A stretch of DNA of 64,000 nt from Bacteroidota bacterium (GTDB lineage Bacteria; Bacteroidota; Bacteroidia; Bacteroidales; NBLH01), in contig JANYKN010000116.1 of the NCBI GenBank assembly GCA_025361565.1, forward strand, positions 124,001 through 188,000, in the 5' to 3' direction. Below are positions 1 to 64,000 of the stretch, one piece after another. A program made the position numbers and the translations under genes. The notes under the pieces were generated by a model, which ran no database searches, had not been told where the DNA came from, and saw nothing but the letters and a program-made list of their open reading frames with translations. Position 1 is the first letter of the stretch, and each line of letters begins with the position of its first letter.

Positions 1-789
1 GGAATGGCTTCTGGTTTTACTGCTCTATTTGGTGCCCCATTAGGTGGCAGCCTCTTTTCTTTAGAGATTCTTCATCATAAACACGCAATGGAATACTACA
101 CAGCTATTATTCCTGCTCTCGTAGCCAGTTGTTTCAGTTATGTCGTTTTTGCGTTGATTATTCATTTAGGCCTTGGCCCAACATGGATTTTGTCAACATA
201 TGATTATTCTGGAATTTTTGATTTTGTGTATGCTATTCTTTTTGCTATTTCGGCAACTGCAATCGGATGGGGTTTTATTTACTTTACAAAATTCATAAAA
301 TCACTTTTTGATAAAAAAAACTTCCCAATCTATGTAAAAACTTTGATTGGTGGAATATTGCTTGGAGTAATTTCATTCTACTTTCCTTTGACCAGATATT
401 TTGGACATCATGAAATAAATCAACTATTAATTGATAATATATCTGTTAAATTATTGATCGTCATTTTGATTTTTAAAGTTATTGCTATTGGAATTACTGT
501 AACCTCAGGTTGGAGAGGTGGATTTATTATTCCTTTATTTTTTGTTGGTGCCACTTTGGGTTTAATAATACATCACCTTTTTCCATCCACCAATCTATCA
601 TTAGCCATAATCAGTTGTATGGCTGCAATAAATGCTTGTGTAACCCGCACGCCAATTAGTACAACAATTTTGATAGCAACATTGACTGGTTTTTCTTATT
701 TTATTCCAGTTTTATTTGCGAGTTTAACCGGTTATTTTCTAGCACCGAAATTTCCATTTATAAGTTCTCAAATGGAAGAAGAACTATAA
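1..789 (+). CDS. CLC-family chloride channel/transporter, C-terminal part (5' truncated by window edge)
   Basis: This is the C-terminal 262 residues or so of a CLC-type voltage-gated chloride channel or Cl-/H+ exchanger. The frame is open at base 1, so the ATG at base 4 is internal, not the true start. Near the start it reads GAPLGGSLFSLE, the conserved CLC helix motif that follows the missing GREGP motif. Further on, SGWRGGFIIPLFFVGATLG matches the GxFxP motif that lines the anion path. Several hydrophobic segments follow, as expected for the inner-membrane CLC fold. There is no C-terminal CBS pair, so this is the short bacterial form. Substrate selectivity (chloride or fluoride; channel or exchanger) cannot be decided without the N-terminal half. 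The family call is firm. Confidence 0.9.
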   Translation, partial: GMASGFTALFGAPLGGSLFSLEILHHKHAMEYYTAIIPALVASCFSYVVFALIIHLGLGPTWILSTYDYSGIFDFVYAILFAISATAIGWGFIYFTKFIKSLFDKKNFPIYVKTLIGGILLGVISFYFPLTRYFGHHEINQLLIDNISVKLLIVILIFKVIAIGITVTSGWRGGFIIPLFFVGATLGLIIHHLFPSTNLSLAIISCMAAINACVTRTPISTTILIATLTGFSYFIPVLFASLTGYFLAPKFPFISSQMEEEL

Positions 790-904
790 ACTCATTATAG
801 ATTCAAGTGGTTATCCCGGTGGTAAAATCCTAAAGTGGAAAATTCTTCCGCTTTTAATCAGGAAACAAAAAACATTCAATAAAGAGTGTGCATCTACTTA
901 TCAT

Positions 905-2077
905 TTATCCTTTAATAACCCCTAAAGGCATTAATTCAATTAAAATCTCAACCAAATCACTTTGATTTTCCATTACAGTATCAATATTTTTATAAGCACC
1001 AGGCGCTTCGTCCAAATCTTTTATAGTCCTTACTGAATGAAGGATTCCTTTTTTGTCCAGTTTTAATACTTCTTTCGAAAGATCAAGTTCACGCTGGGCT
1101 TGCTTTCTCCCCATTTTTCGTCCGGCACCATGCGAACAACTTTGAAAACTTTCAAGGTTTCCTTTTCCTTTAACAATATAACTTTTGGTTCCCTGCGAAC
1201 CTGGAATAATTCCGGTTTCTCCTTCCTTGGCACTGGTTGCTCCTTTTCTGTGAATAATTACATTGGTTCCAAAATGCGATTCCCATCGTGCATAATTGTG
1301 TGCAATATTGATAAATTCAAGTTCTTCGAACTTTTTTCCCATCACTTTACGAAATGCCGATTTGATATTTTCCATCATCAGTTTACGGTTTGCAAAAGCA
1401 AAATCAACACAATACTGCATTTCAGCAATGTAATCTTTTGCTTCCTGCGTTTCGATTGGAAGATAAGCCAAATCATGTTTTTTATCCACTGCCGAATGCC
1501 AGCGTTCGTTCAGTTTCTTAGCTAAATCGTTATAATGGGCTGCCACTTTCAAGCCAATATTTCTGCTTCCTGAATGGATCATAATCCAGATATGACCATC
1601 GGAACCTTTTTGTATTTCAATAAAATGGTTTCCTCCACCTAAAGTGCCTATTTGTTTCTTGGCCGCAACATATTGTCGTTTAACAATTCCATTTTCGGGA
1701 ACATTTTCAAGCAAAGGCATTAAAGCTTCATCCTGTGCTTCCATGTGGTGTTTAAATCCAAGCGGAACAAGCTCCCTGATTCCTGACATCACTTTCTTTA
1801 ATTTTTCGGAATTGATGGTTTTCAATGAAGTTTTAACTGCACACATTCCACAGCCAATATCCACACCAACCGCATTGGGGACAATTACTCCTTTTGTAGC
1901 CAGAACTCCGCCAATAGGCATTCCATAACCCGAATGACAATCGGGCATTAAAGCAATATGTTTAAAAGCAAATGGTAAGTTGGCCAGGTTCTTTGCCTGA
2001 ATTAGGGCGTTTTCCTCCACATCCTCCAACCACATTTTGATGGGAATTTTACATTCCGTGGTATATACTTTTTTCAT
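905..2077 (-). CDS. rtcB: RtcB-family RNA-splicing ligase
   Basis: RtcB joins 2',3'-cyclic phosphate or 3'-phosphate RNA ends to 5'-OH ends with GTP and Mn2+, acting in RNA repair. The motifs read DCHSGYGMPIGGV, then NAVGVDIGCGM with the metal-binding cysteine, GGGNHFIEI, SGSRNIG, the SAKEGETGIIPGSQGT block, and SCSHGAGR, which carries the histidine that is guanylylated. At about 390 residues it is the short bacterial form. The frame opens at a GTG at 2086, but I chose the ATG at 2077 because MKKVYTTE is the more usual beginning. No archease or RtcA gene lies beside it, so it appears monocistronic. The family call is very secure; the physiological RNA substrate is unknown. Confidence 0.95.
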   Translation of the reverse strand: MKKVYTTECKIPIKMWLEDVEENALIQAKNLANLPFAFKHIALMPDCHSGYGMPIGGVLATKGVIVPNAVGVDIGCGMCAVKTSLKTINSEKLKKVMSGIRELVPLGFKHHMEAQDEALMPLLENVPENGIVKRQYVAAKKQIGTLGGGNHFIEIQKGSDGHIWIMIHSGSRNIGLKVAAHYNDLAKKLNERWHSAVDKKHDLAYLPIETQEAKDYIAEMQYCVDFAFANRKLMMENIKSAFRKVMGKKFEELEFINIAHNYARWESHFGTNVIIHRKGATSAKEGETGIIPGSQGTKSYIVKGKGNLESFQSCSHGAGRKMGRKQAQRELDLSKEVLKLDKKGILHSVRTIKDLDEAPGAYKNIDTVMENQSDLVEILIELMPLGVIKG

Positions 2078-2223
2078 TTTTACCACTTAAATCAATTTTG
2101 TTTTTCACGTCAGTAATCGAATCCTTCAAGCGGTCGAAAACACTAGAAGAAATTGAGAATCAAGCCGCTTCGAGGGTAAAAGGATTATATTACTTTCACT
2201 AACCAAACGAAATTGGGATAAAA

Positions 2224-2952
2224 TTAATTAATCCCATTCATCCTGTTAAAAGTCTTCTGTAAATCTTCAGGTCCTGCTTTTGAAATTGAATCAGTGAATC
2301 CAAATGTAATTTCAGCTTTACCCTGCTTGATTTGCTCAAAAACAGCTTCAATAAAATCGCTGACAGGTGGTGCACTATCATGAATTCCTTTACCGCCGAG
2401 ATCGGTATTAATTGCAGGAGGAATAATTTCAATCACTTCAATGTTCCTAGCTTTCAATAATTGTCTGAGCGAAAGAGTAAAAGAATGGAAAAAGGCTTTT
2501 GTAGCAGAATATACTGCCACTTTTATCATTGGTACAAGAGCAAGTCCAGAAGTGACATTTATGATTGTATTTAAAGATTTCAGATTGATAAAAAGCGAAG
2601 TCAAATGAACAGGAGCTTCAATATTCACAGATATTTCATCTTTTGCACGTTTAGTAAAATCATTGTCCGAAATTGACATCCATTGTTGAATTCCAGCATT
2701 GTTTATCAAAACGTTCAGGTTGCTATGCTCAGCCAAAATCCATTGGAATAATGCCTCCCTTTCACCTTCTATCGATAAATCACATTTTTTTGTAATTATA
2801 GATGGATGCTTTTCTGAAACTTCCTTTAACACTGACTCCCGCCTTCCACAGATTATTACAGTATTTCCTTCTTTTAAAAATCTTTCTGTCAGTCCCAAAC
2901 CAATGCCCGTTGCACCACCGGTTATTAAAATTTTATTGCTTGAAATTCTCAT
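2224..2952 (-). CDS. Short-chain dehydrogenase/reductase (DltE-like SDR)
   Basis: A 242-residue classical SDR. The N-terminal Rossmann motif TGGATGIG (about residues 11-18) binds NAD(P). The structural NNAG motif is at about residue 88, and the catalytic serine and YxxxK are in NVTSGLAL and YSATK. The C-terminal region, with a PPAINTDLGGKG loop, resembles the DltE-like group of SDRs named after the Bacillus dlt region. No dlt genes are present here, so the substrate cannot be inferred from context. The ATG at 2952 is the natural start. A cytoplasmic NAD(P)-dependent oxidoreductase is secure; the substrate is not. Confidence 0.88.
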   Translation of the reverse strand: MRISSNKILITGGATGIGLGLTERFLKEGNTVIICGRRESVLKEVSEKHPSIITKKCDLSIEGEREALFQWILAEHSNLNVLINNAGIQQWMSISDNDFTKRAKDEISVNIEAPVHLTSLFINLKSLNTIINVTSGLALVPMIKVAVYSATKAFFHSFTLSLRQLLKARNIEVIEIIPPAINTDLGGKGIHDSAPPVSDFIEAVFEQIKQGKAEITFGFTDSISKAGPEDLQKTFNRMNGIN

Positions 2953-3033
2953 ATTAATGTATCTGGAAAAAATATACCTAAAAAATGCTTTGATTGAACT
3001 GCAAAATATACATAAAAAAAGAGAAATTAAAAT

Positions 3034-3657
3034 TTATTCGATTTGAAACCTCAAGACAGTTTTTAGTTTTTCTGGTGGTGTTTTTCGGGCATCCGATAAA
3101 TAAATTTCGCGGTGAAGCATCGATTTTCGTTTTAATTGATGTTCGTCTGCAAATTTTTCCATTTGCTTAAAACTCTGAGATTCATTATCATAACTTCCAG
3201 AATGAAGCATTTGAATACAACTTCCGTCTTCAATGATTTCAAAAGTTACTTTATCTAATAGCTCATGAGGTTTCTTCTTCTTTGTCCTTTCGAGAATTTC
3301 ATTAGCAAATTCTTCTGTTACAAAATCAGGCTGTCTAATCATGAGATTAAACAAGAGTGAGTTTTTATCAATTTTTCCACTATATTTCTTCTTGGCCTCT
3401 TCATCTATGTCCCAAACTCCTTCTAATGGATAAACTATATATTCGAAATAATTCTCAGGAGCTATGCCTATTTTAGGACTCATCTTGACTCCATATGACA
3501 GGGAATACAATACACCAATATATTCAGAAAAAAAATCATCATTTGGATTTCCTTTACCTTTGATTGTGTAAAATTTAAATCCTGGAATAAATATTTTCTC
3601 GGGATTATTTTTTGGCAGATAAAACTTCTTTTCCAGTTTTTTCCATTCATGTTTCAT
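3034..3657 (-). CDS. GyrI-like small-molecule-binding domain protein
   Basis: A 207-residue soluble protein resembling the stand-alone GyrI-like family of bacterial ligand-binding proteins. Visible traits are the opening stretch ending in FKFYTIKGKGNPND, the central SYGVKMSPK and YPLEGVWDI segments, and a C-terminal TVLRFQIE strand. Related domains bind hydrophobic cations or drugs, or hydrolyse small electrophiles, but this copy has no attached DNA-binding domain and no recognisable catalytic motif. It follows the SDR on the same strand with a gap of about 80 bases, so the order of transcription is this gene and then the SDR. Co-transcription is possible but no promoter was identified. Confidence 0.7.
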   Translation of the reverse strand: MKHEWKKLEKKFYLPKNNPEKIFIPGFKFYTIKGKGNPNDDFFSEYIGVLYSLSYGVKMSPKIGIAPENYFEYIVYPLEGVWDIDEEAKKKYSGKIDKNSLLFNLMIRQPDFVTEEFANEILERTKKKKPHELLDKVTFEIIEDGSCIQMLHSGSYDNESQSFKQMEKFADEHQLKRKSMLHREIYLSDARKTPPEKLKTVLRFQIE

Positions 3658-3863
3658 AACATAGCCTCCTGTTTTGATTAATGAATAAAAATTGCTCCAA
3701 TATTTTCAGTTTATTTCAATCTATAGATTGTCAATTTTCAGGTTCAAATCTTGCAAATAGTCTGCATTTTAATGATAAAAATTATTCAAATTTATTACTA
3801 AAAAAGCATAAGCAAATTTAGCCATAATATCCTTCAAATCAATTGTTGGATTACCAGAAATTA

Positions 3864-3898
3864 TAAAAAAAAAGAGCCTTACATGATGTAAAGCTCTT
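3864..3898 (-). terminator. Rho-independent terminator of the cold-shock gene
   Basis: A near-perfect hairpin with arms AAGAGC and TTACAT pairing to ATGTAA and GCTCTT (one internal mismatch) lies at 3872-3898. On the minus strand it is followed directly by a run of eight T residues (3864-3871). It sits about 30 bases past the stop codon of the cold-shock gene, where an intrinsic terminator is expected. Confidence 0.88.
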
Positions 3899-3927
3899 AA
3901 TAAATGTCTTATAAAATATTATATAGT

Positions 3928-4119
3928 TTACACTCTTTTAACATTTACAGCATTCAATCCTTTTTTTCCTTCTTGTAGATCAAATGTAACTTCGTCATTT
4001 TCTCTAATTTCATCGTTTAAACCAGATACATGTACAAAGTATTCTTTATCTGATGCACCGTCCTTAATAAAACCAAAACCTTTGGAATCATTATAAAATT
4101 TTACTGTTCCTTTATTCAT
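3928..4119 (-). CDS. Cold-shock protein, CspA family
   Basis: A 63-residue single cold-shock domain protein, the usual length for the family. It begins MNKGTVKFYN and carries the RNP1-like motif KGFGFI and the RNP2-like motif FVHVS, whose aromatic residues stack on single-stranded nucleic acid. Family members act as RNA chaperones and antiterminators in the cytoplasm. The gene is monocistronic, with a clear terminator just downstream. Family members are often post-transcriptionally regulated through a long 5' leader, and the 419 bases upstream are gene-free, but I could not identify a cold-box-like element. The family call is certain; cold induction is not shown by the sequence. Confidence 0.95.
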   Translation of the reverse strand: MNKGTVKFYNDSKGFGFIKDGASDKEYFVHVSGLNDEIRENDEVTFDLQEGKKGLNAVNVKRV

Positions 4120-4538
4120 TGTATTAATAATTAATTTCGTGCAAGGTACACAATGTTTTTGTGATACTACTTTTTATTTTCGGTAAATCGTAAACACCTA
4201 TCTTATATTTTTCGTTTTTCTAATGAATTCAGTCGGTCAGCTGCTATAAAATATAATTCAACTCTGAAAATTTAATTTATAAATGAAACAACCATACTCG
4301 TATAAATGGAAATTCAAAATATTTAAACATAGATTATGTTAACTTTTATCACAACAGAAATACTTTTAATTGGCAGTTATTCTGAAAAACGAGGTACAAG
4401 AGGAAGAAACATCAATAATTCTGTCAAAAATAATAGACAATTGGATAGAATTAACCAGATTTTTTGATATTTTTATAATAATTTAGTACAGAAATTTATC
4501 CTTATAAGTTAATCATCCATATATTCTTATTAAAAGTT
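4120..4538. other. Gene-free divergent intergenic region
   Basis: This 419-base stretch separates the minus-strand cold-shock gene from the plus-strand hybrid kinase and must hold both promoters and the cold-shock leader. It is strongly AT-rich. I see no clear TAnnTTTG box, no strong hairpin and no credible small ORF. Confidence 0.6.
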
Positions 4539-7500
4539 ATGTTTATAAATCATCAAAGCATTACAATTTCAAATGAAATATTGGATAAATGGCAAAATTC
4601 AGTAAATAAGTTTGCCAAAATCTTTGAAGTTGCTGCTATTACAATTGTTCGTATTAATAAGGATAATATCGATATCTGTATCACCAGTGAAACTGCCGAA
4701 AATCCTTTTAAAAAAAATGAGAAATCGATAAATATTGCAGGAACTTATTGCGAAAAGATTTTAAATACAGGCCAGACTTTACAAATTTCAAATGTGTTAA
4801 ATGATATTGAATGGAAAAACAGCCCGGATTTAGCAAATAATCTAATTTCATATATTGGCGTGCCTCTCATTTGGCCAAATGGAGTTTTATTCGGAGCACT
4901 TAATCTATATGATAATAAAATCCATATTTTTTCAGAAATTCAAATTGATATTTTAAATGAGTTCAAAGGAATAATTGAAGATGGCTTGAAAATAAATTAT
5001 CTTAATTCAATTATAGATTATCAAAAAACATTAGAAGTAGAAACAAATCCCGAGAAATTGGAAAATGAGGAAATATTTGAATATATTGATAATGAGGAAA
5101 ATTATCGCCAAATTGTTGAAAACTTAAATTCACTCATTGTAAAATTCAACTTAAGCAATGAAATAACATTTGTAAATAAGCAATTCTGTAATGCCTATGG
5201 AAAATCGGAGAATGAATTACTAGGAAAACCATTCATTAATAAAGTTCATTATGAAGGGACAGATAATCCAGATGATATTTTTGAAAAACTAAAAGAACAT
5301 CCCAATGAATGTGAACACGAAGAAAAAGTATTAACCATAAATGGATTGCGTTGGATTAAATGGTCTGATAAAGCTATCGTTGACAAAAAGGGCCAAGTGA
5401 TTGAAATTGTATCAGTTGGCAGAGATGTTACTGATAGGAGAAGTGCAATTGAATCACTGATAAAAAGGAAATCCGAATTCAAAAAAATCATTGAAATGAA
5501 TGCAATTCCAATGGTAGTTACGGATAAAAACCATAATAACCTTATTTATAATAAAGCATTTACCAATACCTTTGGTTACACAATAGAAGATATACCCAAT
5601 TCAGAAATTTGGTTTAAAACTGCTTATCCTAATACTGAGTACAGAAACCTGGTAATGACCGAATGGAATGCTGCTATTGAAGTAGCCATGCTCAATCAAA
5701 CAGATATAAAAAAACAAATTTGGAAACCGACTTGTAAAAATGGAAGCCAAAAAGTAGTCGAATTTTCATTTGTTTCGTTGGGCGAACAAAACATAATAAC
5801 CATGCTTGACATTACTGAGCAGAAGATGATTGAAGAAGCCTTGATTCTGAGTGAAGAAAAATTTAAAGCAGCTTTTAAAACCAGTCCGGATTCTATTAAT
5901 ATTAACAGACTTTCAGATGGTTTATACCTCGAAATAAACGAAGGTTTTACACTTTTGACAGGCTACACAGAAGAAGATGTAAAAGACAAGACATCTACCG
6001 ACATTAATATATGGTTAGACATCAATGACAGGCAACTGCTGGTAAAAGAATTAGTTAAAAAAGGTTATTTCAGCAATCTTGAAGCAAGATTCAGGATGAA
6101 AGACGGGAGAGAAATTACAGCACTCATGTCAGCAAAAACCATTTTATTACAAAATGAGCCTTGTATTATTTCAATAACACGTAACATACAAAAAATAAAA
6201 GATACAGAAATTGAACTTATAAAAGCCAAAGAAACAGCTGAGAAAAGTGAGAGAAAATACAGGGATTTATTTAACGAAATGCTTGATGGATTTGCGCTGC
6301 ACGAAGCAATTTATAATAAAGATGGAAACCCTGTTGATTATAGGTTTTTGGATATAAATCCTGCTTACGAAAAACTGATGGGGTTTACCAGGGAAAAAAT
6401 AATAGGTAAAACTGTCCTTGAAATTATTCCAAATTTTGAGCAACATTGGATTATCAATTTTGGTAATGTAGCTAAAACAGGTAAACCTTTCCATTTTGAA
6501 AATCAAGCAAAAGAATCAGGCAAATATTACAATGGAATTGCTTACTCACCTCAAAAGGACTTCTTTGCTACTGTACTTAGCGATGTAACTGAAAAGAAAA
6601 AAGCAGAGAAAGTATTAATGGAATACGATCAAAACCTTAAAAATCAAAATGAAGAATATCAAGTGCTTAATGTGGAATTATCAGAGCTGAACCAAGAACT
6701 GATCATTGCAAAAGAAAAAGCGATAGAAAGCGATAAATTGAAAACTGCATTTCTGGCAAATATGTCGCACGAAATAAGAACTCCGATGAATGGAATAATG
6801 GGCTTTACAGGTCTGTTATCAAAAGAGGGAATTGATGATAATAAAAAACAGATTTATATTGATATTATTCAGCAAAATAGCACTCAACTTTTATCTATTA
6901 TCAACGATTTGGTCGATATTTCAAAAATTGAAGCAGGCCAAATTGAAATTGAACAAAATAATGTAAATCTTGATCAACTTGCTCAAGGAGTTAAAGGTGT
7001 GTACTATCAAAAGAGCCTTGATAAAAAAATCAATTTTGAGTTGGTCATTAACAAGAGTGGAATTGAATTCGTTACCGATGAAATAAAATTAAGACAAATT
7101 CTAATTAACCTGTTGGATAATGCATTTAAATTTACCCAGGTGGGCAATATTTCGTTTGGATACCAAATTAAAGGAAAATCTATCGAATTTTTTGTCAGCG
7201 ATACAGGAATTGGCCTTGATAAAAATTTCCACAAATCCATATTTGAGAGTTTCAGGCAGGTTGAATTAAGTTCTTCGCGCAGGTATGGTGGAACAGGCGT
7301 TGGCCTTTCTATTTCAAAAGCATATTGCGAAAAAATGGGTGGTAAAATATGGGTTGAATCTGAATTAGGGAAAGGTGCTGTTTTCTATTTTACTTTGCCT
7401 TATATACAATTAAAATCCGCTATTAGTAATGATTCATATAAAGATGACAATATGAATTCATACAATTGGGTTAACAAAACCATTCTAATTGCTGAAGATG

Positions 7501-7835
7501 AAAGTGTCAATTACAGGTTTTTCGAAGAAATTTTCGAAGATACCCTGGTAAATCTTATCTGGGCACAGAATGGACAAGAAGCCTTGGATTATTGCAAGCA
7601 ATCAGATCAAATTGACCTGATACTGATGGACATCAAGATGCCGGTAATGAATGGTTACGATGCCACAAAAGCAATTAAACAGATAAGGCCAAATATACCT
7701 ATTATCGCTCAAACTTCATATGCCCTTATTGGAGATGAAACAAAAGCCAGAGAGGCAGGTTGCGATGACTATGTTCACAAACCCATCGACATCAATAATT
7801 TGATGAAAAAAATACTAAAACATTTTAGAACCTAA
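4539..7835 (+). CDS. Soluble GAF/multi-PAS hybrid sensor histidine kinase with receiver domain
   Basis: A 1098-residue hybrid kinase without signal peptide or membrane segments, so it senses a cytoplasmic or diffusible signal. Order of parts: a GAF-like domain (about 1-150), about four PAS domains (roughly 185-300, 310-435, 440-560 and 570-690), a coiled-coil linker, a HisKA domain with the phospho-accepting His744 in SHEIRTP, and a HATPase domain ending around 960 with the GGTGVGLS loop. The C-terminal receiver (about 985-1098) has acidic residues in IAEDE, Asp1031 in LMDIKMP and the KP loop in YVHKPID. No output domain follows, so the signal probably passes to a separate phosphotransfer protein or regulator. 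None lies beside it; it looks monocistronic and orphan. Confidence 0.93.
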   Translation: MFINHQSITISNEILDKWQNSVNKFAKIFEVAAITIVRINKDNIDICITSETAENPFKKNEKSINIAGTYCEKILNTGQTLQISNVLNDIEWKNSPDLANNLISYIGVPLIWPNGVLFGALNLYDNKIHIFSEIQIDILNEFKGIIEDGLKINYLNSIIDYQKTLEVETNPEKLENEEIFEYIDNEENYRQIVENLNSLIVKFNLSNEITFVNKQFCNAYGKSENELLGKPFINKVHYEGTDNPDDIFEKLKEHPNECEHEEKVLTINGLRWIKWSDKAIVDKKGQVIEIVSVGRDVTDRRSAIESLIKRKSEFKKIIEMNAIPMVVTDKNHNNLIYNKAFTNTFGYTIEDIPNSEIWFKTAYPNTEYRNLVMTEWNAAIEVAMLNQTDIKKQIWKPTCKNGSQKVVEFSFVSLGEQNIITMLDITEQKMIEEALILSEEKFKAAFKTSPDSININRLSDGLYLEINEGFTLLTGYTEEDVKDKTSTDINIWLDINDRQLLVKELVKKGYFSNLEARFRMKDGREITALMSAKTILLQNEPCIISITRNIQKIKDTEIELIKAKETAEKSERKYRDLFNEMLDGFALHEAIYNKDGNPVDYRFLDINPAYEKLMGFTREKIIGKTVLEIIPNFEQHWIINFGNVAKTGKPFHFENQAKESGKYYNGIAYSPQKDFFATVLSDVTEKKKAEKVLMEYDQNLKNQNEEYQVLNVELSELNQELIIAKEKAIESDKLKTAFLANMSHEIRTPMNGIMGFTGLLSKEGIDDNKKQIYIDIIQQNSTQLLSIINDLVDISKIEAGQIEIEQNNVNLDQLAQGVKGVYYQKSLDKKINFELVINKSGIEFVTDEIKLRQILINLLDNAFKFTQVGNISFGYQIKGKSIEFFVSDTGIGLDKNFHKSIFESFRQVELSSSRRYGGTGVGLSISKAYCEKMGGKIWVESELGKGAVFYFTLPYIQLKSAISNDSYKDDNMNSYNWVNKTILIAEDESVNYRFFEEIFEDTLVNLIWAQNGQEALDYCKQSDQIDLILMDIKMPVMNGYDATKAIKQIRPNIPIIAQTSYALIGDETKAREAGCDDYVHKPIDINNLMKKILKHFRT

Positions 7836-8139
7836 TTTATTATTCCACTTGTTGAATATTTTTAATAAGGCACAATAAATCAAAGAAATACTTCATATTT
7901 TCATTTTTGGGTTGGAACACAAAAACACAGTAATTGATTGTTCTATCATTATAATAAAGGAGTAGCCACAGAATAAGATTAAAATGCATGTTAAATTGAA
8001 GTTAAATTAGATAAATATATTCATGATTTGGAAAAATTGTTTTCATTCAACTCGAACATCATTAAAAAATCTAATAAGCATGAATATCAAGCATTAAAAT
8101 CTGCTCCAAAGTATTTTCTTTAAATCCAATAAAATAATA
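7836..8139. other. Gene-free intergenic region upstream of the copper operon
   Basis: AT-rich sequence between the hybrid kinase and the first copper-region gene. I see no ORF and no strong hairpin. The promoter candidate for the next gene lies just beyond it. Confidence 0.5.
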
Positions 8140-8173
8140 TTGACACTTTCTCGAAACTTTTTTCTTATTTTTG
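8140..8173 (+). promoter_or_regulatory. Candidate Bacteroidota-type promoter for the HYC_CC_PP gene
   Basis: A TTG (8140-8142, within ATTGACAC) is followed 23 bases later by TATTTTTG (8166-8173). The second box fits the TAnnTTTG -7 consensus of this phylum exactly; the -33 box is a partial match. It lies about 40 bases before the ATG at 8214. No metal-regulator operator was recognised. Confidence 0.45.
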
Positions 8174-8213
8174 CGTTTACTAGTTAATAGATATTTTTAT
8201 CCATTTATAACTG

Positions 8214-8606
8214 ATGCTTAAAAAAGCCGGACATATAAGTTTGATTATATTGTTACTCATTTCTACGATGGGTGTAACAATGTACAAGCATTATTGCGGT
8301 GGCTCATTGGTGTCTGAATCAATTGGATTTCATGCTAAGAAATGTTGCAATGACAGTTGCAAAAAATGTCACAATGAAAGTAAGACATTTAAAATTAGTG
8401 ATAAATACGAGGCAAATAACAGTACCTTGAATTTTAAAGCTGCTGTAAATAAGATTTTTGATAACTTTTCTTTTGCTTTTTTACTTTTACATATTACTAT
8501 AGATCCTAGTAGTAATAACAACTTATTTATTCAAATAAAAATCTGTGACACACCACCTTTAATTGCTGAAAACACTACAGCAATGTTGCAGGTATTCCGT
8601 TTGTGA
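8214..8606 (+). CDS. HYC_CC_PP family small envelope protein (copper-region)
   Basis: A 130-residue protein with one N-terminal hydrophobic segment (about residues 7-25) that acts as a signal sequence or anchor. It then shows the trio that names the family: KHYCGG (about 25-30), a Cys-rich KCCNDSCKKCHNES block (about 43-56) and a CDTPPL motif near the C terminus (about 112). Proteins of this type occur in Bacteroidota, commonly near metal-efflux genes; the His/Cys motifs suggest metal binding in the periplasm, but no activity is established. Here it opens the copper-efflux region on the same strand, with a candidate promoter of its own. Function is inferred from motif and neighbourhood. Confidence 0.72.
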   Translation: MLKKAGHISLIILLLISTMGVTMYKHYCGGSLVSESIGFHAKKCCNDSCKKCHNESKTFKISDKYEANNSTLNFKAAVNKIFDNFSFAFLLLHITIDPSSNNNLFIQIKICDTPPLIAENTTAMLQVFRL

Positions 8607-8790
8607 TTTCCATTTTTATTTAAATTACTGTTTCCAGAATTGATCTATTTGGACATTAGCTTATGATTTTTTTGTAAAACTCAAAAGTCGAAGGTTGATT
8701 TGATTTTATAGTTCTCAAATCAGGATTTAGTAAAGTATTCACATTTCTATTTGATTAAAATTCACAATACATAAACTAAAATTGATAATT

Positions 8791-9384
8791 ATGAAAAAAT
8801 CAATATTTACAATGGTAATCGCTGTAGCTTTGATGTTTGCAGCTTGTCAGAAAGACAATATGATGAACAATAAGTTCAATGTTGACACGCAAAAATACGA
8901 AACTCAACTTAATCAGGATTATACGCAAGCCAATCAGTTCCATATGGCTTTGATTACAACCAAAAATTCTGGAACAAACACTTCAACCACCACTGATACG
9001 CTTTATAATAAAATGATGTACAATAAAAATGATAGTTTGTTTTCAGAGCATTTCTTTAGTTTTTGTATTGATATGATGCAGAACAGTGGAATGATGAGCG
9101 ATACTGGTGGAATGATGGGAAACAACAGCAACATGATGGGTTCTGGAGGCATGATGAATGGCGGAACAATGGGTAATACTCAGGATATGGATAAAATGAT
9201 GAATTTCATGGATAGTTTATATACAACATCACAAAACATGATGAACCATGATTACTTGAATACCGATAGTCTTTTGCACAATCAAATGAATATGTGCAAT
9301 ATGATGACTACAGAAACTGAAGGTGTAGAAAATATTTATAATAAAATGCAAACATTAAGAAAAGATCACCAAATGATGCCATAA
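8791..9384 (+). CDS. Methionine-rich lipoprotein, probable periplasmic copper/silver binder
   Basis: A roughly 197-residue lipoprotein. The signal peptide MKKSIFTMVIAVALMF is followed by a lipobox with Cys19 in FAAC. The mature part is extremely methionine-rich, with runs such as GGMMGNNSNMMGSGGMMNGG around residues 105-125 and many MM pairs, plus Asn and Thr. Met-rich extracytoplasmic proteins bind Cu(I) or Ag(I) through thioether ligands, and this gene lies inside a Cus-type operon, so metal sequestration is a reasonable inference. The frame opens at a TTG at 8782, but the ATG at 8791 gives the correct signal-peptide start. I recognise no named family. Confidence 0.7.
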   Translation: MKKSIFTMVIAVALMFAACQKDNMMNNKFNVDTQKYETQLNQDYTQANQFHMALITTKNSGTNTSTTTDTLYNKMMYNKNDSLFSEHFFSFCIDMMQNSGMMSDTGGMMGNNSNMMGSGGMMNGGTMGNTQDMDKMMNFMDSLYTTSQNMMNHDYLNTDSLLHNQMNMCNMMTTETEGVENIYNKMQTLRKDHQMMP

Positions 9385-9431
9385 AGCCTTGAATTTGAAA
9401 TATTAATAATAATTTTATAAAACAGAGAAAG

Positions 9432-9845
9432 ATGAAAACAGTTAGAAATTTAGTACTTATTATGGTTATTCTTGCCATAAATACAGTGGTTTTAAATGCA
9501 CAATGCTGTGGTAAAGACAGCAAAAAGTCAACTACCAGTTGCAATCATGAAAAAGATTCAACAAATAAATCACAAATAATGAAAGTAGGATCTTTAAATT
9601 TTAAAGTTGACGGTAAATGTGACATGTGTAAAGACAGAATTGAAAAGGCTGCACTTGGTGTAAAAGGCGTTCAATCTGCTGTTTGGGACACTGAAACACA
9701 CCAATTATCAGTGAACTTAAACGGGGAAGTGAAACCCGAAGATGTTTATCAGGCCGTTGCAAACGCAGGACATGATAATGAGAAATTTAAAGCAACTGAT
9801 AAAGCTTATAAGGCATTACCAAAGTGCTGCAAATATAGAATTTAA
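9432..9845 (+). CDS. Secreted heavy-metal-associated (HMA) domain protein
   Basis: A 137-residue exported protein: signal peptide about 1-23 (ending near LNAQCCG), then an HMA domain (about residues 50-115) of beta-alpha-beta-beta-alpha-beta type. Its CDMC motif in KVDGKCDMCKDRIE is the CxxC metal site, and GVKGVQSAVWD and THQLSV match the following strands. The C-terminal tail ALPKCCKY adds a further cysteine pair. Such domains carry Cu(I) as chaperones or feed efflux pumps. Being exported, this copy probably works in the periplasm with the Cus system downstream. It follows the Met-rich lipoprotein by 47 bases, consistent with one operon. Confidence 0.85.
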   Translation: MKTVRNLVLIMVILAINTVVLNAQCCGKDSKKSTTSCNHEKDSTNKSQIMKVGSLNFKVDGKCDMCKDRIEKAALGVKGVQSAVWDTETHQLSVNLNGEVKPEDVYQAVANAGHDNEKFKATDKAYKALPKCCKYRI

Positions 9846-9853
9846 TATTTTTC

Positions 9854-9882
9854 CCCTTCCATCCCTGTGTGCGGTGGAAGGG
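9854..9882 (+). repeat. Intergenic hairpin in the copper operon
   Basis: A perfect 8-bp stem (CCCTTCCA pairing with TGGAAGGG) with a 13-base loop lies between the HMA protein and the HMBD lipoprotein. No T-run follows, so it is more likely an mRNA-processing or stability hairpin than a full terminator. Confidence 0.55.
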
Positions 9883-9928
9883 ATAATTTACCAATAATTA
9901 TTATTTTTAATTTTAATACCAAACAATT

Positions 9929-10153
9929 ATGAAAAAAGCAATTTTAATCTTGGTTTTTGCAGTTTCAACTGCAATGGTTTTTAATGCATGCAGCGGAAGT
10001 TCAGCAGATAAAACAGAACAAACCGCTAAAGTAGAATACACTTGTTCCATGCACCCAGAAGTTTTGCAGGACAAACCAGGCAAATGTCCAAAATGTGGTA
10101 TGGAATTGATTGAAAAGAAAACCGAAGAAGTGAAGGATTCTACAAAAATGTAA
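9929..10153 (+). CDS. Heavy-metal-binding domain (HMBD) lipoprotein
   Basis: A 74-residue lipoprotein. The signal peptide ends in a VFNAC lipobox (Cys21). The mature part is essentially one heavy-metal-binding domain: YTCSMHPEVLQDKPGKCPKC followed by GMEL, with the Cys-x-Met-His-Pro and CPxCGM ligands. The same module is found at the N terminus of the CusB-like adaptor in this operon (around 15.9 kb), so the domain exists here both free and fused. It probably holds copper or silver in the periplasm and hands it to the pump; this is inferred from context. It sits 83 bases after the HMA gene, separated by a hairpin. Confidence 0.85.
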   Translation: MKKAILILVFAVSTAMVFNACSGSSADKTEQTAKVEYTCSMHPEVLQDKPGKCPKCGMELIEKKTEEVKDSTKM

Positions 10154-10173
10154 TCATCCAAAGCTATACATCC

Positions 10174-10198
10174 GTGCCACCGTTTTGAGCGGTGGCAC
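10174..10198. repeat. GTGCCACCG palindrome (first copy)
   Basis: A perfect 9-bp stem, GTGCCACCG pairing with CGGTGGCAC around a 7-base loop, preceded by ATCC. A related copy with the same GCCACC core lies at 17895-17927 at the other end of the efflux genes. No T-run follows, so it is best described as a dispersed palindromic repeat that may also tune operon mRNA. Confidence 0.65.
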
Positions 10199-10244
10199 AG
10201 ATAAATGATTCAGATCTTAAAATTCCAATTAACATCCCAAAAAA

Positions 10245-13200
10245 ATGGTAAATAAAATAATAAAATTTTTCCTTGATAATAGACTGGTGACCATCATTTT
10301 ATTATTTATGTTTATTGTTTGGGGAATAATTACGGCACCTTTTGATTGGAATACAGGATTCCTGCCCCGCACTCCAATTCCAGTAGATGCCATACCTGAT
10401 ATCGGAGATAATCAACAAATTGTTGAAACCGAATGGATGGGTCGCTCCCCTAAAGATATTCAGGATCAAATTACTTATCCATTAACCACTGCACTTTTAG
10501 GTATTCCAGGTGTTAGAACAATTCGCAGTACATCCATGTTTGGAATGTCTTTTATCTATATTATTTTTAATGATGACGTTGAATTTTACTGGAGCCGCTC
10601 CCGTGTTCTGGAAAAATTAAATTCTTTGCAATCAGGAATAATACCAACGGGAGTACAGCCAACTTTAGGACCTGACGCTACCGCCCTTGGACAAATTTAT
10701 TGGTATACACTGGAAGGGAGAGATCCAAAAACTGGAAAACCAACTGGTGGCTGGGATCCTCAAGAACTAAGAACCATTCAGGATTATTACGTAAAATATT
10801 CTTTATCCGCAGCCGAAGGTGTTTCGGAAGTTGCGTCTATTGGAGGTTTTATAAAAGAATATCAAATTGACCTTGACCCCGATGCCATGAAATCCTATAA
10901 TGTTTCAGTTATGGATGCAATGAAGGCAGTTCAGAACTCGAATCTTGATATCGGAGCCGAAACCATTGAATTAAATCAGGTCGAATACATAATCAGGGGC
11001 TTGGGTTATATCAAATCAATTGAAGATATTGAACAAACCGTTGTTAGTGTTAAAGATAATATTCCGATTACAATAAAACAAATTGGAAAAGTAAATTTTG
11101 GACCTGCCACCCGTCGAGGCGGTTTGGATAAATTAGGGATTGAAGCTGTTGGTGCTGTTGTAGTGGCACGCTACAAGTCTAATCCCATGGAAGTAATCAG
11201 CAATATCAAAAAGAAGATTGCTGAAATCGATCCCGGATTACCTTCTAAAACCCTTGCGATGGCACTGTAAGCAAAGTAACAATTGTCCCATTTTACGATC
11301 GCACAGGGTTAATAAGCGAAACCATTGGAACATTGGAATCGGCATTAACCCACGAAATACTAATTTGTATTATCGTAGTTATTGTATTGTTGATGAATTT
11401 AAGATCATCCATAGTCGTTGCTTTTCTTTTGCCCCTTGGTGTGCTCACTACCTTTATTTTTATGTATTATTTTGGTGTCGATGCCAATATTGTTGCACTT
11501 TCAGGTATTGCCATAGCAATTGGTGTGATGACAGACGTTGGTATTGTTGATGTTGAAAATATCATCAGGCATATGGAAATGCCTGGGAATCATAATTTAA
11601 AAGGAAAGCCACTTCGGCAATTGATATACAATGCTACAACCCAAGTTAGAACAGCTGTAATTATTGGAATTGGAACAACAATTCTAAGTTTTTTACCCGT
11701 ATTTGCAATGGAAGCAGCCGAAGGAAAACTTTTTAAACCTTTGGCATTTACCAAAACATTCGCCATTCTGGCATCCCTCCTATTGGGATTTGTTGTATTG
11801 CCTACTTTAGCTTATTTCATTTTTTCTATTCGTAGCAACACAAAAAGAATCTATCAGATTTGGAATATTTCGTTAATAGTTGCAGGCATTCTAATTCCTT
11901 TAATTTGGGGAGTTTTTCCTTTGTTTTTCCTCGCTCTTATTGGTGTAAATAACCTTCTGGAACATAAATGGAAAGAAAAATATAAACGTTTGCCTGAATT
12001 TATTAATCAAGGTATTGTTATTCTTTTTGCCTTGTATTATTTAATTGTGGAATGGCTTCCTTTGGGACCTCAAAACCATTTCATCGTCAACTTTTTATTT
12101 GTAGTTTTAATTATAGGTTTTGTTCTATCGCTTCTTTCGTTAATGGTAAAATATTACGAACCAGTGCTTAGATGGTGTCTTTCGAATAAATTTAAATTTC
12201 TGGCAATTCCGCTATTCACAACCTTGTTTGGCATTTTTGTTTGGCTTGGTTTCAACTCTATGTTTGGTTTTATTGCAATAGGATCTGAAAAAATTGGTTG
12301 GAATATACGGGAAACTTCTGTATGGCAAGGTATATCGGAATCCTTTCCTGGAATGGGCAAAGAGTTTATGCCTGCATTAAACGAAGGCTCATTTTTGTTA
12401 ATGCCAACGAGTATGCCCCATTCCGGTGTTGAAAAAAATATTGACTATGTGAAAATGTTGGATGTCCGGTTGGCAAACATTCCTGAAGTTGATCTGGCTG
12501 TAGGTAAATGGGGACGTGTAAATTCAGCCCTTGATCCTGCAAATATCCAAATGTTTGAAAACATAATCAATTACAAACCAGAATATGTGCTAGACCATGA
12601 TGGACATAGGAAAAGATTTAAAACAGATGGTTCCGGAAACTTTGTTTTGAAAGATGGTTCCTTTTATAATCCGGACAAAGATGGTTTTAAAAAGATTGAT
12701 ACTGCCATTCTTATCCATGATGACAATGGAGAATATTACCGCCAATGGAGGCCTCAAATACGCAAGCCGGATGATATCTGGAAAGAGATAATAAAAGTTA
12801 CTCAATTACCGGGTTTGACTTCGGCCCCTAAATTACAACCGATTGAAACCCGGCTAATCATGCTATCGACTGGAATGCGTGCTCCAATGGGTATTAAAGT
12901 TTATGGGCCCGATTTGGAAACTATTGAAAAAACTGGTATTGAAATTGAAAAACAGTTAAAAAGCATTCCATCGGTTGAAGCTTCATCTGTTTTTGCAGAA
13001 CGAAGCGTTGGTTCGCCTTATTTATTAATAAATATTAAGCGAGAGCAAATTGCCAGGTACGGATTAACGATAAAAGATATCCAAAATATAATACAATCGG
13101 CCATTGGTGGCATGGAACTGACCAAAACAGTTGAAGGCAGGGAACGATATGGTGTAAGAATCAGATATGCCCGCGAATTAAGGACAACTCCTGATGATTT

Positions 13201-14089
13201 GGTGAAAATCTTAATACCAACTATGTCTGGAATACAAGTCCCATTAGGTGAGCTGGCCAGTATTGATTACCAAGTTGGGCCTCAAATGATTCGAAGTGAG
13301 AATACTTTTCTTACCGGATATGTGATTTTTGACAAAAAGCCTGGTCTTGCTGAAGTTGATGTTGTAAACCAAGCCGATGATTTTTTAAAATCGAAAATTG
13401 AAACCGGTGAACTGGTTATTCCTAAAGGTGTGACTTATCATTTTGCAGGAAATTATGAACAGCAACTTAGAGCGACCAAGCGTCTTTCTATTGTAATACC
13501 TATTAGTTTATTGTTGATTTTTCTGCTTTTATATTTTCAATTTAAAACAGTAACCGCTTCATTTATTCATTTTTCTGGAGTAATTGTGGCTTTTGGTGGT
13601 GGATTTATTCTATTATGGCTTTATGGACAGGGCTGGTTTATGAATTTTTCAATTGCGGGTGTAAATATGCGCGATTTGTTCCAGATGCATCCCATAAATC
13701 TTAGTGTTGCAGTGTGGGTGGGCTTTATTTCGTTATTTGGATTGGCTACCAATGATGGCGTAATTATGGGAACTTACATCCATCAAGTATTTGAAGAGCG
13801 TAAACCCACAACTGTTGAAGAAGTGCGGGAAGCTGTGGTTGATGCCGGTAAAAAACGTGTTCGCCCGGCCATGATGACAGCCGCTGTAATTATAATCGCA
13901 CTTTTACCCGTTCTTACTTCAACTGGTAAAGGTGCAGATGTTATGGTTCCGATTGCAATCCCAACAATTGGTGGAATGATCATCCAATTGATGACAATGT
14001 ATGTAGTTCCGGTCTTTCAGGCTATTTGGAGGGAAAGAAGTTTAAAAAATGATGGGAAAAAGATAGAATCTCATATTGAAATAGATTGA
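10245..14089 (+). pseudogene. cusA: CusA/CzcA-type RND efflux pump, frame broken by a single-base deletion
   Basis: Together the two frames encode a full RND heavy-metal pump of about 1281 residues that would move Cu(I)/Ag(I) by proton antiport. The first frame runs 10245-11270 and ends PSKTLAMAL then stop. The second frame reads DGTVSKVTIVPFYDRTGLI from 11258 onward, exactly the next part of the family, and continues to 14089. One base appears missing near 11257 (CTTGC-GATGGC). The first frame shows PVDAIPDIGDNQQIVETEW and PGVRTIRSTSMFGMSFIY; the second shows the transmembrane Asp region GVMTDVGIVDVEN and MLSTGMRAPMGIKVYG, characteristic of the Cus/Czc clade. Everything else is intact, so this is either a very recent mutation or a sequence error. 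Confidence 0.88.
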
Positions 14090-14193
14090 AAGAGGTTTCG
14101 GAAGGTTAAAGATAGGGTACAGAAGGGTAAATCTTGGGTGCAGACTCGAAATAAAAGGGTACGGAAGGGTATAACGCTAATACAAACTCAATG

Positions 14194-14222
14194 ACCTGAT
14201 AGTGTTTTCAAACCTGTCAGTG
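14194..14222. repeat. Imperfect hairpin between cusA and the TolC-like gene
   Basis: The spacer contains CTGATAG...CTGTCAG arms (one G-T pair), related in sequence to the CCTGACAGC palindromes at 44.65 and 51.66 kb. Just upstream are two near-identical direct repeats beginning AGGGTACAGAAGGGTA and AGGGTACGGAAGGGTA (about 14115-14175). The role is unknown. Confidence 0.4.
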
Positions 14223-14315
14223 TCAGACTCAAATTACAATGACAGGTCTTTCAGGCTCATCATACTTTATGCAGTCCAGGAAGATTTATAAAAATTAATT
14301 CTACAAAATACAGCT

Positions 14316-15698
14316 ATGAAATCGATACTTAAAATATTATTCATTATTATCTGGCTTCCAATCCCATTTAGTTCTACAGCACAGGAAAACCTTGATACTC
14401 TCCTGCAAATTGCAGCCCGTAATAATCCAGATTTAAAGTCAAAGTTTAATAAATATATGGCTGATTTGCAAAAAGCTCCGCAAATTGGTAGTTTACCAGA
14501 TCCTGATATAACATTCGGGTTTTTCATCAAACCTATGGAATTGATGGAGGGCAATCAATTGGGACAAATTCAGTTTATGCAAATGTTTCCCTGGTTTGGA
14601 ACATTGAAAGCGTCAAAAGACGAAGCTTCCGCCATGGCTCTGTCTTCATTTGAATTGTTTATGGCAGAAAAAGAAGTAATATTTTATACAGTCAGAACAA
14701 ATTACTATCAGCTTTATCTAAACCAAAAACAAATTCAGGTTTATGACACAACATTAGTTTTACTCAGAAGCATTGAGCAATTACTACTGACTAGGTTGAA
14801 AACCATAAACACTGGCAGCACAAATCCGCAAAGTAATGGAAGTCAAATGCCAAATAATTCAGATCAACGAAATAATTCGATGAATGGAAATCAAAACAAC
14901 CAGCAGGTTAAAACTTCCATGAACAATCCAACCATGGCGGGTAGCAGCACAGTTTTTTCTGACTTATTGCGTTTACAAATTGAAATAAAAGAATTGGAAG
15001 ACAATATTGCTTTTATGAAAGATCAAAAACAAATGCTAATTATTCAACTTAATATGTATCTGAATAGATTGCCTAAGTCTGAAATTTATGTTCCTACTAG
15101 TTTGGAAATCCCAGCATTTGATTATCTAAACCCTGCTCTTTTCGATAGTATTAAAGTAAATAATCCCATGATGAAAATGAATAAAGCGGATATTCTGGCA
15201 GCGCAAAAAGGCGTACAAATGAAGAAAAAAATGAGTTATCCGATGGTTGGCTTGGGAATAAACTATATGTTGATAAACAAAAACCCAATGAATACCTCTG
15301 AAATGAATGGTAAAGACATGGTTATGCCAATGATTACAATGAAATTGCCAATTTACCGCAAAAAATACAGTGCATCAATCAAAGAAGCAGAATTACTGGA
15401 AAATTTGGCCAACGAACAATTAAATAATACCGAAAATATGCTTTATATGGAATATTTGGGTTATCAGTTTGCATTGAAAGATGCAGAAAGAAAATTATCC
15501 CTTTATCAGGATGTTGTTTCACTGACACAGAAAAGTTTTGATTTATTATCGGTGCAATATGCTTCATCGGGAGCCGATTTCGATGCTTTAATCCGATCAT
15601 ATCGTCAACTATTGGATTATAAATTAAATATAACACAAGTGCAGGTTGATAAATTATCAGCTATTGCAGGAATGCAAAAATTGCTTTCGAAAAATTAA
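14316..15698 (+). CDS. TolC-family outer-membrane efflux protein (CusC-like)
   Basis: A 460-residue outer-membrane factor with signal peptide (about 1-22, ending SSTAQ). The pattern AARNNPDLKSKFNKYMADLQKAPQIGSLPDPD is the usual start of the TolC alpha-helical repeat: long amphipathic helices alternating with short strands. The second half repeats the pattern (DILAAQKGVQMKKKM, FDLLSVQYASSGADFDALI). A Met/Asn/Gln-rich insertion (about residues 165-215) carries several methionines and may contact metal. It would form the trimeric exit duct for the CusA pump. It lies between the pump and adaptor genes, and its length agrees with Bacteroidota CusC-type proteins. Family certain; metal role from context. 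Confidence 0.88.
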   Translation: MKSILKILFIIIWLPIPFSSTAQENLDTLLQIAARNNPDLKSKFNKYMADLQKAPQIGSLPDPDITFGFFIKPMELMEGNQLGQIQFMQMFPWFGTLKASKDEASAMALSSFELFMAEKEVIFYTVRTNYYQLYLNQKQIQVYDTTLVLLRSIEQLLLTRLKTINTGSTNPQSNGSQMPNNSDQRNNSMNGNQNNQQVKTSMNNPTMAGSSTVFSDLLRLQIEIKELEDNIAFMKDQKQMLIIQLNMYLNRLPKSEIYVPTSLEIPAFDYLNPALFDSIKVNNPMMKMNKADILAAQKGVQMKKKMSYPMVGLGINYMLINKNPMNTSEMNGKDMVMPMITMKLPIYRKKYSASIKEAELLENLANEQLNNTENMLYMEYLGYQFALKDAERKLSLYQDVVSLTQKSFDLLSVQYASSGADFDALIRSYRQLLDYKLNITQVQVDKLSAIAGMQKLLSKN

Positions 15699-15705
15699 GT
15701 TATTT

Positions 15706-15735
15706 GACTTTCCAAGTTTCAAAACTTGGAAAGTC
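15706..15735. repeat. Perfect 14-bp-stem palindrome between the TolC-like and adaptor genes
   Basis: Arms GACTTTCCAAGTTT and AAACTTGGAAAGTC are perfect complements around a CA loop. The element starts 8 bases after the TolC-like stop codon. There is no T-run. It resembles the CTTTCGGGTTT palindrome at 41037-41059 in design and may be a dispersed repeat that also stabilises the upstream mRNA. Confidence 0.65.
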
Positions 15736-15769
15736 TAAAGAGATATAAAAAAATTTAATAAGCAAAAAC

Positions 15770-17497
15770 ATGAAGAATCTTATCAAAAACAAGTATTTCC
15801 AATGGTCACTGATTCTCTTTTTCGGATTATTTTTAGGAAAGTTAATTTTTTCTAATTCTACAACTTCCGAGAAACATGATCATTCAAGTTCTGAAAACCT
15901 AAATACCATTTGGACTTGCGCCATGCATCCTCAAATAAGGCTGGATAAACCAGGCAAATGTCCAATATGTGGAATGGATTTAATTCAACTTAATCAAAAT
16001 TCAGATAATTCCGGATCTAATACAATTGAGCTTTCAACGGATGCCTTACAATTGGCAAATGTTCAAACAAGTATTGTAAAACGAGAAAAACCTGAAAAAG
16101 AAGTCCGGATGTATGGACGTATCGAGGCTGATGAACGCTTGATGCAAACCATTCCCGCCCACATTCCCGGGAGGATTGAAAAATTATTGGTCAATTTTAC
16201 AGGTGATGAAGTGGTTAAAGGACAAACAATAGCTATAATCTATTCACCAACACTTATACAGGCACAACAAGAATTGCTTGAAGCAAAAAAGCTTGCAAAT
16301 ACTTTACCCGGTGCCCTTGAAGCAGCGCGCGAAAAACTTCGTGAATGGAAACTTACCGATACGCAAATCTCTGAAATTGTAAATACGGAAAAGATAATTT
16401 CAAATTTTGAAGTCAAGTCAACCGTTTCGGGAATTATAACCAAAAAAATCGTGAATCAGGGTGATTATGTATCACAAGGTTCTGCATTATACGAGGTTTC
16501 AGATTTATCAAATGTTTGGATTCAATTCGATGCCTACGAAAGTGATTTGCCTTGGATTAAACAAGGAGATAAAATTCAATTTTCTTTGCAATCAATTCCC
16601 GGAAAAAACTTTACAGCAAATATCACATTTATTTCTCCAGTAATTGACGATTTTTCCAGAGTGGCTAAAATCCGCATTGAGCTTGCCAATACAGGTCGAA
16701 TTTTCAAACCCGGGATGTTTGCTACAGGAATTGTAAATGCCAAATTGGAAAATTTCAAAGACAATATTATTATTCCACGTTCAGCAGTTCTATGGACAGG
16801 GAAACGTTCGGTGGCCTATATAAAAATTCCAGGTATGCAAATGCCTACTTTTGAAATGCGTGAAATTGATTTAGGACCAGAATTGGGTAACAGTTATGTA
16901 ATTTTAAGTGGTTTGCAGGAAGGTGAGGAACTGGTTACAAACGGAGTATTCAGTGTTGATGCTGCAGCCCAACTTTCAGGAAAAACAAGTATGATGAACA
17001 GAAACAAGGAGGTTAAAGACGAAATTATTCCTGATTATCGCAAACAGACTTCAATAAAACTTGCAAACCAATTAAATCTGATTTTCAACGCTTATATTCA
17101 ATTTAAAAACAAATTGGTGGCTTCGGATGCGAATTCTGCAATTGCAGAAACTCAAAACCTAAGTAAGCAATTGGAAAGTACAGATTTGGGCTTTTTATCT
17201 GGTGAACAGCAAGTATATTGGTTGACAAAGAGTAAGTTAGTTATTGCCTCATTAAAAGAAATAAAGCAAAATTCAACCATTGATGAAGTTAGAAAATCAT
17301 TTATTACGGTATCCGAAAATCTGATTAAGATATTTAAAGCTTTTGGAACAGGGAATAATAAAGCATATGTCCAGTTTTGTCCGATGGCAAATCAAAACAT
17401 AGGAGCATTTTGGTTAAGTACAGAGAAACAAATTAAAAATCCTTTTTATGGAAATATGATGCTTACTTGTGGAGAAACCAGGGATACAATTAACTAA
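15770..17497 (+). CDS. cusB: CusB-like RND periplasmic adaptor with N-terminal HMBD and C-terminal DUF3347
   Basis: A 575-residue membrane-fusion protein. An N-terminal hydrophobic anchor (about 10-30) precedes a heavy-metal-binding domain (about 45-72) with CAMHP and CPICGMD ligands. Next come the barrel-sandwich hybrid with its hairpin (about 90-230; AHIPGRIEKLLVNFTGDEV and STVSGIITKKIVNQGDYV), the beta barrel (about 245-320) and the membrane-proximal domain ending near AAAQLSG (about 405). The tail (about 415-575) fits DUF3347, with QFCPMANQNIGAFWLST and NPFYGNMMLTCG; such tails are thought to bind metal through Cys/Met. The protein would link the pump to the TolC-like channel and deliver Cu/Ag. 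It sits 71 bases after the channel gene, in the same operon. Confidence 0.92.
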   Translation: MKNLIKNKYFQWSLILFFGLFLGKLIFSNSTTSEKHDHSSSENLNTIWTCAMHPQIRLDKPGKCPICGMDLIQLNQNSDNSGSNTIELSTDALQLANVQTSIVKREKPEKEVRMYGRIEADERLMQTIPAHIPGRIEKLLVNFTGDEVVKGQTIAIIYSPTLIQAQQELLEAKKLANTLPGALEAAREKLREWKLTDTQISEIVNTEKIISNFEVKSTVSGIITKKIVNQGDYVSQGSALYEVSDLSNVWIQFDAYESDLPWIKQGDKIQFSLQSIPGKNFTANITFISPVIDDFSRVAKIRIELANTGRIFKPGMFATGIVNAKLENFKDNIIIPRSAVLWTGKRSVAYIKIPGMQMPTFEMREIDLGPELGNSYVILSGLQEGEELVTNGVFSVDAAAQLSGKTSMMNRNKEVKDEIIPDYRKQTSIKLANQLNLIFNAYIQFKNKLVASDANSAIAETQNLSKQLESTDLGFLSGEQQVYWLTKSKLVIASLKEIKQNSTIDEVRKSFITVSENLIKIFKAFGTGNNKAYVQFCPMANQNIGAFWLSTEKQIKNPFYGNMMLTCGETRDTIN

Positions 17498-17530
17498 AAA
17501 TCGAAATAATAATCATTAATCATAAAAAAA

Positions 17531-17881
17531 ATGTGGTACTACATTATAAAAGTTCTAACCTCTTCAATCATCATTGTTTTGATCAGCGAAATATCAAAAC
17601 GAAATAACTTTTGGGCAAGTGTTACAGCTTCCATACCACTGGTTTCATTGCTGGCTTTTATTTGGCTTTATATTGACACAAAAGATGTCAAGAAGATTTC
17701 AGAGCTCTCAACTGGCATTTTTTGGCTTGTAATCCCCTCACTCACTTTCTTTCTGGTTTTTCCTGTTTTGCTAAAAAGAAACATCAACTTTTATGTTTCC
17801 ATGATCATTTCAATCGTTGTGATGGTAATATTTTACTTTGTGCTTGTTTTTATTTTGAAAAAGTTTGGAATTAAGATATAA
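17531..17881 (+). CDS. DUF3147 family inner-membrane protein
   Basis: A 116-residue integral membrane protein with four predicted hydrophobic segments (about 5-22, 29-47, 61-80 and 88-110). Its start, MWYYIIKVLTSSIIIVLISE, and the following KRNNFWASVTASIPLVSLLA stretch match the DUF3147 pattern. The family is uncharacterised and often accompanies heavy-metal efflux genes. It follows the adaptor by 33 bases and is the last gene of the operon, with a palindrome directly after it. Function unknown; a supporting membrane role in metal resistance is only a neighbourhood inference. Confidence 0.78.
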   Translation: MWYYIIKVLTSSIIIVLISEISKRNNFWASVTASIPLVSLLAFIWLYIDTKDVKKISELSTGIFWLVIPSLTFFLVFPVLLKRNINFYVSMIISIVVMVIFYFVLVFILKKFGIKI

Positions 17882-17894
17882 CCAACAATATAGA

Positions 17895-17927
17895 ATCCGT
17901 GCCACCGCTCCAAGAGGTGGCGCGGAT
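17895..17927. terminator. GCCACC palindrome between convergent operons, likely bidirectional terminator
   Basis: An 11-bp stem with one mismatch (ATCCG-GCCACC pairing with GGTGGC-CGGAT) lies between the convergent ends of the DUF3147 gene and the carboxyltransferase gene. It is the second copy of the GTGCCACCG repeat seen at 10174-10198. No strong T-run is present on either side, so termination efficiency is uncertain. Confidence 0.5.
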
Positions 17928-17939
17928 GAAACAAGCTTC

Positions 17940-19478
17940 TTACAAAGGAATATTCCCATGCTTTTTAGGCGGATTCGATTTGCTCTTGTTTTGTGTCATT
18001 TCTAAAGATTGAATTAGTTTGTGACGCGTTTCTCTTGGGTTGATTATCTCATCGATATAACCCAATTCTGCTGCTTTATATGGACTTGCAAATTTATCAC
18101 GGTAATCCTGAACTGCTTCCAGTCGATCTTTCTCGTTAAGTTTATCACGGTAGATAATATTTACCGCACCTTCGGAGCCCATAACTGCAATTTCAGCAGA
18201 TGGATATGCAAAATTAACATCGGCACCAATGTGCTTGCTCGACATTACATCATAAGCACCACCATAAGCTTTCCTTGTGATAACCGTAATTTTGGGAACT
18301 GTTGCTTCTGCAAATGCGTACAACAATTTGGCTCCATGCTTTATTATTCCTCCGAATTCCTGAGCAGTTCCAGGTAAAAATCCGGGAACATCTACAAAAG
18401 TGATCAACGGAATATTGAAAGCATCGCAAAAGCGCACAAAACGAGCAGCTTTTATCGAAGAATTTATATCCAATACGCCTGCCAAAAATTGGGGCTGATT
18501 GGCTACAATTCCAACTGAACGTCCTCCCAGTCGGGCAAAGCCAATGATAATATTCAATGCATAATATGGCATTATTTCAAAGAAATTATGATCATCAACC
18601 ACTGTGGTAATAATTTCCTTCATGTCATATGGCTTATTTGGATCTTCAGGTATAAGCGTTTGCAATTTTTCATCTTCCCTATTGATATCATCCAAACATG
18701 GCTTCATTGGTGGATCTTCCATGTTATTTGATGGCAAATAACCAAGCAATTCCCGCACCATCATCATCGCATTTTCGTCGTTGTCGGCAGTTAAATGAGC
18801 AACTCCGCTCTTTGAGTTGTGAGCCATAGCACCTCCTAGATCTTCCTTGGTCACTTCTTCATGGGTAACTGTGCGAATAACATCTGGTCCGGTGACAAAC
18901 ATATAACTCGAATCTTTTACCATGATGATAAAATCGGTAATCGCAGGCGAATAAACCGCTCCACCTGCACAAGGCCCTAAAATGGCAGAAATCTGAGGAA
19001 TAACACCTGAATTCATCACATTTCGGTAAAAGATATCGGCATAACCTCCAAGGCTTTCCACTCCTTCCTGAATACGGGCACCTCCTGAATCGTTCAAACC
19101 AATTACAGGAGCACCCATTTTAAGAGCAAGATCCATTATTTTAACCACTTTATCGGCATTGGCACGACTAAGTGTGCCTCCAAAAACAGTAAAATCCTGG
19201 GCAAAAACATAAACCAACCTTCCATCTATTTTGCCATAGCCAGAAACCACACCATCGCCAGGTATCAGATTTTTTTCCATTCCAAAATCGCGTGAACGGT
19301 GAACAACGAATTTATCAAATTCGACAAATGTTCCTGGGTCAACAAGATCGGAAATTCGCTCACGGGCAGTTTTACGACCTGCACTATGTTGTTTGTCAAT
19401 CCGCTCTTGTCCGCCACCAAGTTCGGCTTGCTGGTTTTTGTTGTTGAATTTAATATATCTTTCTTCTGATGATTTCAT
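17940..19478 (-). CDS. pccB: Acyl-CoA carboxylase carboxyltransferase (propionyl-CoA carboxylase beta)
   Basis: A 512-residue biotin-dependent carboxyltransferase. It carries CO2 from carboxybiotin to an acyl-CoA, most likely propionyl-CoA giving methylmalonyl-CoA. The crotonase-fold halves show the oxyanion motifs [20 protein letters not shown] and [16 protein letters not shown] in the N half, and [20 protein letters not shown] and [17 protein letters not shown] in the C half. The tail KKHGNIPL is the usual end of PccB/MmdA proteins. It is the last gene of a minus-strand operon, 49 bases after the biotin carrier. A decarboxylase-type (MmdA) role is possible, but the adjacent biotin carboxylase supports an ATP-driven carboxylase. 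Cytoplasmic; very secure family. Confidence 0.94.
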
Positions 19479-19527
19479 TTGTCAGTATGTTATGATTTAT
19501 AATAATTTAATTATAGGATTTAGGTAT

Positions 19528-20037
19528 CTATTCAATTTCGATCATTACTTTGTTACCTTCAACCAAATCACCTTCTTTGACATGAACGGCTTTTACTTTT
19601 CCAGGTTTGCGAACTTTAAATTCGCTTTCCATTTTCATGGCAGATACAATGATAACAGTTTGTCCTGCTTCAACTTCATCTCCGGGTTTTACCAATATTT
19701 TTACAACCTTTCCGGGCATTGGGGTGGAAATTGAATTTTCGCCTAAATGTGAATCTCCACTTTTGCGGTTTTTCATGTATTTACTCTCGGCATCAATGAT
19801 TTCAATCTGATAGGATCTGTAGAAAGTATTCACCAAGTAGTGTTTAGTTGAATTGCCAGGTACCATTTCTACATTATATGATTTTCCATTATAAATCACT
19901 GAATATATTCCTTGAGCTACTTTTATCATATCCAAATCGTATATCTTACCATCTACAGATACTTTTAAAATATTCCCTTCTTTTTTAATCAGCTCCAAAG
20001 CTGCGGTTCTGTCTTTAACTTTAAGGTCTAGTTTCAT
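19528..20037 (-). CDS. Biotin carboxyl carrier protein of the acyl-CoA carboxylase
   Basis: A 169-residue protein with a C-terminal biotinyl domain (about 100-169). The biotin-accepting Lys135 lies in the canonical AMKME motif, and the domain begins STPMPGKVVKILVKPGDEV. The N-terminal 90 residues contain beta strands (DGKIYDLDMI, YNGKSYNVEMV) like the linker/BT region found in acyl-CoA carboxylase carriers. It shuttles carboxybiotin between the biotin carboxylase and the carboxyltransferase encoded on either side. The frame begins with TTG at 20043, but the ATG at 20037 (MKLDLKVKDR) is preferred. Operon position supports propionyl-CoA carboxylase. Confidence 0.92.
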   Translation of the reverse strand: MKLDLKVKDRTAALELIKKEGNILKVSVDGKIYDLDMIKVAQGIYSVIYNGKSYNVEMVPGNSTKHYLVNTFYRSYQIEIIDAESKYMKNRKSGDSHLGENSISTPMPGKVVKILVKPGDEVEAGQTVIIVSAMKMESEFKVRKPGKVKAVHVKEGDLVEGNKVMIEIE

Positions 20038-20043
20038 GATCAA

Positions 20044-20152
20044 TGTGTGAATGAGTGAATGCTTAAATGAATGAGTGAATGATTAAATGAATTAATTATT
20101 GCCAAAATTTAAGCTTAAAATTTCTAATTTCTAATATACCAATTACAAATTT
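20044..20152 (-). other. Spacer with short tandem TGAATGAG-type repeats
   Basis: Between the biotin carboxylase and carrier genes the sequence contains GAATGAGTGAATG followed by AAATGAATGAGTGAATG (about 20049-20083), a small tandem duplication. No ORF or hairpin is evident. Confidence 0.4.
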
Positions 20153-21667
20153 CTAAAGTCGGTTAACTCCGCTCCTTCTTCCCCTAGCTTTCCAGTCGGC
20201 TCCATGCCTTAATGTTGCCATTGAAACCGTTTGTTTTACTTTATCTAACTTATCAGAATATTCAATAAAAGCAGAAATCAGTGCAATATCCTCACAATTA
20301 AGATCGCACTCTGAATCTGCAAGCAATCTTTCCAGATTATTCTCAATAAAATGGGTATTGTAATTTCCGATGCAAAAATCGGGAGATTCCATTATTCTCT
20401 CAAGGAATTTAATCGAAGTTTTTACACCGGTAATTTTATATTCGTAAAGTGCACGTCTCATCCTTGCAATAGCTTCACCACGGGTCTGTCCCCAAACAAT
20501 TAATTTCGAAATCATTGGATCGTAATAGATGGGAATGGTATAACCTTCGTATACATAACCATCGTGTCGCACACCAAGCCCAAGCGGTTCTTGTATATGT
20601 TTGATAGTACCTGGATTTGGCATAAAATTATTATCGGTATCTTCGGCATAAATCCGACATTCAATAGCATGGCCACTTTGTTTTAAATTTTCCTGTACGA
20701 ATGACAGAACTTTTCCATTCGCAATATTAATTTGTTCCTTAACAATATCAACTCCTACAACACGCTCAGTAATAGGATGTTCTACTTGTAGGCGAGTATT
20801 CATTTCGAGGAAATAATAATTAAGATTGTCATCCACAATAAATTCAATAGTACCTGCGCCATCGTAATTCACCGCTTTTGCTGCTGCCACAGCATAAGCG
20901 CCCATTTCGGCACGCACTTTTGGGGTCATAATTGGGGATGGGGTTTCCTCTACAACTTTTTGGTGACGTCGCTGAACCGAACATTCACGCTCGAAAAGGT
21001 GAACTGCATTTCCGTGTTTATCTGCAAGTATCTGGAATTCTATGTGATGTGGTGAATCGATATATTTTTCGATATAAACAGCATCATCGCCAAAAGCAGT
21101 CATTGCTTCACTTTTTGCTCCCCTCAGGGCGGGTAAAATATCTTTTTCTTCGCGAATAAGCCTCATTCCTTTACCGCCACCACCAGCCGATGCTTTGATC
21201 ATAACTGGAAGACCTACTTCTTTGATCGTTTTTAGCGCAAATTCATCGCTCGTAACTTTTTCGGTAGTTCCTGGAACAACAGGCACACCGGCAGCAATCA
21301 TGGTTTTTCGTGCAGTAATTTTATCACCCATGGTGGAAATAGCAAATGGAGATGGTCCGATAAATATAATTCCTGCTTCGCCACAACGCGCCGAAAATTT
21401 TGCATTTTCTGAAAGGAAACCATAACCGGGATGAATGGCATCGGCACCCGAAAGTTTGGCTACTTCAATTATTTTATCCATTTTCAAATAGCTTTCTGCT
21501 GACGGCGACGGTCCAATGTAATAGGCTTCATCAGCATAGCGCACATGCATGGATGTTCGATCGGCTTCAGAAAACACAGCCACTGATTGAATTCCCATTT
21601 CACGACATGAACGCATTATTCTCACGGCAATTTCGCCACGATTAGCTACCAGAACTTTTTTTATCAT
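20153..21667 (-). CDS. accC: Biotin carboxylase subunit (AccC/PccA type)
   Basis: About 504 residues forming an ATP-grasp biotin carboxylase that carboxylates the biotin on the neighbouring carrier with ATP and bicarbonate. The N-terminal domain opens MIKKVLVANRGEIAVRIM. The glycine-rich loop KASAGGGGKGMR covers ATP, the HIEFQIL strand follows, and the active-site block reads EMNTRLQVEHPITE. The C-terminal extension (about 450-504) is variable, as in the PccA-like short form without a fused biotin domain. The frame extends to a TTG at 21685 and an ATG at 21676; I chose the ATG at 21667 because MIKKVLVANRG is the conserved start. It is the first gene of the carboxylase operon. No promoter box was recognised upstream. 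Confidence 0.94.
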   Translation of the reverse strand: MIKKVLVANRGEIAVRIMRSCREMGIQSVAVFSEADRTSMHVRYADEAYYIGPSPSAESYLKMDKIIEVAKLSGADAIHPGYGFLSENAKFSARCGEAGIIFIGPSPFAISTMGDKITARKTMIAAGVPVVPGTTEKVTSDEFALKTIKEVGLPVMIKASAGGGGKGMRLIREEKDILPALRGAKSEAMTAFGDDAVYIEKYIDSPHHIEFQILADKHGNAVHLFERECSVQRRHQKVVEETPSPIMTPKVRAEMGAYAVAAAKAVNYDGAGTIEFIVDDNLNYYFLEMNTRLQVEHPITERVVGVDIVKEQINIANGKVLSFVQENLKQSGHAIECRIYAEDTDNNFMPNPGTIKHIQEPLGLGVRHDGYVYEGYTIPIYYDPMISKLIVWGQTRGEAIARMRRALYEYKITGVKTSIKFLERIMESPDFCIGNYNTHFIENNLERLLADSECDLNCEDIALISAFIEYSDKLDKVKQTVSMATLRHGADWKARGRRSGVNRL

Positions 21668-21926
21668 CTTTTGCATGTTCACCAATCAAATTTAAAAGGA
21701 AGTATAAAATATTTATTGTAAAAAATAAAAGTATAAAATTTTTAATCTAGATGTGTATATATGTAAAAATATAGAGTCATTATTATTTAGATTATAAGGA
21801 TACCTGAAAACAATCATACGCCCATTATCCAACTAATTGAAAAAAGAAAAAAGAAGAAAATCCTTTCATATTATTTAGAATTTGAGTATTTTAGAAATAA
21901 ATTTAATTCCATTAATCCCTGTATTG

Positions 21927-22985
21927 ATGAGAAACTACTCCAAATTGATCGTATTCTATTTTTCCGGAACCGGAAACGCAAAAAAAGCTGCCGAATGGAT
22001 CGTCAAATCTGCTGTTGAAAAAGGATTTCAAACTGAATTGATAAATATTGATCATTATAAGATAGATGAAAAAAGCCTTTTTAATGAACAAACATTAATT
22101 GGATTTTGCTCTCCAACCCATGGATTTAACTTGCCGCCTATCATGTTGCAGTTTATCTTTCAATTTCCTAAATCGAAAGGTGCCAATGTTTTTCTATTAA
22201 ACACAAGGGCAGGGATGAAATTATATAAATTGTTCCTTCCGGGATTAAGTGGAATTGCCCAATACTTTCCAGCACTAATGCTTCGATTAAAAGGTTACAG
22301 AATTGTTGGGATGCAACCAATGGACTTGCCATCCAATTGGATATCAATTCACCCCGGATTGAAGCAAAAAGTTGTCGATTCAATTTTTTTTAGATGTAAG
22401 AAAATTGCTTTAAGATTTGCAGATAAAATATTATCCGGTAAAAAAGTATATACCGCATTTTGGTCCTTGCCTTTTGATTTAGCAATTGCTCCTATTTCAT
22501 TAGGATATTATCTGATTGGAAGGTTTGCAATTGCCAAGACGTTTGTGGCAAACCAAAATTGCAACCAATGTGGTTTGTGTGTTAAAAACTGTCCCGTCAA
22601 TGCGATTAAGATGATTGATAACCGCCCGTTTTGGACCTTCGATTGTGAAAGCTGCATGCATTGTATGAATCACTGCCCAAAAAGATCGATTGAAACTGCA
22701 TTTGGATTTACTGTCATATTATGGTGGGCTGTCTTTTCTATTATTCCATTTTTTGCTCTCAAAATAATGTTAGATAAACAAATATTTCCAATACATTCAA
22801 ACTCAATTTGGGCTGAACTCATTTATCTTTTCTTTCAATCTATTGTTGCCTTGTTAATTATCTATGGCGCATACAGATTACTGCATTTTTTAATGAAGTT
22901 TTCGTTTTTCAATAAAATAATTACAAATACCTCATTGAGTCATTACAAATTTTGGCGAAGATATAAAGCACCAAAGGACTTTTAG
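21927..22985 (+). CDS. EFR1-family flavodoxin/2x[4Fe-4S] ferredoxin with membrane tail
   Basis: A protein of about 352 residues. The N-terminal flavodoxin-like domain has the FMN phosphate loop FSGTGNAKK, then FCSPTHGFNLPP and LNTRAG loops. Two [4Fe-4S] sites follow at about 212-222 (CNQCGLCVKNCP) and 240-250 (CESCMHCMNHCP). Two hydrophobic segments at about 263-285 and 305-330 would anchor it in the inner membrane. EFR1-type proteins are electron carriers of unknown partner. The frame is open back to a TTG at 21882; the ATG at 21927 (MRNYSKLIVFYFSGTG) places the flavin loop correctly. Neighbours give no hint of the redox partner; probably monocistronic. Confidence 0.85.
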   Translation: MRNYSKLIVFYFSGTGNAKKAAEWIVKSAVEKGFQTELINIDHYKIDEKSLFNEQTLIGFCSPTHGFNLPPIMLQFIFQFPKSKGANVFLLNTRAGMKLYKLFLPGLSGIAQYFPALMLRLKGYRIVGMQPMDLPSNWISIHPGLKQKVVDSIFFRCKKIALRFADKILSGKKVYTAFWSLPFDLAIAPISLGYYLIGRFAIAKTFVANQNCNQCGLCVKNCPVNAIKMIDNRPFWTFDCESCMHCMNHCPKRSIETAFGFTVILWWAVFSIIPFFALKIMLDKQIFPIHSNSIWAELIYLFFQSIVALLIIYGAYRLLHFLMKFSFFNKIITNTSLSHYKFWRRYKAPKDF

Positions 22986-23574
22986 CAAATTGTATTTTAA
23001 CTATTGTATTTTTACCCTATTAAAGTAATTTTTTGTATTTTAACAACCTAATTATTAAATCTTCTAAAAGAGTTTTTTAAAAAAAAGAATGAATAAAATT
23101 AGTAGGTGGTTAATTCAAATTATGTTGTAATTCTACTTTACGATGTTAAAAACAATTTGAAATTACAACACATAATTAAAAATAAGCACATAGGCAGATA
23201 GAAAAAAATCACAACAGGAACATTTTTTTCTAATATGCATTTAGGAGTAGGTGCCTTCATGTTTTTTTAACTATGTGTCTAAGTGGTAATTTTTTAAACT
23301 TTTCGGTACATGTGCAACATATTAAAATTCAATTATTTTTAACTTAGTAAATTAGAAGTAATCACAAATATTATTTCACAGAAATATTTATTGTAAATTT
23401 GAATTATAATGTTAACCTCTAATAATTGTGACTTCCATATATTTCATCCATAATTTTTTTATTGTGGTCAACAAAAAGATATTTTGTATGTTTTTTCTAT
23501 TAACATTATGAATTATTTGTGTTTGAAAATCAATTTAAACTATATTTTCTATTAAAAGCTAGACTCATATTAGG
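22986..23574. other. Long AT-rich gene-free region before the propeller kinase
   Basis: A 589-base stretch with many short A and T runs and no credible ORF. A weak complementarity exists between CACATAG (about 23189) and CTATGTG (about 23271). I could not place a convincing promoter box. It presumably carries the promoter and leader of the large hybrid kinase downstream. Confidence 0.5.
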
Positions 23575-26500
23575 ATGAAAAGAGTATTATTAAGTGGTCT
23601 TTTTTTCACTGTTCTGATGTTGTTTGGGAAACTTGCTCTTGCGCAAAATCCAAATATCCCATTTGATCATTTAACCAATGAAGAAGGCCTGCCTAATAGT
23701 ACAGTTTTTAATATTTTGCAAGATAAAAAAGGATTTTTATGGTTCGGAACTAAAAATGGATTATGCAGATATGATGGATATAATTTTACATTATTTAAAA
23801 CCATTGTAAATAACGATCATACTATTTCTGATAATTGGGTTAGCACTTTATTTGAAGATAGCAAAGGTGTTCTTTATGTTGGAACATGGAACCAGGGTTT
23901 GAACATATATAATAACAAAAATGAAAATTTTATACGATATAAGATAAGTCAGAATAAAGACTCTTTAGGCTCAAACAATATCAGAAGTATCAAAGAAGAT
24001 AGCAAAGGTATGATATGGATAGGCACTGCTGATAATGGATTCTATTCTTATGATAAGAAAGAGAGGAAATTCACTTCTTTTTCTTTGCCACCAAATTGCA
24101 TTAATAATTGTATTGATATGATTATCGATAAGGATGATAATCTTTGGATAGTAAATACAAGATTGGAACTTTTCAAATTTGCAACAAGAACCAAAGAGTT
24201 TAAAGTCATTAAAAAATCTTTTTCGAATGAACAAAATTTCGAAGAATTGAAAGCAAAGTTGCTGATAGATAGAAAAGGCATTCTGTGGATTTGCACAAAT
24301 TTTTCGGGCTTGTATAATTATGATTTAAAAAATAATATTATTAAACATTGGATTTCTGATCCAAATAATACCAACAGCTTGAATTCTAATATTATTTGTG
24401 ATATACAGGAAACCAATGACGGTAAAATCTGGATTGCAACAGATGGAGGAGGAATTGATATTTTTGATGTAGAAAAAAACAAATTCTATCACAATACACA
24501 CCACTTTAATAATAGTAAAAGCTTAAGTTCCAATGCTGTATATTGTTTATATTTAGATAGCTACAACAATATTTGGGCTGGCACTTATCTTAGCGGTATT
24601 AATATTTATAATCCTAATAAACTACAGTTTTCCACTTATCTTCCTAATACTTCAAATCAATCAGATTTGTCATCCAATTCTGTGTTAGCTATATATCAAG
24701 ACATGGACGGCGATTTTTTAATTGGTACCGACGGTGGTGGTATGCAAATATATAATCCTGATAAATTAGGAGGAAATTTCATTCATTATAATCCAGATGA
24801 AACTAATCCGAAAAGTGCTTGCCCTGAGGTGGTTAAAACGATTTATCAAACAAAGAATGGCATAATCTGGATTGGAACCTGGAATAACGGATTAGTAAAG
24901 TTTGATGAAAAAACCAATAAATTCACTTATTTGGGTTGGGATAATACAAATCCGGAAGCATTGGCAAGCCCTTATGTATGGTCGATTATGGAAGATGATA
25001 AGAATTTATTATGGATAGGAATATGGCCATTTGGAGTAGATATTTTTGATTGGAAAACAAATAAAGTTGTCAAACAAATAAGGCAATCCAATGGATTTAA
25101 GGGAAAATACGTGAGCCAGATTTTTAAAGATTCAAAAGGTCGGATTTGGGTCGCTACCGAAGATGCAGGATTGAATCGATACATTGCCAAATCTGATAAG
25201 TTTGTAAATTACCAAAATGATCCGAATAACCAAAGAAGTTTGTCATACAATAGCCTTTCAGGGGTGTTCGAAGACAGTAAGGGGACGATTTGGATTGAAA
25301 CTCAAGGTGGTGGACTTAATAAATACGATGAAATTACTGATGATTTTACTGTAATAAATGAAAAAAACGGATTGATAAACAATGAAATTGCAGGAATTCT
25401 GGAAGATGGAAATGGAGATTTTTGGATTTCTTCAAATAAAGGAATATTCAAGTTCTCCCCATCAACTTATATAACCAGAAGTTTTGACATAGATGATGGC
25501 ATACAGGGAAATCTATTCAACAATTGTGCCTCGTTAAAATCAAAAGATGGCAGGTTTTATTTTGGTGGAACTAATGGATTTAGTGCATTTTATCCAGAGC
25601 GGATTAAAGTCAATTCATACCAGCCACCATTGTATATCGTATCCTTTTCAATATTTAATAAACTTGTTGCAATCAATTCTCCAGATTCCATATTAAAGCA
25701 ATCAATCATTGAAACCAAGGAAATTACACTCCCTTATTCAAAATCTGTATTCACTTTTGAGTATGCATCTTTAAACTTTAATCGCACAAAGAAAAACCAA
25801 TATGCATATCGAATGGAAAACTTTGAAGACAATTGGAATTTTGTAGGCAATAAACGTTATGCCACTTATACTAATTTAGATCCTGGCCAGTATACTTTCT
25901 TAGTTAAAGCAACTAATGACGATGGCGTTTGGAATGGAAATCCTACATCAATAAAAATAACAATTACTCCTCCTTTTTATTATACATTATGGTTTAAGGC
26001 CTTAATTGCTTTTTCTATTTTACTTTGCGTATTTTTATTCTATAATTGGCGAACCTCTCAATTAAAAAGGCAAAAAAAGATTTTGGAAAAAAAAGTTAGT
26101 GAACGTACTGCAGATTTGAAAAATGCAAACACTGAACTAGAAGAACAAAAAGAAGAAATTTTACAGCAGAACGAAGAAATCAAACTTCAAAAAGAAGTTG
26201 TAGAAGAACAACATGCCAAAATTGAAACCGCTTATCAGAAATTGACTTTAAATGAACAACAGCTTGAAAAAGTTGTTGAGGAAAGAACAAAACAGCTTGT
26301 CATTGCAAAACAAAAAGCAGAAGAATCCGACAAATTAAAATCATCTTTTCTTGCCAATCTTTCGCACGAAATAAGAACTCCTTTAAATGCAATTGTAGGT
26401 TTTTCGGGTCTACTTATAGATGGAAAAGCAGAACAGGAAGAACAGGAAATGTTTAAGTCCATGATACAGAGCAGTTCAGATTCGCTATTAAATTTGATAA

Positions 26501-27459
26501 ATGATATTTTGGATTTTTCGAAGATTGAGGCCGGCCAAGTTGATATCATTGAAGCACCAGTTAACTTGTCCAAGATAATTGCTGAAATAAGGGAATTATC
26601 TAACCACACATTGTTGAAATTAAATTCAGGCTCAAATAAAGAAATTGATTTCCGAATCATATCTCCACCAGAATTTAATGATATGGTAATTATTTCGGAT
26701 GAAAACAGATTGAAACAAATCCTTCAAAATCTCATCAATAATGCCTTTAAGTTTACTTCAAAAGGATTCGTTGAATTAAGCTTTGAATTAATTAACGACA
26801 GAAAGTTTTTAAAATTTTCTGTTAAGGATACAGGCATTGGGATTAGTAAAGAAAATCAGGAGATAATATTTGGACAGTTCCGGAAAATCGAAAACCCTTC
26901 AAGCAACTTATATCGAGGCACAGGCATAGGATTATCAATTTGTAAACACCTTGTAAAAATGCTTGGTGGAACTATTGGAGTTGAATCCGATCTGGGAAAA
27001 GGGTCGGTTTTTCATTTTACTATACCATTTCAAATGCAAAATATTGTGAGTAAGAAAGATCCAACTCAGTTTATTGGTTTGCAAATTCCAAATTTTAAGG
27101 ATAAAAACATATTAATCGTTGAAGATGAAGACTCAAATTTTATCTTAATCGAGTTATATCTTAAAAAAACGAATGCTACAATTATAAGAGCAAGCAATGG
27201 ACTCGAAGCTTTGGAATTATATAATAAAAATCCCAACTTTGACATTATACTCATGGACATAAAAATGCCTGTTATGGATGGTTTTGAAGCACTTAAAAAT
27301 ATAAGAAAAAACAAGAGCTCAGCAATAATAATTGCCCAAACCGCACATTCCTACACAGACGAAATTGAAAAAATTAAAGTAGTCGGATTTACTGACTATT
27401 TGCTTAAACCAATTGGTGCAAACAAACTTTATTTAACACTTCAGAAATATTTGGAATAA
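23575..27459 (+). CDS. Membrane hybrid kinase with periplasmic two-component propeller, Y_Y_Y, HisKA, HATPase and receiver domains
   Basis: A 1294-residue sensor. A signal peptide (about 1-23) leads into a long periplasmic beta-propeller made of repeated units such as DKKGFLWFGTKNGLCRYDG and DSKGRIWVATEDAGLNRY (about 25-690), then a Y_Y_Y domain (about 715-790) and one membrane span (about 805-825). In the cytoplasm come a coiled coil, HisKA with His931 in SHEIRTP, HATPase with the GTGIGLS loop, and a receiver with Asp1228 in LMDIKMP. Canonical Bacteroidota hybrid two-component systems of this design end in an AraC-type DNA-binding domain; this one stops after the receiver. It is followed by an APC permease after 176 bases. 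Ligand unknown; glycans are common for this propeller type. Confidence 0.93.
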   Translation: MKRVLLSGLFFTVLMLFGKLALAQNPNIPFDHLTNEEGLPNSTVFNILQDKKGFLWFGTKNGLCRYDGYNFTLFKTIVNNDHTISDNWVSTLFEDSKGVLYVGTWNQGLNIYNNKNENFIRYKISQNKDSLGSNNIRSIKEDSKGMIWIGTADNGFYSYDKKERKFTSFSLPPNCINNCIDMIIDKDDNLWIVNTRLELFKFATRTKEFKVIKKSFSNEQNFEELKAKLLIDRKGILWICTNFSGLYNYDLKNNIIKHWISDPNNTNSLNSNIICDIQETNDGKIWIATDGGGIDIFDVEKNKFYHNTHHFNNSKSLSSNAVYCLYLDSYNNIWAGTYLSGINIYNPNKLQFSTYLPNTSNQSDLSSNSVLAIYQDMDGDFLIGTDGGGMQIYNPDKLGGNFIHYNPDETNPKSACPEVVKTIYQTKNGIIWIGTWNNGLVKFDEKTNKFTYLGWDNTNPEALASPYVWSIMEDDKNLLWIGIWPFGVDIFDWKTNKVVKQIRQSNGFKGKYVSQIFKDSKGRIWVATEDAGLNRYIAKSDKFVNYQNDPNNQRSLSYNSLSGVFEDSKGTIWIETQGGGLNKYDEITDDFTVINEKNGLINNEIAGILEDGNGDFWISSNKGIFKFSPSTYITRSFDIDDGIQGNLFNNCASLKSKDGRFYFGGTNGFSAFYPERIKVNSYQPPLYIVSFSIFNKLVAINSPDSILKQSIIETKEITLPYSKSVFTFEYASLNFNRTKKNQYAYRMENFEDNWNFVGNKRYATYTNLDPGQYTFLVKATNDDGVWNGNPTSIKITITPPFYYTLWFKALIAFSILLCVFLFYNWRTSQLKRQKKILEKKVSERTADLKNANTELEEQKEEILQQNEEIKLQKEVVEEQHAKIETAYQKLTLNEQQLEKVVEERTKQLVIAKQKAEESDKLKSSFLANLSHEIRTPLNAIVGFSGLLIDGKAEQEEQEMFKSMIQSSSDSLLNLINDILDFSKIEAGQVDIIEAPVNLSKIIAEIRELSNHTLLKLNSGSNKEIDFRIISPPEFNDMVIISDENRLKQILQNLINNAFKFTSKGFVELSFELINDRKFLKFSVKDTGIGISKENQEIIFGQFRKIENPSSNLYRGTGIGLSICKHLVKMLGGTIGVESDLGKGSVFHFTIPFQMQNIVSKKDPTQFIGLQIPNFKDKNILIVEDEDSNFILIELYLKKTNATIIRASNGLEALELYNKNPNFDIILMDIKMPVMDGFEALKNIRKNKSSAIIIAQTAHSYTDEIEKIKVVGFTDYLLKPIGANKLYLTLQKYLE

Positions 27460-27635
27460 AAACAAGAAAATGCTTTACCCTTCATTTTGTTTTGCAATCG
27501 CTCCAGTACCTGAGACAATATTTTATTCATACATAACTATTCTTTTAAGATCCTATCATTTTGTAGTTGTTAGATAAAATCTGTTAGTTTATACTCCATG
27601 ATCAATTTTGAATAATTTCAATTAAAGACCTAAAT

Positions 27636-28988
27636 ATGATTAAGAACACAGAGGATGAAGGTTTGAAAAGAGTAGTAGGAATAAGGGCTTTGGCCGCAAT
27701 TGCCGTAAATAATACCATAGGAGGTGGAATTTTTGTTTTGCCTGCAATTGTTGCAGCTGCACTGGGTGCATCAGGAATTTTAGCCTATCTAATTTGTGGA
27801 ATATTGATCTTTTTTATCATTCTATGCTTTGCCGAAACTGGCAGTAAAATATCTACAAGCGGAGGTGCATATACTATCATTGAAAATGCGTTTGGACCTT
27901 ATGCAGGATTTTTGGCAAACACTTTATATTGGTTTGGTTATGCGGTTATCAGTGATGCTGCTATTGCCAATGCTTTGGCAGATATTTTGGCTGTCCCAGC
28001 ACCTTTATTGTCAGTATTCATTTATCGGGCAATTTTCTTTTTAATTGTACTTGGCGGACTTTCGATAATTAATTTCAGAGGGGTTAAACATGGTGTGTTC
28101 ATAGTAGAATTAAGTACATTCGCCAAACTTATCCCTTTAATGCTATTGATTCTTGTTGGTACTTTCCATATAAATATGTCGAATTTAAAATGGAATCATT
28201 GGCCTTCAGCCTTTAATCTAGGACAGGTTTCATTGGTTTTGTTTTTTGCATTTATTGGCTCAGAGAATGCTTTATCAACAGGTGGAGAAATAAAAAATCC
28301 TAAAAGGACGGTTCCAATTGGAATGCTTTTAGGTATAACAGGTTCAGTATTAATTTACATATTGATACAATCCATTTCTCAGGGAGTTCTTGGTTCAGAC
28401 TTACCTGGATATAAAGAAGCACCATTAGCTGAACTTGCTTCTAGATTAATAGGTCCGATAGGTGTTTTAATAATAACTGCAGGTGCCGTAATATCTATTT
28501 TTGGTACTATAAGTGGTGATGTTTTAGGTATTCCACGGGTTTTGTTTGCTGCTTCAAAAAATGGATTACTTCCGAAAGTACTTTCCAAAATTCATCCTCG
28601 CTTTGCAACCCCATATTGGTCTATATTTATTTATAGTTTCCTTGTTTTTATTCTTTCTATTTCTGGTGGATTTAAGTTGTTGGCTACCATTTCGAGTGCT
28701 TCCATTTTAATTATCTATTTAGGTGTTGTTCTTGCCCAAATTAAACTGAGGATCAATAAGGATACTACGAACCTTACAGATTCTTTCAAGGTTCCTTTTG
28801 GTATTGTTATACCTGTAATTTCAGTTATCACAATTTTTTGGTTACTATCAAATTTGGCAAAGGAAGAGGCTCTAGGAATTGGTGTTTTTCTTGTTACGCT
28901 TTCAGTTATTTATTTTATCATGATTTTGATAAGGAAAAAATTGAAACTGGCTAAGTTAATCGGTAGCATACCAATTAACAAAAAGTGA
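27636..28988 (+). CDS. APC-superfamily amino acid permease
   Basis: A 450-residue integral membrane transporter with about 12 hydrophobic helices. The first helix carries the glycine-rich NNTIGGGIFVLP substrate/ion motif of the APC fold, followed by an intracellular CFAETGSKISTSGGAYTI segment typical of the second and third helices. It would import or exchange amino acids or polyamines with protons or another substrate; specificity cannot be read from sequence. It is encoded just after the propeller hybrid kinase on the same strand, which might regulate it, although the 176-base gap argues against tight coupling. Confidence 0.88.
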   Translation: MIKNTEDEGLKRVVGIRALAAIAVNNTIGGGIFVLPAIVAAALGASGILAYLICGILIFFIILCFAETGSKISTSGGAYTIIENAFGPYAGFLANTLYWFGYAVISDAAIANALADILAVPAPLLSVFIYRAIFFLIVLGGLSIINFRGVKHGVFIVELSTFAKLIPLMLLILVGTFHINMSNLKWNHWPSAFNLGQVSLVLFFAFIGSENALSTGGEIKNPKRTVPIGMLLGITGSVLIYILIQSISQGVLGSDLPGYKEAPLAELASRLIGPIGVLIITAGAVISIFGTISGDVLGIPRVLFAASKNGLLPKVLSKIHPRFATPYWSIFIYSFLVFILSISGGFKLLATISSASILIIYLGVVLAQIKLRINKDTTNLTDSFKVPFGIVIPVISVITIFWLLSNLAKEEALGIGVFLVTLSVIYFIMILIRKKLKLAKLIGSIPINKK

Positions 28989-29013
28989 TTTATTAGTTCA
29001 AGTGAACCAAACT

Positions 29014-29052
29014 GTGAAAGACGATGAATAATCAATATTCATCATCCTTCAC
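29014..29052. terminator. Hairpin between convergent permease and aminopeptidase genes
   Basis: Two 17-base arms (beginning GTGAAAGACGATGAATA) pair with two mismatches around a 5-base loop. The element is centred between the convergent stop codons at 28988 and 29098. Flanking T-rich sequence is weak, so a bidirectional termination role is likely but not proven. Confidence 0.55.
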
Positions 29053-29097
29053 TCCACCTTTTATGTTCAATCCAATTAATAATTGACTTATCAGATT

Positions 29098-30486
29098 TTA
29101 ACCTTTTGCCCACTCCGACTCCACATCAGCAATACTTTTTGGTTTTGGTTTTCCCAATAACAATTTGCCTTCGTTTGTAATTAAAAAATCTTCTTCGTTT
29201 CGCAAGCCTCCAAATTTTTTATATTCTTCCACTTTTTCAAAATTGATGTAGTCGGCATTGTAATTTTTCGATTTCCATTGATCTATTAATTCTGGAATGA
29301 AGTAAATACCAGGTTCAATGGTAAGTACAAAACCAGGTTCCAGTTTTCGACCAAGGCGCAACGATTTAAGTCCAAATTGTGTGCTTTTGGGTTCACCATC
29401 ATAACCAACATAAACTTCACCAAGATCTTCCATATCATGCACATCCAATCCCATCATATGACCCAAACCGCAAGGAAAAAACATAGCATGGGCGCCATTT
29501 ACCAATGCATCTTCAACATTTCCTTTCATTAATCCAAGGTCTTTAAGGCCTCGCACAATTACCCTTGCTGATTCAAAATACACTTCCTTGAATGGAATTC
29601 CTGGCTTTAGCATTTCAATGGCTGCATTGTGACTATTCAAACACAAATTATAAATATCTTTTTGACGGGAATTAAACTTTCCATTTACTGGAACGGTACT
29701 GGAAAGATCACCTGCATAACCCAAAGTAGTTTCAGCACCGGCATCCAGCAAAAACAAGTCGCCATCCTTCAACACATTTCCATGATAATGATTATGAAGT
29801 GTTTGACCGTTAATAGTTGCTATAATTGGAAATGAAATTTGTCCACCAGTAGCAAGTGCTGTCTGGTAAACAGCAGCAGCAATTTGAGCTTCAGTAACTC
29901 CGGGTTTTGCCATTCGCATGGCAAGAGTGTGCATGTCTACACTTACATTGCAAGCATTAACAATCTCATCAATCTCTTCATTTGACTTGTAATTTCGTTG
30001 ATTGACTACTCCCAAAATCATTTCAGCTGAAGCTTTTACCTTTGCTTCTTCCGGTAAAACATGAAGCCAATGAAAAAGCTTGATTTTATTTTCTGGACGA
30101 TAAGGTGGCAAGAAATGAACTTTTCTCCCTTTTTTTTGCGCATCTTCAAGCAGGATAATAAGTGAAGCTATTGTTCCTGTTTTTGATACTCCCACCTGTA
30201 AAGATTGTTCAGCAATGGAAGGTTGAGGTCCCATCCAAACAAAATCATCGATAGTTAAATCGTTTCCGAAAATCCAATCTTCGCCTTTATCACAATCCAA
30301 TAATGCCGAATATGACGGATGGTTTAATCCAAAAAAATATAGAAATGTGCTGTCCTGTCTAAAGTGGAAACCATTATCGGCATAATTCATTGGGCTTTCA
30401 TCATTGCCCAATAATAAAATTAAACCTGAACCTATTGCTTTTCTTAATTTCTCTCTTCGTTGAATATACGTATTTTGTGCAAACAT
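29098..30486 (-). CDS. pepP: Aminopeptidase P family M24 metallopeptidase
   Basis: A 462-residue Xaa-Pro aminopeptidase-like enzyme that would release an N-terminal residue preceding proline. The N-terminal domain (about 1-170) is creatinase-like (NGFHFRQDSTFLYFFGLNHP). The pita-bread domain has all five dinuclear metal ligands: Asp in FLLDAGAE, Asp in YAGDLSSTVP, His in GLGHMMGLDVHD, Glu in TIEPGIYF and Glu in LRNEEDFL. Length and architecture fit bacterial PepP. No signal peptide, so cytoplasmic. Spacing to the upstream GH31 gene is about 60 bases on the same strand, so co-transcription is possible, though functions are unrelated. Confidence 0.92.
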   Translation of the reverse strand: MFAQNTYIQRREKLRKAIGSGLILLLGNDESPMNYADNGFHFRQDSTFLYFFGLNHPSYSALLDCDKGEDWIFGNDLTIDDFVWMGPQPSIAEQSLQVGVSKTGTIASLIILLEDAQKKGRKVHFLPPYRPENKIKLFHWLHVLPEEAKVKASAEMILGVVNQRNYKSNEEIDEIVNACNVSVDMHTLAMRMAKPGVTEAQIAAAVYQTALATGGQISFPIIATINGQTLHNHYHGNVLKDGDLFLLDAGAETTLGYAGDLSSTVPVNGKFNSRQKDIYNLCLNSHNAAIEMLKPGIPFKEVYFESARVIVRGLKDLGLMKGNVEDALVNGAHAMFFPCGLGHMMGLDVHDMEDLGEVYVGYDGEPKSTQFGLKSLRLGRKLEPGFVLTIEPGIYFIPELIDQWKSKNYNADYINFEKVEEYKKFGGLRNEEDFLITNEGKLLLGKPKPKSIADVESEWAKG

Positions 30487-30548
30487 ATTGTAAAGTTTTA
30501 ATGGTTTGAATTAATATTTTTAAACTAAGATCTGATTCAAAAGCACTT

Positions 30549-33500
30549 CTAATATTTAATTTTAAGTTTCATATCCATTGTTGTTGATAGATAATCCGTT
30601 TTTATATAAAGTATTCCTTTTTTATCATCAGGATTCAAATACCATCCAGTTTTGGCTTTTTCATAGTTTCTCTTTGTCTTGCAATTCTTTAATTTAACAT
30701 TTTGAACCAATATTTGTTTTGGCACCATCAAACTATGAATCTGTAAAATATATGTCCTGCTTAATAGTTTTCCCTTATAATCGCCTTTTGCAGCATAAAT
30801 TTTCACTTCATCAATCATCTTATTATCCGAAGAGCATGAAGCTTCCATTTTTGTTTTAGTAAAATTACCCTGTCGGTATTCGCGCGTAGAACCATCATCT
30901 TCGAACATTTCAAATTCTGAATTTGAACCTGGATAAATATCCAATGTAAGGGTATCAGCCAAACGTTCGCCATCATAATACATTTGTGGGTACATGGGGA
31001 TAATAGAACCTGCTTTTACAAAAAGTGGTAATTTTTCGAGTGGTGCTGGATAGTTGTTCAAAGTTGCATTTCCCTTATAGATCGAGCCATCCCAATAATC
31101 GAACCAGTCCCCTGTAGGTAAATAAATGCTATCTCGCTTTGCTTCATCGCGAAAAACTGGTGCTACGAGTATGCTTTTACCAAGTAAGAATTCATATTTG
31201 GTATCATTTCCCCAAGTAATAGAATCCTTGGGATATTCAAGAACAAGGCCTCGAACAGCAGGAACACCTTTTTCCCAAGCTTCATTGCATAAGCTGTACA
31301 TGTATGGAGTTAATCGCATTTTAAGCATCAGGTATTTACGGTTTATTGAAGTATATGGCTCGCCATAAACATAAGGTTGTTTGTCTTTTGGTGCCCAGCC
31401 CGACATGGACATAAAAACGGGGGTAAAACATTTCCATTGCAAATCGCGCGTAAAAGTTTTATCACTTCCTCCAAAAATTCCATCAATATCACCTGTTGCA
31501 CAGTTCAGGCCCGAAAGCCCGGATCCAATAACCGTAGGAATATGCCAACGAATATAGTCCCAGGTTCCACTTTGATCGCCAGTCCAAACTACGGAGTTGC
31601 GGTGCGTTCCTGTCCATCCGCAAACAGACCATATAAAACCACGGGCATCACTGTTTTTTTCAATTCCTTGGTAAGCTGCTTTGCAACCGTCAATTGCAAA
31701 TTTATATCCATTTCCAACCCAGGCTACATCCAACTTACAAAGTCGTGAGCCATATTCACCAACTTCCCTTGCAATTTTTTCAACACCGTTTTCTGTCCAT
31801 AAACCTGTATGAAAACCACGATTACGCAATTCAATAACTACTGAATCTAATTTTGTGTATCCACAGCCATAACCATCGTTAGGAAGAATCCATCCCCTGG
31901 GCATTTTGTTTTCGATGTATTTATCGGCAATCAATGGGATTACATCTGGCGTTATTCCTTTATAACCAGTGGTGTTCTTACCATTGTTTGCGCCTCTATT
32001 ATAACAATTTGCATCGCCCATGCCCAATGCCCATCTTGGTGGAAGAAAAGGTTTTCCAGTAATATCAGTATATGTATTTAAAATTTCCTTTAACGATTCT
32101 CCGGCCATGTAATAACAATCAAAACGTGCTTCGGTATGCATCAAACTAAGTGTATCGGTAAAAGAATAAGCACCTGGAGCATAAGTATTTCGAACAGCAC
32201 CATATCCATTTGTGCTCATATAAAAAGTTTCGGGATTTGGAGCTCCGCCATCTTCCCAATTCCAGTCTATTTGAAGAAGAATGGTTTTGTCACGGTGCGA
32301 AAAACGGCCATTTTGCATACCTCCACCATAAAAATATTCATTTTTGCCCCTCTTCAAATGTTGCACGGTTTCTTTTCCATAGGAAAGGCTTGATGTTTCT
32401 TCCCAAACCAAAGTTGAATTATCCGCTTTGTACATTGCAAACCGAAGTGGATTTTTATAGGCACGAAGTGATATTTTACTTGTACTCATTAAATAATAAT
32501 CAGCGTTATCGCTAAAATCAATATCCACATTTTCTTCAGGCTTATTAATTATCAAATCATTACCTGCAGGATTTGTAAATTCTCCATTATACGACATCTG
32601 CAACCTGAAAATATCATCCCTGCAAAAATCCACCATCACTTTAGCATGATTACAATCGAAAATGAATGTCTTTTTTGAACTTTTAAATCCGGTAACTACA
32701 CCCAATTCGTATGCTCTGGAATATAGTTCGAGAGATAATGTATCGTTTTCTTTCCGGTTATCATCTATCATAGCAGTATAAAACTTAACTTGATGGATTC
32801 CATAATCGGTAAGATCTAGTGCTGGAAAAACAGCTTGAACCGTATCAATGATTCGGAAAGTTTTCTTGTCGTTAAAAGGAATAGTAACTTTCAGTAACGC
32901 TCTATTATCGATTTGAAGATAACAATCAAATGGCTTTTTGATTTCTCTGGCGCTCAAATTCACCACATTAAACTTGAAAATATCGTGATTGGTAAAATTG
33001 TTTTTTTCTATTGGATGCGAAATCAATTTCGAAGCAGACAAATCAAGATCCAAAGCTTCGGAAAGTGCAATATCGTCAACCATCCAATACCAGGCATAAA
33101 TACCTTTCCAATAGAACTTTAAGTAAACAGTTTTTTGCATTGCTGCAGTACTGGTAATGTTCAATTCCACATTCATTGGATTTGGACAATCGCCTTCAGA
33201 ACCTATAATGTTTCGGACTTCATATTCTATCCAATCTTTTCCATTGTTTGAAACACAAACAAACAATCCGTTTTTCTCCGCCACTTTACCCCAATCGTTC
33301 CACATAAAATTCTGTTGAAAAGTCAAAACCACGGACTTTTTATTTGAACAATCAATTGCTGAGGTTTGAAAATACGAATCGGGCCAGATTTGTTTCTTTT
33401 CCCACCTTCGATAATATTTATCAACTTTTACTCCTGGCGCAAACTGCATATGAAAACCTCCACTATTTGATGCAATTGGCGGAGCTTGTTGATCGCGTCC

Positions 33501-33686
33501 GTATGAGCCCGGAAAAGGCTGGTTGGTAATATCCCATAAAATATTGGAGTCATTCAAAGCTTTAATTATCCAACCATTGGGTAATTTACCTTCGGTAAAA
33601 TCTTCAGCCCAGAATATTTTGGATTTATTTTGTGCAAAAAGCTGAATGCTTAGCAAGAAAGAGATGATTAGCAAAATGTTTTTCAT
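30549..33686 (-). CDS. Secreted glycoside hydrolase family 31 enzyme with N-terminal jelly-roll domain
   Basis: A 1045-residue exported enzyme. Signal peptide about 1-18 (ending LFAQ). An N-terminal beta-sandwich (about 20-210; QTSAIDCSNKKSVVLTFQQ and WYWMVDDIALSE) resembles non-catalytic jelly-roll modules. The GH31 N-terminal beta domain precedes a (beta/alpha)8 barrel starting PPRWALGMGDANCYNRG. The catalytic nucleophile is predicted as Asp653 in KLDVAWVGNG and the acid/base as Asp704 in WTGDQSGTW. The TGDIDGIFGGS and RDLQWKCFTP segments recall the glucosyltransferase/isomaltose-acting subgroup rather than simple maltases, but this is tentative. C-terminal beta domains follow. It is divergent from an outer-membrane protein/GH15-like pair, suggesting alpha-glucan processing. 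Confidence 0.9.
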   Translation of the reverse strand: MKNILLIISFLLSIQLFAQNKSKIFWAEDFTEGKLPNGWIIKALNDSNILWDITNQPFPGSYGRDQQAPPIASNSGGFHMQFAPGVKVDKYYRRWEKKQIWPDSYFQTSAIDCSNKKSVVLTFQQNFMWNDWGKVAEKNGLFVCVSNNGKDWIEYEVRNIIGSEGDCPNPMNVELNITSTAAMQKTVYLKFYWKGIYAWYWMVDDIALSEALDLDLSASKLISHPIEKNNFTNHDIFKFNVVNLSAREIKKPFDCYLQIDNRALLKVTIPFNDKKTFRIIDTVQAVFPALDLTDYGIHQVKFYTAMIDDNRKENDTLSLELYSRAYELGVVTGFKSSKKTFIFDCNHAKVMVDFCRDDIFRLQMSYNGEFTNPAGNDLIINKPEENVDIDFSDNADYYLMSTSKISLRAYKNPLRFAMYKADNSTLVWEETSSLSYGKETVQHLKRGKNEYFYGGGMQNGRFSHRDKTILLQIDWNWEDGGAPNPETFYMSTNGYGAVRNTYAPGAYSFTDTLSLMHTEARFDCYYMAGESLKEILNTYTDITGKPFLPPRWALGMGDANCYNRGANNGKNTTGYKGITPDVIPLIADKYIENKMPRGWILPNDGYGCGYTKLDSVVIELRNRGFHTGLWTENGVEKIAREVGEYGSRLCKLDVAWVGNGYKFAIDGCKAAYQGIEKNSDARGFIWSVCGWTGTHRNSVVWTGDQSGTWDYIRWHIPTVIGSGLSGLNCATGDIDGIFGGSDKTFTRDLQWKCFTPVFMSMSGWAPKDKQPYVYGEPYTSINRKYLMLKMRLTPYMYSLCNEAWEKGVPAVRGLVLEYPKDSITWGNDTKYEFLLGKSILVAPVFRDEAKRDSIYLPTGDWFDYWDGSIYKGNATLNNYPAPLEKLPLFVKAGSIIPMYPQMYYDGERLADTLTLDIYPGSNSEFEMFEDDGSTREYRQGNFTKTKMEASCSSDNKMIDEVKIYAAKGDYKGKLLSRTYILQIHSLMVPKQILVQNVKLKNCKTKRNYEKAKTGWYLNPDDKKGILYIKTDYLSTTMDMKLKIKY

Positions 33687-34038
33687 AATTAGTTTGATTT
33701 GTGAATTTTAACCAATACTATAAAATTAACTTTTAGAATACCCAGAGAACCTGGTTCTTTTGATAATTGTTCATACAAATTTACTTTTTTATTATTTAAT
33801 AAAACCGATGAAAAAGTCATTCATTTTAGCATAATTTGGGATAAATAATAATTGTCAGAGAATACTTAATTGGACATATTAAAATGAATGCTGTGGATTT
33901 CATTTCTTCTTTGGTCAAGTGATTATTTTAAATTAAATTTGATAAATAGAGCTTGTAATTTACAATAATGTAATTATTTCAATCAATCAAATAATTGGAA
34001 CATTTTGTTTTTAAAGGCTAAATACCTATAATTAGGGA
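33687..34038. other. Divergent regulatory region of the glucan locus
   Basis: Gene-free AT-rich sequence between the GH31 gene (minus) and the outer-membrane protein gene (plus). It should hold both promoters. Only the plus-strand promoter candidate just beyond it was recognisable. No operator palindrome was evident. Confidence 0.5.
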
Positions 34039-34069
34039 TTTACAGCTTAAGAGGCTCAAATTACATTTG
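34039..34069 (+). promoter_or_regulatory. Candidate Bacteroidota promoter for the glucan-locus outer-membrane gene
   Basis: TTTA at 34039-34042 is followed after 19 bases by TACATTTG at 34062-34069, which matches the TAnnTTTG -7 consensus exactly. The -33 box is TTTA rather than TTTG. The start codon lies 24 bases downstream, allowing a short leader. Confidence 0.5.
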
Positions 34070-34092
34070 CACAAAACTTTAAACTTTATTCT

Positions 34093-34917
34093 ATGAAAAA
34101 AAACGGACTATTAGGATTTTTATTAATTCTTCAACTATCGGCATTTGCGCAAGACGAACCAAAATCAAAATTCACAACAGCAATCGAAGATAATTCATAT
34201 TATATCGAAGAAGCTTATAATCAGGAAGACCGCGTGGTTCAACACATCAGTAATGCCACATTAAAAACCACTGATCCTAAATTTTTCAACTATTCATTTA
34301 CACAGGAATGGCCGTTTTTTAGTCAAAAACACCAACTTAGTTATACTGTTGGGTTTCTTTTTTTAGAATCCAACAAAATAAATGGCTTCACAGATATTTT
34401 AATCAATTACAGATACCAACTTACAAGTCATGATGCATTTATAACTTTAGCACCACGAGTTTCATTAATCATTCCAACCGGCGATTTTAAAAAGGGATTG
34501 GGCAATGGAGTTTGGGGAGTTCAATTTAATCTTCCAGCCAGTAAAAGATTGTCGAATAGTTTTGCCTTGCATGCAAATGTTGGCTATACAATATTACCAA
34601 ATGCCGAAAAAACTGCCTCGGATGGCTCAATCTATAAAAGTAATAGTTGGAGTTCAAATATGGGAGCAAGTTTGATTTGGCTAACAAGTGCAAATTTTAA
34701 TATTATGTTTGAAGCTTTGCATAATATATGGGGCTACAAAGACTTTGACAATAAAATGATAACCGAAAACAATACAATTCTAAGTCCTGGGTTCAGGTTT
34801 GCTATTAATATTAAAAACCTTCAAATAGTTCCGGGCCTTGCAGTTCCTATTACTCTAGAAAAAAGCGCTCATGACATGGGCATTTTCTTTTATCTTTCGT
34901 TTGAACATCCTTTTTGA
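34093..34917 (+). CDS. Outer-membrane beta-barrel protein, phenol-degradation/transporter type
   Basis: A 274-residue exported protein: signal peptide about 1-19 (ending AFAQ), then alternating hydrophobic strands such as FITLAPRVSLIIPTGDFKKG and FALHANVGYTILPNAEK, ending in phenylalanine (SFEHPF), all typical of an outer-membrane barrel. The IPTGDFKKGLGNG motif matches the widespread MetA-pathway/transporter-like barrel group. Its function in that group is poorly known. The following GH15-like gene overlaps or directly abuts it, depending on the chosen start, so they form one operon. It may admit oligosaccharides or anchor the enzyme; this is inference from position only. Confidence 0.65.
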   Translation: MKKNGLLGFLLILQLSAFAQDEPKSKFTTAIEDNSYYIEEAYNQEDRVVQHISNATLKTTDPKFFNYSFTQEWPFFSQKHQLSYTVGFLFLESNKINGFTDILINYRYQLTSHDAFITLAPRVSLIIPTGDFKKGLGNGVWGVQFNLPASKRLSNSFALHANVGYTILPNAEKTASDGSIYKSNSWSSNMGASLIWLTSANFNIMFEALHNIWGYKDFDNKMITENNTILSPGFRFAINIKNLQIVPGLAVPITLEKSAHDMGIFFYLSFEHPF

Positions 34918-34940
34918 GGATTAAACCTAAATTAATCAAG

Positions 34941-36848
34941 ATGAAGTATATACTGGCAATTTTGATCTCTATTTCCATATCAACAGTTTTGACTGCACAG
35001 GAAATGAACGAATCAATAGCGCAATCCTATTTTAAATTAACTACTTCCAATGGTATGATAGTAGCAGTTTACAATTCGCGTGAAAATAGAATTGATGATG
35101 TTTATCCACATATTTTTGCTAACTATGATTCGAGTAAATATGTACACCCTTTTGTTGGCAATATTGCATTAAATAGTACCGAACGACCTACATTTACCGG
35201 ATATCTAAAAAACACGCATGTAATATCGGCAAAATACAATGGTTTTACCGTAAACTATTTTTCATCATTCACAAACAGTGATAAAATATTCTATATCGCC
35301 ATAAGAGGCGAAAAACAAAAGATAGAGAACCTATCATTTAATGCCGAAACCGGTGAAGGAAAAGCGGTAAGTGGAATTTTTTTATTAGAAAATCATTTGC
35401 AGGATATACCTATCCATATTAAAGGCAATGTGCTAACTGGAAACATTTTGCTCAAATATGATAAAAACATTTATGAGAAATATTTTTTATATTCCTTAAC
35501 CGATTCTTTGCATACCGATACTTCTATTGTGAGCAAAGCCATTGCAAAATTATCCAAATCCAAAACATCTTTATTGGATGATGAAGTAAAGTATATGCAA
35601 AATCTTTTTTCTAAATGTATTATACCTAAGAACTTATCTGTTAAGGAAAGAAATGCGGTAGAACAATCTATATCCATTTTAAAGATGTCGCAGGTTGCAG
35701 ATAACGAAATTTTTCCTTATTCTCATGGACAAATAATGGCATCTTTGCGGCCAGGGTTATGGCACATTGCATGGGTGCGAGATGGAAGTTATGCGATTCA
35801 GGCAATGACTCGTTTGGGGATGTATTCTGAAGCCAGGAAAGCGCTTGAGTTTATGTTGAACGCCCCTTCCGGACGTTTTAAACATTATATATACAAGGAT
35901 GGAAAAGATTATGGGCCCGGGGTAGACTATCAAGTTTCACTGACAAGGTATTTTGGAAACGGCACTGAAGAATGCGATATTAATGAATTTGGTCCTAACA
36001 TTGAATTTGATGATTTCGGATTGTTCTTGTGTGCTTTTTCAGATTATGTTTCCATGAGCAAAGACAGCACTTTTTACAGGAAATGGAACCAGGTAATGTG
36101 CACAAAAGTTGCAGATGCCACAATAAGTTGTATCGATACAAATTCATTAATAAAGGCAGATTCCGGCCCATGGGAACATCATCTTCAAATGCCTAAGCAA
36201 TATACTTTTACTTCGGGTGTTTGCGCAAGAGGACTTGAGTTATTTGCGTTGTTGCAACAGCAATTCCACTTGCCATACGAAAAATACAAATTAGCAGCTG
36301 AAACCTTAAAACAGGGCATTTTAAAACATATGCTTTGCGAAAACAAATACATCAAAGGCAATGGGAACGATCAGCTAAAAACAGATCCTGAATATTATGA
36401 TTCTGGAGTATATGAAATTTTTGCGAATGGACTGATGAATGATAAAAAAATGTTTTTGACCCACATGAACGAATATGACAAAGTTTTGAGGATTAAAGGG
36501 GACAGACCCGGATACATCCGCCTAAATACAGCAGATCCCTATGAAAACCAAGAGTGGGTATTTATCAATCTCCGCATTGCAAATGCGTACCTTTTATTTG
36601 GTGATAAAAACAATGCACATAAATTGCTGAACTTCATTACAGAGCAAGCTTCGTTAAATTTTAACACAATCCCTGAAATGATCAGCAACAAATTACAAAT
36701 GGATAAAGTGACTGATAATTTTAAATCCAACAATATTTGGTGTAATTGTATCAGGAATGTTGGGAATCAATATATTGGAACAATCCCAATGGTTGGCTAT
36801 GGTTCGGCAGCTTATATTATAACATTGTATGCTTATTATTCTAAATAA
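34941..36848 (+). CDS. Secreted glucoamylase-like GH15 (six-hairpin) glycosidase
   Basis: A protein of about 635 residues with signal peptide about 1-19 (ending VLTAQ). An N-terminal beta-rich domain (about 30-215) precedes an (alpha/alpha)6 barrel starting near LSVKERNAVEQSISIL. Features of GH15-like barrels are GLWHIAWVRDGSYAIQAMTR, the probable catalytic Glu412 in SGPWEHHLQMP followed by YTFTSGVCARGLEL, and a second acidic segment DPYENQEWVFINLR near the C terminus. It would cleave glucose from alpha-glucan ends. The frame opens at a TTG at 34914 inside the upstream gene; the ATG at 34941 gives a proper signal peptide. Partner to the divergent GH31 enzyme. Confidence 0.75.
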   Translation: MKYILAILISISISTVLTAQEMNESIAQSYFKLTTSNGMIVAVYNSRENRIDDVYPHIFANYDSSKYVHPFVGNIALNSTERPTFTGYLKNTHVISAKYNGFTVNYFSSFTNSDKIFYIAIRGEKQKIENLSFNAETGEGKAVSGIFLLENHLQDIPIHIKGNVLTGNILLKYDKNIYEKYFLYSLTDSLHTDTSIVSKAIAKLSKSKTSLLDDEVKYMQNLFSKCIIPKNLSVKERNAVEQSISILKMSQVADNEIFPYSHGQIMASLRPGLWHIAWVRDGSYAIQAMTRLGMYSEARKALEFMLNAPSGRFKHYIYKDGKDYGPGVDYQVSLTRYFGNGTEECDINEFGPNIEFDDFGLFLCAFSDYVSMSKDSTFYRKWNQVMCTKVADATISCIDTNSLIKADSGPWEHHLQMPKQYTFTSGVCARGLELFALLQQQFHLPYEKYKLAAETLKQGILKHMLCENKYIKGNGNDQLKTDPEYYDSGVYEIFANGLMNDKKMFLTHMNEYDKVLRIKGDRPGYIRLNTADPYENQEWVFINLRIANAYLLFGDKNNAHKLLNFITEQASLNFNTIPEMISNKLQMDKVTDNFKSNNIWCNCIRNVGNQYIGTIPMVGYGSAAYIITLYAYYSK

Positions 36849-36854
36849 AAAGCC

Positions 36855-36917
36855 TTGGCAAATCAATCATTTTGGAAAAAAATCTTCTTTTTCAGAAGTT
36901 TTTGATTTGCCAATTTT
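36855..36917 (+). terminator. Terminator-like nested hairpin after the GH15-like gene
   Basis: TTGGCAAATCA (36855-36865) pairs perfectly with TGATTTGCCAA (36903-36913), with an inner CTTCT/AGAAG stem. A short TTTT follows. It begins 7 bases past the stop codon. Confidence 0.55.
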
Positions 36918-36980
36918 CATTGTTTACAAATTGATTGCATTCGAATTCATGATGCTGGTTTTATACTATAAATGGTAAGA

Positions 36981-37171
36981 GGCTGTCTAAAAAGTGTTTT
37001 CTGGACGTTGAGCTGTTTGCTGAGCCTAGTCGAAGCACTGTCGAAACGATTATTGATAATCAATAACTTATATGCTTCGACAAACTCAGCACATCGCATT
37101 TCGACAAGCATTCGACTGAGCTCACGCCGAAGTCTCAATGTCCATCACTTTTAGGACTTTTTCAGACAGCC
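36981..37171. mobile_element. MITE-like element with terminal inverted repeats
   Basis: The left end GGCTGTCTAAAAAGT (36981-36995) is matched by ACTTTTTCAGACAGCC (37156-37171), giving 15 to 16 bp terminal inverted repeats with one mismatch around about 160 bases. Inside are TTCGAC/GTCGAA and CTGAGC palindromic pieces shared with repeats at 38.5, 43.0, 43.4 and 54.4 kb. No transposase is encoded, so it would be non-autonomous. No clear target-site duplication was identified. Confidence 0.65.
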
Positions 37172-37278
37172 TTGTTGAAATTCAATTTATTACTTAATGT
37201 TGGAAATTAAGATTTATATTGTTTTTCAGTTTAATTAATAAAAAGCGCATTTGCGGAAGTTCAAAATTGTTCAGATTC

Positions 37279-37719
37279 CTAGCCCAACAATTCAGTTAGC
37301 ATTTTGACCGAATCTTCAACATATCCGGGACATTTTTCTTTAAATACATTATTTTCGTTTAAATAAGTATATTCAGCTGAAACACCAGGATTTGCACCTA
37401 AAAGTTCCTTGCAAATGCAGGTTCCATTCTTTTCAACAAACTTTTCGCGATATTCATTTATTAAACCTCTTGCCTTTTCTTTTGATTCAATATCAAATGG
37501 ATCGCTTGCCCCATTTAACATACCGATAACCAGATGCGCCGCTACCACAGCACCACAGGTTTCGCCATGATATGACATTCCTGCGCCAAATCCACTGGCA
37601 ATTTTCAATGAGGCTTCTTTTGTTAATCCATGTTCCATGGCAAATGGCGTAAATACTGCCTGACAGCAATTAAACCCGGAATCAAATATCAACTTGGCTT
37701 CTTTTATTTTATTGTTCAT
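37279..37719 (-). CDS. C-GCAxxG-C-C family redox-type protein
   Basis: A 146-residue protein with the cysteine pattern of this small family: FNCCQAVF near residue 18, SGFGAGMSYHGETCGAVVAAH (42-62), then CICKELLG near 102 and KCPGY near 130. These conserved cysteines suggest a metal or iron-sulfur centre or disulfide chemistry, but the biochemical role is not known. No signal peptide. It is encoded 29 bases downstream of the RprY-like regulator on the same strand and may be in the same transcript. The family call is firm; function unassigned. Confidence 0.82.
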   Translation of the reverse strand: MNNKIKEAKLIFDSGFNCCQAVFTPFAMEHGLTKEASLKIASGFGAGMSYHGETCGAVVAAHLVIGMLNGASDPFDIESKEKARGLINEYREKFVEKNGTCICKELLGANPGVSAEYTYLNENNVFKEKCPGYVEDSVKMLTELLG

Positions 37720-37748
37720 GGATTATATTGTTTTATGGTTCCTATTTT

Positions 37749-38441
37749 TTATTTATCTGAAAGGATGTAACCAACAGTTGGAATTCCCTCAATTTTAATC
37801 GTTGGATCATCTTTCAAGTATTTCCTCAACTTGGTAATAAAAACATCGAGGCTGCGGCCTGCGAAATAATTATTATCTCCCCAAAAATTAAACAAAATAT
37901 CATTCCGTTTGGTAATATTATTCTTTGATTGGCACAACACCTCCAAAACCTCACTTTCTTTCTTTGTCAAACGTCTCCTGTTTTCTCTAAAATACAGTGA
38001 CTGATTTGCCCTATCAAATTGATAACTTCCAATTTGAAACATATTTTCAACATCATCGGTTTTAACACTCACCGAACGGGCTAGCACTGCATTAATCCTA
38101 CACAAAAGTTCCTCTTCATCAAAAGGCTTGGTAATATAATCATCAATCCCCAAATTAAATCCATGAATTTTATCTTCTTTCATTGACTTAGCGGTGAGTA
38201 AAATAATTGGAACAGTTTTGTTCTTTTCCCTTATCTGCTTGGCCAATGAAAAACCATCAAGTTTCGGCAACATAACATCCAAAATACAAAATTGGTATTC
38301 ACCTGTTTGCCATGCGATTAAACCCGATTGTCCATCGTGTAAACATTTTACATCAAAACCACTGTCCTCAAGATACTCGGTCAATAAAAACCCAAGGCTC
38401 AAATCATCTTCAACAAGGAGTATCTTTATTTTCTTATTCAT
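37749..38441 (-). CDS. OmpR/RprY-like response regulator
   Basis: A 230-residue response regulator. The receiver domain (1-120) has the acidic pair in LLVEDD, the phosphorylated Asp55 in FCILDVMLP, and the switch residues in LLTAK and ITKPF. A C-terminal winged helix (about 130-230) contains LTKKESEVLEVLC and RSLDVFITKLRKYL, the recognition helix of the OmpR/PhoB class. The sensor kinase upstream (38669-39931) is its obvious partner, separated by 227 bases that include a palindromic repeat insertion. The pair resembles RprX/RprY of Bacteroides. Targets unknown. Confidence 0.92.
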   Translation of the reverse strand: MNKKIKILLVEDDLSLGFLLTEYLEDSGFDVKCLHDGQSGLIAWQTGEYQFCILDVMLPKLDGFSLAKQIREKNKTVPIILLTAKSMKEDKIHGFNLGIDDYITKPFDEEELLCRINAVLARSVSVKTDDVENMFQIGSYQFDRANQSLYFRENRRRLTKKESEVLEVLCQSKNNITKRNDILFNFWGDNNYFAGRSLDVFITKLRKYLKDDPTIKIEGIPTVGYILSDK

Positions 38442-38517
38442 TTTTGTAATGCTAATTTTTATTCATTTAGGATTTTCAGTAAATCTTAATCCAATCTTCT
38501 TTAGTTTAGAAAAAACA

Positions 38518-38615
38518 CTTCGACAGTGTCCGCACTTCGATAGGCTCAGCGTTTAGATTTTAGGTACTGGACGTTAAGACTTCGGCGTGAGCTCAGCCAA
38601 ACGCTTGTCGAAATG
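38518..38615. repeat. TTCGAC/GTCGAA repeat inside the two-component pair
   Basis: A compound repeat with CACTTCGACAGTG, a CTTCGATAGGCTCAGCGTTT segment and CTTCGGCGTGAGCTCAGCC ending CTTGTCGAAATG. Its parts match, in inverted order, the interior of the MITE-like element at 36981-37171. It lies between the kinase and regulator genes, which is unusual for a two-component pair. Confidence 0.65.
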
Positions 38616-38668
38616 ATATTGCAATTTAAAATAAAATCCATAACTATATGACATTGAATCTTAAACTA

Positions 38669-39931
38669 TTATTTTTCTTTTGAAATTGGTAAATAAACAC
38701 TGAAAACACTTCCATTACCTTCGGAACTTTTTAACTCAATCTTTCCATGGTGCATTTTAACAACCTCATTTACATAACTTAAACCAATACCATAACCTTT
38801 GATATTGTGAACATTTCCAGTTGGCACCCGATAGTATTTTTCAAAAATATACTTTTGATGTTTACTTGAAATACCAATTCCATTGTCAGCAATTTCAACC
38901 AGGATTTCCTTATACAGATTAGATATTCTTATCGAAATTTTTAAATCACCGTTGGAATATTTACAAGCATTATCAAGCAGGTTTGAAAAAGCATTGATTA
39001 GATGTGCTTTACTTCCTAAAACTATTGCCCCGGTTGCCTTATTTTGGAAATCGATACTCCCATTTTTATCACTAATGCACAATGTTACGGAGTTTATGGC
39101 TTCTTCAATTACTGTTTTTATATCAACCTCACTGAAATCAGATGGTCTAAACGATGATTCAAGAAGTGCCAAATCAAGAATATTACCGATTTGTTCTTCT
39201 AGTTTATTTTTCTCACTATCAATTATTTCTGTATATTTTATCAGTTTATTCGGCAACTCTATTTCCTTGTTGTTTTGTATACGGTGATTAGCAAAACCAA
39301 TACTTGCCAAAGGGGTTTTAAATTCATGCACCATATTATTGATGAAATCCTTAATGCGGTCGGCCAACATTTTTTCCCTGAGATATAAACTCAACGTTAA
39401 AATGAAAGAAGCTGTTACCAGAAAAATGAGCATGATGGACGAAATAAACATGGGACCAATGCGCTTTATAATAAACATGCTCTTTTCAGGAAAGCGCACT
39501 ATTAAAACTGTTCCGGATTGCTGTAGTGCAATTTCGAGGCTTTCGGAGTAACATACTTCGCAAGTATCTTGCCTGGTTTTCAAATCATTGGCACTGGCAT
39601 TTATAATTTCAAAATCGTAGGCCAAATCCAGATTATACTGTATCAGATTATTTTTAATGATAGAATCGACCCGGTGCCATTCAAGTTTTTTTAATTCCTG
39701 GGTGTGAAATGATTGTGTATCGAGCAAACAGAATTGCACATTCCTGCACATTTTCCGATCTCTTGACATTTGCTCTGCAGCCAGGCTCAATGAAAGTTTT
39801 ACACTTTGTGCAAAATGCCTTTTTTCAGTTTCGGCAGTCTCGATTAGCTGATTAATCTGAATATAAAGCAATAGCAACAGAAAAATAAATGTCGAAGAAA
39901 TAAGAATAAAATGTAATTTCTTTTTGTTCAT
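38669..39931 (-). CDS. RprX-like sensor histidine kinase
   Basis: A 420-residue membrane kinase. Two membrane spans (about 7-26 and 161-183) bracket a periplasmic sensor of about 130 residues containing four cysteines (Cys62, Cys68, Cys124, Cys127) that could form disulfides or bind metal. HisKA carries His202 in MVHEFKTPLASI. HATPase has NLLDNACKYS, DNGIGIS and GYGIGLSYVNEV. It would phosphorylate the adjacent OmpR-type regulator. The small Cys/Lys-rich secreted protein gene is divergently encoded 141 bases away and could be a target. Signal unknown. Confidence 0.92.
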   Translation of the reverse strand: MNKKKLHFILISSTFIFLLLLLYIQINQLIETAETEKRHFAQSVKLSLSLAAEQMSRDRKMCRNVQFCLLDTQSFHTQELKKLEWHRVDSIIKNNLIQYNLDLAYDFEIINASANDLKTRQDTCEVCYSESLEIALQQSGTVLIVRFPEKSMFIIKRIGPMFISSIMLIFLVTASFILTLSLYLREKMLADRIKDFINNMVHEFKTPLASIGFANHRIQNNKEIELPNKLIKYTEIIDSEKNKLEEQIGNILDLALLESSFRPSDFSEVDIKTVIEEAINSVTLCISDKNGSIDFQNKATGAIVLGSKAHLINAFSNLLDNACKYSNGDLKISIRISNLYKEILVEIADNGIGISSKHQKYIFEKYYRVPTGNVHNIKGYGIGLSYVNEVVKMHHGKIELKSSEGNGSVFSVYLPISKEK

Positions 39932-40072
39932 CCATGCAAAGATATTTAAAAAATATTAGTCAATTTCTTTTTTAACTTAGCCTTAACACGAATTTTAAAC
40001 AACGAAGCACTTATCATGAAAATTTGAACTATTTTTGAAACCTGAATTTAATATAAATTAAAAAACAAAAAA

Positions 40073-40303
40073 ATGAAGAAATTATTAATCGTTGTCTTTC
40101 TTGCAGGATTTGTAGGTTTAGCATTTGCATTCAGCCCTGTAAAAGTAGTTAGTTCAAATGAAGTAAATAGTATCAGCGTTTTAAATGATACCACAAAAAC
40201 TACAAAGAAATGTACTACTACTGATAAAAAATCATGCTGCACTAAGGGAAAGAAATCATCTTGCTGCAAAAAATCAGGCGATGCTCCAAAAAAGGTTAAT
40301 TAG
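40073..40303 (+). CDS. Small secreted Cys/Lys-rich protein
   Basis: A 76-residue protein with a clear signal peptide (about 1-20, AGFVGLAFAFS). The mature part is short, polar and basic: TTKTTKKCTTTDKKSCC, then TKGKKSSCCKKSGD. Five cysteines, including two CC pairs, amid lysines suggest metal binding or disulfide packing in the periplasm. It has its own strong terminator directly downstream and is divergent from the RprX-like kinase. I do not recognise a family. The composition resembles small Bacteroidota envelope proteins found near metal genes, but that is only a resemblance. Confidence 0.7.
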   Translation: MKKLLIVVFLAGFVGLAFAFSPVKVVSSNEVNSISVLNDTTKTTKKCTTTDKKSCCTKGKKSSCCKKSGDAPKKVN

Positions 40304-40323
40304 TTTTTATATTTGAGAACTGG

Positions 40324-40360
40324 AATCCACAAGGTTTTGCTTTGTGGATTTTTTTTTTTG
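40324..40360 (+). terminator. Rho-independent terminator of the Cys/Lys-rich gene
   Basis: AATCCACAAG pairs with CTTTGTGGATT around a TTTTG loop and is followed by an uninterrupted run of about eleven T residues (40349-40359). It starts 20 bases after the stop codon. Confidence 0.9.
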
Positions 40361-40642
40361 TGTACTTCGGACCTTTTGGGTGGTGTGCTAAAAATTCTAA
40401 AATAATTGGCTATGGTGTAGGGTTTCTGTGATTCTAACCTTATTTTAAATGATAATTTGTTTCAGATTAGTATATAAAGTTTAATATGATGAAAAGATGG
40501 ATAATAATGTGTAGATAATCTGGTAATTATCAACCATGAAGATAGCCTTTGATCTATTTATTTTCACGGGTAGACCAATTCTTATTTACTTCTTTTCCTT
40601 CGGCATGAAGTCGCATTACAATTCACTAAATCTCTGTATTTT

Positions 40643-40790
40643 TCTTTTTTCTTTTCCTTGATGAAAAGAAACAAAAATCAAGACAAAAATATCCTTTTCG
40701 GAGCATTTACTTATGTTTGGAGCACGGCCGACGGATTTTTGTCGCAGACCGCCCATTATCCTCTGCAATTTCGTTTATTAAGGAAATTTC
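40643..40790 (+). repeat. Dispersed 148-bp repeat, copy 1
   Basis: This block starts TCTTTTTTCTTTTCC, continues GATGAAAAGAAACAAAAATC, and has a GC-rich core GCACGGCCGACGGATTTTTG before ending CAATTTCGT...AAGGAA. The same order and spacing recur at 55794-55940 in the same orientation with roughly three quarters identity by eye. The GC-rich core is identical in both copies. Any short ORF through it (LMKRNKNQDKN) appears to be repeat translation. Confidence 0.75.
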
Positions 40791-41036
40791 TTTTTTTTGG
40801 TTTCAAACAAGCTTTAGCAGAGTAATAAATGTTATCATTTGTAATATTTCAATATGGCAAAATAGATCTATTATAATTTGATAATTCTATTTTAAAACGC
40901 AATAAAAAACTTTAGCAATCAAATTGTTATAAAAACACAGAATACCTAAGCTATAGCCAAATAATTTTATAAATATCAATATTTCAATCATATATCTTTC
41001 AAGCTTAATTTACTCGTTTGACCCCTAAATCCCCAC

Positions 41037-41059
41037 CTTTCGGGTTTAAAACCTGAAAG
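41037..41059. repeat. CTTTCGGGTTT palindrome
   Basis: An 11-bp stem with one mismatch (CTTTCGGGTTT pairing with AAACCTGAAAG) around a single A. Isolated in a gene-free region, so a dispersed palindromic repeat rather than a terminator. Confidence 0.55.
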
Positions 41060-41360
41060 ATCTCATCGCCAACATTAAAAGTTTTTTGTTGATTTAGAGC
41101 TACCGTAATGGAACTAAACAATAATCATTTATTACATCCTATCTTTGGAGTTATGAAAACTTGATAAATCCAGAATAAGACCAAAATATTATACCTTTAC
41201 CTTAAATAATCCCATGTCATTAATATACTTAAAATACTTCGACTGGATATGTATACAGCTCTAGTTAACAGTTTATAGAATGTTTTATTGAGCGAGTTGA
41301 AACGAAATGCTAATTAAAAAATATTAACTTGAACAACATTGACACATAATCTTATATATT

Positions 41361-41957
41361 ATGAAAAAATTTAAAATAGAATACAAAGGCTGGGAATCCA
41401 TTAAAGAAGAATTTGGCCTTGATTGTGTTTATTTCAATAGCTTAGTATATGCTGAAGAAAACACAGAAAACCCCTTTCCAATTAACCTTCCTTACCACAT
41501 AATCGAAAAGCAGTTAGTAGAAACCATTGCTGAAGGAGCTGTTATTCTAGAACGATTAAAAAAAAGAATAAGCGGTTGGGGACCACAAGAATCTATATAT
41601 GTAAAGGAGCTGGAACAATGTGGCATCGATATGGAAATGATCTTTAATAAGGCTGTAGAAAACAACATTGATCTGAATGTTGAAGCCATTAAATGGAACA
41701 AGCCAGGAGTAAGTTCATCAGCACTTAATCAAATAGTTGATGATTTAGATGATTCGCTTGTAGATATTAAACAAAGTACCAACCAGTACTTTTTAATCTG
41801 TGAACGGCTGGAAAAGGTTATTAGCAATGAAATTTTGGGCCTATTTCCCCAATTATTAAATTCATCTTCAGATAATATCTTAAAGTTTCAGCATATCCTG
41901 GTTAAACATATTTCTGGCATGGGTGAAGAACTGAATGATTTGTTGCGTGAATGTTAG
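41361..41957 (+). CDS. Hypothetical protein, orphan
   Basis: A 198-residue soluble, acidic protein with no signal peptide or membrane span. It is mostly helical by composition, with an amphipathic stretch LVETIAEGAVILERLKKRI near residues 51-69 and another near LNQIVDDLDDSLVDIKQ (118-134). I recognise no family or catalytic motif. It is followed by a repeat-like fragment and then a second unknown gene on the same strand. Coding is supported by a long clean frame with an ATG start and Bacteroidota-like codon use. Confidence 0.6.
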   Translation: MKKFKIEYKGWESIKEEFGLDCVYFNSLVYAEENTENPFPINLPYHIIEKQLVETIAEGAVILERLKKRISGWGPQESIYVKELEQCGIDMEMIFNKAVENNIDLNVEAIKWNKPGVSSSALNQIVDDLDDSLVDIKQSTNQYFLICERLEKVISNEILGLFPQLLNSSSDNILKFQHILVKHISGMGEELNDLLREC

Positions 41958-41984
41958 CACCTCAAGTTGTAACAGGCAATGGAT

Positions 41985-42075
41985 CCGAAATAGACTTCCT
42001 CGCCGCAAGCGAACGAGGTATTGAAGTTAAAAGGTTTTCTTATATTTTGCGGCAAGCAGCGGGGAATAAAACCCA
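41985..42075. repeat. Degenerate repeat fragment with small hairpin
   Basis: The stretch around CCTCGCCGCAAGCGAACGAG forms a short stem (CCTCG/CGAGG) and is followed by GCGGCAAGCAGCGGGG. The local GC content is higher than in the neighbours, and one frame yields a low-value tail of LAASERGIEVK type. I read it as a degraded dispersed repeat, with limited confidence. Confidence 0.35.
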
Positions 42076-42173
42076 AGATACTAACAAGCTTCGTTTTTGG
42101 GATCTGTTCGACTGAATTAATTAAGATCAACAATTTCAAACATTATAAATATTTAATCTAAAATGATTACGAT

Positions 42174-42962
42174 ATGGGACTATCAGGGAAAGGTGGCAAG
42201 AATTACAGGGCATGGTTTAAGTTAAACAAAGACTTTATTCCACCGGAAGATAGGGATATTTTTGAAAAGGGCATTGAACAAATGCATTTCTATCGCAATA
42301 TTTATTTCAAGATACTAGATAACCTAGCACCAGCATTGTACGAATTGATGCTTGAACAATATCCTGTTTTTAAAACAGAAAAACGACCGATGGTATTAGA
42401 AGCTATCCATGATATTTCTATTACCATTGGTTCTACCCTTATTTTAAAGCTAGATACATTGCTTCAGGGACAATATAATGGAGTAAAAATTCGTGAAAAA
42501 TATCCAAAGTTCGACGAATGGGTAGAATTTTATGCCCGCCCAGGAAAACCCTATACCGTAGACGAAACCAACCGTTGTTGGTATGAATATTTAAACGATA
42601 AGGAATGGGAAGAATATCGTGATAACGAAAACAGAATCTTGCTTGAATATTTTAATTGGCAGGAGAAGCGGAAATTCGAATTCATTGACTTGCTTCAAAC
42701 CATTCTTTTTAAATATTATGAAGAATTAAAAGAACTCAATGCAGATGAATGGATTATTTATGCAGTGCACATTCGCGATGAATATGAAGATTACCTTACC
42801 TCTTGCGAAGATCTTGAATTATTTATAGATTGTGGATTCCCGGAAGAAAACGTAAATTTTACGAATGAAGAATTCCAGACAAATTATAGTAAATTAAGCG
42901 ATGAGATAAGAGATTATGCTTCTAAACTGCGCAATCGAAGAATAGCGGGTGAGACTATTTAA
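42174..42962 (+). CDS. Hypothetical protein, orphan
   Basis: A 262-residue soluble protein, rich in aromatic and acidic residues, with no signal peptide and no membrane span. Segments such as MHFYRNIYFKILDNLAPALY (about 37-56) and HDISITIGSTLILKLDTLLQ (82-101) suggest helices. No family motif is recognised. It lies between two repeat-bearing spacers and upstream of the GIY-YIG cassette. A phage or mobile origin is possible but unsupported by any hallmark gene. Confidence 0.6.
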   Translation: MGLSGKGGKNYRAWFKLNKDFIPPEDRDIFEKGIEQMHFYRNIYFKILDNLAPALYELMLEQYPVFKTEKRPMVLEAIHDISITIGSTLILKLDTLLQGQYNGVKIREKYPKFDEWVEFYARPGKPYTVDETNRCWYEYLNDKEWEEYRDNENRILLEYFNWQEKRKFEFIDLLQTILFKYYEELKELNADEWIIYAVHIRDEYEDYLTSCEDLELFIDCGFPEENVNFTNEEFQTNYSKLSDEIRDYASKLRNRRIAGETI

Positions 42963-42991
42963 GGACACTTTGACCAGCTCAGTGATCGCCC

Positions 42992-43039
42992 CTTCGACTC
43001 CGCTCAGGGCCCGGCTGGTGGTTGAGCGAAGTCGAAACC
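42992..43039. repeat. 48-bp palindromic repeat, left flank of the GIY-YIG gene
   Basis: Arms TTCGACTCCGCTCA and TGAGCGAAGTCGAA pair with one mismatch. Compared with the copy at 43381-43428, only the 6-base centre (CCGGCT versus ACAGTA) and one base of the right arm (A versus C) differ. The two direct copies bracket the GIY-YIG gene exactly. Confidence 0.8.
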
Positions 43040-43078
43040 TGATGCATCTAATTTTGACAACTATTTAATTTTTATACA

Positions 43079-43414
43079 ATGAAAGGATACCTATACATTT
43101 TACTTTGTTCTAATGGCCAATACTATACAGGTAGTACAAATGATTTGGAAAAAAGATTAGCACAGCATCAAAATGGTGAAGGTGCCAATTTTACAAAAAA
43201 GCATTTACCGGTAAAATTGGTCTATTTTGAAGAATTTCAAAGAATTGATGAAGCCTTTTATAGAGAGAAACAAGTACAAGGATGGAATAGAAAGAAGAAG
43301 GAGGCGCTGATTACTGGGGAGTTGGATAAATTGCACGATCTATCGGAATGTAAGAATGAAACACATTTTCGGAATTTACCCTTCGACTCCGCTCAGGGCA
43401 CAGTAGGTGGTTGA
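43079..43414 (+). CDS. GIY-YIG single-domain endonuclease with repeat-encoded C terminus
   Basis: A 111-residue protein of the UvrC/YhbQ-type GIY-YIG family. The domain covers residues 1-90: YLYILLCSNGQYYTGSTND, where LYILL and YTG correspond to the GIY and YIG parts, then LEKRLAQHQNG with the conserved Arg, and FYREKQVQGWNRKKKEALI with the metal-binding Glu. The last 12 residues (LPFDSAQGTVGG) and the stop codon are read from a palindromic repeat (43381-43428), so the native C terminus was probably replaced when the repeat arrived. An almost identical repeat lies 40 bases upstream of the start. Nuclease activity is expected from the family; targets are unknown. Confidence 0.88.
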   Translation: MKGYLYILLCSNGQYYTGSTNDLEKRLAQHQNGEGANFTKKHLPVKLVYFEEFQRIDEAFYREKQVQGWNRKKKEALITGELDKLHDLSECKNETHFRNLPFDSAQGTVGG

Positions 43415-43428
43415 GCGAAGCCGAAACC
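43381..43428. repeat. 48-bp palindromic repeat, right flank overlapping the GIY-YIG stop codon
   Basis: Second copy of the repeat at 42992-43039. Its left arm encodes the protein tail FDSAQG, and the right arm TGAGCGAAGCCGAA supplies the TGA stop. Confidence 0.8.
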
Positions 43429-43454
43429 GCACTTCTGCAGTCCCAGCGTAGCCA

Positions 43455-43487
43455 CAAAAAACAAAACCCCGCTTTCGCAGGGTTTTG
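43455..43487 (-). terminator. Rho-independent terminator for the regulatory-like-domain gene
   Basis: CAAAACCC pairs with GGGTTTTG around a GC-containing inner stem, and on the minus strand it is followed by a T-rich run. It lies about 50 bases downstream of the minus-strand stop codon at 43539. Confidence 0.78.
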
Positions 43488-43538
43488 CATCCAAAATAAA
43501 CTAAAACTAAAACCAACAATCAACCAATATTTTTTAAA

Positions 43539-44464
43539 TTATAACTGAATATTCAAATCGGTAGATTCTCCTCCATTAACAGAAATAGAAGTTTCCTGAT
43601 CGGTATATCCATTTTTCTTTACTGTTACTTTATAAATACCAGGTGCCAGCGATTTGATATTGAAGCCACCTTTCTCAGCCGTTTTTTTAACTATGGTATC
43701 CGAAAGTTTGGCTACTTTCATCAGGTTTCCATTTCCGTTCAATTCAAATGAAAGGATTGCATTTTTCAATGGTTCGCCAGTTTTGGCATCGGTTACAAAA
43801 CCTTTTACTGATAAAGAACCTGTTCCGGAATAAATGGGTTTTCTAAGCGATTTATAACCATTGTAAAAAAGGGGCTGATTCAACTTTATTATTTCCACAA
43901 TAGAATCGATGTTGGCTAAAGAAGTATCGGCATCTGCGATTGCATTTGCAAGCTGTTTGGTGTTTTGCGAAGTATCCGTTTTACCTAAGCGTGGTGCAGG
44001 GATTGCTTCAACAAACAAATTAATTGCATTTAAAAGTATTGTTTGTGTATCGGCAGTAATGCCATAAGGCTCTAAAGCAACCAGATTGCCCTGTGCACGG
44101 TCGTAAATTCCCTGGGCATAATCCCTTAGTTTGTTATCAGAAGCTTTTTTAAGCTCGCTCTCGTTGTACTTTGTTTCGCTAAGCAAAAGTTGGTTGTTAA
44201 CGAACCTGGCATATGCTTGGAATTTTCGAGATGTATCGGCAATGAGGATTGCAAGGGCGTTTTTTAACTGGGATTTGTTTTTTTGAGACCTGATTTATCA
44301 AACGTTTGCTCCTCACCGAATGTTTGAATTTGAGTAATTGCTTTTATAAAAGCAGCAAAAAAAATCGAAAAATTAGGCAGAAGATTAACAATGGCTGCAT
44401 TGGTGGTTAAAAAGTTCTTCACCGCCAAATACATACTTAATTTACTTTCTTGTCGTGAGTTCAT
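43539..44464 (-). pseudogene. Carboxypeptidase regulatory-like domain protein, frame broken in an A7 run
   Basis: The gene starts at the ATG at 44464 (MNSRQESKLSMYLAVKNFL) and runs to a premature stop at 44264. One extra A in the seven-A run (44278-44284, minus strand) would continue the frame as SQLKNALAILIADTS into the long downstream frame ending at 43539, giving about 308 residues. The downstream part has a helical region (about 100-225) and a C-terminal regulatory-like beta domain: VKGFVTDAKTGEPLKNAILS, SLAPGIYKVTVKKNGY. Similar proteins of unknown role are common in this phylum. There is no signal peptide. The single homopolymer indel may be a sequencing error, so the gene could be intact. 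Confidence 0.72.
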
Positions 44465-44883
44465 AATTAATCATTTTAAGGTTTAATTAATAAATGATAA
44501 AACATTAATATTGAGAATTATAAGAAATCATTAAAACAAAGAACTTAATTACTTCAATAACGGCATTAAATTATGAGGTATTGCTTCAATTTAGGTTATC
44601 GAGAAAATATTTTTTATTGTGCAAAACCGAAAATATATTTTTAATTCATTTAACCCCCGACAGCGTTCCAAACGCTGTCGGGGGTTTGATTATAGCGCAG
44701 GGCCATGTCCCAGCGCTATTGATTGACGCCCCTTTGGGGCTTGATAGTTAGTTATTGCCCTGCATATTTTCAAACCTAGTTTCTTTCATCTATTTGACAG
44801 GCAACAAATTAAAATTTATTGATAGCTTTACATAATAAATCGACAGTAGCAATTTTTGCTATTAATTCTTTATTCTTAAATCA
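44465..44883. other. Divergent gene-free region carrying three palindromes
   Basis: Between the broken minus-strand gene and the next plus-strand gene. The middle contains a cluster of three strong hairpins (44652-44745), listed separately. The remaining sequence is AT-rich with no recognisable promoter box. Confidence 0.55.
44652..44745. repeat. Cluster of three palindromes including CGACAGCGTT family
   Basis: First, a perfect 16-bp stem (AACCCCCGACAGCGTT and its complement, loop CCA, 44652-44686). Second, ATAGCGC/GCGCTAT with inner GGG/CCC (44692-44719). Third, GCCCC-TTT-GGGGC (about 44729-44741). The GACAGCGTT core recurs at 51656-51688. They lie between divergent genes, so they are not terminators. 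Confidence 0.7.
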
Positions 44884-45675
44884 ATGACAACAACAAACAA
44901 AAACACAGAACTATTAACAGTTAACTTTTATAAAATTGATGCAGGATGGCTTTACTTTAAAATATCCATAGGTCGCCAGACATTTGACAGTGTGTTTTCA
45001 GCAGTTTTTGACCCGATGCTTGATTTAAAACAATGGTTGGAAGCAATTTCAATTGGTGTTCAGCAAGCATCATTTACTTATAATCCCGAAGGAACTGTAA
45101 TAAAATTTGATTTCGAAAAAATCAACAATGAGAAAGAGGTCTTCACAATATCAGATATATATGGAGATGAAAAATGTATTATCAAAGCAGAAGTTGACAG
45201 AGGGCAAATAGTAAAAGCTTTTTATCTGGGTCTTTTAAATTTTGCCAGGTCCGACAAATTCAAAAGTAAGGAATGGGAAATTGAATATATGGAAGAACGA
45301 ATGTGTAAATTATTGAAATTAAATAAACTGGAACTTATTGATTACTTAATTGATATGGAAAGGGCTGAATTAATTGAGATTTTATTTCAAGCAGATCCGC
45401 TTTATACAGTATCTTACCCTAGTGCAAAAGATAAAACCGAAGAATTGAAACTATTCATCGAAAATAAAATTCAAGGAGGTAAATTGCCCGATAATCATAA
45501 AAGTGTTGAAGAACGGGATGAATTGGACATACCAAAAGATTTCAATTACTGGACAAAAGAAAAAAAAATCACGTTTATCAATGAATGCTTAAAATATCCG
45601 ACCAATGGCTATCATGGAACGAAAATCAAAGATTTCAGGTCAAAAATTATTGAAGGCTTTCTTGAAAGCAAGTAA
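44884..45675 (+). CDS. Hypothetical protein, orphan
   Basis: A 263-residue soluble protein. The N-terminal half (about 1-125) is beta-rich (VNFYKIDAGWLYFKISIG, VIKFDFEKI). The C-terminal half is helical and charged (EWEIEYMEERMCKLLKLNKL). No signal peptide, membrane span or catalytic motif is visible, and I do not recognise the family. It lies at the left edge of a small group of unknown genes preceding a large DNA methyltransferase, a setting where immunity or defence accessory proteins are common, but nothing in the sequence proves that. Confidence 0.62.
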   Translation: MTTTNKNTELLTVNFYKIDAGWLYFKISIGRQTFDSVFSAVFDPMLDLKQWLEAISIGVQQASFTYNPEGTVIKFDFEKINNEKEVFTISDIYGDEKCIIKAEVDRGQIVKAFYLGLLNFARSDKFKSKEWEIEYMEERMCKLLKLNKLELIDYLIDMERAELIEILFQADPLYTVSYPSAKDKTEELKLFIENKIQGGKLPDNHKSVEERDELDIPKDFNYWTKEKKITFINECLKYPTNGYHGTKIKDFRSKIIEGFLESK

Positions 45676-45695
45676 ACTGGCAGTACGAATGTTTA

Positions 45696-45938
45696 TTAAT
45701 CCCAAGTCAAATTATTGGAATTAGGATCACCCAAGTATGACATCAACGCATGTAAAATATCGATATGATAGATAATTATTTCATTATCAATTTCCATAAC
45801 AGTAATTCCGTTTAATTGTTGATTAAACTTTTTCATTTTAATTCCTGGAAAATCTTTCAGAAGTGTTTCAATTTCAGATTGGGTAAATCCTTCGCGGTTC
45901 TTTGTTTTAAAATTGTAGACTTTTTCTTCTATATTCAT
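45696..45938 (-). CDS. Small hypothetical protein
   Basis: An 80-residue acidic protein, convergent with the previous gene (20-base gap). It begins MNIEEKVYNFKTKNREGFTQ and has a segment EIETLLKDFPGIKMKKFNQQ that could be a small helix-turn unit, then strands ITVMEIDNEIIIYHID. No family is recognised. The ATG start and composition support coding, but the short length keeps confidence modest. Confidence 0.5.
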   Translation of the reverse strand: MNIEEKVYNFKTKNREGFTQSEIETLLKDFPGIKMKKFNQQLNGITVMEIDNEIIIYHIDILHALMSYLGDPNSNNLTWD

Positions 45939-46257
45939 GGAATATTTTTATTGAAAATTGCTTTAATAAATTTACAGATTATGGCACTGATAATACACTT
46001 AGTTTACACCAGAAAGTGCGACAGTATTTGCAAAGTTATTTTAATTTTTAATTTAAACTTGCTGAGAGTGGGACTTCATGAAAAATTCAAAACAAATGAA
46101 CCAGAATAATATTCAGACTTTATCGATTTAAACATTACAACTGTTGCAATGTTAATTCTAAACTGATGGGTTAACCCATCAGTTAAATGAATGATAAACA
46201 CTAGAATAATTTTCCAAATCTATCTTTAATAACAGAATACTTTACAGAATTGAAAAC
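45939..46257. other. Gene-free region with a perfect 24-bp palindrome
   Basis: AT-rich spacer between divergent genes. The only structure is the palindrome at 46161-46184, about 75 bases before the Lys-rich gene. Confidence 0.5.
46161..46184. promoter_or_regulatory. Perfect 24-bp palindrome, possible operator
   Basis: The half-site AACTGATGGGTT is followed directly by its exact complement, giving perfect dyad symmetry with no spacer. It lies 74 bases upstream of the ATG at 46258. A loop-free palindrome suits a dimeric regulator better than an RNA hairpin. No regulator gene is adjacent, and chance or a repeat cannot be excluded. Confidence 0.4.
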
Positions 46258-46647
46258 ATGAAAAATAAAGAAAACGAAAAAAAGAAGCGTACATTTATCC
46301 TTTCCAAAAAAAAGCAAAAAAAGCGAAATGCCAAGCGGATAAAGAAGTATATTAAATTTATAAAATACAATTACGATTGGGATTATGAATTCATTTTAGA
46401 TCTAATAAGATTTAAAATCAAAATGGTTCGGAAATGTATTGAAAAGAATTATTTAAATAACAAAACGGCGCACAACAAAATGATGGCCCAAATGCAGGAA
46501 ACGGAAAAATTATTGCAAAAAGTGATTTCCTTTGATTATAAAAGTGAAAGCAAAAGAGTTTCACAAAATGAATTGGAACTTCAAAAAGCAGATCTAAAAA
46601 AAGCAATTGAAATAATGAGCGAAAATATATGGAATTGGTGGGATTAG
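46258..46647 (+). CDS. Lysine-rich hypothetical protein
   Basis: A 129-residue, highly basic protein. The first 35 residues are mostly Lys/Arg (KKKRTFILSKKKQKKRNAKR). Next come an aromatic-acidic segment YNYDWDYEFILDLIRFKIK (about 39-57) and a helical C-terminal half ending IWNWWD. The basic tail suggests nucleic-acid binding. The YDWDYE/helix pattern reminds me of small proteins in phage genomes, but I cannot name a family. It lies 9 bases before the next small ORF and upstream of the DNA methyltransferase on the same strand. Confidence 0.55.
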   Translation: MKNKENEKKKRTFILSKKKQKKRNAKRIKKYIKFIKYNYDWDYEFILDLIRFKIKMVRKCIEKNYLNNKTAHNKMMAQMQETEKLLQKVISFDYKSESKRVSQNELELQKADLKKAIEIMSENIWNWWD

Positions 46648-46656
46648 ACATTTTAA

Positions 46657-46842
46657 ATGAACAATATGAATTTATTTTTTAAAATAATAATCGTCATTTT
46701 CAAAATAATTAAAAAGTTCTTATTGGTTATATTTTATTCAATTGGACAAATAGTATTAAATATTTTTAATTTTGGTCAATTATTGCACTTTTTTATAAGA
46801 CTTGACAGATTAGAAAAAAATAATAATAAAGAATTAATATAG
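46657..46842 (+). CDS. Small hydrophobic protein
   Basis: A 61-residue frame with two hydrophobic stretches (about 5-28 and 30-47: FFKIIIVIFKIIKKFLLVIF, then IGQIVLNIFNFGQLLHFFI) and a polar tail. It could be a small membrane protein between the Lys-rich gene and the methyltransferase, with tight spacing on both sides (9 and 26 bases). AT-rich sequence easily produces such frames, so it may be non-coding. Confidence 0.35.
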   Translation: MNNMNLFFKIIIVIFKIIKKFLLVIFYSIGQIVLNIFNFGQLLHFFIRLDRLEKNNNKELI

Positions 46843-46868
46843 AATAATTGCTTTCACAAAACAACAAT

Positions 46869-49800
46869 ATGAAGGATAAAATAGAATTGATACTAAAATA
46901 CAGGCAAAAAATCATTGCTGCTAATAAAGAACTACCAAAGAAAGAGATATTTAAAGACCTTTTAAATAGATTATATGGTAATGATAAGGAAATTGAAAAA
47001 GTTATTGATAAAATATCCCTTGGTTCAGAAACTTCAGTTTTAAATATCCCTCGTAAAGATAAAATGCACCGTGGCAGTGCAGATAGCTTGTTTAATAAGA
47101 TCATTATTGAGTTTGAAAATAACCTTAAAGTTTCTGGCGCACATGCTAAAGAACAATTAGCAGGGTATTTGTTGGGTCAGTTCAATTCAGGTGAGGGTTA
47201 TAATTTCACCTTAATAAGTTCTGATTTTATAGATTGGAAAATTTTTGCCCCTGATATTTCATGTCTTGATAAATTAGATACTCTAAATGAACATGAACTC
47301 ATTTTAAATGAAATAGTAAAATCCTCTTTTTCACTTACTGAACATAATGCCGAAGATTTTTATTATTGGATAGATCGGTTTTTATTTAAAGAAGAAAATC
47401 TGAAAGCAACATTAAAAAGGGTTGAAGAAGCTTTTGGATACCAAAGTCCTGTATTTATTGAAAACTTTAGGCAATTGAATACGTGGTTTAATGAAGCCAA
47501 AAAATATGGTGAGGTACAAGTATCATATGAGCAATGGCGTAAGTTCCTTAGTATTGCCTATGGTAGTTTCGATGCCAGTGAAAACAACTTTCTAATACAT
47601 ACATACCTAAGCGTTTTTTCCAAAATGCTGGCCTATGCAGTTGTGTCAAACGATGATTATATAGATGATGAAGAAATGCGTAAAGTGCTTGATGGTTCTA
47701 TATTTCATAATTACAATATAAATAATTTTGTCGATAATGACTTTTTTCATTGGGTAAAAACCGACCGTAATTTTAACAACCTAAAAAAATCTTTTAGATT
47801 AATTGCACAGGAAATCTCAACTTTCGATTTTACCAATGTTGACGAAGATATTTTAAAAGGTGTTTATCAAGAACTTATTGATTTAGATACCCGACATTCA
47901 TTGGGTGAATATTACACTCCTGACTGGCTTTGTCAGCGTATAGTAAATGAGTTTGAATTTAAACCTACCGACAAAATATTAGATCCTTCATGCGGAAGTG
48001 GTTCATTTCTAAGGGCAATTATTCACCAGATAAGAAAAAACAATCCGTCAATTGAAGCAGCAGATATAAATGCACAAGTTTATGGTATCGATATCCATCC
48101 TTTATCTGTTCAAATTGCAAAAACAACATTATTGTTGGCTCTTGGCAAAGACATAAGTAAATCAAAAAAACCTGTTCACCTAAATATTATTTTAGCGAAT
48201 ACTTTGCTTGCTCCTGAAGGTGTAAAAAATCTTTGGGGCAGCCAGTTTACTATGCCTATTGATAAAGAAAAATATGTTCTGAACACTCAAGTCTTTGAGG
48301 ATGTAAAGTTATTCGACGATTCACTTGATTTATGCGAAGAGTTGGCAGAGCAAACCATGCATAAAAAAATTACAGAAAAAGATGATTTTATAAAAATACT
48401 CACATTACACCGAAAGCATAATGGGTTAAACTCGCAAATTACTGATAGTTTCTATGAAATATATAAAGGTTTCAAAAGTGTAAAAGAAAAAGGCCGTGAT
48501 AGTATTTGGAAGTTTATCATCCAAAATCTTTATAAACCTTATTTCCTATCAAACCAATTCGATTATATTATTGGCAATCCACCATGGTTTACTTATAGCT
48601 CCATCAAAAATGAAGAATATCAGGATATACTTGATAAATTAGCAACTACATATGATGTAAAACCTACTAAAGTAGCTGATTATCCGCATCTTGAAATTGC
48701 AGCTATATTTTTAGCTTATTGCAATAATTATTTTCTAAAAGATGGAGGAAAACTTAGTTTTGTTTTACCACGTAGCTTTTTTAGTGGCAGTCAGCATGAC
48801 AATACTCGAAGTGGGAAAGCCAAAGGATTCAAACTGAACAATATTTGGGATTTGAATGATGTTTCACACTTGTTTCGTATACCAAGCTGCGTACTTTTCT
48901 CCGAAAAGGCCAAAGAAAAAAGAGCTTTGCCTTCTACTGGTTTGCATGGCCTGTCTTTTTCTGGAAATCTGCCAGCACACAATTGCAATTATGTCGCTGC
49001 AAAACCTAAACTAATTGAAACAAAGCTAACTTGGTTCTATTCAAAACAAGGCAAGGCCACAGCATTTAGCACCAAAAAACAAAAAAAACAAACATCAGTT
49101 AATCCATACAAAAGTAAGTTCAAGCAAGGTGCTACCATTGTTCCTCGTACTTTTTATTTTGTGGAACTTACTCAGGAAACACCGCCTGATTTTGAAGACC
49201 GAATAATTAATCTCAAAACCGCTGATGCGGTGAAGCCCGATGCAAAAGCTCCGTGGAAGGACATTGCTTTTTCGAGCAAAATTGAAAGCCGTTTTATCTT
49301 TCGTACTGCATTATCTAAAAGCATTCTTCCATTTGCCCTTTATCAACCTGCTTTGGTAGTATTGCCAATTACTATTGAAACAAATAATGTAAATGAGAAG
49401 GAAATTAAGCTACATTCAGCTGAAAAGCTTATAAATGAGGGATATCTTAATGCTTCGCGATGGTTCACGAATGCTGAAAACATTTGGAAAATACACCGAA
49501 CTGAAAAGAATGAAGTTATTAGCAGTGAAAATTATTTGAATTGGCAAAATAAGCTTACATCTCAAAATTTAAATGCTCGTTTTTTAGTGCTATACAATTC
49601 GTCCGCAAAAGATGCAAATGCAACTGTAGTGAAACGTGATTCAACTGATTTTGAGTTTATCGTTGAAAGTGTAGCCTATGTGCTATATACTAATAACGAG
49701 AAGGAAGCATATTATTTAACAGCTATACTTAATTCAACTGCACCTAATGAACTTATGAAAGATTTTCAAGCAAAAGGTTTATTTGGGGCAAGACATGTCC

Positions 49801-50036
49801 ATAAAAAAATCTTAGATGTTTACTTTCCAAAATTCGATGAAAAAGATAGCAATCATTTAAAATTGGCAGAAATAAGTCAAGTCGCTCACGAAAAAACTTC
49901 TCAGTATTTGATAAATAATCCGCCAAAACAGGAATTAACCGCAATGCATTTAGGGCGTTTGCGTGTTGATATTAAAAAGCATTTGGCTAAAGAACTAATA
50001 GAAATAGACGAGATTGTGAAGAAAATTATAAAGTAA
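46869..50036 (+). CDS. Stand-alone N6-adenine DNA methyltransferase, possible type IIG restriction-modification enzyme
   Basis: A 1055-residue protein. The N-terminal domain (about 1-150) contains RGSADSLFNKIIIEFE (about 67-83), whose Asp and E-x-E spacing resembles a PD-(D/E)xK nuclease core. A helical region leads to LGEYYTPDWL (about 344) and the AdoMet motif DPSCGSGSFLRA (about 372). The catalytic motif IV is GNPPWFTY (about 569). The remaining 450 residues are probably the target-recognition and C-terminal helical parts. Enzymes of this layout can be single-chain restriction-modification proteins that methylate one adenine. No separate S, R, helicase, BREX or DISARM gene is near. The frame opens at TTG 46848; I prefer ATG 46869. 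Confidence 0.85.
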   Translation: MKDKIELILKYRQKIIAANKELPKKEIFKDLLNRLYGNDKEIEKVIDKISLGSETSVLNIPRKDKMHRGSADSLFNKIIIEFENNLKVSGAHAKEQLAGYLLGQFNSGEGYNFTLISSDFIDWKIFAPDISCLDKLDTLNEHELILNEIVKSSFSLTEHNAEDFYYWIDRFLFKEENLKATLKRVEEAFGYQSPVFIENFRQLNTWFNEAKKYGEVQVSYEQWRKFLSIAYGSFDASENNFLIHTYLSVFSKMLAYAVVSNDDYIDDEEMRKVLDGSIFHNYNINNFVDNDFFHWVKTDRNFNNLKKSFRLIAQEISTFDFTNVDEDILKGVYQELIDLDTRHSLGEYYTPDWLCQRIVNEFEFKPTDKILDPSCGSGSFLRAIIHQIRKNNPSIEAADINAQVYGIDIHPLSVQIAKTTLLLALGKDISKSKKPVHLNIILANTLLAPEGVKNLWGSQFTMPIDKEKYVLNTQVFEDVKLFDDSLDLCEELAEQTMHKKITEKDDFIKILTLHRKHNGLNSQITDSFYEIYKGFKSVKEKGRDSIWKFIIQNLYKPYFLSNQFDYIIGNPPWFTYSSIKNEEYQDILDKLATTYDVKPTKVADYPHLEIAAIFLAYCNNYFLKDGGKLSFVLPRSFFSGSQHDNTRSGKAKGFKLNNIWDLNDVSHLFRIPSCVLFSEKAKEKRALPSTGLHGLSFSGNLPAHNCNYVAAKPKLIETKLTWFYSKQGKATAFSTKKQKKQTSVNPYKSKFKQGATIVPRTFYFVELTQETPPDFEDRIINLKTADAVKPDAKAPWKDIAFSSKIESRFIFRTALSKSILPFALYQPALVVLPITIETNNVNEKEIKLHSAEKLINEGYLNASRWFTNAENIWKIHRTEKNEVISSENYLNWQNKLTSQNLNARFLVLYNSSAKDANATVVKRDSTDFEFIVESVAYVLYTNNEKEAYYLTAILNSTAPNELMKDFQAKGLFGARHVHKKILDVYFPKFDEKDSNHLKLAEISQVAHEKTSQYLINNPPKQELTAMHLGRLRVDIKKHLAKELIEIDEIVKKIIK

Positions 50037-50163
50037 AAATTAGAATTAAATATAAAACTCCTAATAGCTCTGACACATTATCCTTGCTTAATAAATAACC
50101 ACAACAAAACTTGAAAGCGTGACTATTCCATCTGTGCACTGCTCTATTGTAAAACACAAAAAA

Positions 50164-50751
50164 ATGAAAGATAAATTCCAAAACAAATACCGTATTCCAT
50201 CTGCCCGTTTGCAAAATTGGGATTATGGATCGAATGCGCCATATTTTGTAACCATTTGCACAAAAAACAGGGTTCATTATTTTGGGGAAATTGTATATAC
50301 GGCTAAATTGGCCGTATATACGATGCAATTATCCGAAATTGGGACCATTGCACAACAATTTTGGATGGAAATTCCAAAACATTTTCCATTTGTACATTTG
50401 CATGAATTTGTGGTTATGCCAAATCATGTGCATGGAATATTGGTTTTTAATAAACCGGATGATACGTCCGCGCCTACGGTAGAGACGCCCAAATTGGGCG
50501 TCTCTACGACCGCACCCCAAAACCGGACCGCCGGCGCATCCACAAAATGGAAACCAGGCACATTGGGTGTGGTGATAAACCAATACAAACGGATCTGCAC
50601 CATACATGCCCGAAAAATAAATGCAAATTTCGATTGGCAATCGCGGTTTCACGACCATATCATCAGAAATGATGAATCGTACCAAAAAATTAAAAATTAC
50701 ATTCAAACCAATCCTGCAAAATGGAACGATGATAAATTCAATACGGATTAA
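50164..50751 (+). CDS. REP-associated tyrosine transposase (RAYT) 1, Y1/HUH family
   Basis: A 195-residue single-strand nuclease. The HUH metal motif is HVH in VVMPNHVHGIL (about residue 90), and the catalytic tyrosine lies in the C-terminal helix DESYQKIKNYIQTNP. The N terminus MKDKFQNKYRI and the FHDHIIRND segment are shared with the second RAYT at 52486. RAYTs mobilise or maintain REP palindromes. Two such palindromes are embedded in this coding sequence, at 50293-50321 and 50479-50507, adding VYTAKLAVYT and VETPKLGVSTT to the protein at surface-variable places. The frame opens at a GTG at 50119; the ATG at 50164 matches the paralog. Probably functional, but untested. Confidence 0.9.
   Translation: MKDKFQNKYRIPSARLQNWDYGSNAPYFVTICTKNRVHYFGEIVYTAKLAVYTMQLSEIGTIAQQFWMEIPKHFPFVHLHEFVVMPNHVHGILVFNKPDDTSAPTVETPKLGVSTTAPQNRTAGASTKWKPGTLGVVINQYKRICTIHARKINANFDWQSRFHDHIIRNDESYQKIKNYIQTNPAKWNDDKFNTD
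50293..50321. repeat. 29-nt REP-like palindrome inside RAYT1 (GTATATACGGC type)
   Basis: Fourteen-base arms GTATATACGGCTAA and TTGGCCGTATATAC around a single A, with one G-T type mismatch. Same length, centre and AAATTGG core as the palindrome at 50479-50507, but the outer stem letters differ with compensating changes on both sides. Confidence 0.8.
50479..50507. repeat. 29-nt REP-like palindrome inside RAYT1 (GTAGAGACGCCC type)
   Basis: Perfect 14-bp stem: GTAGAGACGCCCAA and its complement around a single A. The GTAGAGACGC outer stem is the same as in the non-coding palindromes at 52.0-53.5 kb. Confidence 0.85.
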
Positions 50752-50875
50752 TCATATTTGTATTCAAGAATTTTTCTGAATAAAAAATTTATTACGATGG
50801 TAAAAAATCATTATGCAAATTGTTTTCAATGAATCATATTTATGAAATATTACAATAATAAATCATAAAAACAAA

Positions 50876-50938
50876 TGCCTTAAAAGAACCATGAAACCAC
50901 TGTGAGTTGGGTATTCATCATTTGTTTCTTTTAAGGCA
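50876..50938. repeat. 13-bp perfect inverted repeat after RAYT1
   Basis: TGCCTTAAAAGAA (50876-50888) is the exact complement of TTCTTTTAAGGCA (50926-50938), enclosing 37 bases. On the minus strand a T-rich stretch follows, so it may serve as a weak terminator for the next minus-strand ORF, whose last codons overlap it. Confidence 0.45.
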
Positions 50939-51196
50939 CATTAAAAGTTGTAAGCTAAAGAGTTGTTTTGATTGCAAATAAAAATAGGTCGATTCGGATT
51001 TTTTTTGTGTTATATATTTATCTACCCTCTTATTCAATTTCTCAACATCCTTTTCACTCTTTTTAAACATTTTTTCTATTTCTGAAAATGGAATTTCATC
51101 AAAGTTTGCTTCTATTTGATCTAAGAGGTATTTATCTTGTTTGCGTTTATCTTCTATTTTACTAGCATTTTCAATAATTTTTTCAAGAATTGTCAT
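50918..51196 (-). CDS. Small charged hypothetical protein
   Basis: A 92-residue frame. Residues 1-65 are a plausible charged helical protein (MTILEKIIENASKIEDKRKQ, then EIEKMFKKSEKDVEKLNKRV). The last 25 residues (YFYLQSKQLFSLQLLMCLKR) look unlike the rest and run into an inverted repeat, suggesting that the original C terminus was replaced. It is downstream of the antitoxin-like fragment on the same strand (130-base gap). No family recognised; it is not RelE-like. Confidence 0.42.
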   Translation of the reverse strand: MTILEKIIENASKIEDKRKQDKYLLDQIEANFDEIPFSEIEKMFKKSEKDVEKLNKRVDKYITQKKSESTYFYLQSKQLFSLQLLMCLKRNK

Positions 51197-51325
51197 TGCA
51201 AAAAAGGTTTTAGTTTATAATTTAATTTGGCTAATGACTTGATTAATTTTGATAATCTAGCTTTGATTTATAACTCAAGGATACAAATTGAAAGCAATTC
51301 ACAATTTTGCTTATGTGGTAAATCA

Positions 51326-51481
51326 TTAATTACTTAAATCTTTCATTAATGATTTTACGGTTTTATGTCTTTTTAAATCACCTTTTTCCGCTTCTTTCAT
51401 TGCTTTTAAAGTTTTTGCGTTTGGGATTTCTTCCTTTTCAATCACTTCAACGTAAGGCATCGTTTTCAAAGATTCAAGCAT
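51326..51481 (-). CDS. RelB/DinJ-type antitoxin-like small protein, possibly 5'-disrupted
   Basis: A 51-residue frame, MLESLKTMPYVEVIEKEEIP followed by NAKTLKAMKEAEKGDLKR and TVKSLMKDLSN. The IPNAxTxxAMxEAxxG-LKR...LMxDL pattern is that of the toxin-binding C-terminal half of RelB/DinJ-type antitoxins. The frame is open 10 codons upstream (reading TPQEKL just before the ATG) until a stop. One extra A in a five-A run near 51510 would join it to an ATG at about 51522, giving a fuller N terminus. No RelE-type toxin gene is visible next to it. Either a solitary remnant or an orphan antitoxin; the motif match is by eye. Confidence 0.45.
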   Translation of the reverse strand: MLESLKTMPYVEVIEKEEIPNAKTLKAMKEAEKGDLKRHKTVKSLMKDLSN

Positions 51482-51655
51482 TAATTTTTCCTGCGGTGTA
51501 TTTTCTTTTTAATATATACCATACAGTAAATTTTTATAATTCGTGGTAATATACGAATTATCAATTACAAAATCAATTTTCCACAATCAAATATTTCAAA
51601 GAACGTTTAATAATAGGCATACTCTAAGCTATTTAGAGTTCATTCCCTAAAATTC

Positions 51656-51688
51656 AATCCTGACAGCGTTTGAAATGCTGTCAGGATT
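51656..51688. repeat. CCTGACAGC palindrome
   Basis: A perfect 12-bp stem (AATCCTGACAGC and its complement) around GTTTGAAAT. It shares the GACAGCGTT core with the palindrome at 44652-44686 and resembles the weaker hairpin at 14194-14222. Confidence 0.65.
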
Positions 51689-51814
51689 TAAGTTACAACG
51701 AATAATTGCATTCTATAAATTTTAAAATCACCATACCCAATGCAAACAAAACACAGAATCCTCATCCTTTCGTCAATTGGATTGATTGCGCAGTAGTAAT
51801 GTTTTTTTTATTGG

Positions 51815-52485
51815 GGTGGATGCAATGAACGGGGTTGCATTGTTGATACGCACTGCCGTGCGATGCATCCAAGTTATTGGATACATTGGATGGTTCAATA
51901 TCATTTTAAAAATCATTTTTTCATGAATTGAAAATCAATTATCGATATTACAGGATATTGGGATACCAAAACCAAATGGGAAATTAAATATTGCGCGGTG
52001 GATGCAATGAACAGGGTGGCCATGTAGAGACGCAATATTTTGCGTCTCCGATAAAAACAAAAAAATACAAAAAAAATCCACCCGATTACAAACCCATCCA
52101 ACATTAACAATTTTTATATACAAACCATATTTAAAAACACAGGAGATATGGGTGGATTGATATGGAAAATGCATACAAACCATACAATAAAATTAAATAA
52201 TTTTAAATGTGGTGGATGCAATGAACGTGTTGGTGAATTATTGGGAGACGCAAAATATTGGGAGACGCAAAATATTGCGTCTCTACGGGATTGTTCGTTC
52301 GATGCATCAAATGTGTTGGATATTTTAATTGATTTGTTCGATGCAACATTATCATTTTCAAAAAACGTATTGGATGCAATGAACGCGGTAGAGACGCAAT
52401 ATTTTGCGTCTCCATAAAAAAAACACCAAAATAAATTTCAAATAAAAAAACCAAATTTCGTAAAGGAAATCTGTATTTTAGCAGC
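51815..52485. repeat. Composite REP block upstream of RAYT2
   Basis: Gene-free. It contains repeated GATGCAATGAAC segments (about 51823, 52003, 52215 and 52373) and GAGACGCAA...TTGCGTCTC hairpins at 52027-52048 and 52391-52412. A doubled left arm GGGAGACGCAAAATATT followed by one right arm lies at 52243-52286. The segment around 52210-52413 is repeated in order at about 53122-53327 beyond RAYT2. Short frames here translate the hairpin as ETQNIASL and are not genes. Confidence 0.8.
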
Positions 52486-53046
52486 ATGAAAGATAAATTC
52501 CAAAACAAATACCGTATAGAATCGACCCGTTTGCAAAATTGGGATTATGGATGGAATGGGGCATATTTTATAACCATTTGTACAAAATACAGAGAATTAT
52601 TTTTCGGCAATATTGTAAATAAGGAAATGCAATATTCAGAAATTGGCGAAATTGCTAAAAAATATTGGCAAGAAATCCCGGATCATTTTTCTTTTGTAGT
52701 TTTAGATGTTTATGTTGTCATGCCAAATCATGTGCATGGAATTGTTATTATTGACAAGGATGATGATGGCCAGGAATGTGTGCCAATTATTTGCAATGAA
52801 CCAATTATCACCAACCTTCCAGATAAACCCAAAAACAAATTTGGCCCGCAATCGCAAAATATGGGATCAATTATTCGCGGTTATAAAACAGGGGTTAAAA
52901 CCTATTCCACAATTAATCAAATTGGATTTACCTGGCAAGAGCGTTTTCACGACCATATTATACGCAATGAAGAAGAATACCAACGCATAAAAAATTACAC
53001 CATCCATAATCCACAAAATTGGGATACGGATAAATTCAATCATTGA
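52486..53046 (+). CDS. REP-associated tyrosine transposase (RAYT) 2
   Basis: A 186-residue Y1/HUH protein closely related to the one at 50164. HUH is HVH in VVMPNHVHGIV, and the catalytic tyrosine is in EEEYQRIKNYTIHNP. It lacks the two palindrome-derived insertions of RAYT1: FGNIVNKEMQYSEIG aligns directly across the first site, and an unrelated acidic/Pro-rich segment occupies the second. It is bracketed by duplicated repeat blocks rich in GAGACGC palindromes, the standard arrangement of a RAYT with its cognate REPs. Likely active on those hairpins; untested. Confidence 0.92.
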   Translation: MKDKFQNKYRIESTRLQNWDYGWNGAYFITICTKYRELFFGNIVNKEMQYSEIGEIAKKYWQEIPDHFSFVVLDVYVVMPNHVHGIVIIDKDDDGQECVPIICNEPIITNLPDKPKNKFGPQSQNMGSIIRGYKTGVKTYSTINQIGFTWQERFHDHIIRNEEEYQRIKNYTIHNPQNWDTDKFNH

Positions 53047-53121
53047 AATAAACAATTATCCGGTGTTATTTATTAATTGGGCGTTGTAATAAATGTTATG
53101 GGTGTGTGATTTTTATTGGGC

Positions 53122-53330
53122 TGAATGCAATGAATTTGTTGGCGGTGGGTTGATTGGTACGCAAAATTTGGTAGACGCAAAATGTTGCGTCTCTACGTTG
53201 TACGTTCTATGCATCAAATGTATTGGAAATTTCAATTGATTTGTTCGACGCAATATTTTTCATTTTCAAAAATGCGGTGGATGCAATGAACGCGGTGGCC
53301 ATGTAGAGACGCAATATTTTGCGTCTCCGA
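53122..53330. repeat. Composite REP block downstream of RAYT2 (duplicate of upstream block)
   Basis: Matches the order of 52210-52413: a GATGCAATGAA-like start, a GTAGACGCAAAATGTTGCGTC hairpin (53171-53196), ATGCATCAAATGT, CAATTGATTTGTTCGA, CATTTTCAAAAA, GGATGCAATGAACGCGGT, and a GAGACGCAA/TTGCGTCTC hairpin (53306-53327). Divergence between the two blocks is moderate by eye, so the duplication is not recent. Confidence 0.78.
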
Positions 53331-53441
53331 AAAAAAACAAAAACAAAAACAATTATAAATCCGAATGAATCAACCCTTTGACAACCCCCTCCACCATCAA
53401 CATTTTTAAGGTGCAAATCTTAATTTATACACATGAAATTT

Positions 53442-53534
53442 GTTGGAGACGCAAAATGTTGGAGACGAAAAATGTTGGAAACGCAAAATGTTGGGGACGC
53501 AAAATGTTGGAGACGCAAAATGTTGCGTCTCTAC
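53442..53534. repeat. Five tandem copies of a 16-bp REP arm closed by one opposite arm
   Basis: GTTGGAGACGCAAAAT is repeated five times head-to-tail (53442, 53458, 53474, 53490 and 53506) with single substitutions in the middle copies, and is followed by GTTGCGTCTCTAC (53522-53534), the complementary right arm. Any one left arm could pair with the single right arm. Not CRISPR: there are no spacers. Confidence 0.88.
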
Positions 53535-53585
53535 GTTGTACGTTCGGGGCATCCGAGATGTTGGATACAAATTATTGCACCGCAT

Positions 53586-53800
53586 GTTAGGGGTCATTGC
53601 AATGCCTGTCAGGTGTCATAACAAACCAATCAGAGGTCGTTGAAATGCATGTCAGAGGTCATCCCTAACCAATCAGAGGTTATTGCAACGCATGTTAGAG
53701 GTCATTCTTGGCCAATCAGAGGTCGTTGCAACACCTACCAGAGATCCTTTCTTGTTTGTCAGAGGTCATTGCAAGGAATGTAATTGGTCGTTTCCTCTTT
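53586..53800. repeat. Degenerate 21-22-bp minisatellite (about ten units)
   Basis: Units related to GTCAGAGGTCATTGCAANGC recur every 21-22 bases. Alternating units end in a GCATGT-like or an AACCAAT-like sequence, giving a higher-order period of about 43 bases. No open frame of value crosses it, and the units are too variable and contiguous for a CRISPR array. Confidence 0.72.
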
Positions 53801-53907
53801 GTAATCATCCATTTTCTTAGTAAAATTGTATTGTGATTTTAATTTGAAGGTAAAAAATTACTGAATTATATACTATCTTTATGCTGAACGATTAAAAAGA
53901 AACCCAA

Positions 53908-54354
53908 ATGAAAAGAACCATCATTCTGTTAACGATCCTTTCGTTATTAATTGCCTGTCAGCCCAAATTGGATACTGCAAAATTACAGGCCGAAAGCAAA
54001 GCACAGATTGTGCAAACTGAAAAAGATTTTGAAAAAATGGCCGCAGAAAAAGGTGTTGCCGAAGCTTTTGAATTCTTTGCTGCTGATAGCGCGGTTATTA
54101 ACCGAGGCGATTATCTAAATCATGGAAAAGCACAGATCAAAGATCATTATTTGAAGTGGAAATTTAAGGATGTATCTTTAAAATGGTCACCTGACTTTGT
54201 TGATGTGGCAACTTCTTGCGATTTGGGCTATACTTATGGAAAATACACTTTTTCGTATAGCGATTCAACGGGTAAAACCATCGAAAACAAAGGTTATTTC
54301 CATACGGTTTGGAAAAAACAGGCCAATGGGAATTGGAGGTATGTTTGGGATTAG
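53908..54354 (+). CDS. DUF4440/SnoaL-like lipoprotein
   Basis: A 148-residue lipoprotein. The signal peptide ends in an LLIAC lipobox with Cys17. The mature domain (about 30-148) has the cone-shaped NTF2-like pattern: a helix KAQIVQTEKDFEKMAAEKGV, then FFAADSAVINRGDYLNHGKA, and C-terminal strands ending GNWRYVWD, as in DUF4440 proteins. Such domains bind small ligands or act as isomerase-like folds, but this copy has no obvious catalytic set. It is monocistronic and followed by a long inverted repeat. Confidence 0.75.
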   Translation: MKRTIILLTILSLLIACQPKLDTAKLQAESKAQIVQTEKDFEKMAAEKGVAEAFEFFAADSAVINRGDYLNHGKAQIKDHYLKWKFKDVSLKWSPDFVDVATSCDLGYTYGKYTFSYSDSTGKTIENKGYFHTVWKKQANGNWRYVWD

Positions 54355-54357
54355 TTT

Positions 54358-54499
54358 AGAAATTGGCACTTCGACAGTGCTTCGACTTCGCTCAGCAACT
54401 AGTTCAGTGACCGTCAACGATTTTGCTTCGACTTCGCTCAGCAACCAGCTCATAGAACATAGAGATTGGTCACTGAGCGGAGTCGAAGTGCCAATTTCT
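54358..54499. repeat. 142-bp inverted-repeat element of the TTCGAC family
   Basis: Perfect 18-bp ends (AGAAATTGGCACTTCGAC at 54358-54375 and its complement at 54482-54499). Inside are two direct copies of TGCTTCGACTTCGCTCAGCA and a GTCACTGAGCGGAGTCGAAG segment. The CTTCGACTnCGCTCAG core is shared with the repeats flanking the GIY-YIG gene. No coding capacity; MITE-like. Confidence 0.75.
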
Positions 54500-54525
54500 A
54501 AGTTACAATAAACTAAGTTCTAAAA

Positions 54526-55530
54526 TTACCAGACAATTCCAATCTTTCCAATGGTTTTGCGGTTTTCGAGTGCCAAATGTGCTTCACCAAGTTTTTCGAT
54601 TGGATACATTCCTCCTACATGTGGATCAATTTTGCCTTCGTGGGCCAATGCTACCACATTTTGCATGCAATATTGCAAAATATCGGGCTGAAATCTGCCA
54701 ATTTTGAGCATATTAACACCTGCCAATGTTCGTGAATTCATAATAAACTGAACAGGATGATAGAAGCCAAAGGATAGGCCAAATTTAATTTTACTGAAAA
54801 AATTACCAACTTCCAGTTGTGAAGCTGCTCCAAAAGCAACCATACGACCACCATAATCCAATAATTTAATGCCTTTTTTAAATGCTTTTCCTCCTATCGA
54901 ATCAAAAACCACATCTACTTTTTCTTTAATAACTGTGCTGAAATCGTGGGTATTGTAGTTGATTGGAACATCAACGCCCAAATTGGTCAGATAATCAAGT
55001 TTCTGCTGTGAACCGGCGGTTCCATATATCTTGCATTCTTTCAATTTGCACAATTGCACCAGCGCAGTACCAACTCCTCCAGCTGCAGCCTGAATCAAAA
55101 CCCTATCGTTTTTTAAAACGTTGGTGGCAATATTGACAGCATAAAATGCGGTACAATATTGAACGGCCAAGGCAAGGGCTTTACCTGTGGAATAATCCTG
55201 TTCAATTTTTACAACTGCTTTTGCATTGGTAATTACATGTGTTGCATATCCACCAAAAATAGTAAAACCTACTACCCTATCACTTTCAAATACATTTTTA
55301 ACGTCTTTCCCAATTTTGACGATTCTTCCAACCACTTCGTAACCTATCACAGTAGGCAATGGTGGGCAATCTCTATACAAACCTAGCCTTGCGAGCACAT
55401 CAGCAAAATTAAGTCCAAAAGCTTCTACTTCTATGGTAACTTCATCATTTCCAGGTTCTTTTAATTCTATTTTTTTTCGCTCGAAGGCTACTTCTGGCTT
55501 TCCATTTTTTACTAGATATACTGCTTCCAT
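54526..55530 (-). CDS. Quinone oxidoreductase-like MDR enzyme (zinc-independent)
   Basis: A 334-residue medium-chain dehydrogenase/reductase. The N-terminal GroES-like domain contains EAFGLNFADVLARLGLY and IGYEVVGRIVKIG. The Rossmann domain has the AAAGGVGTALVQL NADPH motif (about residues 147-160) and FDSIGG. No catalytic zinc cysteines or structural-zinc cysteine cluster is present, placing it with quinone reductase and VAT-1-like proteins that reduce quinones or enones with NADPH. It is monocistronic on the minus strand. Substrate unknown. Confidence 0.88.
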   Translation of the reverse strand: MEAVYLVKNGKPEVAFERKKIELKEPGNDEVTIEVEAFGLNFADVLARLGLYRDCPPLPTVIGYEVVGRIVKIGKDVKNVFESDRVVGFTIFGGYATHVITNAKAVVKIEQDYSTGKALALAVQYCTAFYAVNIATNVLKNDRVLIQAAAGGVGTALVQLCKLKECKIYGTAGSQQKLDYLTNLGVDVPINYNTHDFSTVIKEKVDVVFDSIGGKAFKKGIKLLDYGGRMVAFGAASQLEVGNFFSKIKFGLSFGFYHPVQFIMNSRTLAGVNMLKIGRFQPDILQYCMQNVVALAHEGKIDPHVGGMYPIEKLGEAHLALENRKTIGKIGIVW

Positions 55531-56045
55531 TTATTTTGGATTAATATTTAATTTGGATTTTGTTATTTGATGTGATATTCCAACAGGAGTATTTTATTAA
55601 AATTATTTATTTTATAACTACTACTTTGGTAAATCAAGCTCTATCACTAAAATTTGAATATTAGTTAGTTAATACATAATTAGTCTCAGTATTTATTATC
55701 TTAAGCTTTGAAATGTTTTTTATATAATGAATCTTATCCTCTATGTTTCTTTTGACATAAAACTTTTTCGTTATTTTTAAATGCTGTGCTCAATCTTTTT
55801 TCTTTTCCTCTGATGAAAAGAAACAAAAATCAAGACAAAAATATCCTTCTCGGTGCTTTTACTTTTACTAGGAGCACGGCCGACGGATTTTTGTCAAAGA
55901 ACGCCCATAAACCTCAGCAATTTCGTATAATAAGGAATTCCTTTTCTGTTTTTCCCTATATGCTTAAATATATTAGTATTAGTAAACTATGATTTGGTTC
56001 ATGCCTAACTTTTATTTTTTTTGAATGTAATTGCACTCGATAAAC
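55531..56045. other. Gene-free region carrying the second dispersed repeat
   Basis: AT-rich spacer between two minus-strand genes. Its notable content is the repeat copy at 55794-55940. No credible gene was found; the short LMKRNKNQDKN-type frame is repeat sequence. Confidence 0.55.
55794..55940 (+). repeat. Dispersed 148-bp repeat, copy 2
   Basis: Same block order as 40643-40790, with an identical GATGAAAAGAAACAAAAATC segment and the identical GCACGGCCGACGGATTTTTG core. It lies in the same orientation about 15 kb away. Confidence 0.75.
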
Positions 56046-56588
56046 TCATGTAATGCTCTTTTTTTCGAATTCCAACAAGAACTTTTCGAAACGGGCGGCC
56101 ATTTTATGCACAAATATAAGGTTTATAATCATAAAAAACAGTCCGCCCAAACTTATCAATACCATTTCGGAACCTGAATAGATATTGGTAGCCATTAAAT
56201 ATTTAAAACCAAAAAAGGAATAGATTAGGGCTAAAAAACTACTAATAATTGCAGGAATATAAATCCGTATCACCAACCATTGAACTATGTGAACCATTAA
56301 GTGGATGGAAAAAGCCATAAAACATGCAGCCCAAATCAAATAAGACTGAAATTGTATGGCAAGTATTGTTGCTAAAACTAAAATTAGAAATTCCTGCGCA
56401 ACTGCCATTGAAAACGAAGCAGTTGAAAGATTTCCATAGTTCGAAACTATCCTTTTTCCCAATTTGGGAAATCGTTTGCTGATCAATTGCTTGTTCTTTT
56501 TCATCCAAGCATCCATCATGATGATTTCCTCAAAATCGTGCAGCATAAATACAATTGGTAACAGCCAGATTATCAATGAAAATTCCAT
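56046..56588 (-). CDS. HXXEE domain membrane protein
   Basis: A 180-residue integral membrane protein with about five hydrophobic helices. The name-giving motif is HDFEE in FMLHDFEEIIMMDAW near residue 17, and further conserved His residues appear in MAFSIHLMVHIVQW. The His/Glu set inside the membrane suggests a metal site, but the family has no assigned function. It is divergent from the NimA-like gene 72 bases away, and no operon partner is visible. Confidence 0.82.
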   Translation of the reverse strand: MEFSLIIWLLPIVFMLHDFEEIIMMDAWMKKNKQLISKRFPKLGKRIVSNYGNLSTASFSMAVAQEFLILVLATILAIQFQSYLIWAACFMAFSIHLMVHIVQWLVIRIYIPAIISSFLALIYSFFGFKYLMATNIYSGSEMVLISLGGLFFMIINLIFVHKMAARFEKFLLEFEKKSIT

Positions 56589-56660
56589 TCTTTGATTTAA
56601 AATTGGGTTTGCACTACAAAAATAAGACTTATTTTAATAGATTTGACAAATTTCCGGAAG

Positions 56661-57131
56661 ATGAGACGAACAGATAAACAAATTACCACCCAAGCTGATA
56701 TTGAGCAAATTATAAAAGATTCGTTGGTTTGCCGTTTGGCATTTTCGAAAGATAATATCCCATATATTGTGCCTGTTTCTTTTGGTTATGATGGAACTTA
56801 TTTATATGTACACACCGCCAAAGAAGGCAGAAAAATTGATTTCATCCATTCCAATAATCTGGTTTGTATGGAGTTTGATATCAACGTAAAAACAATAGAG
56901 CATGAAAGTATTGCCTGTAAATGGACTACAACCTACCAAAGTGTGATTGGTTATGGCAAAATAGTTGAAATTACCAATTTCGAAGAAGCATCATATGGTT
57001 TGAACCAAATCATGCTGCATTATTCCGGCAAAGAATGGGAATTGACTGAGAAAATGCTCAACACCGTTAAAATGTGGAAAATCAAAATCGATGAGCTTTC
57101 GGGAAAACAATCGGCCATGGAATTATTCTAA
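56661..57131 (+). CDS. Pyridoxamine 5'-phosphate oxidase-like flavoprotein (NimA type)
   Basis: A protein of about 156 residues with the split-barrel FMN-binding fold. The N-terminal helix is ADIEQIIKDSLVCRLAFSKD. The strand VPVSFGYDGTYLYVHTAKEG with the following RKIDFI supplies FMN contacts, and VCMEFD and the WTTTYQSVIGYGKI strand match the family that includes nitroimidazole-resistance NimA proteins. It probably reduces small nitro or flavin-related compounds; the true substrate is unknown. The frame opens at TTG 56643, but the ATG at 56661 is preferred. Its 3' end overlaps the convergent LytTR gene by 9 bases. Confidence 0.85.
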   Translation: MRRTDKQITTQADIEQIIKDSLVCRLAFSKDNIPYIVPVSFGYDGTYLYVHTAKEGRKIDFIHSNNLVCMEFDINVKTIEHESIACKWTTTYQSVIGYGKIVEITNFEEASYGLNQIMLHYSGKEWELTEKMLNTVKMWKIKIDELSGKQSAMELF

Positions 57132-57884
57132 CCAGTTTTTGAAATCGCCAACTTTTTCGCGGCTAACAATCGCTTCCTGAATTTCGGAATGTTTAAACTG
57201 AATCCTTAAACGACTATTGGAATAGGCTACCACTTCATGAATTGCAGAAATATGAACAAGGTATTTTCTACTAACCCTGAAAAATTGTTTTGGATCAACC
57301 ATTCGTTCTATCTGATCAAGTGAATAATCAAGTGAATAACTTTTATTGGCATTGTTGCATAAAAAAGTAGCTTTTTCCATGCTGTAAAAATATTGAATCT
57401 CCGATATTTCTATAGGACGGATGTGCAGACCAACCTTAACAACAAACCTGCTTTTGTACTGTTTGGTCAATTGATGCAGAATTTCTTCAATCCGGATGGG
57501 ATTTACGCTCAAATTATCTTTGCCGATTGGGAATGCCTGTTCAAATTTTGTCAACGCTTTTGATAAATCTTCAAAATCAATTGGTTTTAACAAATAATCA
57601 ATGCTGTTTACTTTAAATGCCCGCACAGCATATTCGTCATATGCAGTTGTGAAAATAACAGGGCAGGTTAACTGTGTTTGTTCAAATATTTCAAAACTAA
57701 GACCATCGCCTAGCTGGATATCCATAAAAACCAAATCAGGATGGGGTTGACTATTAAACCATTCCACACTTTTTTTTACAGAATCCAATTTAGTCAGCAC
57801 TTCAATATCAGCTTTGTATCTTTGAACAAGGTCAATTAATCGTTTTGCAGCTAGATGCTCATCTTCAATTACAACTATTTTCAT
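57123..57884 (-). CDS. LytTR-family response regulator
   Basis: A 253-residue regulator. The receiver domain (1-125) has the acidic residues in VIEDE, the phosphorylated Asp55 in LVFMDIQLGDG, and TAYDEYAVRAF and DYLLKPIDF switch regions. The C-terminal LytTR DNA-binding domain (about 150-253) includes GLHIRPIEISEIQYFYSMEK and FFRVSRKYLVHISAI. It overlaps the kinase gene by 4 bases (58% of the pair is co-directional minus strand with no gap), so the two are translationally coupled. Targets unknown. Confidence 0.92.
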   Translation of the reverse strand: MKIVVIEDEHLAAKRLIDLVQRYKADIEVLTKLDSVKKSVEWFNSQPHPDLVFMDIQLGDGLSFEIFEQTQLTCPVIFTTAYDEYAVRAFKVNSIDYLLKPIDFEDLSKALTKFEQAFPIGKDNLSVNPIRIEEILHQLTKQYKSRFVVKVGLHIRPIEISEIQYFYSMEKATFLCNNANKSYSLDYSLDQIERMVDPKQFFRVSRKYLVHISAIHEVVAYSNSRLRIQFKHSEIQEAIVSREKVGDFKNWLE

Positions 57885-58936
57885 TTTTTGGTCATTTCAA
57901 GCAATGGAACTTTTACTGTAAAATTATTTGCCAATGAATTAACAATAAATGCTTTATCAGTCAAATAAGCATATCTCGACTGAATATTTTTTAAACCAAT
58001 ATTTGATGAATCGTGAATGACAGATTTAAGTTGCAGATTATTCTCAACCACCAGATAATCCTGTTCTTCGTAAATAGCTATTTTAAGTGGTTCCTCTTCC
58101 GAAATGATATTATGCTTTATCGCATTTTCAACCAACATTTGCACTGCCAAAGGAACAACCATCCTGTTCATCGATTGAATGTCAATTTGAAGTTGCAGAT
58201 TATTTCCAAATCGTATCTTATGCAAATAAAGAAAAGCATTAACAAACTGAATTTCATCCGATAAACTAACAATTTCCTTGTCCTTTTGATCCAACACATA
58301 TCTATAAACATTTGCCAGGTTTTTGATAAACTTAACCGCATCGTCATTTTCAGATACCAGGCTGGTCAATGTATTTAAACTGTTGAATAAAAAATGAGGA
58401 TTTACCTGATTTTTAAGTGTTTCGTATTCAAGTTTAACAATTTCAGTTTTCAGCTTTTCTTCCCTGAGCAAAATATCCCTTTTTTCAATAATTAATTCCC
58501 TCAAATTGATTGAAAACGCAATTATAAAAGTCACACCCAAAAGAAGTATTATCTCTTTAAATCTTGGAGCTTGAAAGCCGGCAATGTCCCAACCATTGGT
58601 AACAAAATAAAAAACAAATTGTACAAAATAAATGGCAAGCACGGTATAAACAATAATCAAAATAATGCCAACTATGAATTTTCTTTCAGGCTTTCCTTTC
58701 CAATCTACTTTTTTATGTACCCAAATTGAAAGAATTTCATTTCCTTTCCATAATGTAAGTCCCATAAAAGCCGAATAAGCCATAATTGGAACTATATTTT
58801 CAATCAAAGTTTTAAGATCAAGCGAAAAGAAATAAGTAATTAAAAGGCCTACCATCAATATAATTAATAGGTCCCTTAGAAATATTTTTACCCTTTTGAT
58901 CGAGCTTTGCTTCTGCTCACAATTTAATTTAGGCAT
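57881..58936 (-). CDS. LytS-like sensor histidine kinase
   Basis: A 351-residue kinase of the His_kinase (LytS/YehU) class. Four hydrophobic helices (about 20-38, 48-65, 88-112 and 128-146) form the membrane sensor, followed by a helical linker and the phospho-accepting His181 in QVNPHFLFNSLNTL. An atypical HATPase contains LVENAIKHNI and SNIGLKNIQSRY. It partners the LytTR regulator downstream (4-base overlap) and overlaps the upstream secreted 213-residue protein gene by 13 bases, linking the three genes into one transcript. Confidence 0.92.
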   Translation of the reverse strand: MPKLNCEQKQSSIKRVKIFLRDLLIILMVGLLITYFFSLDLKTLIENIVPIMAYSAFMGLTLWKGNEILSIWVHKKVDWKGKPERKFIVGIILIIVYTVLAIYFVQFVFYFVTNGWDIAGFQAPRFKEIILLLGVTFIIAFSINLRELIIEKRDILLREEKLKTEIVKLEYETLKNQVNPHFLFNSLNTLTSLVSENDDAVKFIKNLANVYRYVLDQKDKEIVSLSDEIQFVNAFLYLHKIRFGNNLQLQIDIQSMNRMVVPLAVQMLVENAIKHNIISEEEPLKIAIYEEQDYLVVENNLQLKSVIHDSSNIGLKNIQSRYAYLTDKAFIVNSLANNFTVKVPLLEMTKK

Positions 58937-59565
58937 ATATTTAATAGCTTCTGGTTATTTTCTTTGCCCCAATTTGGTGATATTTGAGATTCGGGTTCAA
59001 ATTTATTGAATTTTTCATCTGCTTTCTGGAATAAAGGTAAAGCATTTTTCTTGCCTCCGCCAAACATTTTTGGAGTGTTAAAGGTGTTCATTGCTTCAAG
59101 GTAATAAATTCGTGGATTTTCAGCATTCAATAATTTGGCTTTCTCAAAAACTTCGTTGGCCAACATCGAATATTTTTGCCCACGGCTCATCGGACTTACC
59201 TTAATCCTACTTTGATGCAACAATCCCTGTAATATTAAAATTTCAGCTTCATTGTTTTTAATTTTTGTAGCCATATCCAGATACTTTTGCGCCTGATCGA
59301 GATAAATGTCAATTTTATCGTCATCAGTTTCAGATTGTGTCATCAAAATGGTCGCCATGGCAGCATAATACAAAGGCAGCCATTCTTTTTCTTCAGCCTT
59401 TGAAATGACAACGAAAGTGCTGGCAAGAACCTGGAATTCAGCTACTGTTTTAGAAGTTTTAAAAAGTGATAGCTTTTCGGCCATCTTCACATTATAATCC
59501 TGGCTTTGACCAAATGCAATCGATGAAAGCACAATAACAAATAGAAACAATACAGATTTTTTCAT
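58924..59565 (-). CDS. Secreted TPR-like 213-residue protein, paralog B
   Basis: An exported protein: signal peptide about 1-19 (ending IAFGQ). The mature part is all-helical, with tetratricopeptide-like pairs: EWLPLYYAAMATILM, DDKIDIYLDQAQKYLDMATK, EAEILILQGLLHQSRIKV, and YYLEAMNTFNTPKMFGGGKK. It ends with a SPNWGKENN motif. It is about 55-60% similar by eye to the neighbouring paralog at 59877. Its 3' end overlaps the LytS-like kinase gene by 13 bases, so a functional link with that sensor (for example as periplasmic partner) is plausible. No named family recognised. Confidence 0.75.
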   Translation of the reverse strand: MKKSVLFLFVIVLSSIAFGQSQDYNVKMAEKLSLFKTSKTVAEFQVLASTFVVISKAEEKEWLPLYYAAMATILMTQSETDDDKIDIYLDQAQKYLDMATKIKNNEAEILILQGLLHQSRIKVSPMSRGQKYSMLANEVFEKAKLLNAENPRIYYLEAMNTFNTPKMFGGGKKNALPLFQKADEKFNKFEPESQISPNWGKENNQKLLNICLN

Positions 59566-59876
59566 TTTTTATTCGATTAATAGTTAATAGATTTATTTAT
59601 GATGCAAATTTCGCTTAAAAGCACGGCTGGTAAAAGTTTAAAGCGACAAGTCGTTTAAATTTCAGGATGAATTGTAGATTTAAAGGATGGGTTGAAGAGA
59701 GATAAAATAAAGTCTGACAATTCTCTTATCTTCCTTTAATACTGGTTAAATATATGATGACAGGTCGAAATAATTAAAACCCATCAGATAAAAAGCATCT
59801 GATGGGTTTTATATGAGTATTTTTTAGGTATCTCGGGATTTATCCCGATTGTATTGGATAATTTTGTTTAAAATAG
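59566..59876. other. Spacer between paralogs with terminator and CGGGAT hairpin
   Basis: Gene-free. Holds the bidirectional terminator-like hairpin (59776-59810), a small TCGGGAT-TT-ATCCCGA stem (59833-59848), and the presumptive promoter of paralog B. No further structure seen. Confidence 0.55.
59776..59810. terminator. Perfect 14-bp hairpin with flanking A/T runs, bidirectional terminator
   Basis: Arms AAAACCCATCAGAT and ATCTGATGGGTTTT around a 7-base loop. The outer A and T runs provide a U-tract on either strand. It lies about 65 bases downstream of paralog A (minus strand), so it likely separates the two paralog transcripts. Confidence 0.82.
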
Positions 59877-60518
59877 TTATTTAGAACAAATACTCAATTG
59901 TTCCAAATTGTTTTCTTTTCCCCAATTTGGAGATAACTGTGTTGATGGTGCAAATTTTTCAAATTTTTCGTTAGCCAACTGAAGCAAAGGCAATGCATTT
60001 TTTTTGCCACCTCCAAACATTTCGGGGGTATTCATTACCGACATGCCTTCCAAATAATAAATCCTTGGATTTTCGGCATTCAATTCTTTAGCTTTTTCAA
60101 AACAACTTGAAGCCATCATAGAGTATTTTTGTCCGCGAGCCATTGGATCTACACCAATTCTAGCCTGATATAATAATCCCTGTAATACATGTATTTCAGA
60201 CTCATCTTGTTTTATTTCCATTGCCCTGTCTAAAAATTTCTGCGCCTGATCCAAATAAGCATCAACTTTACTTTTATCTTGTTCCTGAAATGACATAAAA
60301 ATGGTTGATTGCGCTGCATAGTAAGATGGTAACCATTCAGTTTTTTCAACATTTGCTATCCTGTCAAATTGATTGGCAAGCGTTTGCCAATCTTCTATGG
60401 TTTGAGCAGTTCCGAACTTTTGAAGATTTTGTCCCATGTTTTTATAATAGGCATCGCTTTGTCCATAAACATTGGTCAACAAAATAAATACGCTGAATAA
60501 CAATACTGCTTTTTTCAT
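59877..60518 (-). CDS. Secreted TPR-like 213-residue protein, paralog A
   Basis: Signal peptide about 1-19 (ending NVYGQ). The helical repeat pattern matches paralog B: EWLPSYYAAQSTIFM, DAYLDQAQKFLDRAMEIK, EIHVLQGLLYQARIGV and YYLEGMSVMNTPEMFGGGKK, ending LSPNWGKENN. The two proteins have identical length, showing tandem duplication. It lies 94 bases downstream of the TonB-dependent receptor gene on the same strand, so the two are probably co-transcribed up to the terminator. Possibly a periplasmic or surface partner of the receptor; function unknown. Confidence 0.75.
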   Translation of the reverse strand: MKKAVLLFSVFILLTNVYGQSDAYYKNMGQNLQKFGTAQTIEDWQTLANQFDRIANVEKTEWLPSYYAAQSTIFMSFQEQDKSKVDAYLDQAQKFLDRAMEIKQDESEIHVLQGLLYQARIGVDPMARGQKYSMMASSCFEKAKELNAENPRIYYLEGMSVMNTPEMFGGGKKNALPLLQLANEKFEKFAPSTQLSPNWGKENNLEQLSICSK

Positions 60519-60612
60519 AATTTCAAATTTTAATTAAGTTTAAATATTTATAATAATAAGAATTGCCTTGAGTTTGGAGTGCCTAAAGTGCAAAGAGTGT
60601 CTCAAGATTTCA

Positions 60613-62751
60613 CTATTTTAACGACAGTATAAACACAAGAACAATAAAGCGTTTGGCTCCTGGTTTTACAGGATATGCCTGATATTCCATGTTCTGATTT
60701 GGCTCCGGGCTATAACTATAACCATAAACATTATCGAAACCCAGCAAATTGCTTACAGAAAGATGAATAATAGCTTGTTTACCAAGAAAAGTCATTAAAT
60801 GGCTTGCATTGAAACTCAAATCCTGGTATGGTTTTGTTCTGTCCGACATAAAAACCGGATTGTTTGGATTGTAATAAGGTCTTCCGCTTGAAACAGAATA
60901 GGTTACACCAATCAATGTATTGATTTTATCAATCCATGCTTTGTACACAACTGAAAAATTATGTTTTGCTGCATAAATTGGCGGTGCTGCAATTGGATAA
61001 TCTTTGTAATCGCGCTTTGTATCAATGTAAGAATAAGAAATATAATAATCCGAATTTTTGATACTTGTTCTATCTCTCCAAAAAATATCAAACCCTTTGG
61101 CATATCCATAACCCTGGTTAGTATAGCTTTCTTTTATGGGTAAATTTAGAGTTTCGTATTTAACCAGATGGTTATAGTCTTTGTAATATGCTTCAACCCT
61201 GAAAGTTCTTTCGTCTTTGGAATACTGGTAATTCAGAATATAATGTGATGCTTGTTCAGGAGCAAGTTCATTGTTGAATTTCCGGTAATCATCCTGAGCT
61301 GCCTGATGAAAAACACCATATGCAATTGAAACCTGGCTTGATGTAGTTAATTTACGTGCAAGCGATAACCGTGGTACTAATCTATAATCATTGCTTAAAC
61401 TTGAATACTCCATTCTTCCTCCCAATCTGGCAGCAAACTTGCTTGAAATTTTAATTTCAGCTTCGGCAAATGTGGCCCAGTTTATATCACTAAAATTAGT
61501 TTTATAATTCATATCTGTATCAAATACATGGTAATTCTGGAGATAATTGGAATTTATTACTTCAGTACCAAATTTAATATTGATGTCTTCATTTATTGAA
61601 TTGGTCAACTTTAAACGAAAATGGTAATCATTCAAACTTGTTGAAACCTGATCATTGTTGATATGAATAGCTTCATTATCATAAGTATACGAAACTCCTG
61701 ACATAATTTGCCAGTTTTTTGAAAGCATTTCGTTATAAACCGTATTGATGTACAGATTATCATTTTTAAGCTTAATCAATTGTTGTGTGGCCATTTCATA
61801 GTTCAGATAATCCAATTTGCTATTGTCATGACTGTATGAAACAAATGATTTAATCATTCCACTTTTGCTCGTTTTCTGACGAAACTGAATGGTTCCACCA
61901 ACTGATTCAGGGGCTTTTTTCCAGTCAATATCCTGTTTTACCAATTTAAAATAAGGATATAAATTGGTGTAATCTGCATCAATTGAAATTGAAGTTTTAT
62001 CCCAGCGTTTGGTATGCGAAATACCTCCACCAACAGAAAGCAACATAATACTTGTCATATCCTTTTCTGGCAATGCATTGGTTTTCAAAACTAAAGCGGA
62101 TGAAAGAGCCTGACCATATTCAGCAGAATACCCACCAGTACTAAAAACAGTTCCGCTAAACAAAAAGGGAGAAAACCTTCCCCTGGTGGGCACGTCCGGC
62201 ATAGTTGATGAATAAGGGCTTTGGACAAGCATCCCATCCATGTATGTTTTTGTTTCGTAACCTTCGCCCCCGCGAACAAAAAGGCCACCTTCTTCACCTA
62301 CCCTATTGGTTCCGGGCATCGTATTTAATGCGCCATATATATCAGCTTGAGCACTGGCAGTAGTTGCTATATCTAATGGACGTAAAGTTACTGCTTTCTT
62401 TTCGTCACTTGCGTCAAATGAACCTGCTGTAATTGTTACTGCATTTATGTTTGTACTGCTTTCTTCCAATACAACTTCCATGGTTTGATTTGTTGCTTTA
62501 TTGATTTGTTGTTCAAAAATCTTATAACCAATAAAACTAACAACTAAAATTCCAGAATCTTTTTTATCGAATTCAAATTTATACTTGCCCAGACTATCGG
62601 TTGTACTACCAAAGTAAGTATCTTTAATGTACACATTGGCACCTGCTATTGGTGAACCATTATTGTCAGAAATTTTTCCCTGAATAAAATTTTGTCCAAA
62701 GCTTGAAACTGAAATTAAACAAATGAATAGATTAAATAGGATTGTTTTCAT
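60613..62751 (-). CDS. TonB-dependent receptor with carboxypeptidase-regulatory-like N-terminal domain
   Basis: A 712-residue outer-membrane receptor. Signal peptide about 1-19 (ending SFGQ). A carboxypeptidase D regulatory-like domain covers about 20-105 (QGKISDNNGSPIAGANVYIK). The plug follows (about 125-230) with PGTNRVGEEGGLFVRGGEGY and TYMDGM. The barrel of about 480 residues ends in a hydrophobic terminal strand (RFIVLVFILSLK). It would import an unknown ligand using TonB energy. No SusD-like partner is adjacent, which argues against a canonical glycan system. Downstream lie the two secreted paralogs and the LytS/LytTR pair. Confidence 0.9.
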   Translation of the reverse strand: MKTILFNLFICLISVSSFGQNFIQGKISDNNGSPIAGANVYIKDTYFGSTTDSLGKYKFEFDKKDSGILVVSFIGYKIFEQQINKATNQTMEVVLEESSTNINAVTITAGSFDASDEKKAVTLRPLDIATTASAQADIYGALNTMPGTNRVGEEGGLFVRGGEGYETKTYMDGMLVQSPYSSTMPDVPTRGRFSPFLFSGTVFSTGGYSAEYGQALSSALVLKTNALPEKDMTSIMLLSVGGGISHTKRWDKTSISIDADYTNLYPYFKLVKQDIDWKKAPESVGGTIQFRQKTSKSGMIKSFVSYSHDNSKLDYLNYEMATQQLIKLKNDNLYINTVYNEMLSKNWQIMSGVSYTYDNEAIHINNDQVSTSLNDYHFRLKLTNSINEDINIKFGTEVINSNYLQNYHVFDTDMNYKTNFSDINWATFAEAEIKISSKFAARLGGRMEYSSLSNDYRLVPRLSLARKLTTSSQVSIAYGVFHQAAQDDYRKFNNELAPEQASHYILNYQYSKDERTFRVEAYYKDYNHLVKYETLNLPIKESYTNQGYGYAKGFDIFWRDRTSIKNSDYYISYSYIDTKRDYKDYPIAAPPIYAAKHNFSVVYKAWIDKINTLIGVTYSVSSGRPYYNPNNPVFMSDRTKPYQDLSFNASHLMTFLGKQAIIHLSVSNLLGFDNVYGYSYSPEPNQNMEYQAYPVKPGAKRFIVLVFILSLK

Positions 62752-63183
62752 AACTTATGCTTTATATGCAACAAATATCTGCATATAAAATTTGGAGAAA
62801 AAGCAAAAATCGACGAGCTGTCGAATTGGATGGATAAATTGGGGATTATGCCGACAAGTTGCAGATTTGATAAAATTAATCCTGCATAATATATCTTTTA
62901 AGATTATATTCAAAAGATTACACAGTGTATTATGATAAAAAAATCCACAATTAATAGTTGTGGATTCTAAAGTAATTCAATCTTAATTTATTTGAAATTG
63001 AAATACATTCCTTTTTAAATAAAGCTATCCAATAAATTTTCAAAACATTCATTCTGTTTTTATCCTCGACAACTATAGGAACCGATCTGATTTTTCAGTT
63101 TTACAACCTTATAGTAAGGAATGAAAAAAGCTCGAAAATCAATAAAATAATTAATCCGTCAGAGTAGAATTAAAATGCACTAT
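62752..63183. other. Gene-free region between SiaB-like and TonB-receptor genes
   Basis: AT-rich spacer between two minus-strand genes. Contains the terminator at 62936-62966 and the presumptive receptor promoter. A TATTTG sequence lies shortly upstream of the receptor start on the minus strand but does not match the promoter box fully. Confidence 0.5.
62936..62966 (-). terminator. Rho-independent terminator downstream of the SiaB-like gene
   Basis: AATCCACAA pairs with TTGTGGATT around a 7-base loop (62942-62966), followed on the minus strand by a run of seven T residues. It is 218 bases past the stop at 63184, so the transcript has a long 3' trailer. Confidence 0.75.
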
Positions 63184-63735
63184 TTATTCATTTTCAACCG
63201 TACAGATAATTGAAAAAATTGAATATTGATCATTTACAGGTTTAAAACTGTATAATAATTTATTCATTGACCGCCTGGCAAGGTCAAGTACACCAACACT
63301 TACGCCTCTTTTTGCCATAGGTGTGTTCTTTAATTTGTGTTTATACCTTGTTTGGATTTCTTCTTTAGAATCAGCAGAATCAAAACAGCTGTTAACTTCC
63401 AAAAATTTCATATTTATTCTTTCCATTTTACTGTTATGAGCCAGGTTTTGGCTGATTAAGTAAAACTTATTATCGAAATGGCAAAGCTTAACACAATTGG
63501 TAAACAAATCATTGGAAAAAACTCCATTATGGACTACTGCCTGAATCATTTCAGAGCAAATAAAATAGATATTTTTCGAAAGCTTATCGCTAATATTTAA
63601 TTTTGTATCCAATTCTTTGATTTCGCTAAGGAAAACCTTTGTTTTAGTGATAAAATTCTTGTCTTCGGGCAAAAATAATTCCAATAACACATTGTTCATT
63701 GCGTTGTCATAAACTTTTTTATATTCTTGTTCCAT
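63184..63735 (-). CDS. SiaB-like kinase family protein (DUF6272)
   Basis: A 183-residue soluble protein resembling SiaB-type proteins, which carry a GHKL/HATPase-like fold. Visible parts are the helix SDKLSKNIYFICSEMIQAVVHNG in the place of the N-box, a glycine-containing RGVSVGVLDLARRSMNKLLY segment in the place of the G-box, and a C-terminal strand YSIFSIICTVENE. In characterised relatives SiaB phosphorylates a partner that controls aggregation or biofilm through a phosphatase. No partner gene (SiaC/SiaA-like) is visible here. It starts 18 bases after the serine ammonia-lyase stop on the same strand. Confidence 0.62.
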   Translation of the reverse strand: MEQEYKKVYDNAMNNVLLELFLPEDKNFITKTKVFLSEIKELDTKLNISDKLSKNIYFICSEMIQAVVHNGVFSNDLFTNCVKLCHFDNKFYLISQNLAHNSKMERINMKFLEVNSCFDSADSKEEIQTRYKHKLKNTPMAKRGVSVGVLDLARRSMNKLLYSFKPVNDQYSIFSIICTVENE

Positions 63736-63753
63736 GCTTTGTATATTTTATGG

Positions 63754-64000
63754 TTAATCAATTTGATTTTTAATTAATGAATTACGTCCATGTAGACCCA
63801 TAGTAGCAAGTCCGCCAAGGGAAGTTTCTCTATATAAACTGGGCAAATCGTGTCCCGTTTGTTCCATTACTTCTACTACATTATCAAATGATACAAAATG
63901 TCTGCCATCTGAATGAATGGCATACAAAGCAGCATCTAGTGCTCTTTGAGACCCAAAAGCATTCCTTTCAATACAGGGAATCTGAACAAGACCAGCAATT
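63754..64000 (-). CDS. Iron-sulfur L-serine ammonia-lyase, C-terminal part (truncated by window edge)
   Basis: The frame is open to base 64000 and reads [20 protein letters not shown], then [34 protein letters not shown] and a stop at 63754. This is the C-terminal end of the alpha domain of iron-sulfur L-serine dehydratases, which convert serine to pyruvate and ammonia. The cysteine in IPCIERN is one of the [4Fe-4S] cluster ligands. There is no start codon inside the window, so the N-terminal portion lies beyond it. Cytoplasmic. High confidence from motif. Confidence 0.88.

Follow-up and report, generated by a model that had tools for sequence, protein, structure and literature searches.

The window analysed here, a stretch of 64,000 nucleotides from a Bacteroidota bacterium (contig JANYKN010000116.1, positions 124,001 to 188,000), carries two RAYT genes, with REP-type palindromes within the first and around the second (Table 1). 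The protein of the first gene scores 57.7 bits against the NCBIfam model REP_Tyr_transpos, which has a cut-off of 80, and gave no Pfam match at 0.001. Its AlphaFold2 model has a mean pLDDT of 85, and the top PDB fold match is 4er8 (E 2.3e-06), the E. coli RAYT bound to its REP hairpin; IS200/IS605 transposases are also among the fold matches. We take H88 and H90 to be the HUH motif and Y179 to be the catalytic tyrosine, based on knowledge of the family. With a HUH motif and one tyrosine, the protein appears from its sequence to be a TnpAREP enzyme of the IS200-like HUH-Tyr kind. It carries the motifs NHVH, WQ and YIQTNP, with one deviating Y-motif position relative to Table 1 of PMC6006769, and an in-frame REP lies between HuH and Y at site 2, as in TnpAY1 subclass 2.4. 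The identification of the gene as a RAYT in an initial sequence-only reading is borne out by these features and by the best fold match, and the gene appears to be of the group 4 or subclass 2.4 type. A gene resembling a type IIG restriction-methylation enzyme lies upstream (window 46848-50036; PADLOC REase_MTase_IIG, E 3.2e-72).

Table 1. Features of the RAYT locus (positions in the window)
Feature	Position	Strand	Basis
RAYT (TnpAREP) gene, 195 aa	50164-50751	+	NCBIfam, AlphaFold2, PDB fold match
Site 1 dyad, 13 Watson-Crick pairs and 1 T·G, central A; REP-derived	50293-50321		sequence
HUH motif N87-H88-V89-H90	50422-50433	+	H88, H90 invariant in 50 aligned rows
Linker codons, residues 96-133, HUH strand to next helix; holds site 2	50449-50562	+	model
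Site 2 dyad, 14/14 pairs, double-foot REP form GTAG...CTAC, central A	50479-50507		sequence
Y179 of Y motif	50698-50700	+	invariant in 50 aligned rows
REP of other type (GTAGAGACGCAATATTTTGCGTCTCC), upstream of paralog 52486	52024-52049
REP of other type, inverted	52261-52286
REP of other type	52388-52413
Paralogous RAYT without in-gene dyad	52486-53046	+	sequence, tree
REP of other type, downstream of paralog 52486	53303-53328
REP of other type, one base changed, inverted	53509-53534

The two palindromes that the sequence-only reading had located inside the first gene are both present; each has one A at its centre and contains the core AAATTGG. Arms of 14 bp had been ascribed to both, which is correct for site 2; at site 1 arm position 12 is a T·G. 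The stems of the two sites were said to differ only by changes matched on both arms, and this is true of three of the four differences (G-C to T-A twice, C-G to G-C once), the fourth being C-G to T·G. Site 2 has the double foot of a GTAG REP (GT[AG]G and C[TC]AC at opposite ends). Site 1 ends in GTAT/ATAC, lacks the GTAG foot and is classed as REP-derived, not as a REP. Read with the next base, site 1 encodes VYTAKLAVYT and site 2 encodes VETPKLGVST. In the AlphaFold2 model the site 1 residues lie at the turn of a beta-hairpin (strands 41-46 and 51-56, block pLDDT 96-97), and the linker that holds site 2 is without regular structure and mostly of low pLDDT. This HUH-Y linker is variable in relatives; the linker and stem type of site 2 are also found in L016, L017 and L021. 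Both sites had further been described as insertions absent from the paralog at 52486. Site 1 does add six residues, but the counterpart of site 2 in the paralog is a linker of similar length and unrelated sequence.

Chance was considered as an origin of the dyads and rejected: two such dyads occurred in 12 of 3000 synonymous-codon shuffles of the gene and in 4 of 3000 random back-translations of its protein, and dinucleotide shuffles of the whole window gave a mean of 0.05 such dyads against six observed, two of them in this gene. However, at least one dyad appeared in 383 of the 3000 synonymous shuffles, showing that the peptides of this protein favour dyads, so that for this gene alone the excess beyond protein demand is real but moderate. 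The case beyond chance is made by the relatives and not by this gene alone.

Within their own genome, the exact forms of site 1 and site 2 match once each and neither 29-nt form is a repeat family with many genomic copies. Such a lack of further copies had been thought to count against a REP within its own RAYT; it is literally the case for exact copies but does not refute the reading, since copies confined to the gene are common in relatives. A near copy of the linker dyad, differing at one stem base and at the centre base, is present in RAYT remnants on contig C42 (L004 and L005). The middle parts of these two RAYT copies are identical; one copy enters an unrelated gene shortly past the linker dyad and the other stops at the contig edge within the dyad, breaks that may stem from recombination at the REP or from the assembly breaking there. 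The second RAYT of the window is associated with different palindromes. The pattern GAGACGN6-14CGTCTC occurs at 13 places in the genome, eight of the GCAATATT type and two its one-base variants, and five of these ten places surround the paralog. Its sister in the tree, L047, has GCAATATT-type dyads in its gene, and together these observations indicate that the two RAYTs of the window pair with two different REP types. The surroundings of the second RAYT hold further repeats. Units of 16 bp, each half a REP arm (GGAGACGCAAAATGTT and variants), run head-to-tail at 53441-53541 with a full dyad at the end, and a repeat around CAGAGGTCATT with 43-bp spacing lies downstream of the gene at 53572-53792. 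A 99-nt repeat with GGATGCAATGAACG motifs flanks the gene on both sides (52291-52389 and 53198-53296, 83% identical) and constitutes a composite flank longer than a bare REP.

The distribution of in-gene dyads was examined in 162 distinct RAYT genes: 80 named loci (the best 80 of 423 confirmed candidates from a scan of species genomes), four from the genome and genus of the window, and 78 from Flavobacterium. The Flavobacterium genes stem from a genus search with a query that itself bears dyads and that matched 69 of 199 genomes; from part of these matches, 84 full coding sequences of 92 detected were kept and duplicates were removed. A dyad with a score of at least 9 is present in 122 of the 162 genes, comprising 53 of the 78 from Flavobacterium, three of the four from the genome and genus, and 66 of the best 80 named loci, the last figure being possibly somewhat high because four of the six rows in the query alignment (the window gene, L004, L009 and L010) carry a dyad. 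Shuffles of the 162 genes would lead one to expect 7-16 with a dyad (ten synonymous rounds) or 2-10 (codon order). The dyads had been described as REP-type, and they do belong to a GTAGAGAC...GTCTCTAC family that RAYT genes of many phyla contain. Most have GTAGAGAC as the outer arm; the inner part varies (GCGATT, GTTGCA, AAGGCA, AGGGCA, GCACTG, GCCCAA and others) with complementarity kept. Among 116 clean in-gene dyads, a GT[AG]G foot is missing from both strands in 16. Where the motifs could be placed (121 genes), the best dyad is found between the HUH and Y motifs in 107 genes, before HUH in eight, and elsewhere or unclear in six. The beta-hairpin site holds REP-type peptides in L027, L044, L049 and L081 and serves as the main location in one clade of Flavobacterium. 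In a separate RAYT clade of Flavobacterium (L232-L243), a GGACAGGTCGCGACCTGTCC dyad occupies the beta-hairpin site in 7 of 11 tree members, with no linker dyad seen. A Flavobacterium RAYT of about 360 aa (L177, identical to L246) has 12 REP copies in its linker when two mismatches are allowed. The strict dyad is missing from 40 of the 162 genes, and one Flavobacterium subclade has mostly decayed remnants, showing that an in-gene dyad is not essential. Some of the 40 retain REP-like peptides with decayed pairing, and the finding of such residues without dyad symmetry, which had been named as a possible refutation, thus applies in part.

Stem type was followed on a quick tree built from conserved columns, in which 52 of 159 inner branches are weakly supported. 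The 44 types of the 122 dyad-bearing genes require 49 changes on this tree, and all of 300 shuffles required at least 91. The same holds for Flavobacterium alone (16 changes against a shuffle minimum of 34) and for the named loci alone, the best 80 of 423 (37 against 49). The possibility that the in-gene REP is simply the commonest free REP of the genome was rejected on the basis of seven genomes with two or more dyad-bearing RAYTs, in which the type, by inspection, differs gene by gene: each dyad-bearing RAYT has a different stem type in G063, G094, G108, G184, G226, G240 and Hyella patelloides. From these sequence comparisons, the view that stem type follows the RAYT protein or gene, and not the genome, appears well supported. 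Single stem types are moreover read in two frames, as judged from the left arm (GTTGCA in 12 and 3 genes, AAGGCA in 8 and 3, GCGATT in 11 and 3, GCACTG in 7 and 2), so the encoded peptide is not what is kept. Retention of the dyads for their peptide was rejected on this ground and because of the synonymous constraint described below.

Synonymous change was compared in codons at identical residues for 31 independent nearest pairs with dyads in register, out of 42 pairs. Differences amount to 10 of 206 inside the dyads and 1165 of 4069 elsewhere (p=1.5e-17), about one sixth of the outside level, in a comparison that takes only pairs with a dyad in both genes and thereby favours conservation. Among independent pairs with a dyad in one gene or in both, the dyad is shared in 7 of 8 at a distance below 0.1, 12 of 14 at 0.1-0.3, 10 of 17 at 0.3-0.6 and 13 of 17 at 0.6-1.0. 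A test by codon column, with few columns available, gave p = 0.049, 0.37, 0.026 and 0.007 in four ortholog clades. Compensatory variation, which had been proposed from the two sites of the window, is real in dyads of this family. In ten rows picked for having the window's stem type (the two window sites, five in-gene copies of other genomes, one RAYT remnant of the own genome and two free copies; nine of the ten distinct), 97.6% of cells are paired and four pairs show double changes, which none of 500 shuffles reached. The inner pairing of the linker dyad is maintained in the orthologs L161-L165, where L163 and L164 show double changes. The sole other exact core copy in the L163 genome lies 38 bp past the match, downstream, and retains the old stem, which indicates that the L163 pair changed in place. 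The site 1 remnants of these orthologs have unpaired changes in L161, L163, L164 and L165, and that of L162 is still paired over nine bp. Taken as a whole, the sequence evidence supports well that the in-gene hairpin is constrained as nucleic acid.

Correction of quasi-palindromes by template switching during replication also makes paired changes, and perfect dyads could in principle be maintained in this way with no selection at all. The paired changes observed are of the kind that such correction produces. Template switching keeps pairing, but it should not slow sequence change, which is slow inside the dyads, and the site 1 remnants in four of the five orthologs were left uncorrected, making this explanation barely credible.

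Selection as the reason for retention would be clearest in genomes where the in-gene hairpin is the only copy. Counted as exact patterns, and in assemblies that are mostly drafts, a GTAGAGAC...GTCTCTAC dyad is present just once in nine of 40 genomes; it is located inside a RAYT in seven of the nine (G014, G016, G017, G020, G022, G032 and G033) and outside in two (G010 and G019). The regions examined more closely cover 21 of 34 matching genomes and comprise 60 regions with 63 dyads (11 of 16 places in G026 and two of three in G037). Of these dyads, 21 are inside a RAYT match, including the frameshifted gene L115 and the fragment L135, three more adjoin one, and about ten lie in other genes that look plausible by inspection. 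In the AGGGCA clade of Flavobacterium, each of the eight genomes has the exact 16-nt core a single time, inside the RAYT. Synonymous differences in this clade number 3 of 196 in the dyad and 799 of 4089 outside. One member (L184) has a further paired change in place; in two (L180 and L194) the GT[AG]G foot is gone from both strands and the inner 20 nt are perfect; and L189, in which the gene is shortened by stops, has retained the inner dyad. These genomes bear on the idea that the in-gene REP is a donor copy, that is, a seed for the spread of REPs after the gene has entered a new genome. A single stem type does span RAYTs of different phyla and some genomes do have free copies of the same type. 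However, none of the eight AGGGCA genomes has a further exact core, and two members lack the foot altogether, and we consider the donor role decidedly improbable.

How the hairpin would come to be in the gene is suggested by its surroundings. Same-type copies are found within 200 bp of the 122 dyad-bearing genes, 40 at the 5´ side and 32 at the 3´ side, which is the clustering that a model of local insertion predicts. In-frame REPs of the same kind also occur in other genes (L152, L155, L157, L141, L106, L107, L109 and L110), which by inspection look like malic enzyme, M16 peptidase, Mfd, KdtA, a methyltransferase and histidine kinases. The clustering and the REPs in unrelated genes make it very likely that insertion near the RAYT gene happens. 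A trade-off between in-gene and flanking copies was not found, flanking dyads being present at 17 of 40 genes without an in-gene dyad and at 52 of 122 genes with one. Local insertion alone may be thought sufficient, in that a RAYT would insert REPs near or in its own gene and copies in permissive loops would persist as harmless, which is close to the reading given in PMC6006769. This is a serious alternative, if an unlikely one. It accounts for the clustering near the gene and the REPs in unrelated genes, and for a main site in a flexible linker that in relatives holds other low-complexity repeats too, and that in L177 holds 12 copies. The occurrence of one type in two reading frames and at other sites, including a third site in L224 and L227, also fits. 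Synonymous constraint in register and paired changes made in place would be unexpected of neutral leftovers, and so would the retention of one exact copy per genome in all eight AGGGCA species.

A nucleic-acid constraint might also act on the transcript, with an mRNA hairpin tuning translation or decay of the RAYT message by structure alone and with no binding of RAYT. The RNA hairpins of the window gene have predicted energies of -16.8 and -23.3 kcal/mol, and the whole coding sequence folds better than its shuffles (z -5.2). Such a role leaves the conserved GTAGAGAC arm and the clade-specific stems unexplained, and the RNA signature looked for in the outer pairs, more G·U than A·C mismatches, was not found (12 G·U, 21 A·C). 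We regard it as improbable.

The explanation that we put first, with belief and doubt about equal, is that selection would keep a RAYT-specific cognate hairpin in the gene, where it would probably serve for self-recognition. In the window, this would be represented by an intact double-foot copy in the flexible linker of the HUH-Tyr protein and by a second, diverged one at a beta-hairpin on the surface. The cognate enzyme could bring the hairpin into the gene by inserting it locally, and selection on the nucleic acid would most simply account for its retention, above all in genomes with no other copy. The role of a self-recognition site appears the likeliest because TnpAREP enzymes, that of E. 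coli and two others, act on cognate single-stranded REP hairpins in vitro according to the available part of PMC8266576. The RAYT protein may recognize the site when it is single-stranded, on the lagging strand, in the transcription bubble or in the transcript, and the recognized site would then be the enzyme's private target. The sequence comparisons suggest that each RAYT enzyme may keep such a target in its own gene. Self-limitation of RAYT expression or activity would be the most probable consequence; a second option is that the hairpin may provide a standing cognate substrate that moves with the gene in horizontal transfer. One further possibility, which we regard as less likely than not, is that some group 4 RAYTs are self-addressed, with the only cognate hairpin of the genome inside their own coding sequence and selected as nucleic acid across species, such that a former transposase has become a one-gene feedback device with protein and target in the same DNA.

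What is at stake is the role of RAYTs for their hosts and the persistence of a transposase that apparently does not move its own gene. The single-copy in-gene hairpins reduce this problem to one gene and one site, in which some ten codons could be recoded with the protein unchanged, and the clade-specific stems offer ready pairs of RAYT and hairpin for the mapping of recognition. For annotation, peptides such as VETRLIASL and RDVACNVST in predicted proteins can be recognized as translated REPs.

Palindromes within coding sequences are known from other systems. The Rickettsia palindromic elements (cited in PMC3733652) are likewise in frame within genes but differ in being CGTC-tagged and in occupying unrelated genes, and CGTC repeats are described in the available text of PMC3733652 as not associated with transposases. 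The GTAG-tagged REPs (Di Nocera et al., 2013; PMC3733652) share the GTAG end and include intragenic copies; the host genes named in that portion of the article act in replication, repair and other processes, and RAYT genes are not mentioned among them. E. coli TnpAREP (4er8; PMC8266576) likewise has the HUH-Tyr fold and binds its cognate single-stranded REP hairpin. It differs in belonging to group 2 and in having bulged REPs, and an in-gene REP is not mentioned in the part of PMC8266576 at hand. For group 4 RAYTs, the literature covered, in part as excerpts, yielded no binding, expression or cleavage results. A REP inside its own RAYT is already published and is not a new phenomenon: predominant REP insertions within TnpAY1 2.4 or RAYT group 4 genes were described by Quentin, Siguier, Chandler and Fichant (2018; PMC6006769), whose available text reads them as probably harmless to the protein, and no other report was found among the open-licence matches listed. 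That text notes an insertion of 8 aa where alpha B ends and not the beta-hairpin site, and holds no selection test on the REP, no inheritance of stem type and no sole-copy genomes. What is added here is the prevalence of in-gene REPs relative to shuffles, the tracking of the protein tree by stem type, the constraint on the hairpin as nucleic acid, and a clade of Flavobacterium in which it is present as a single copy.
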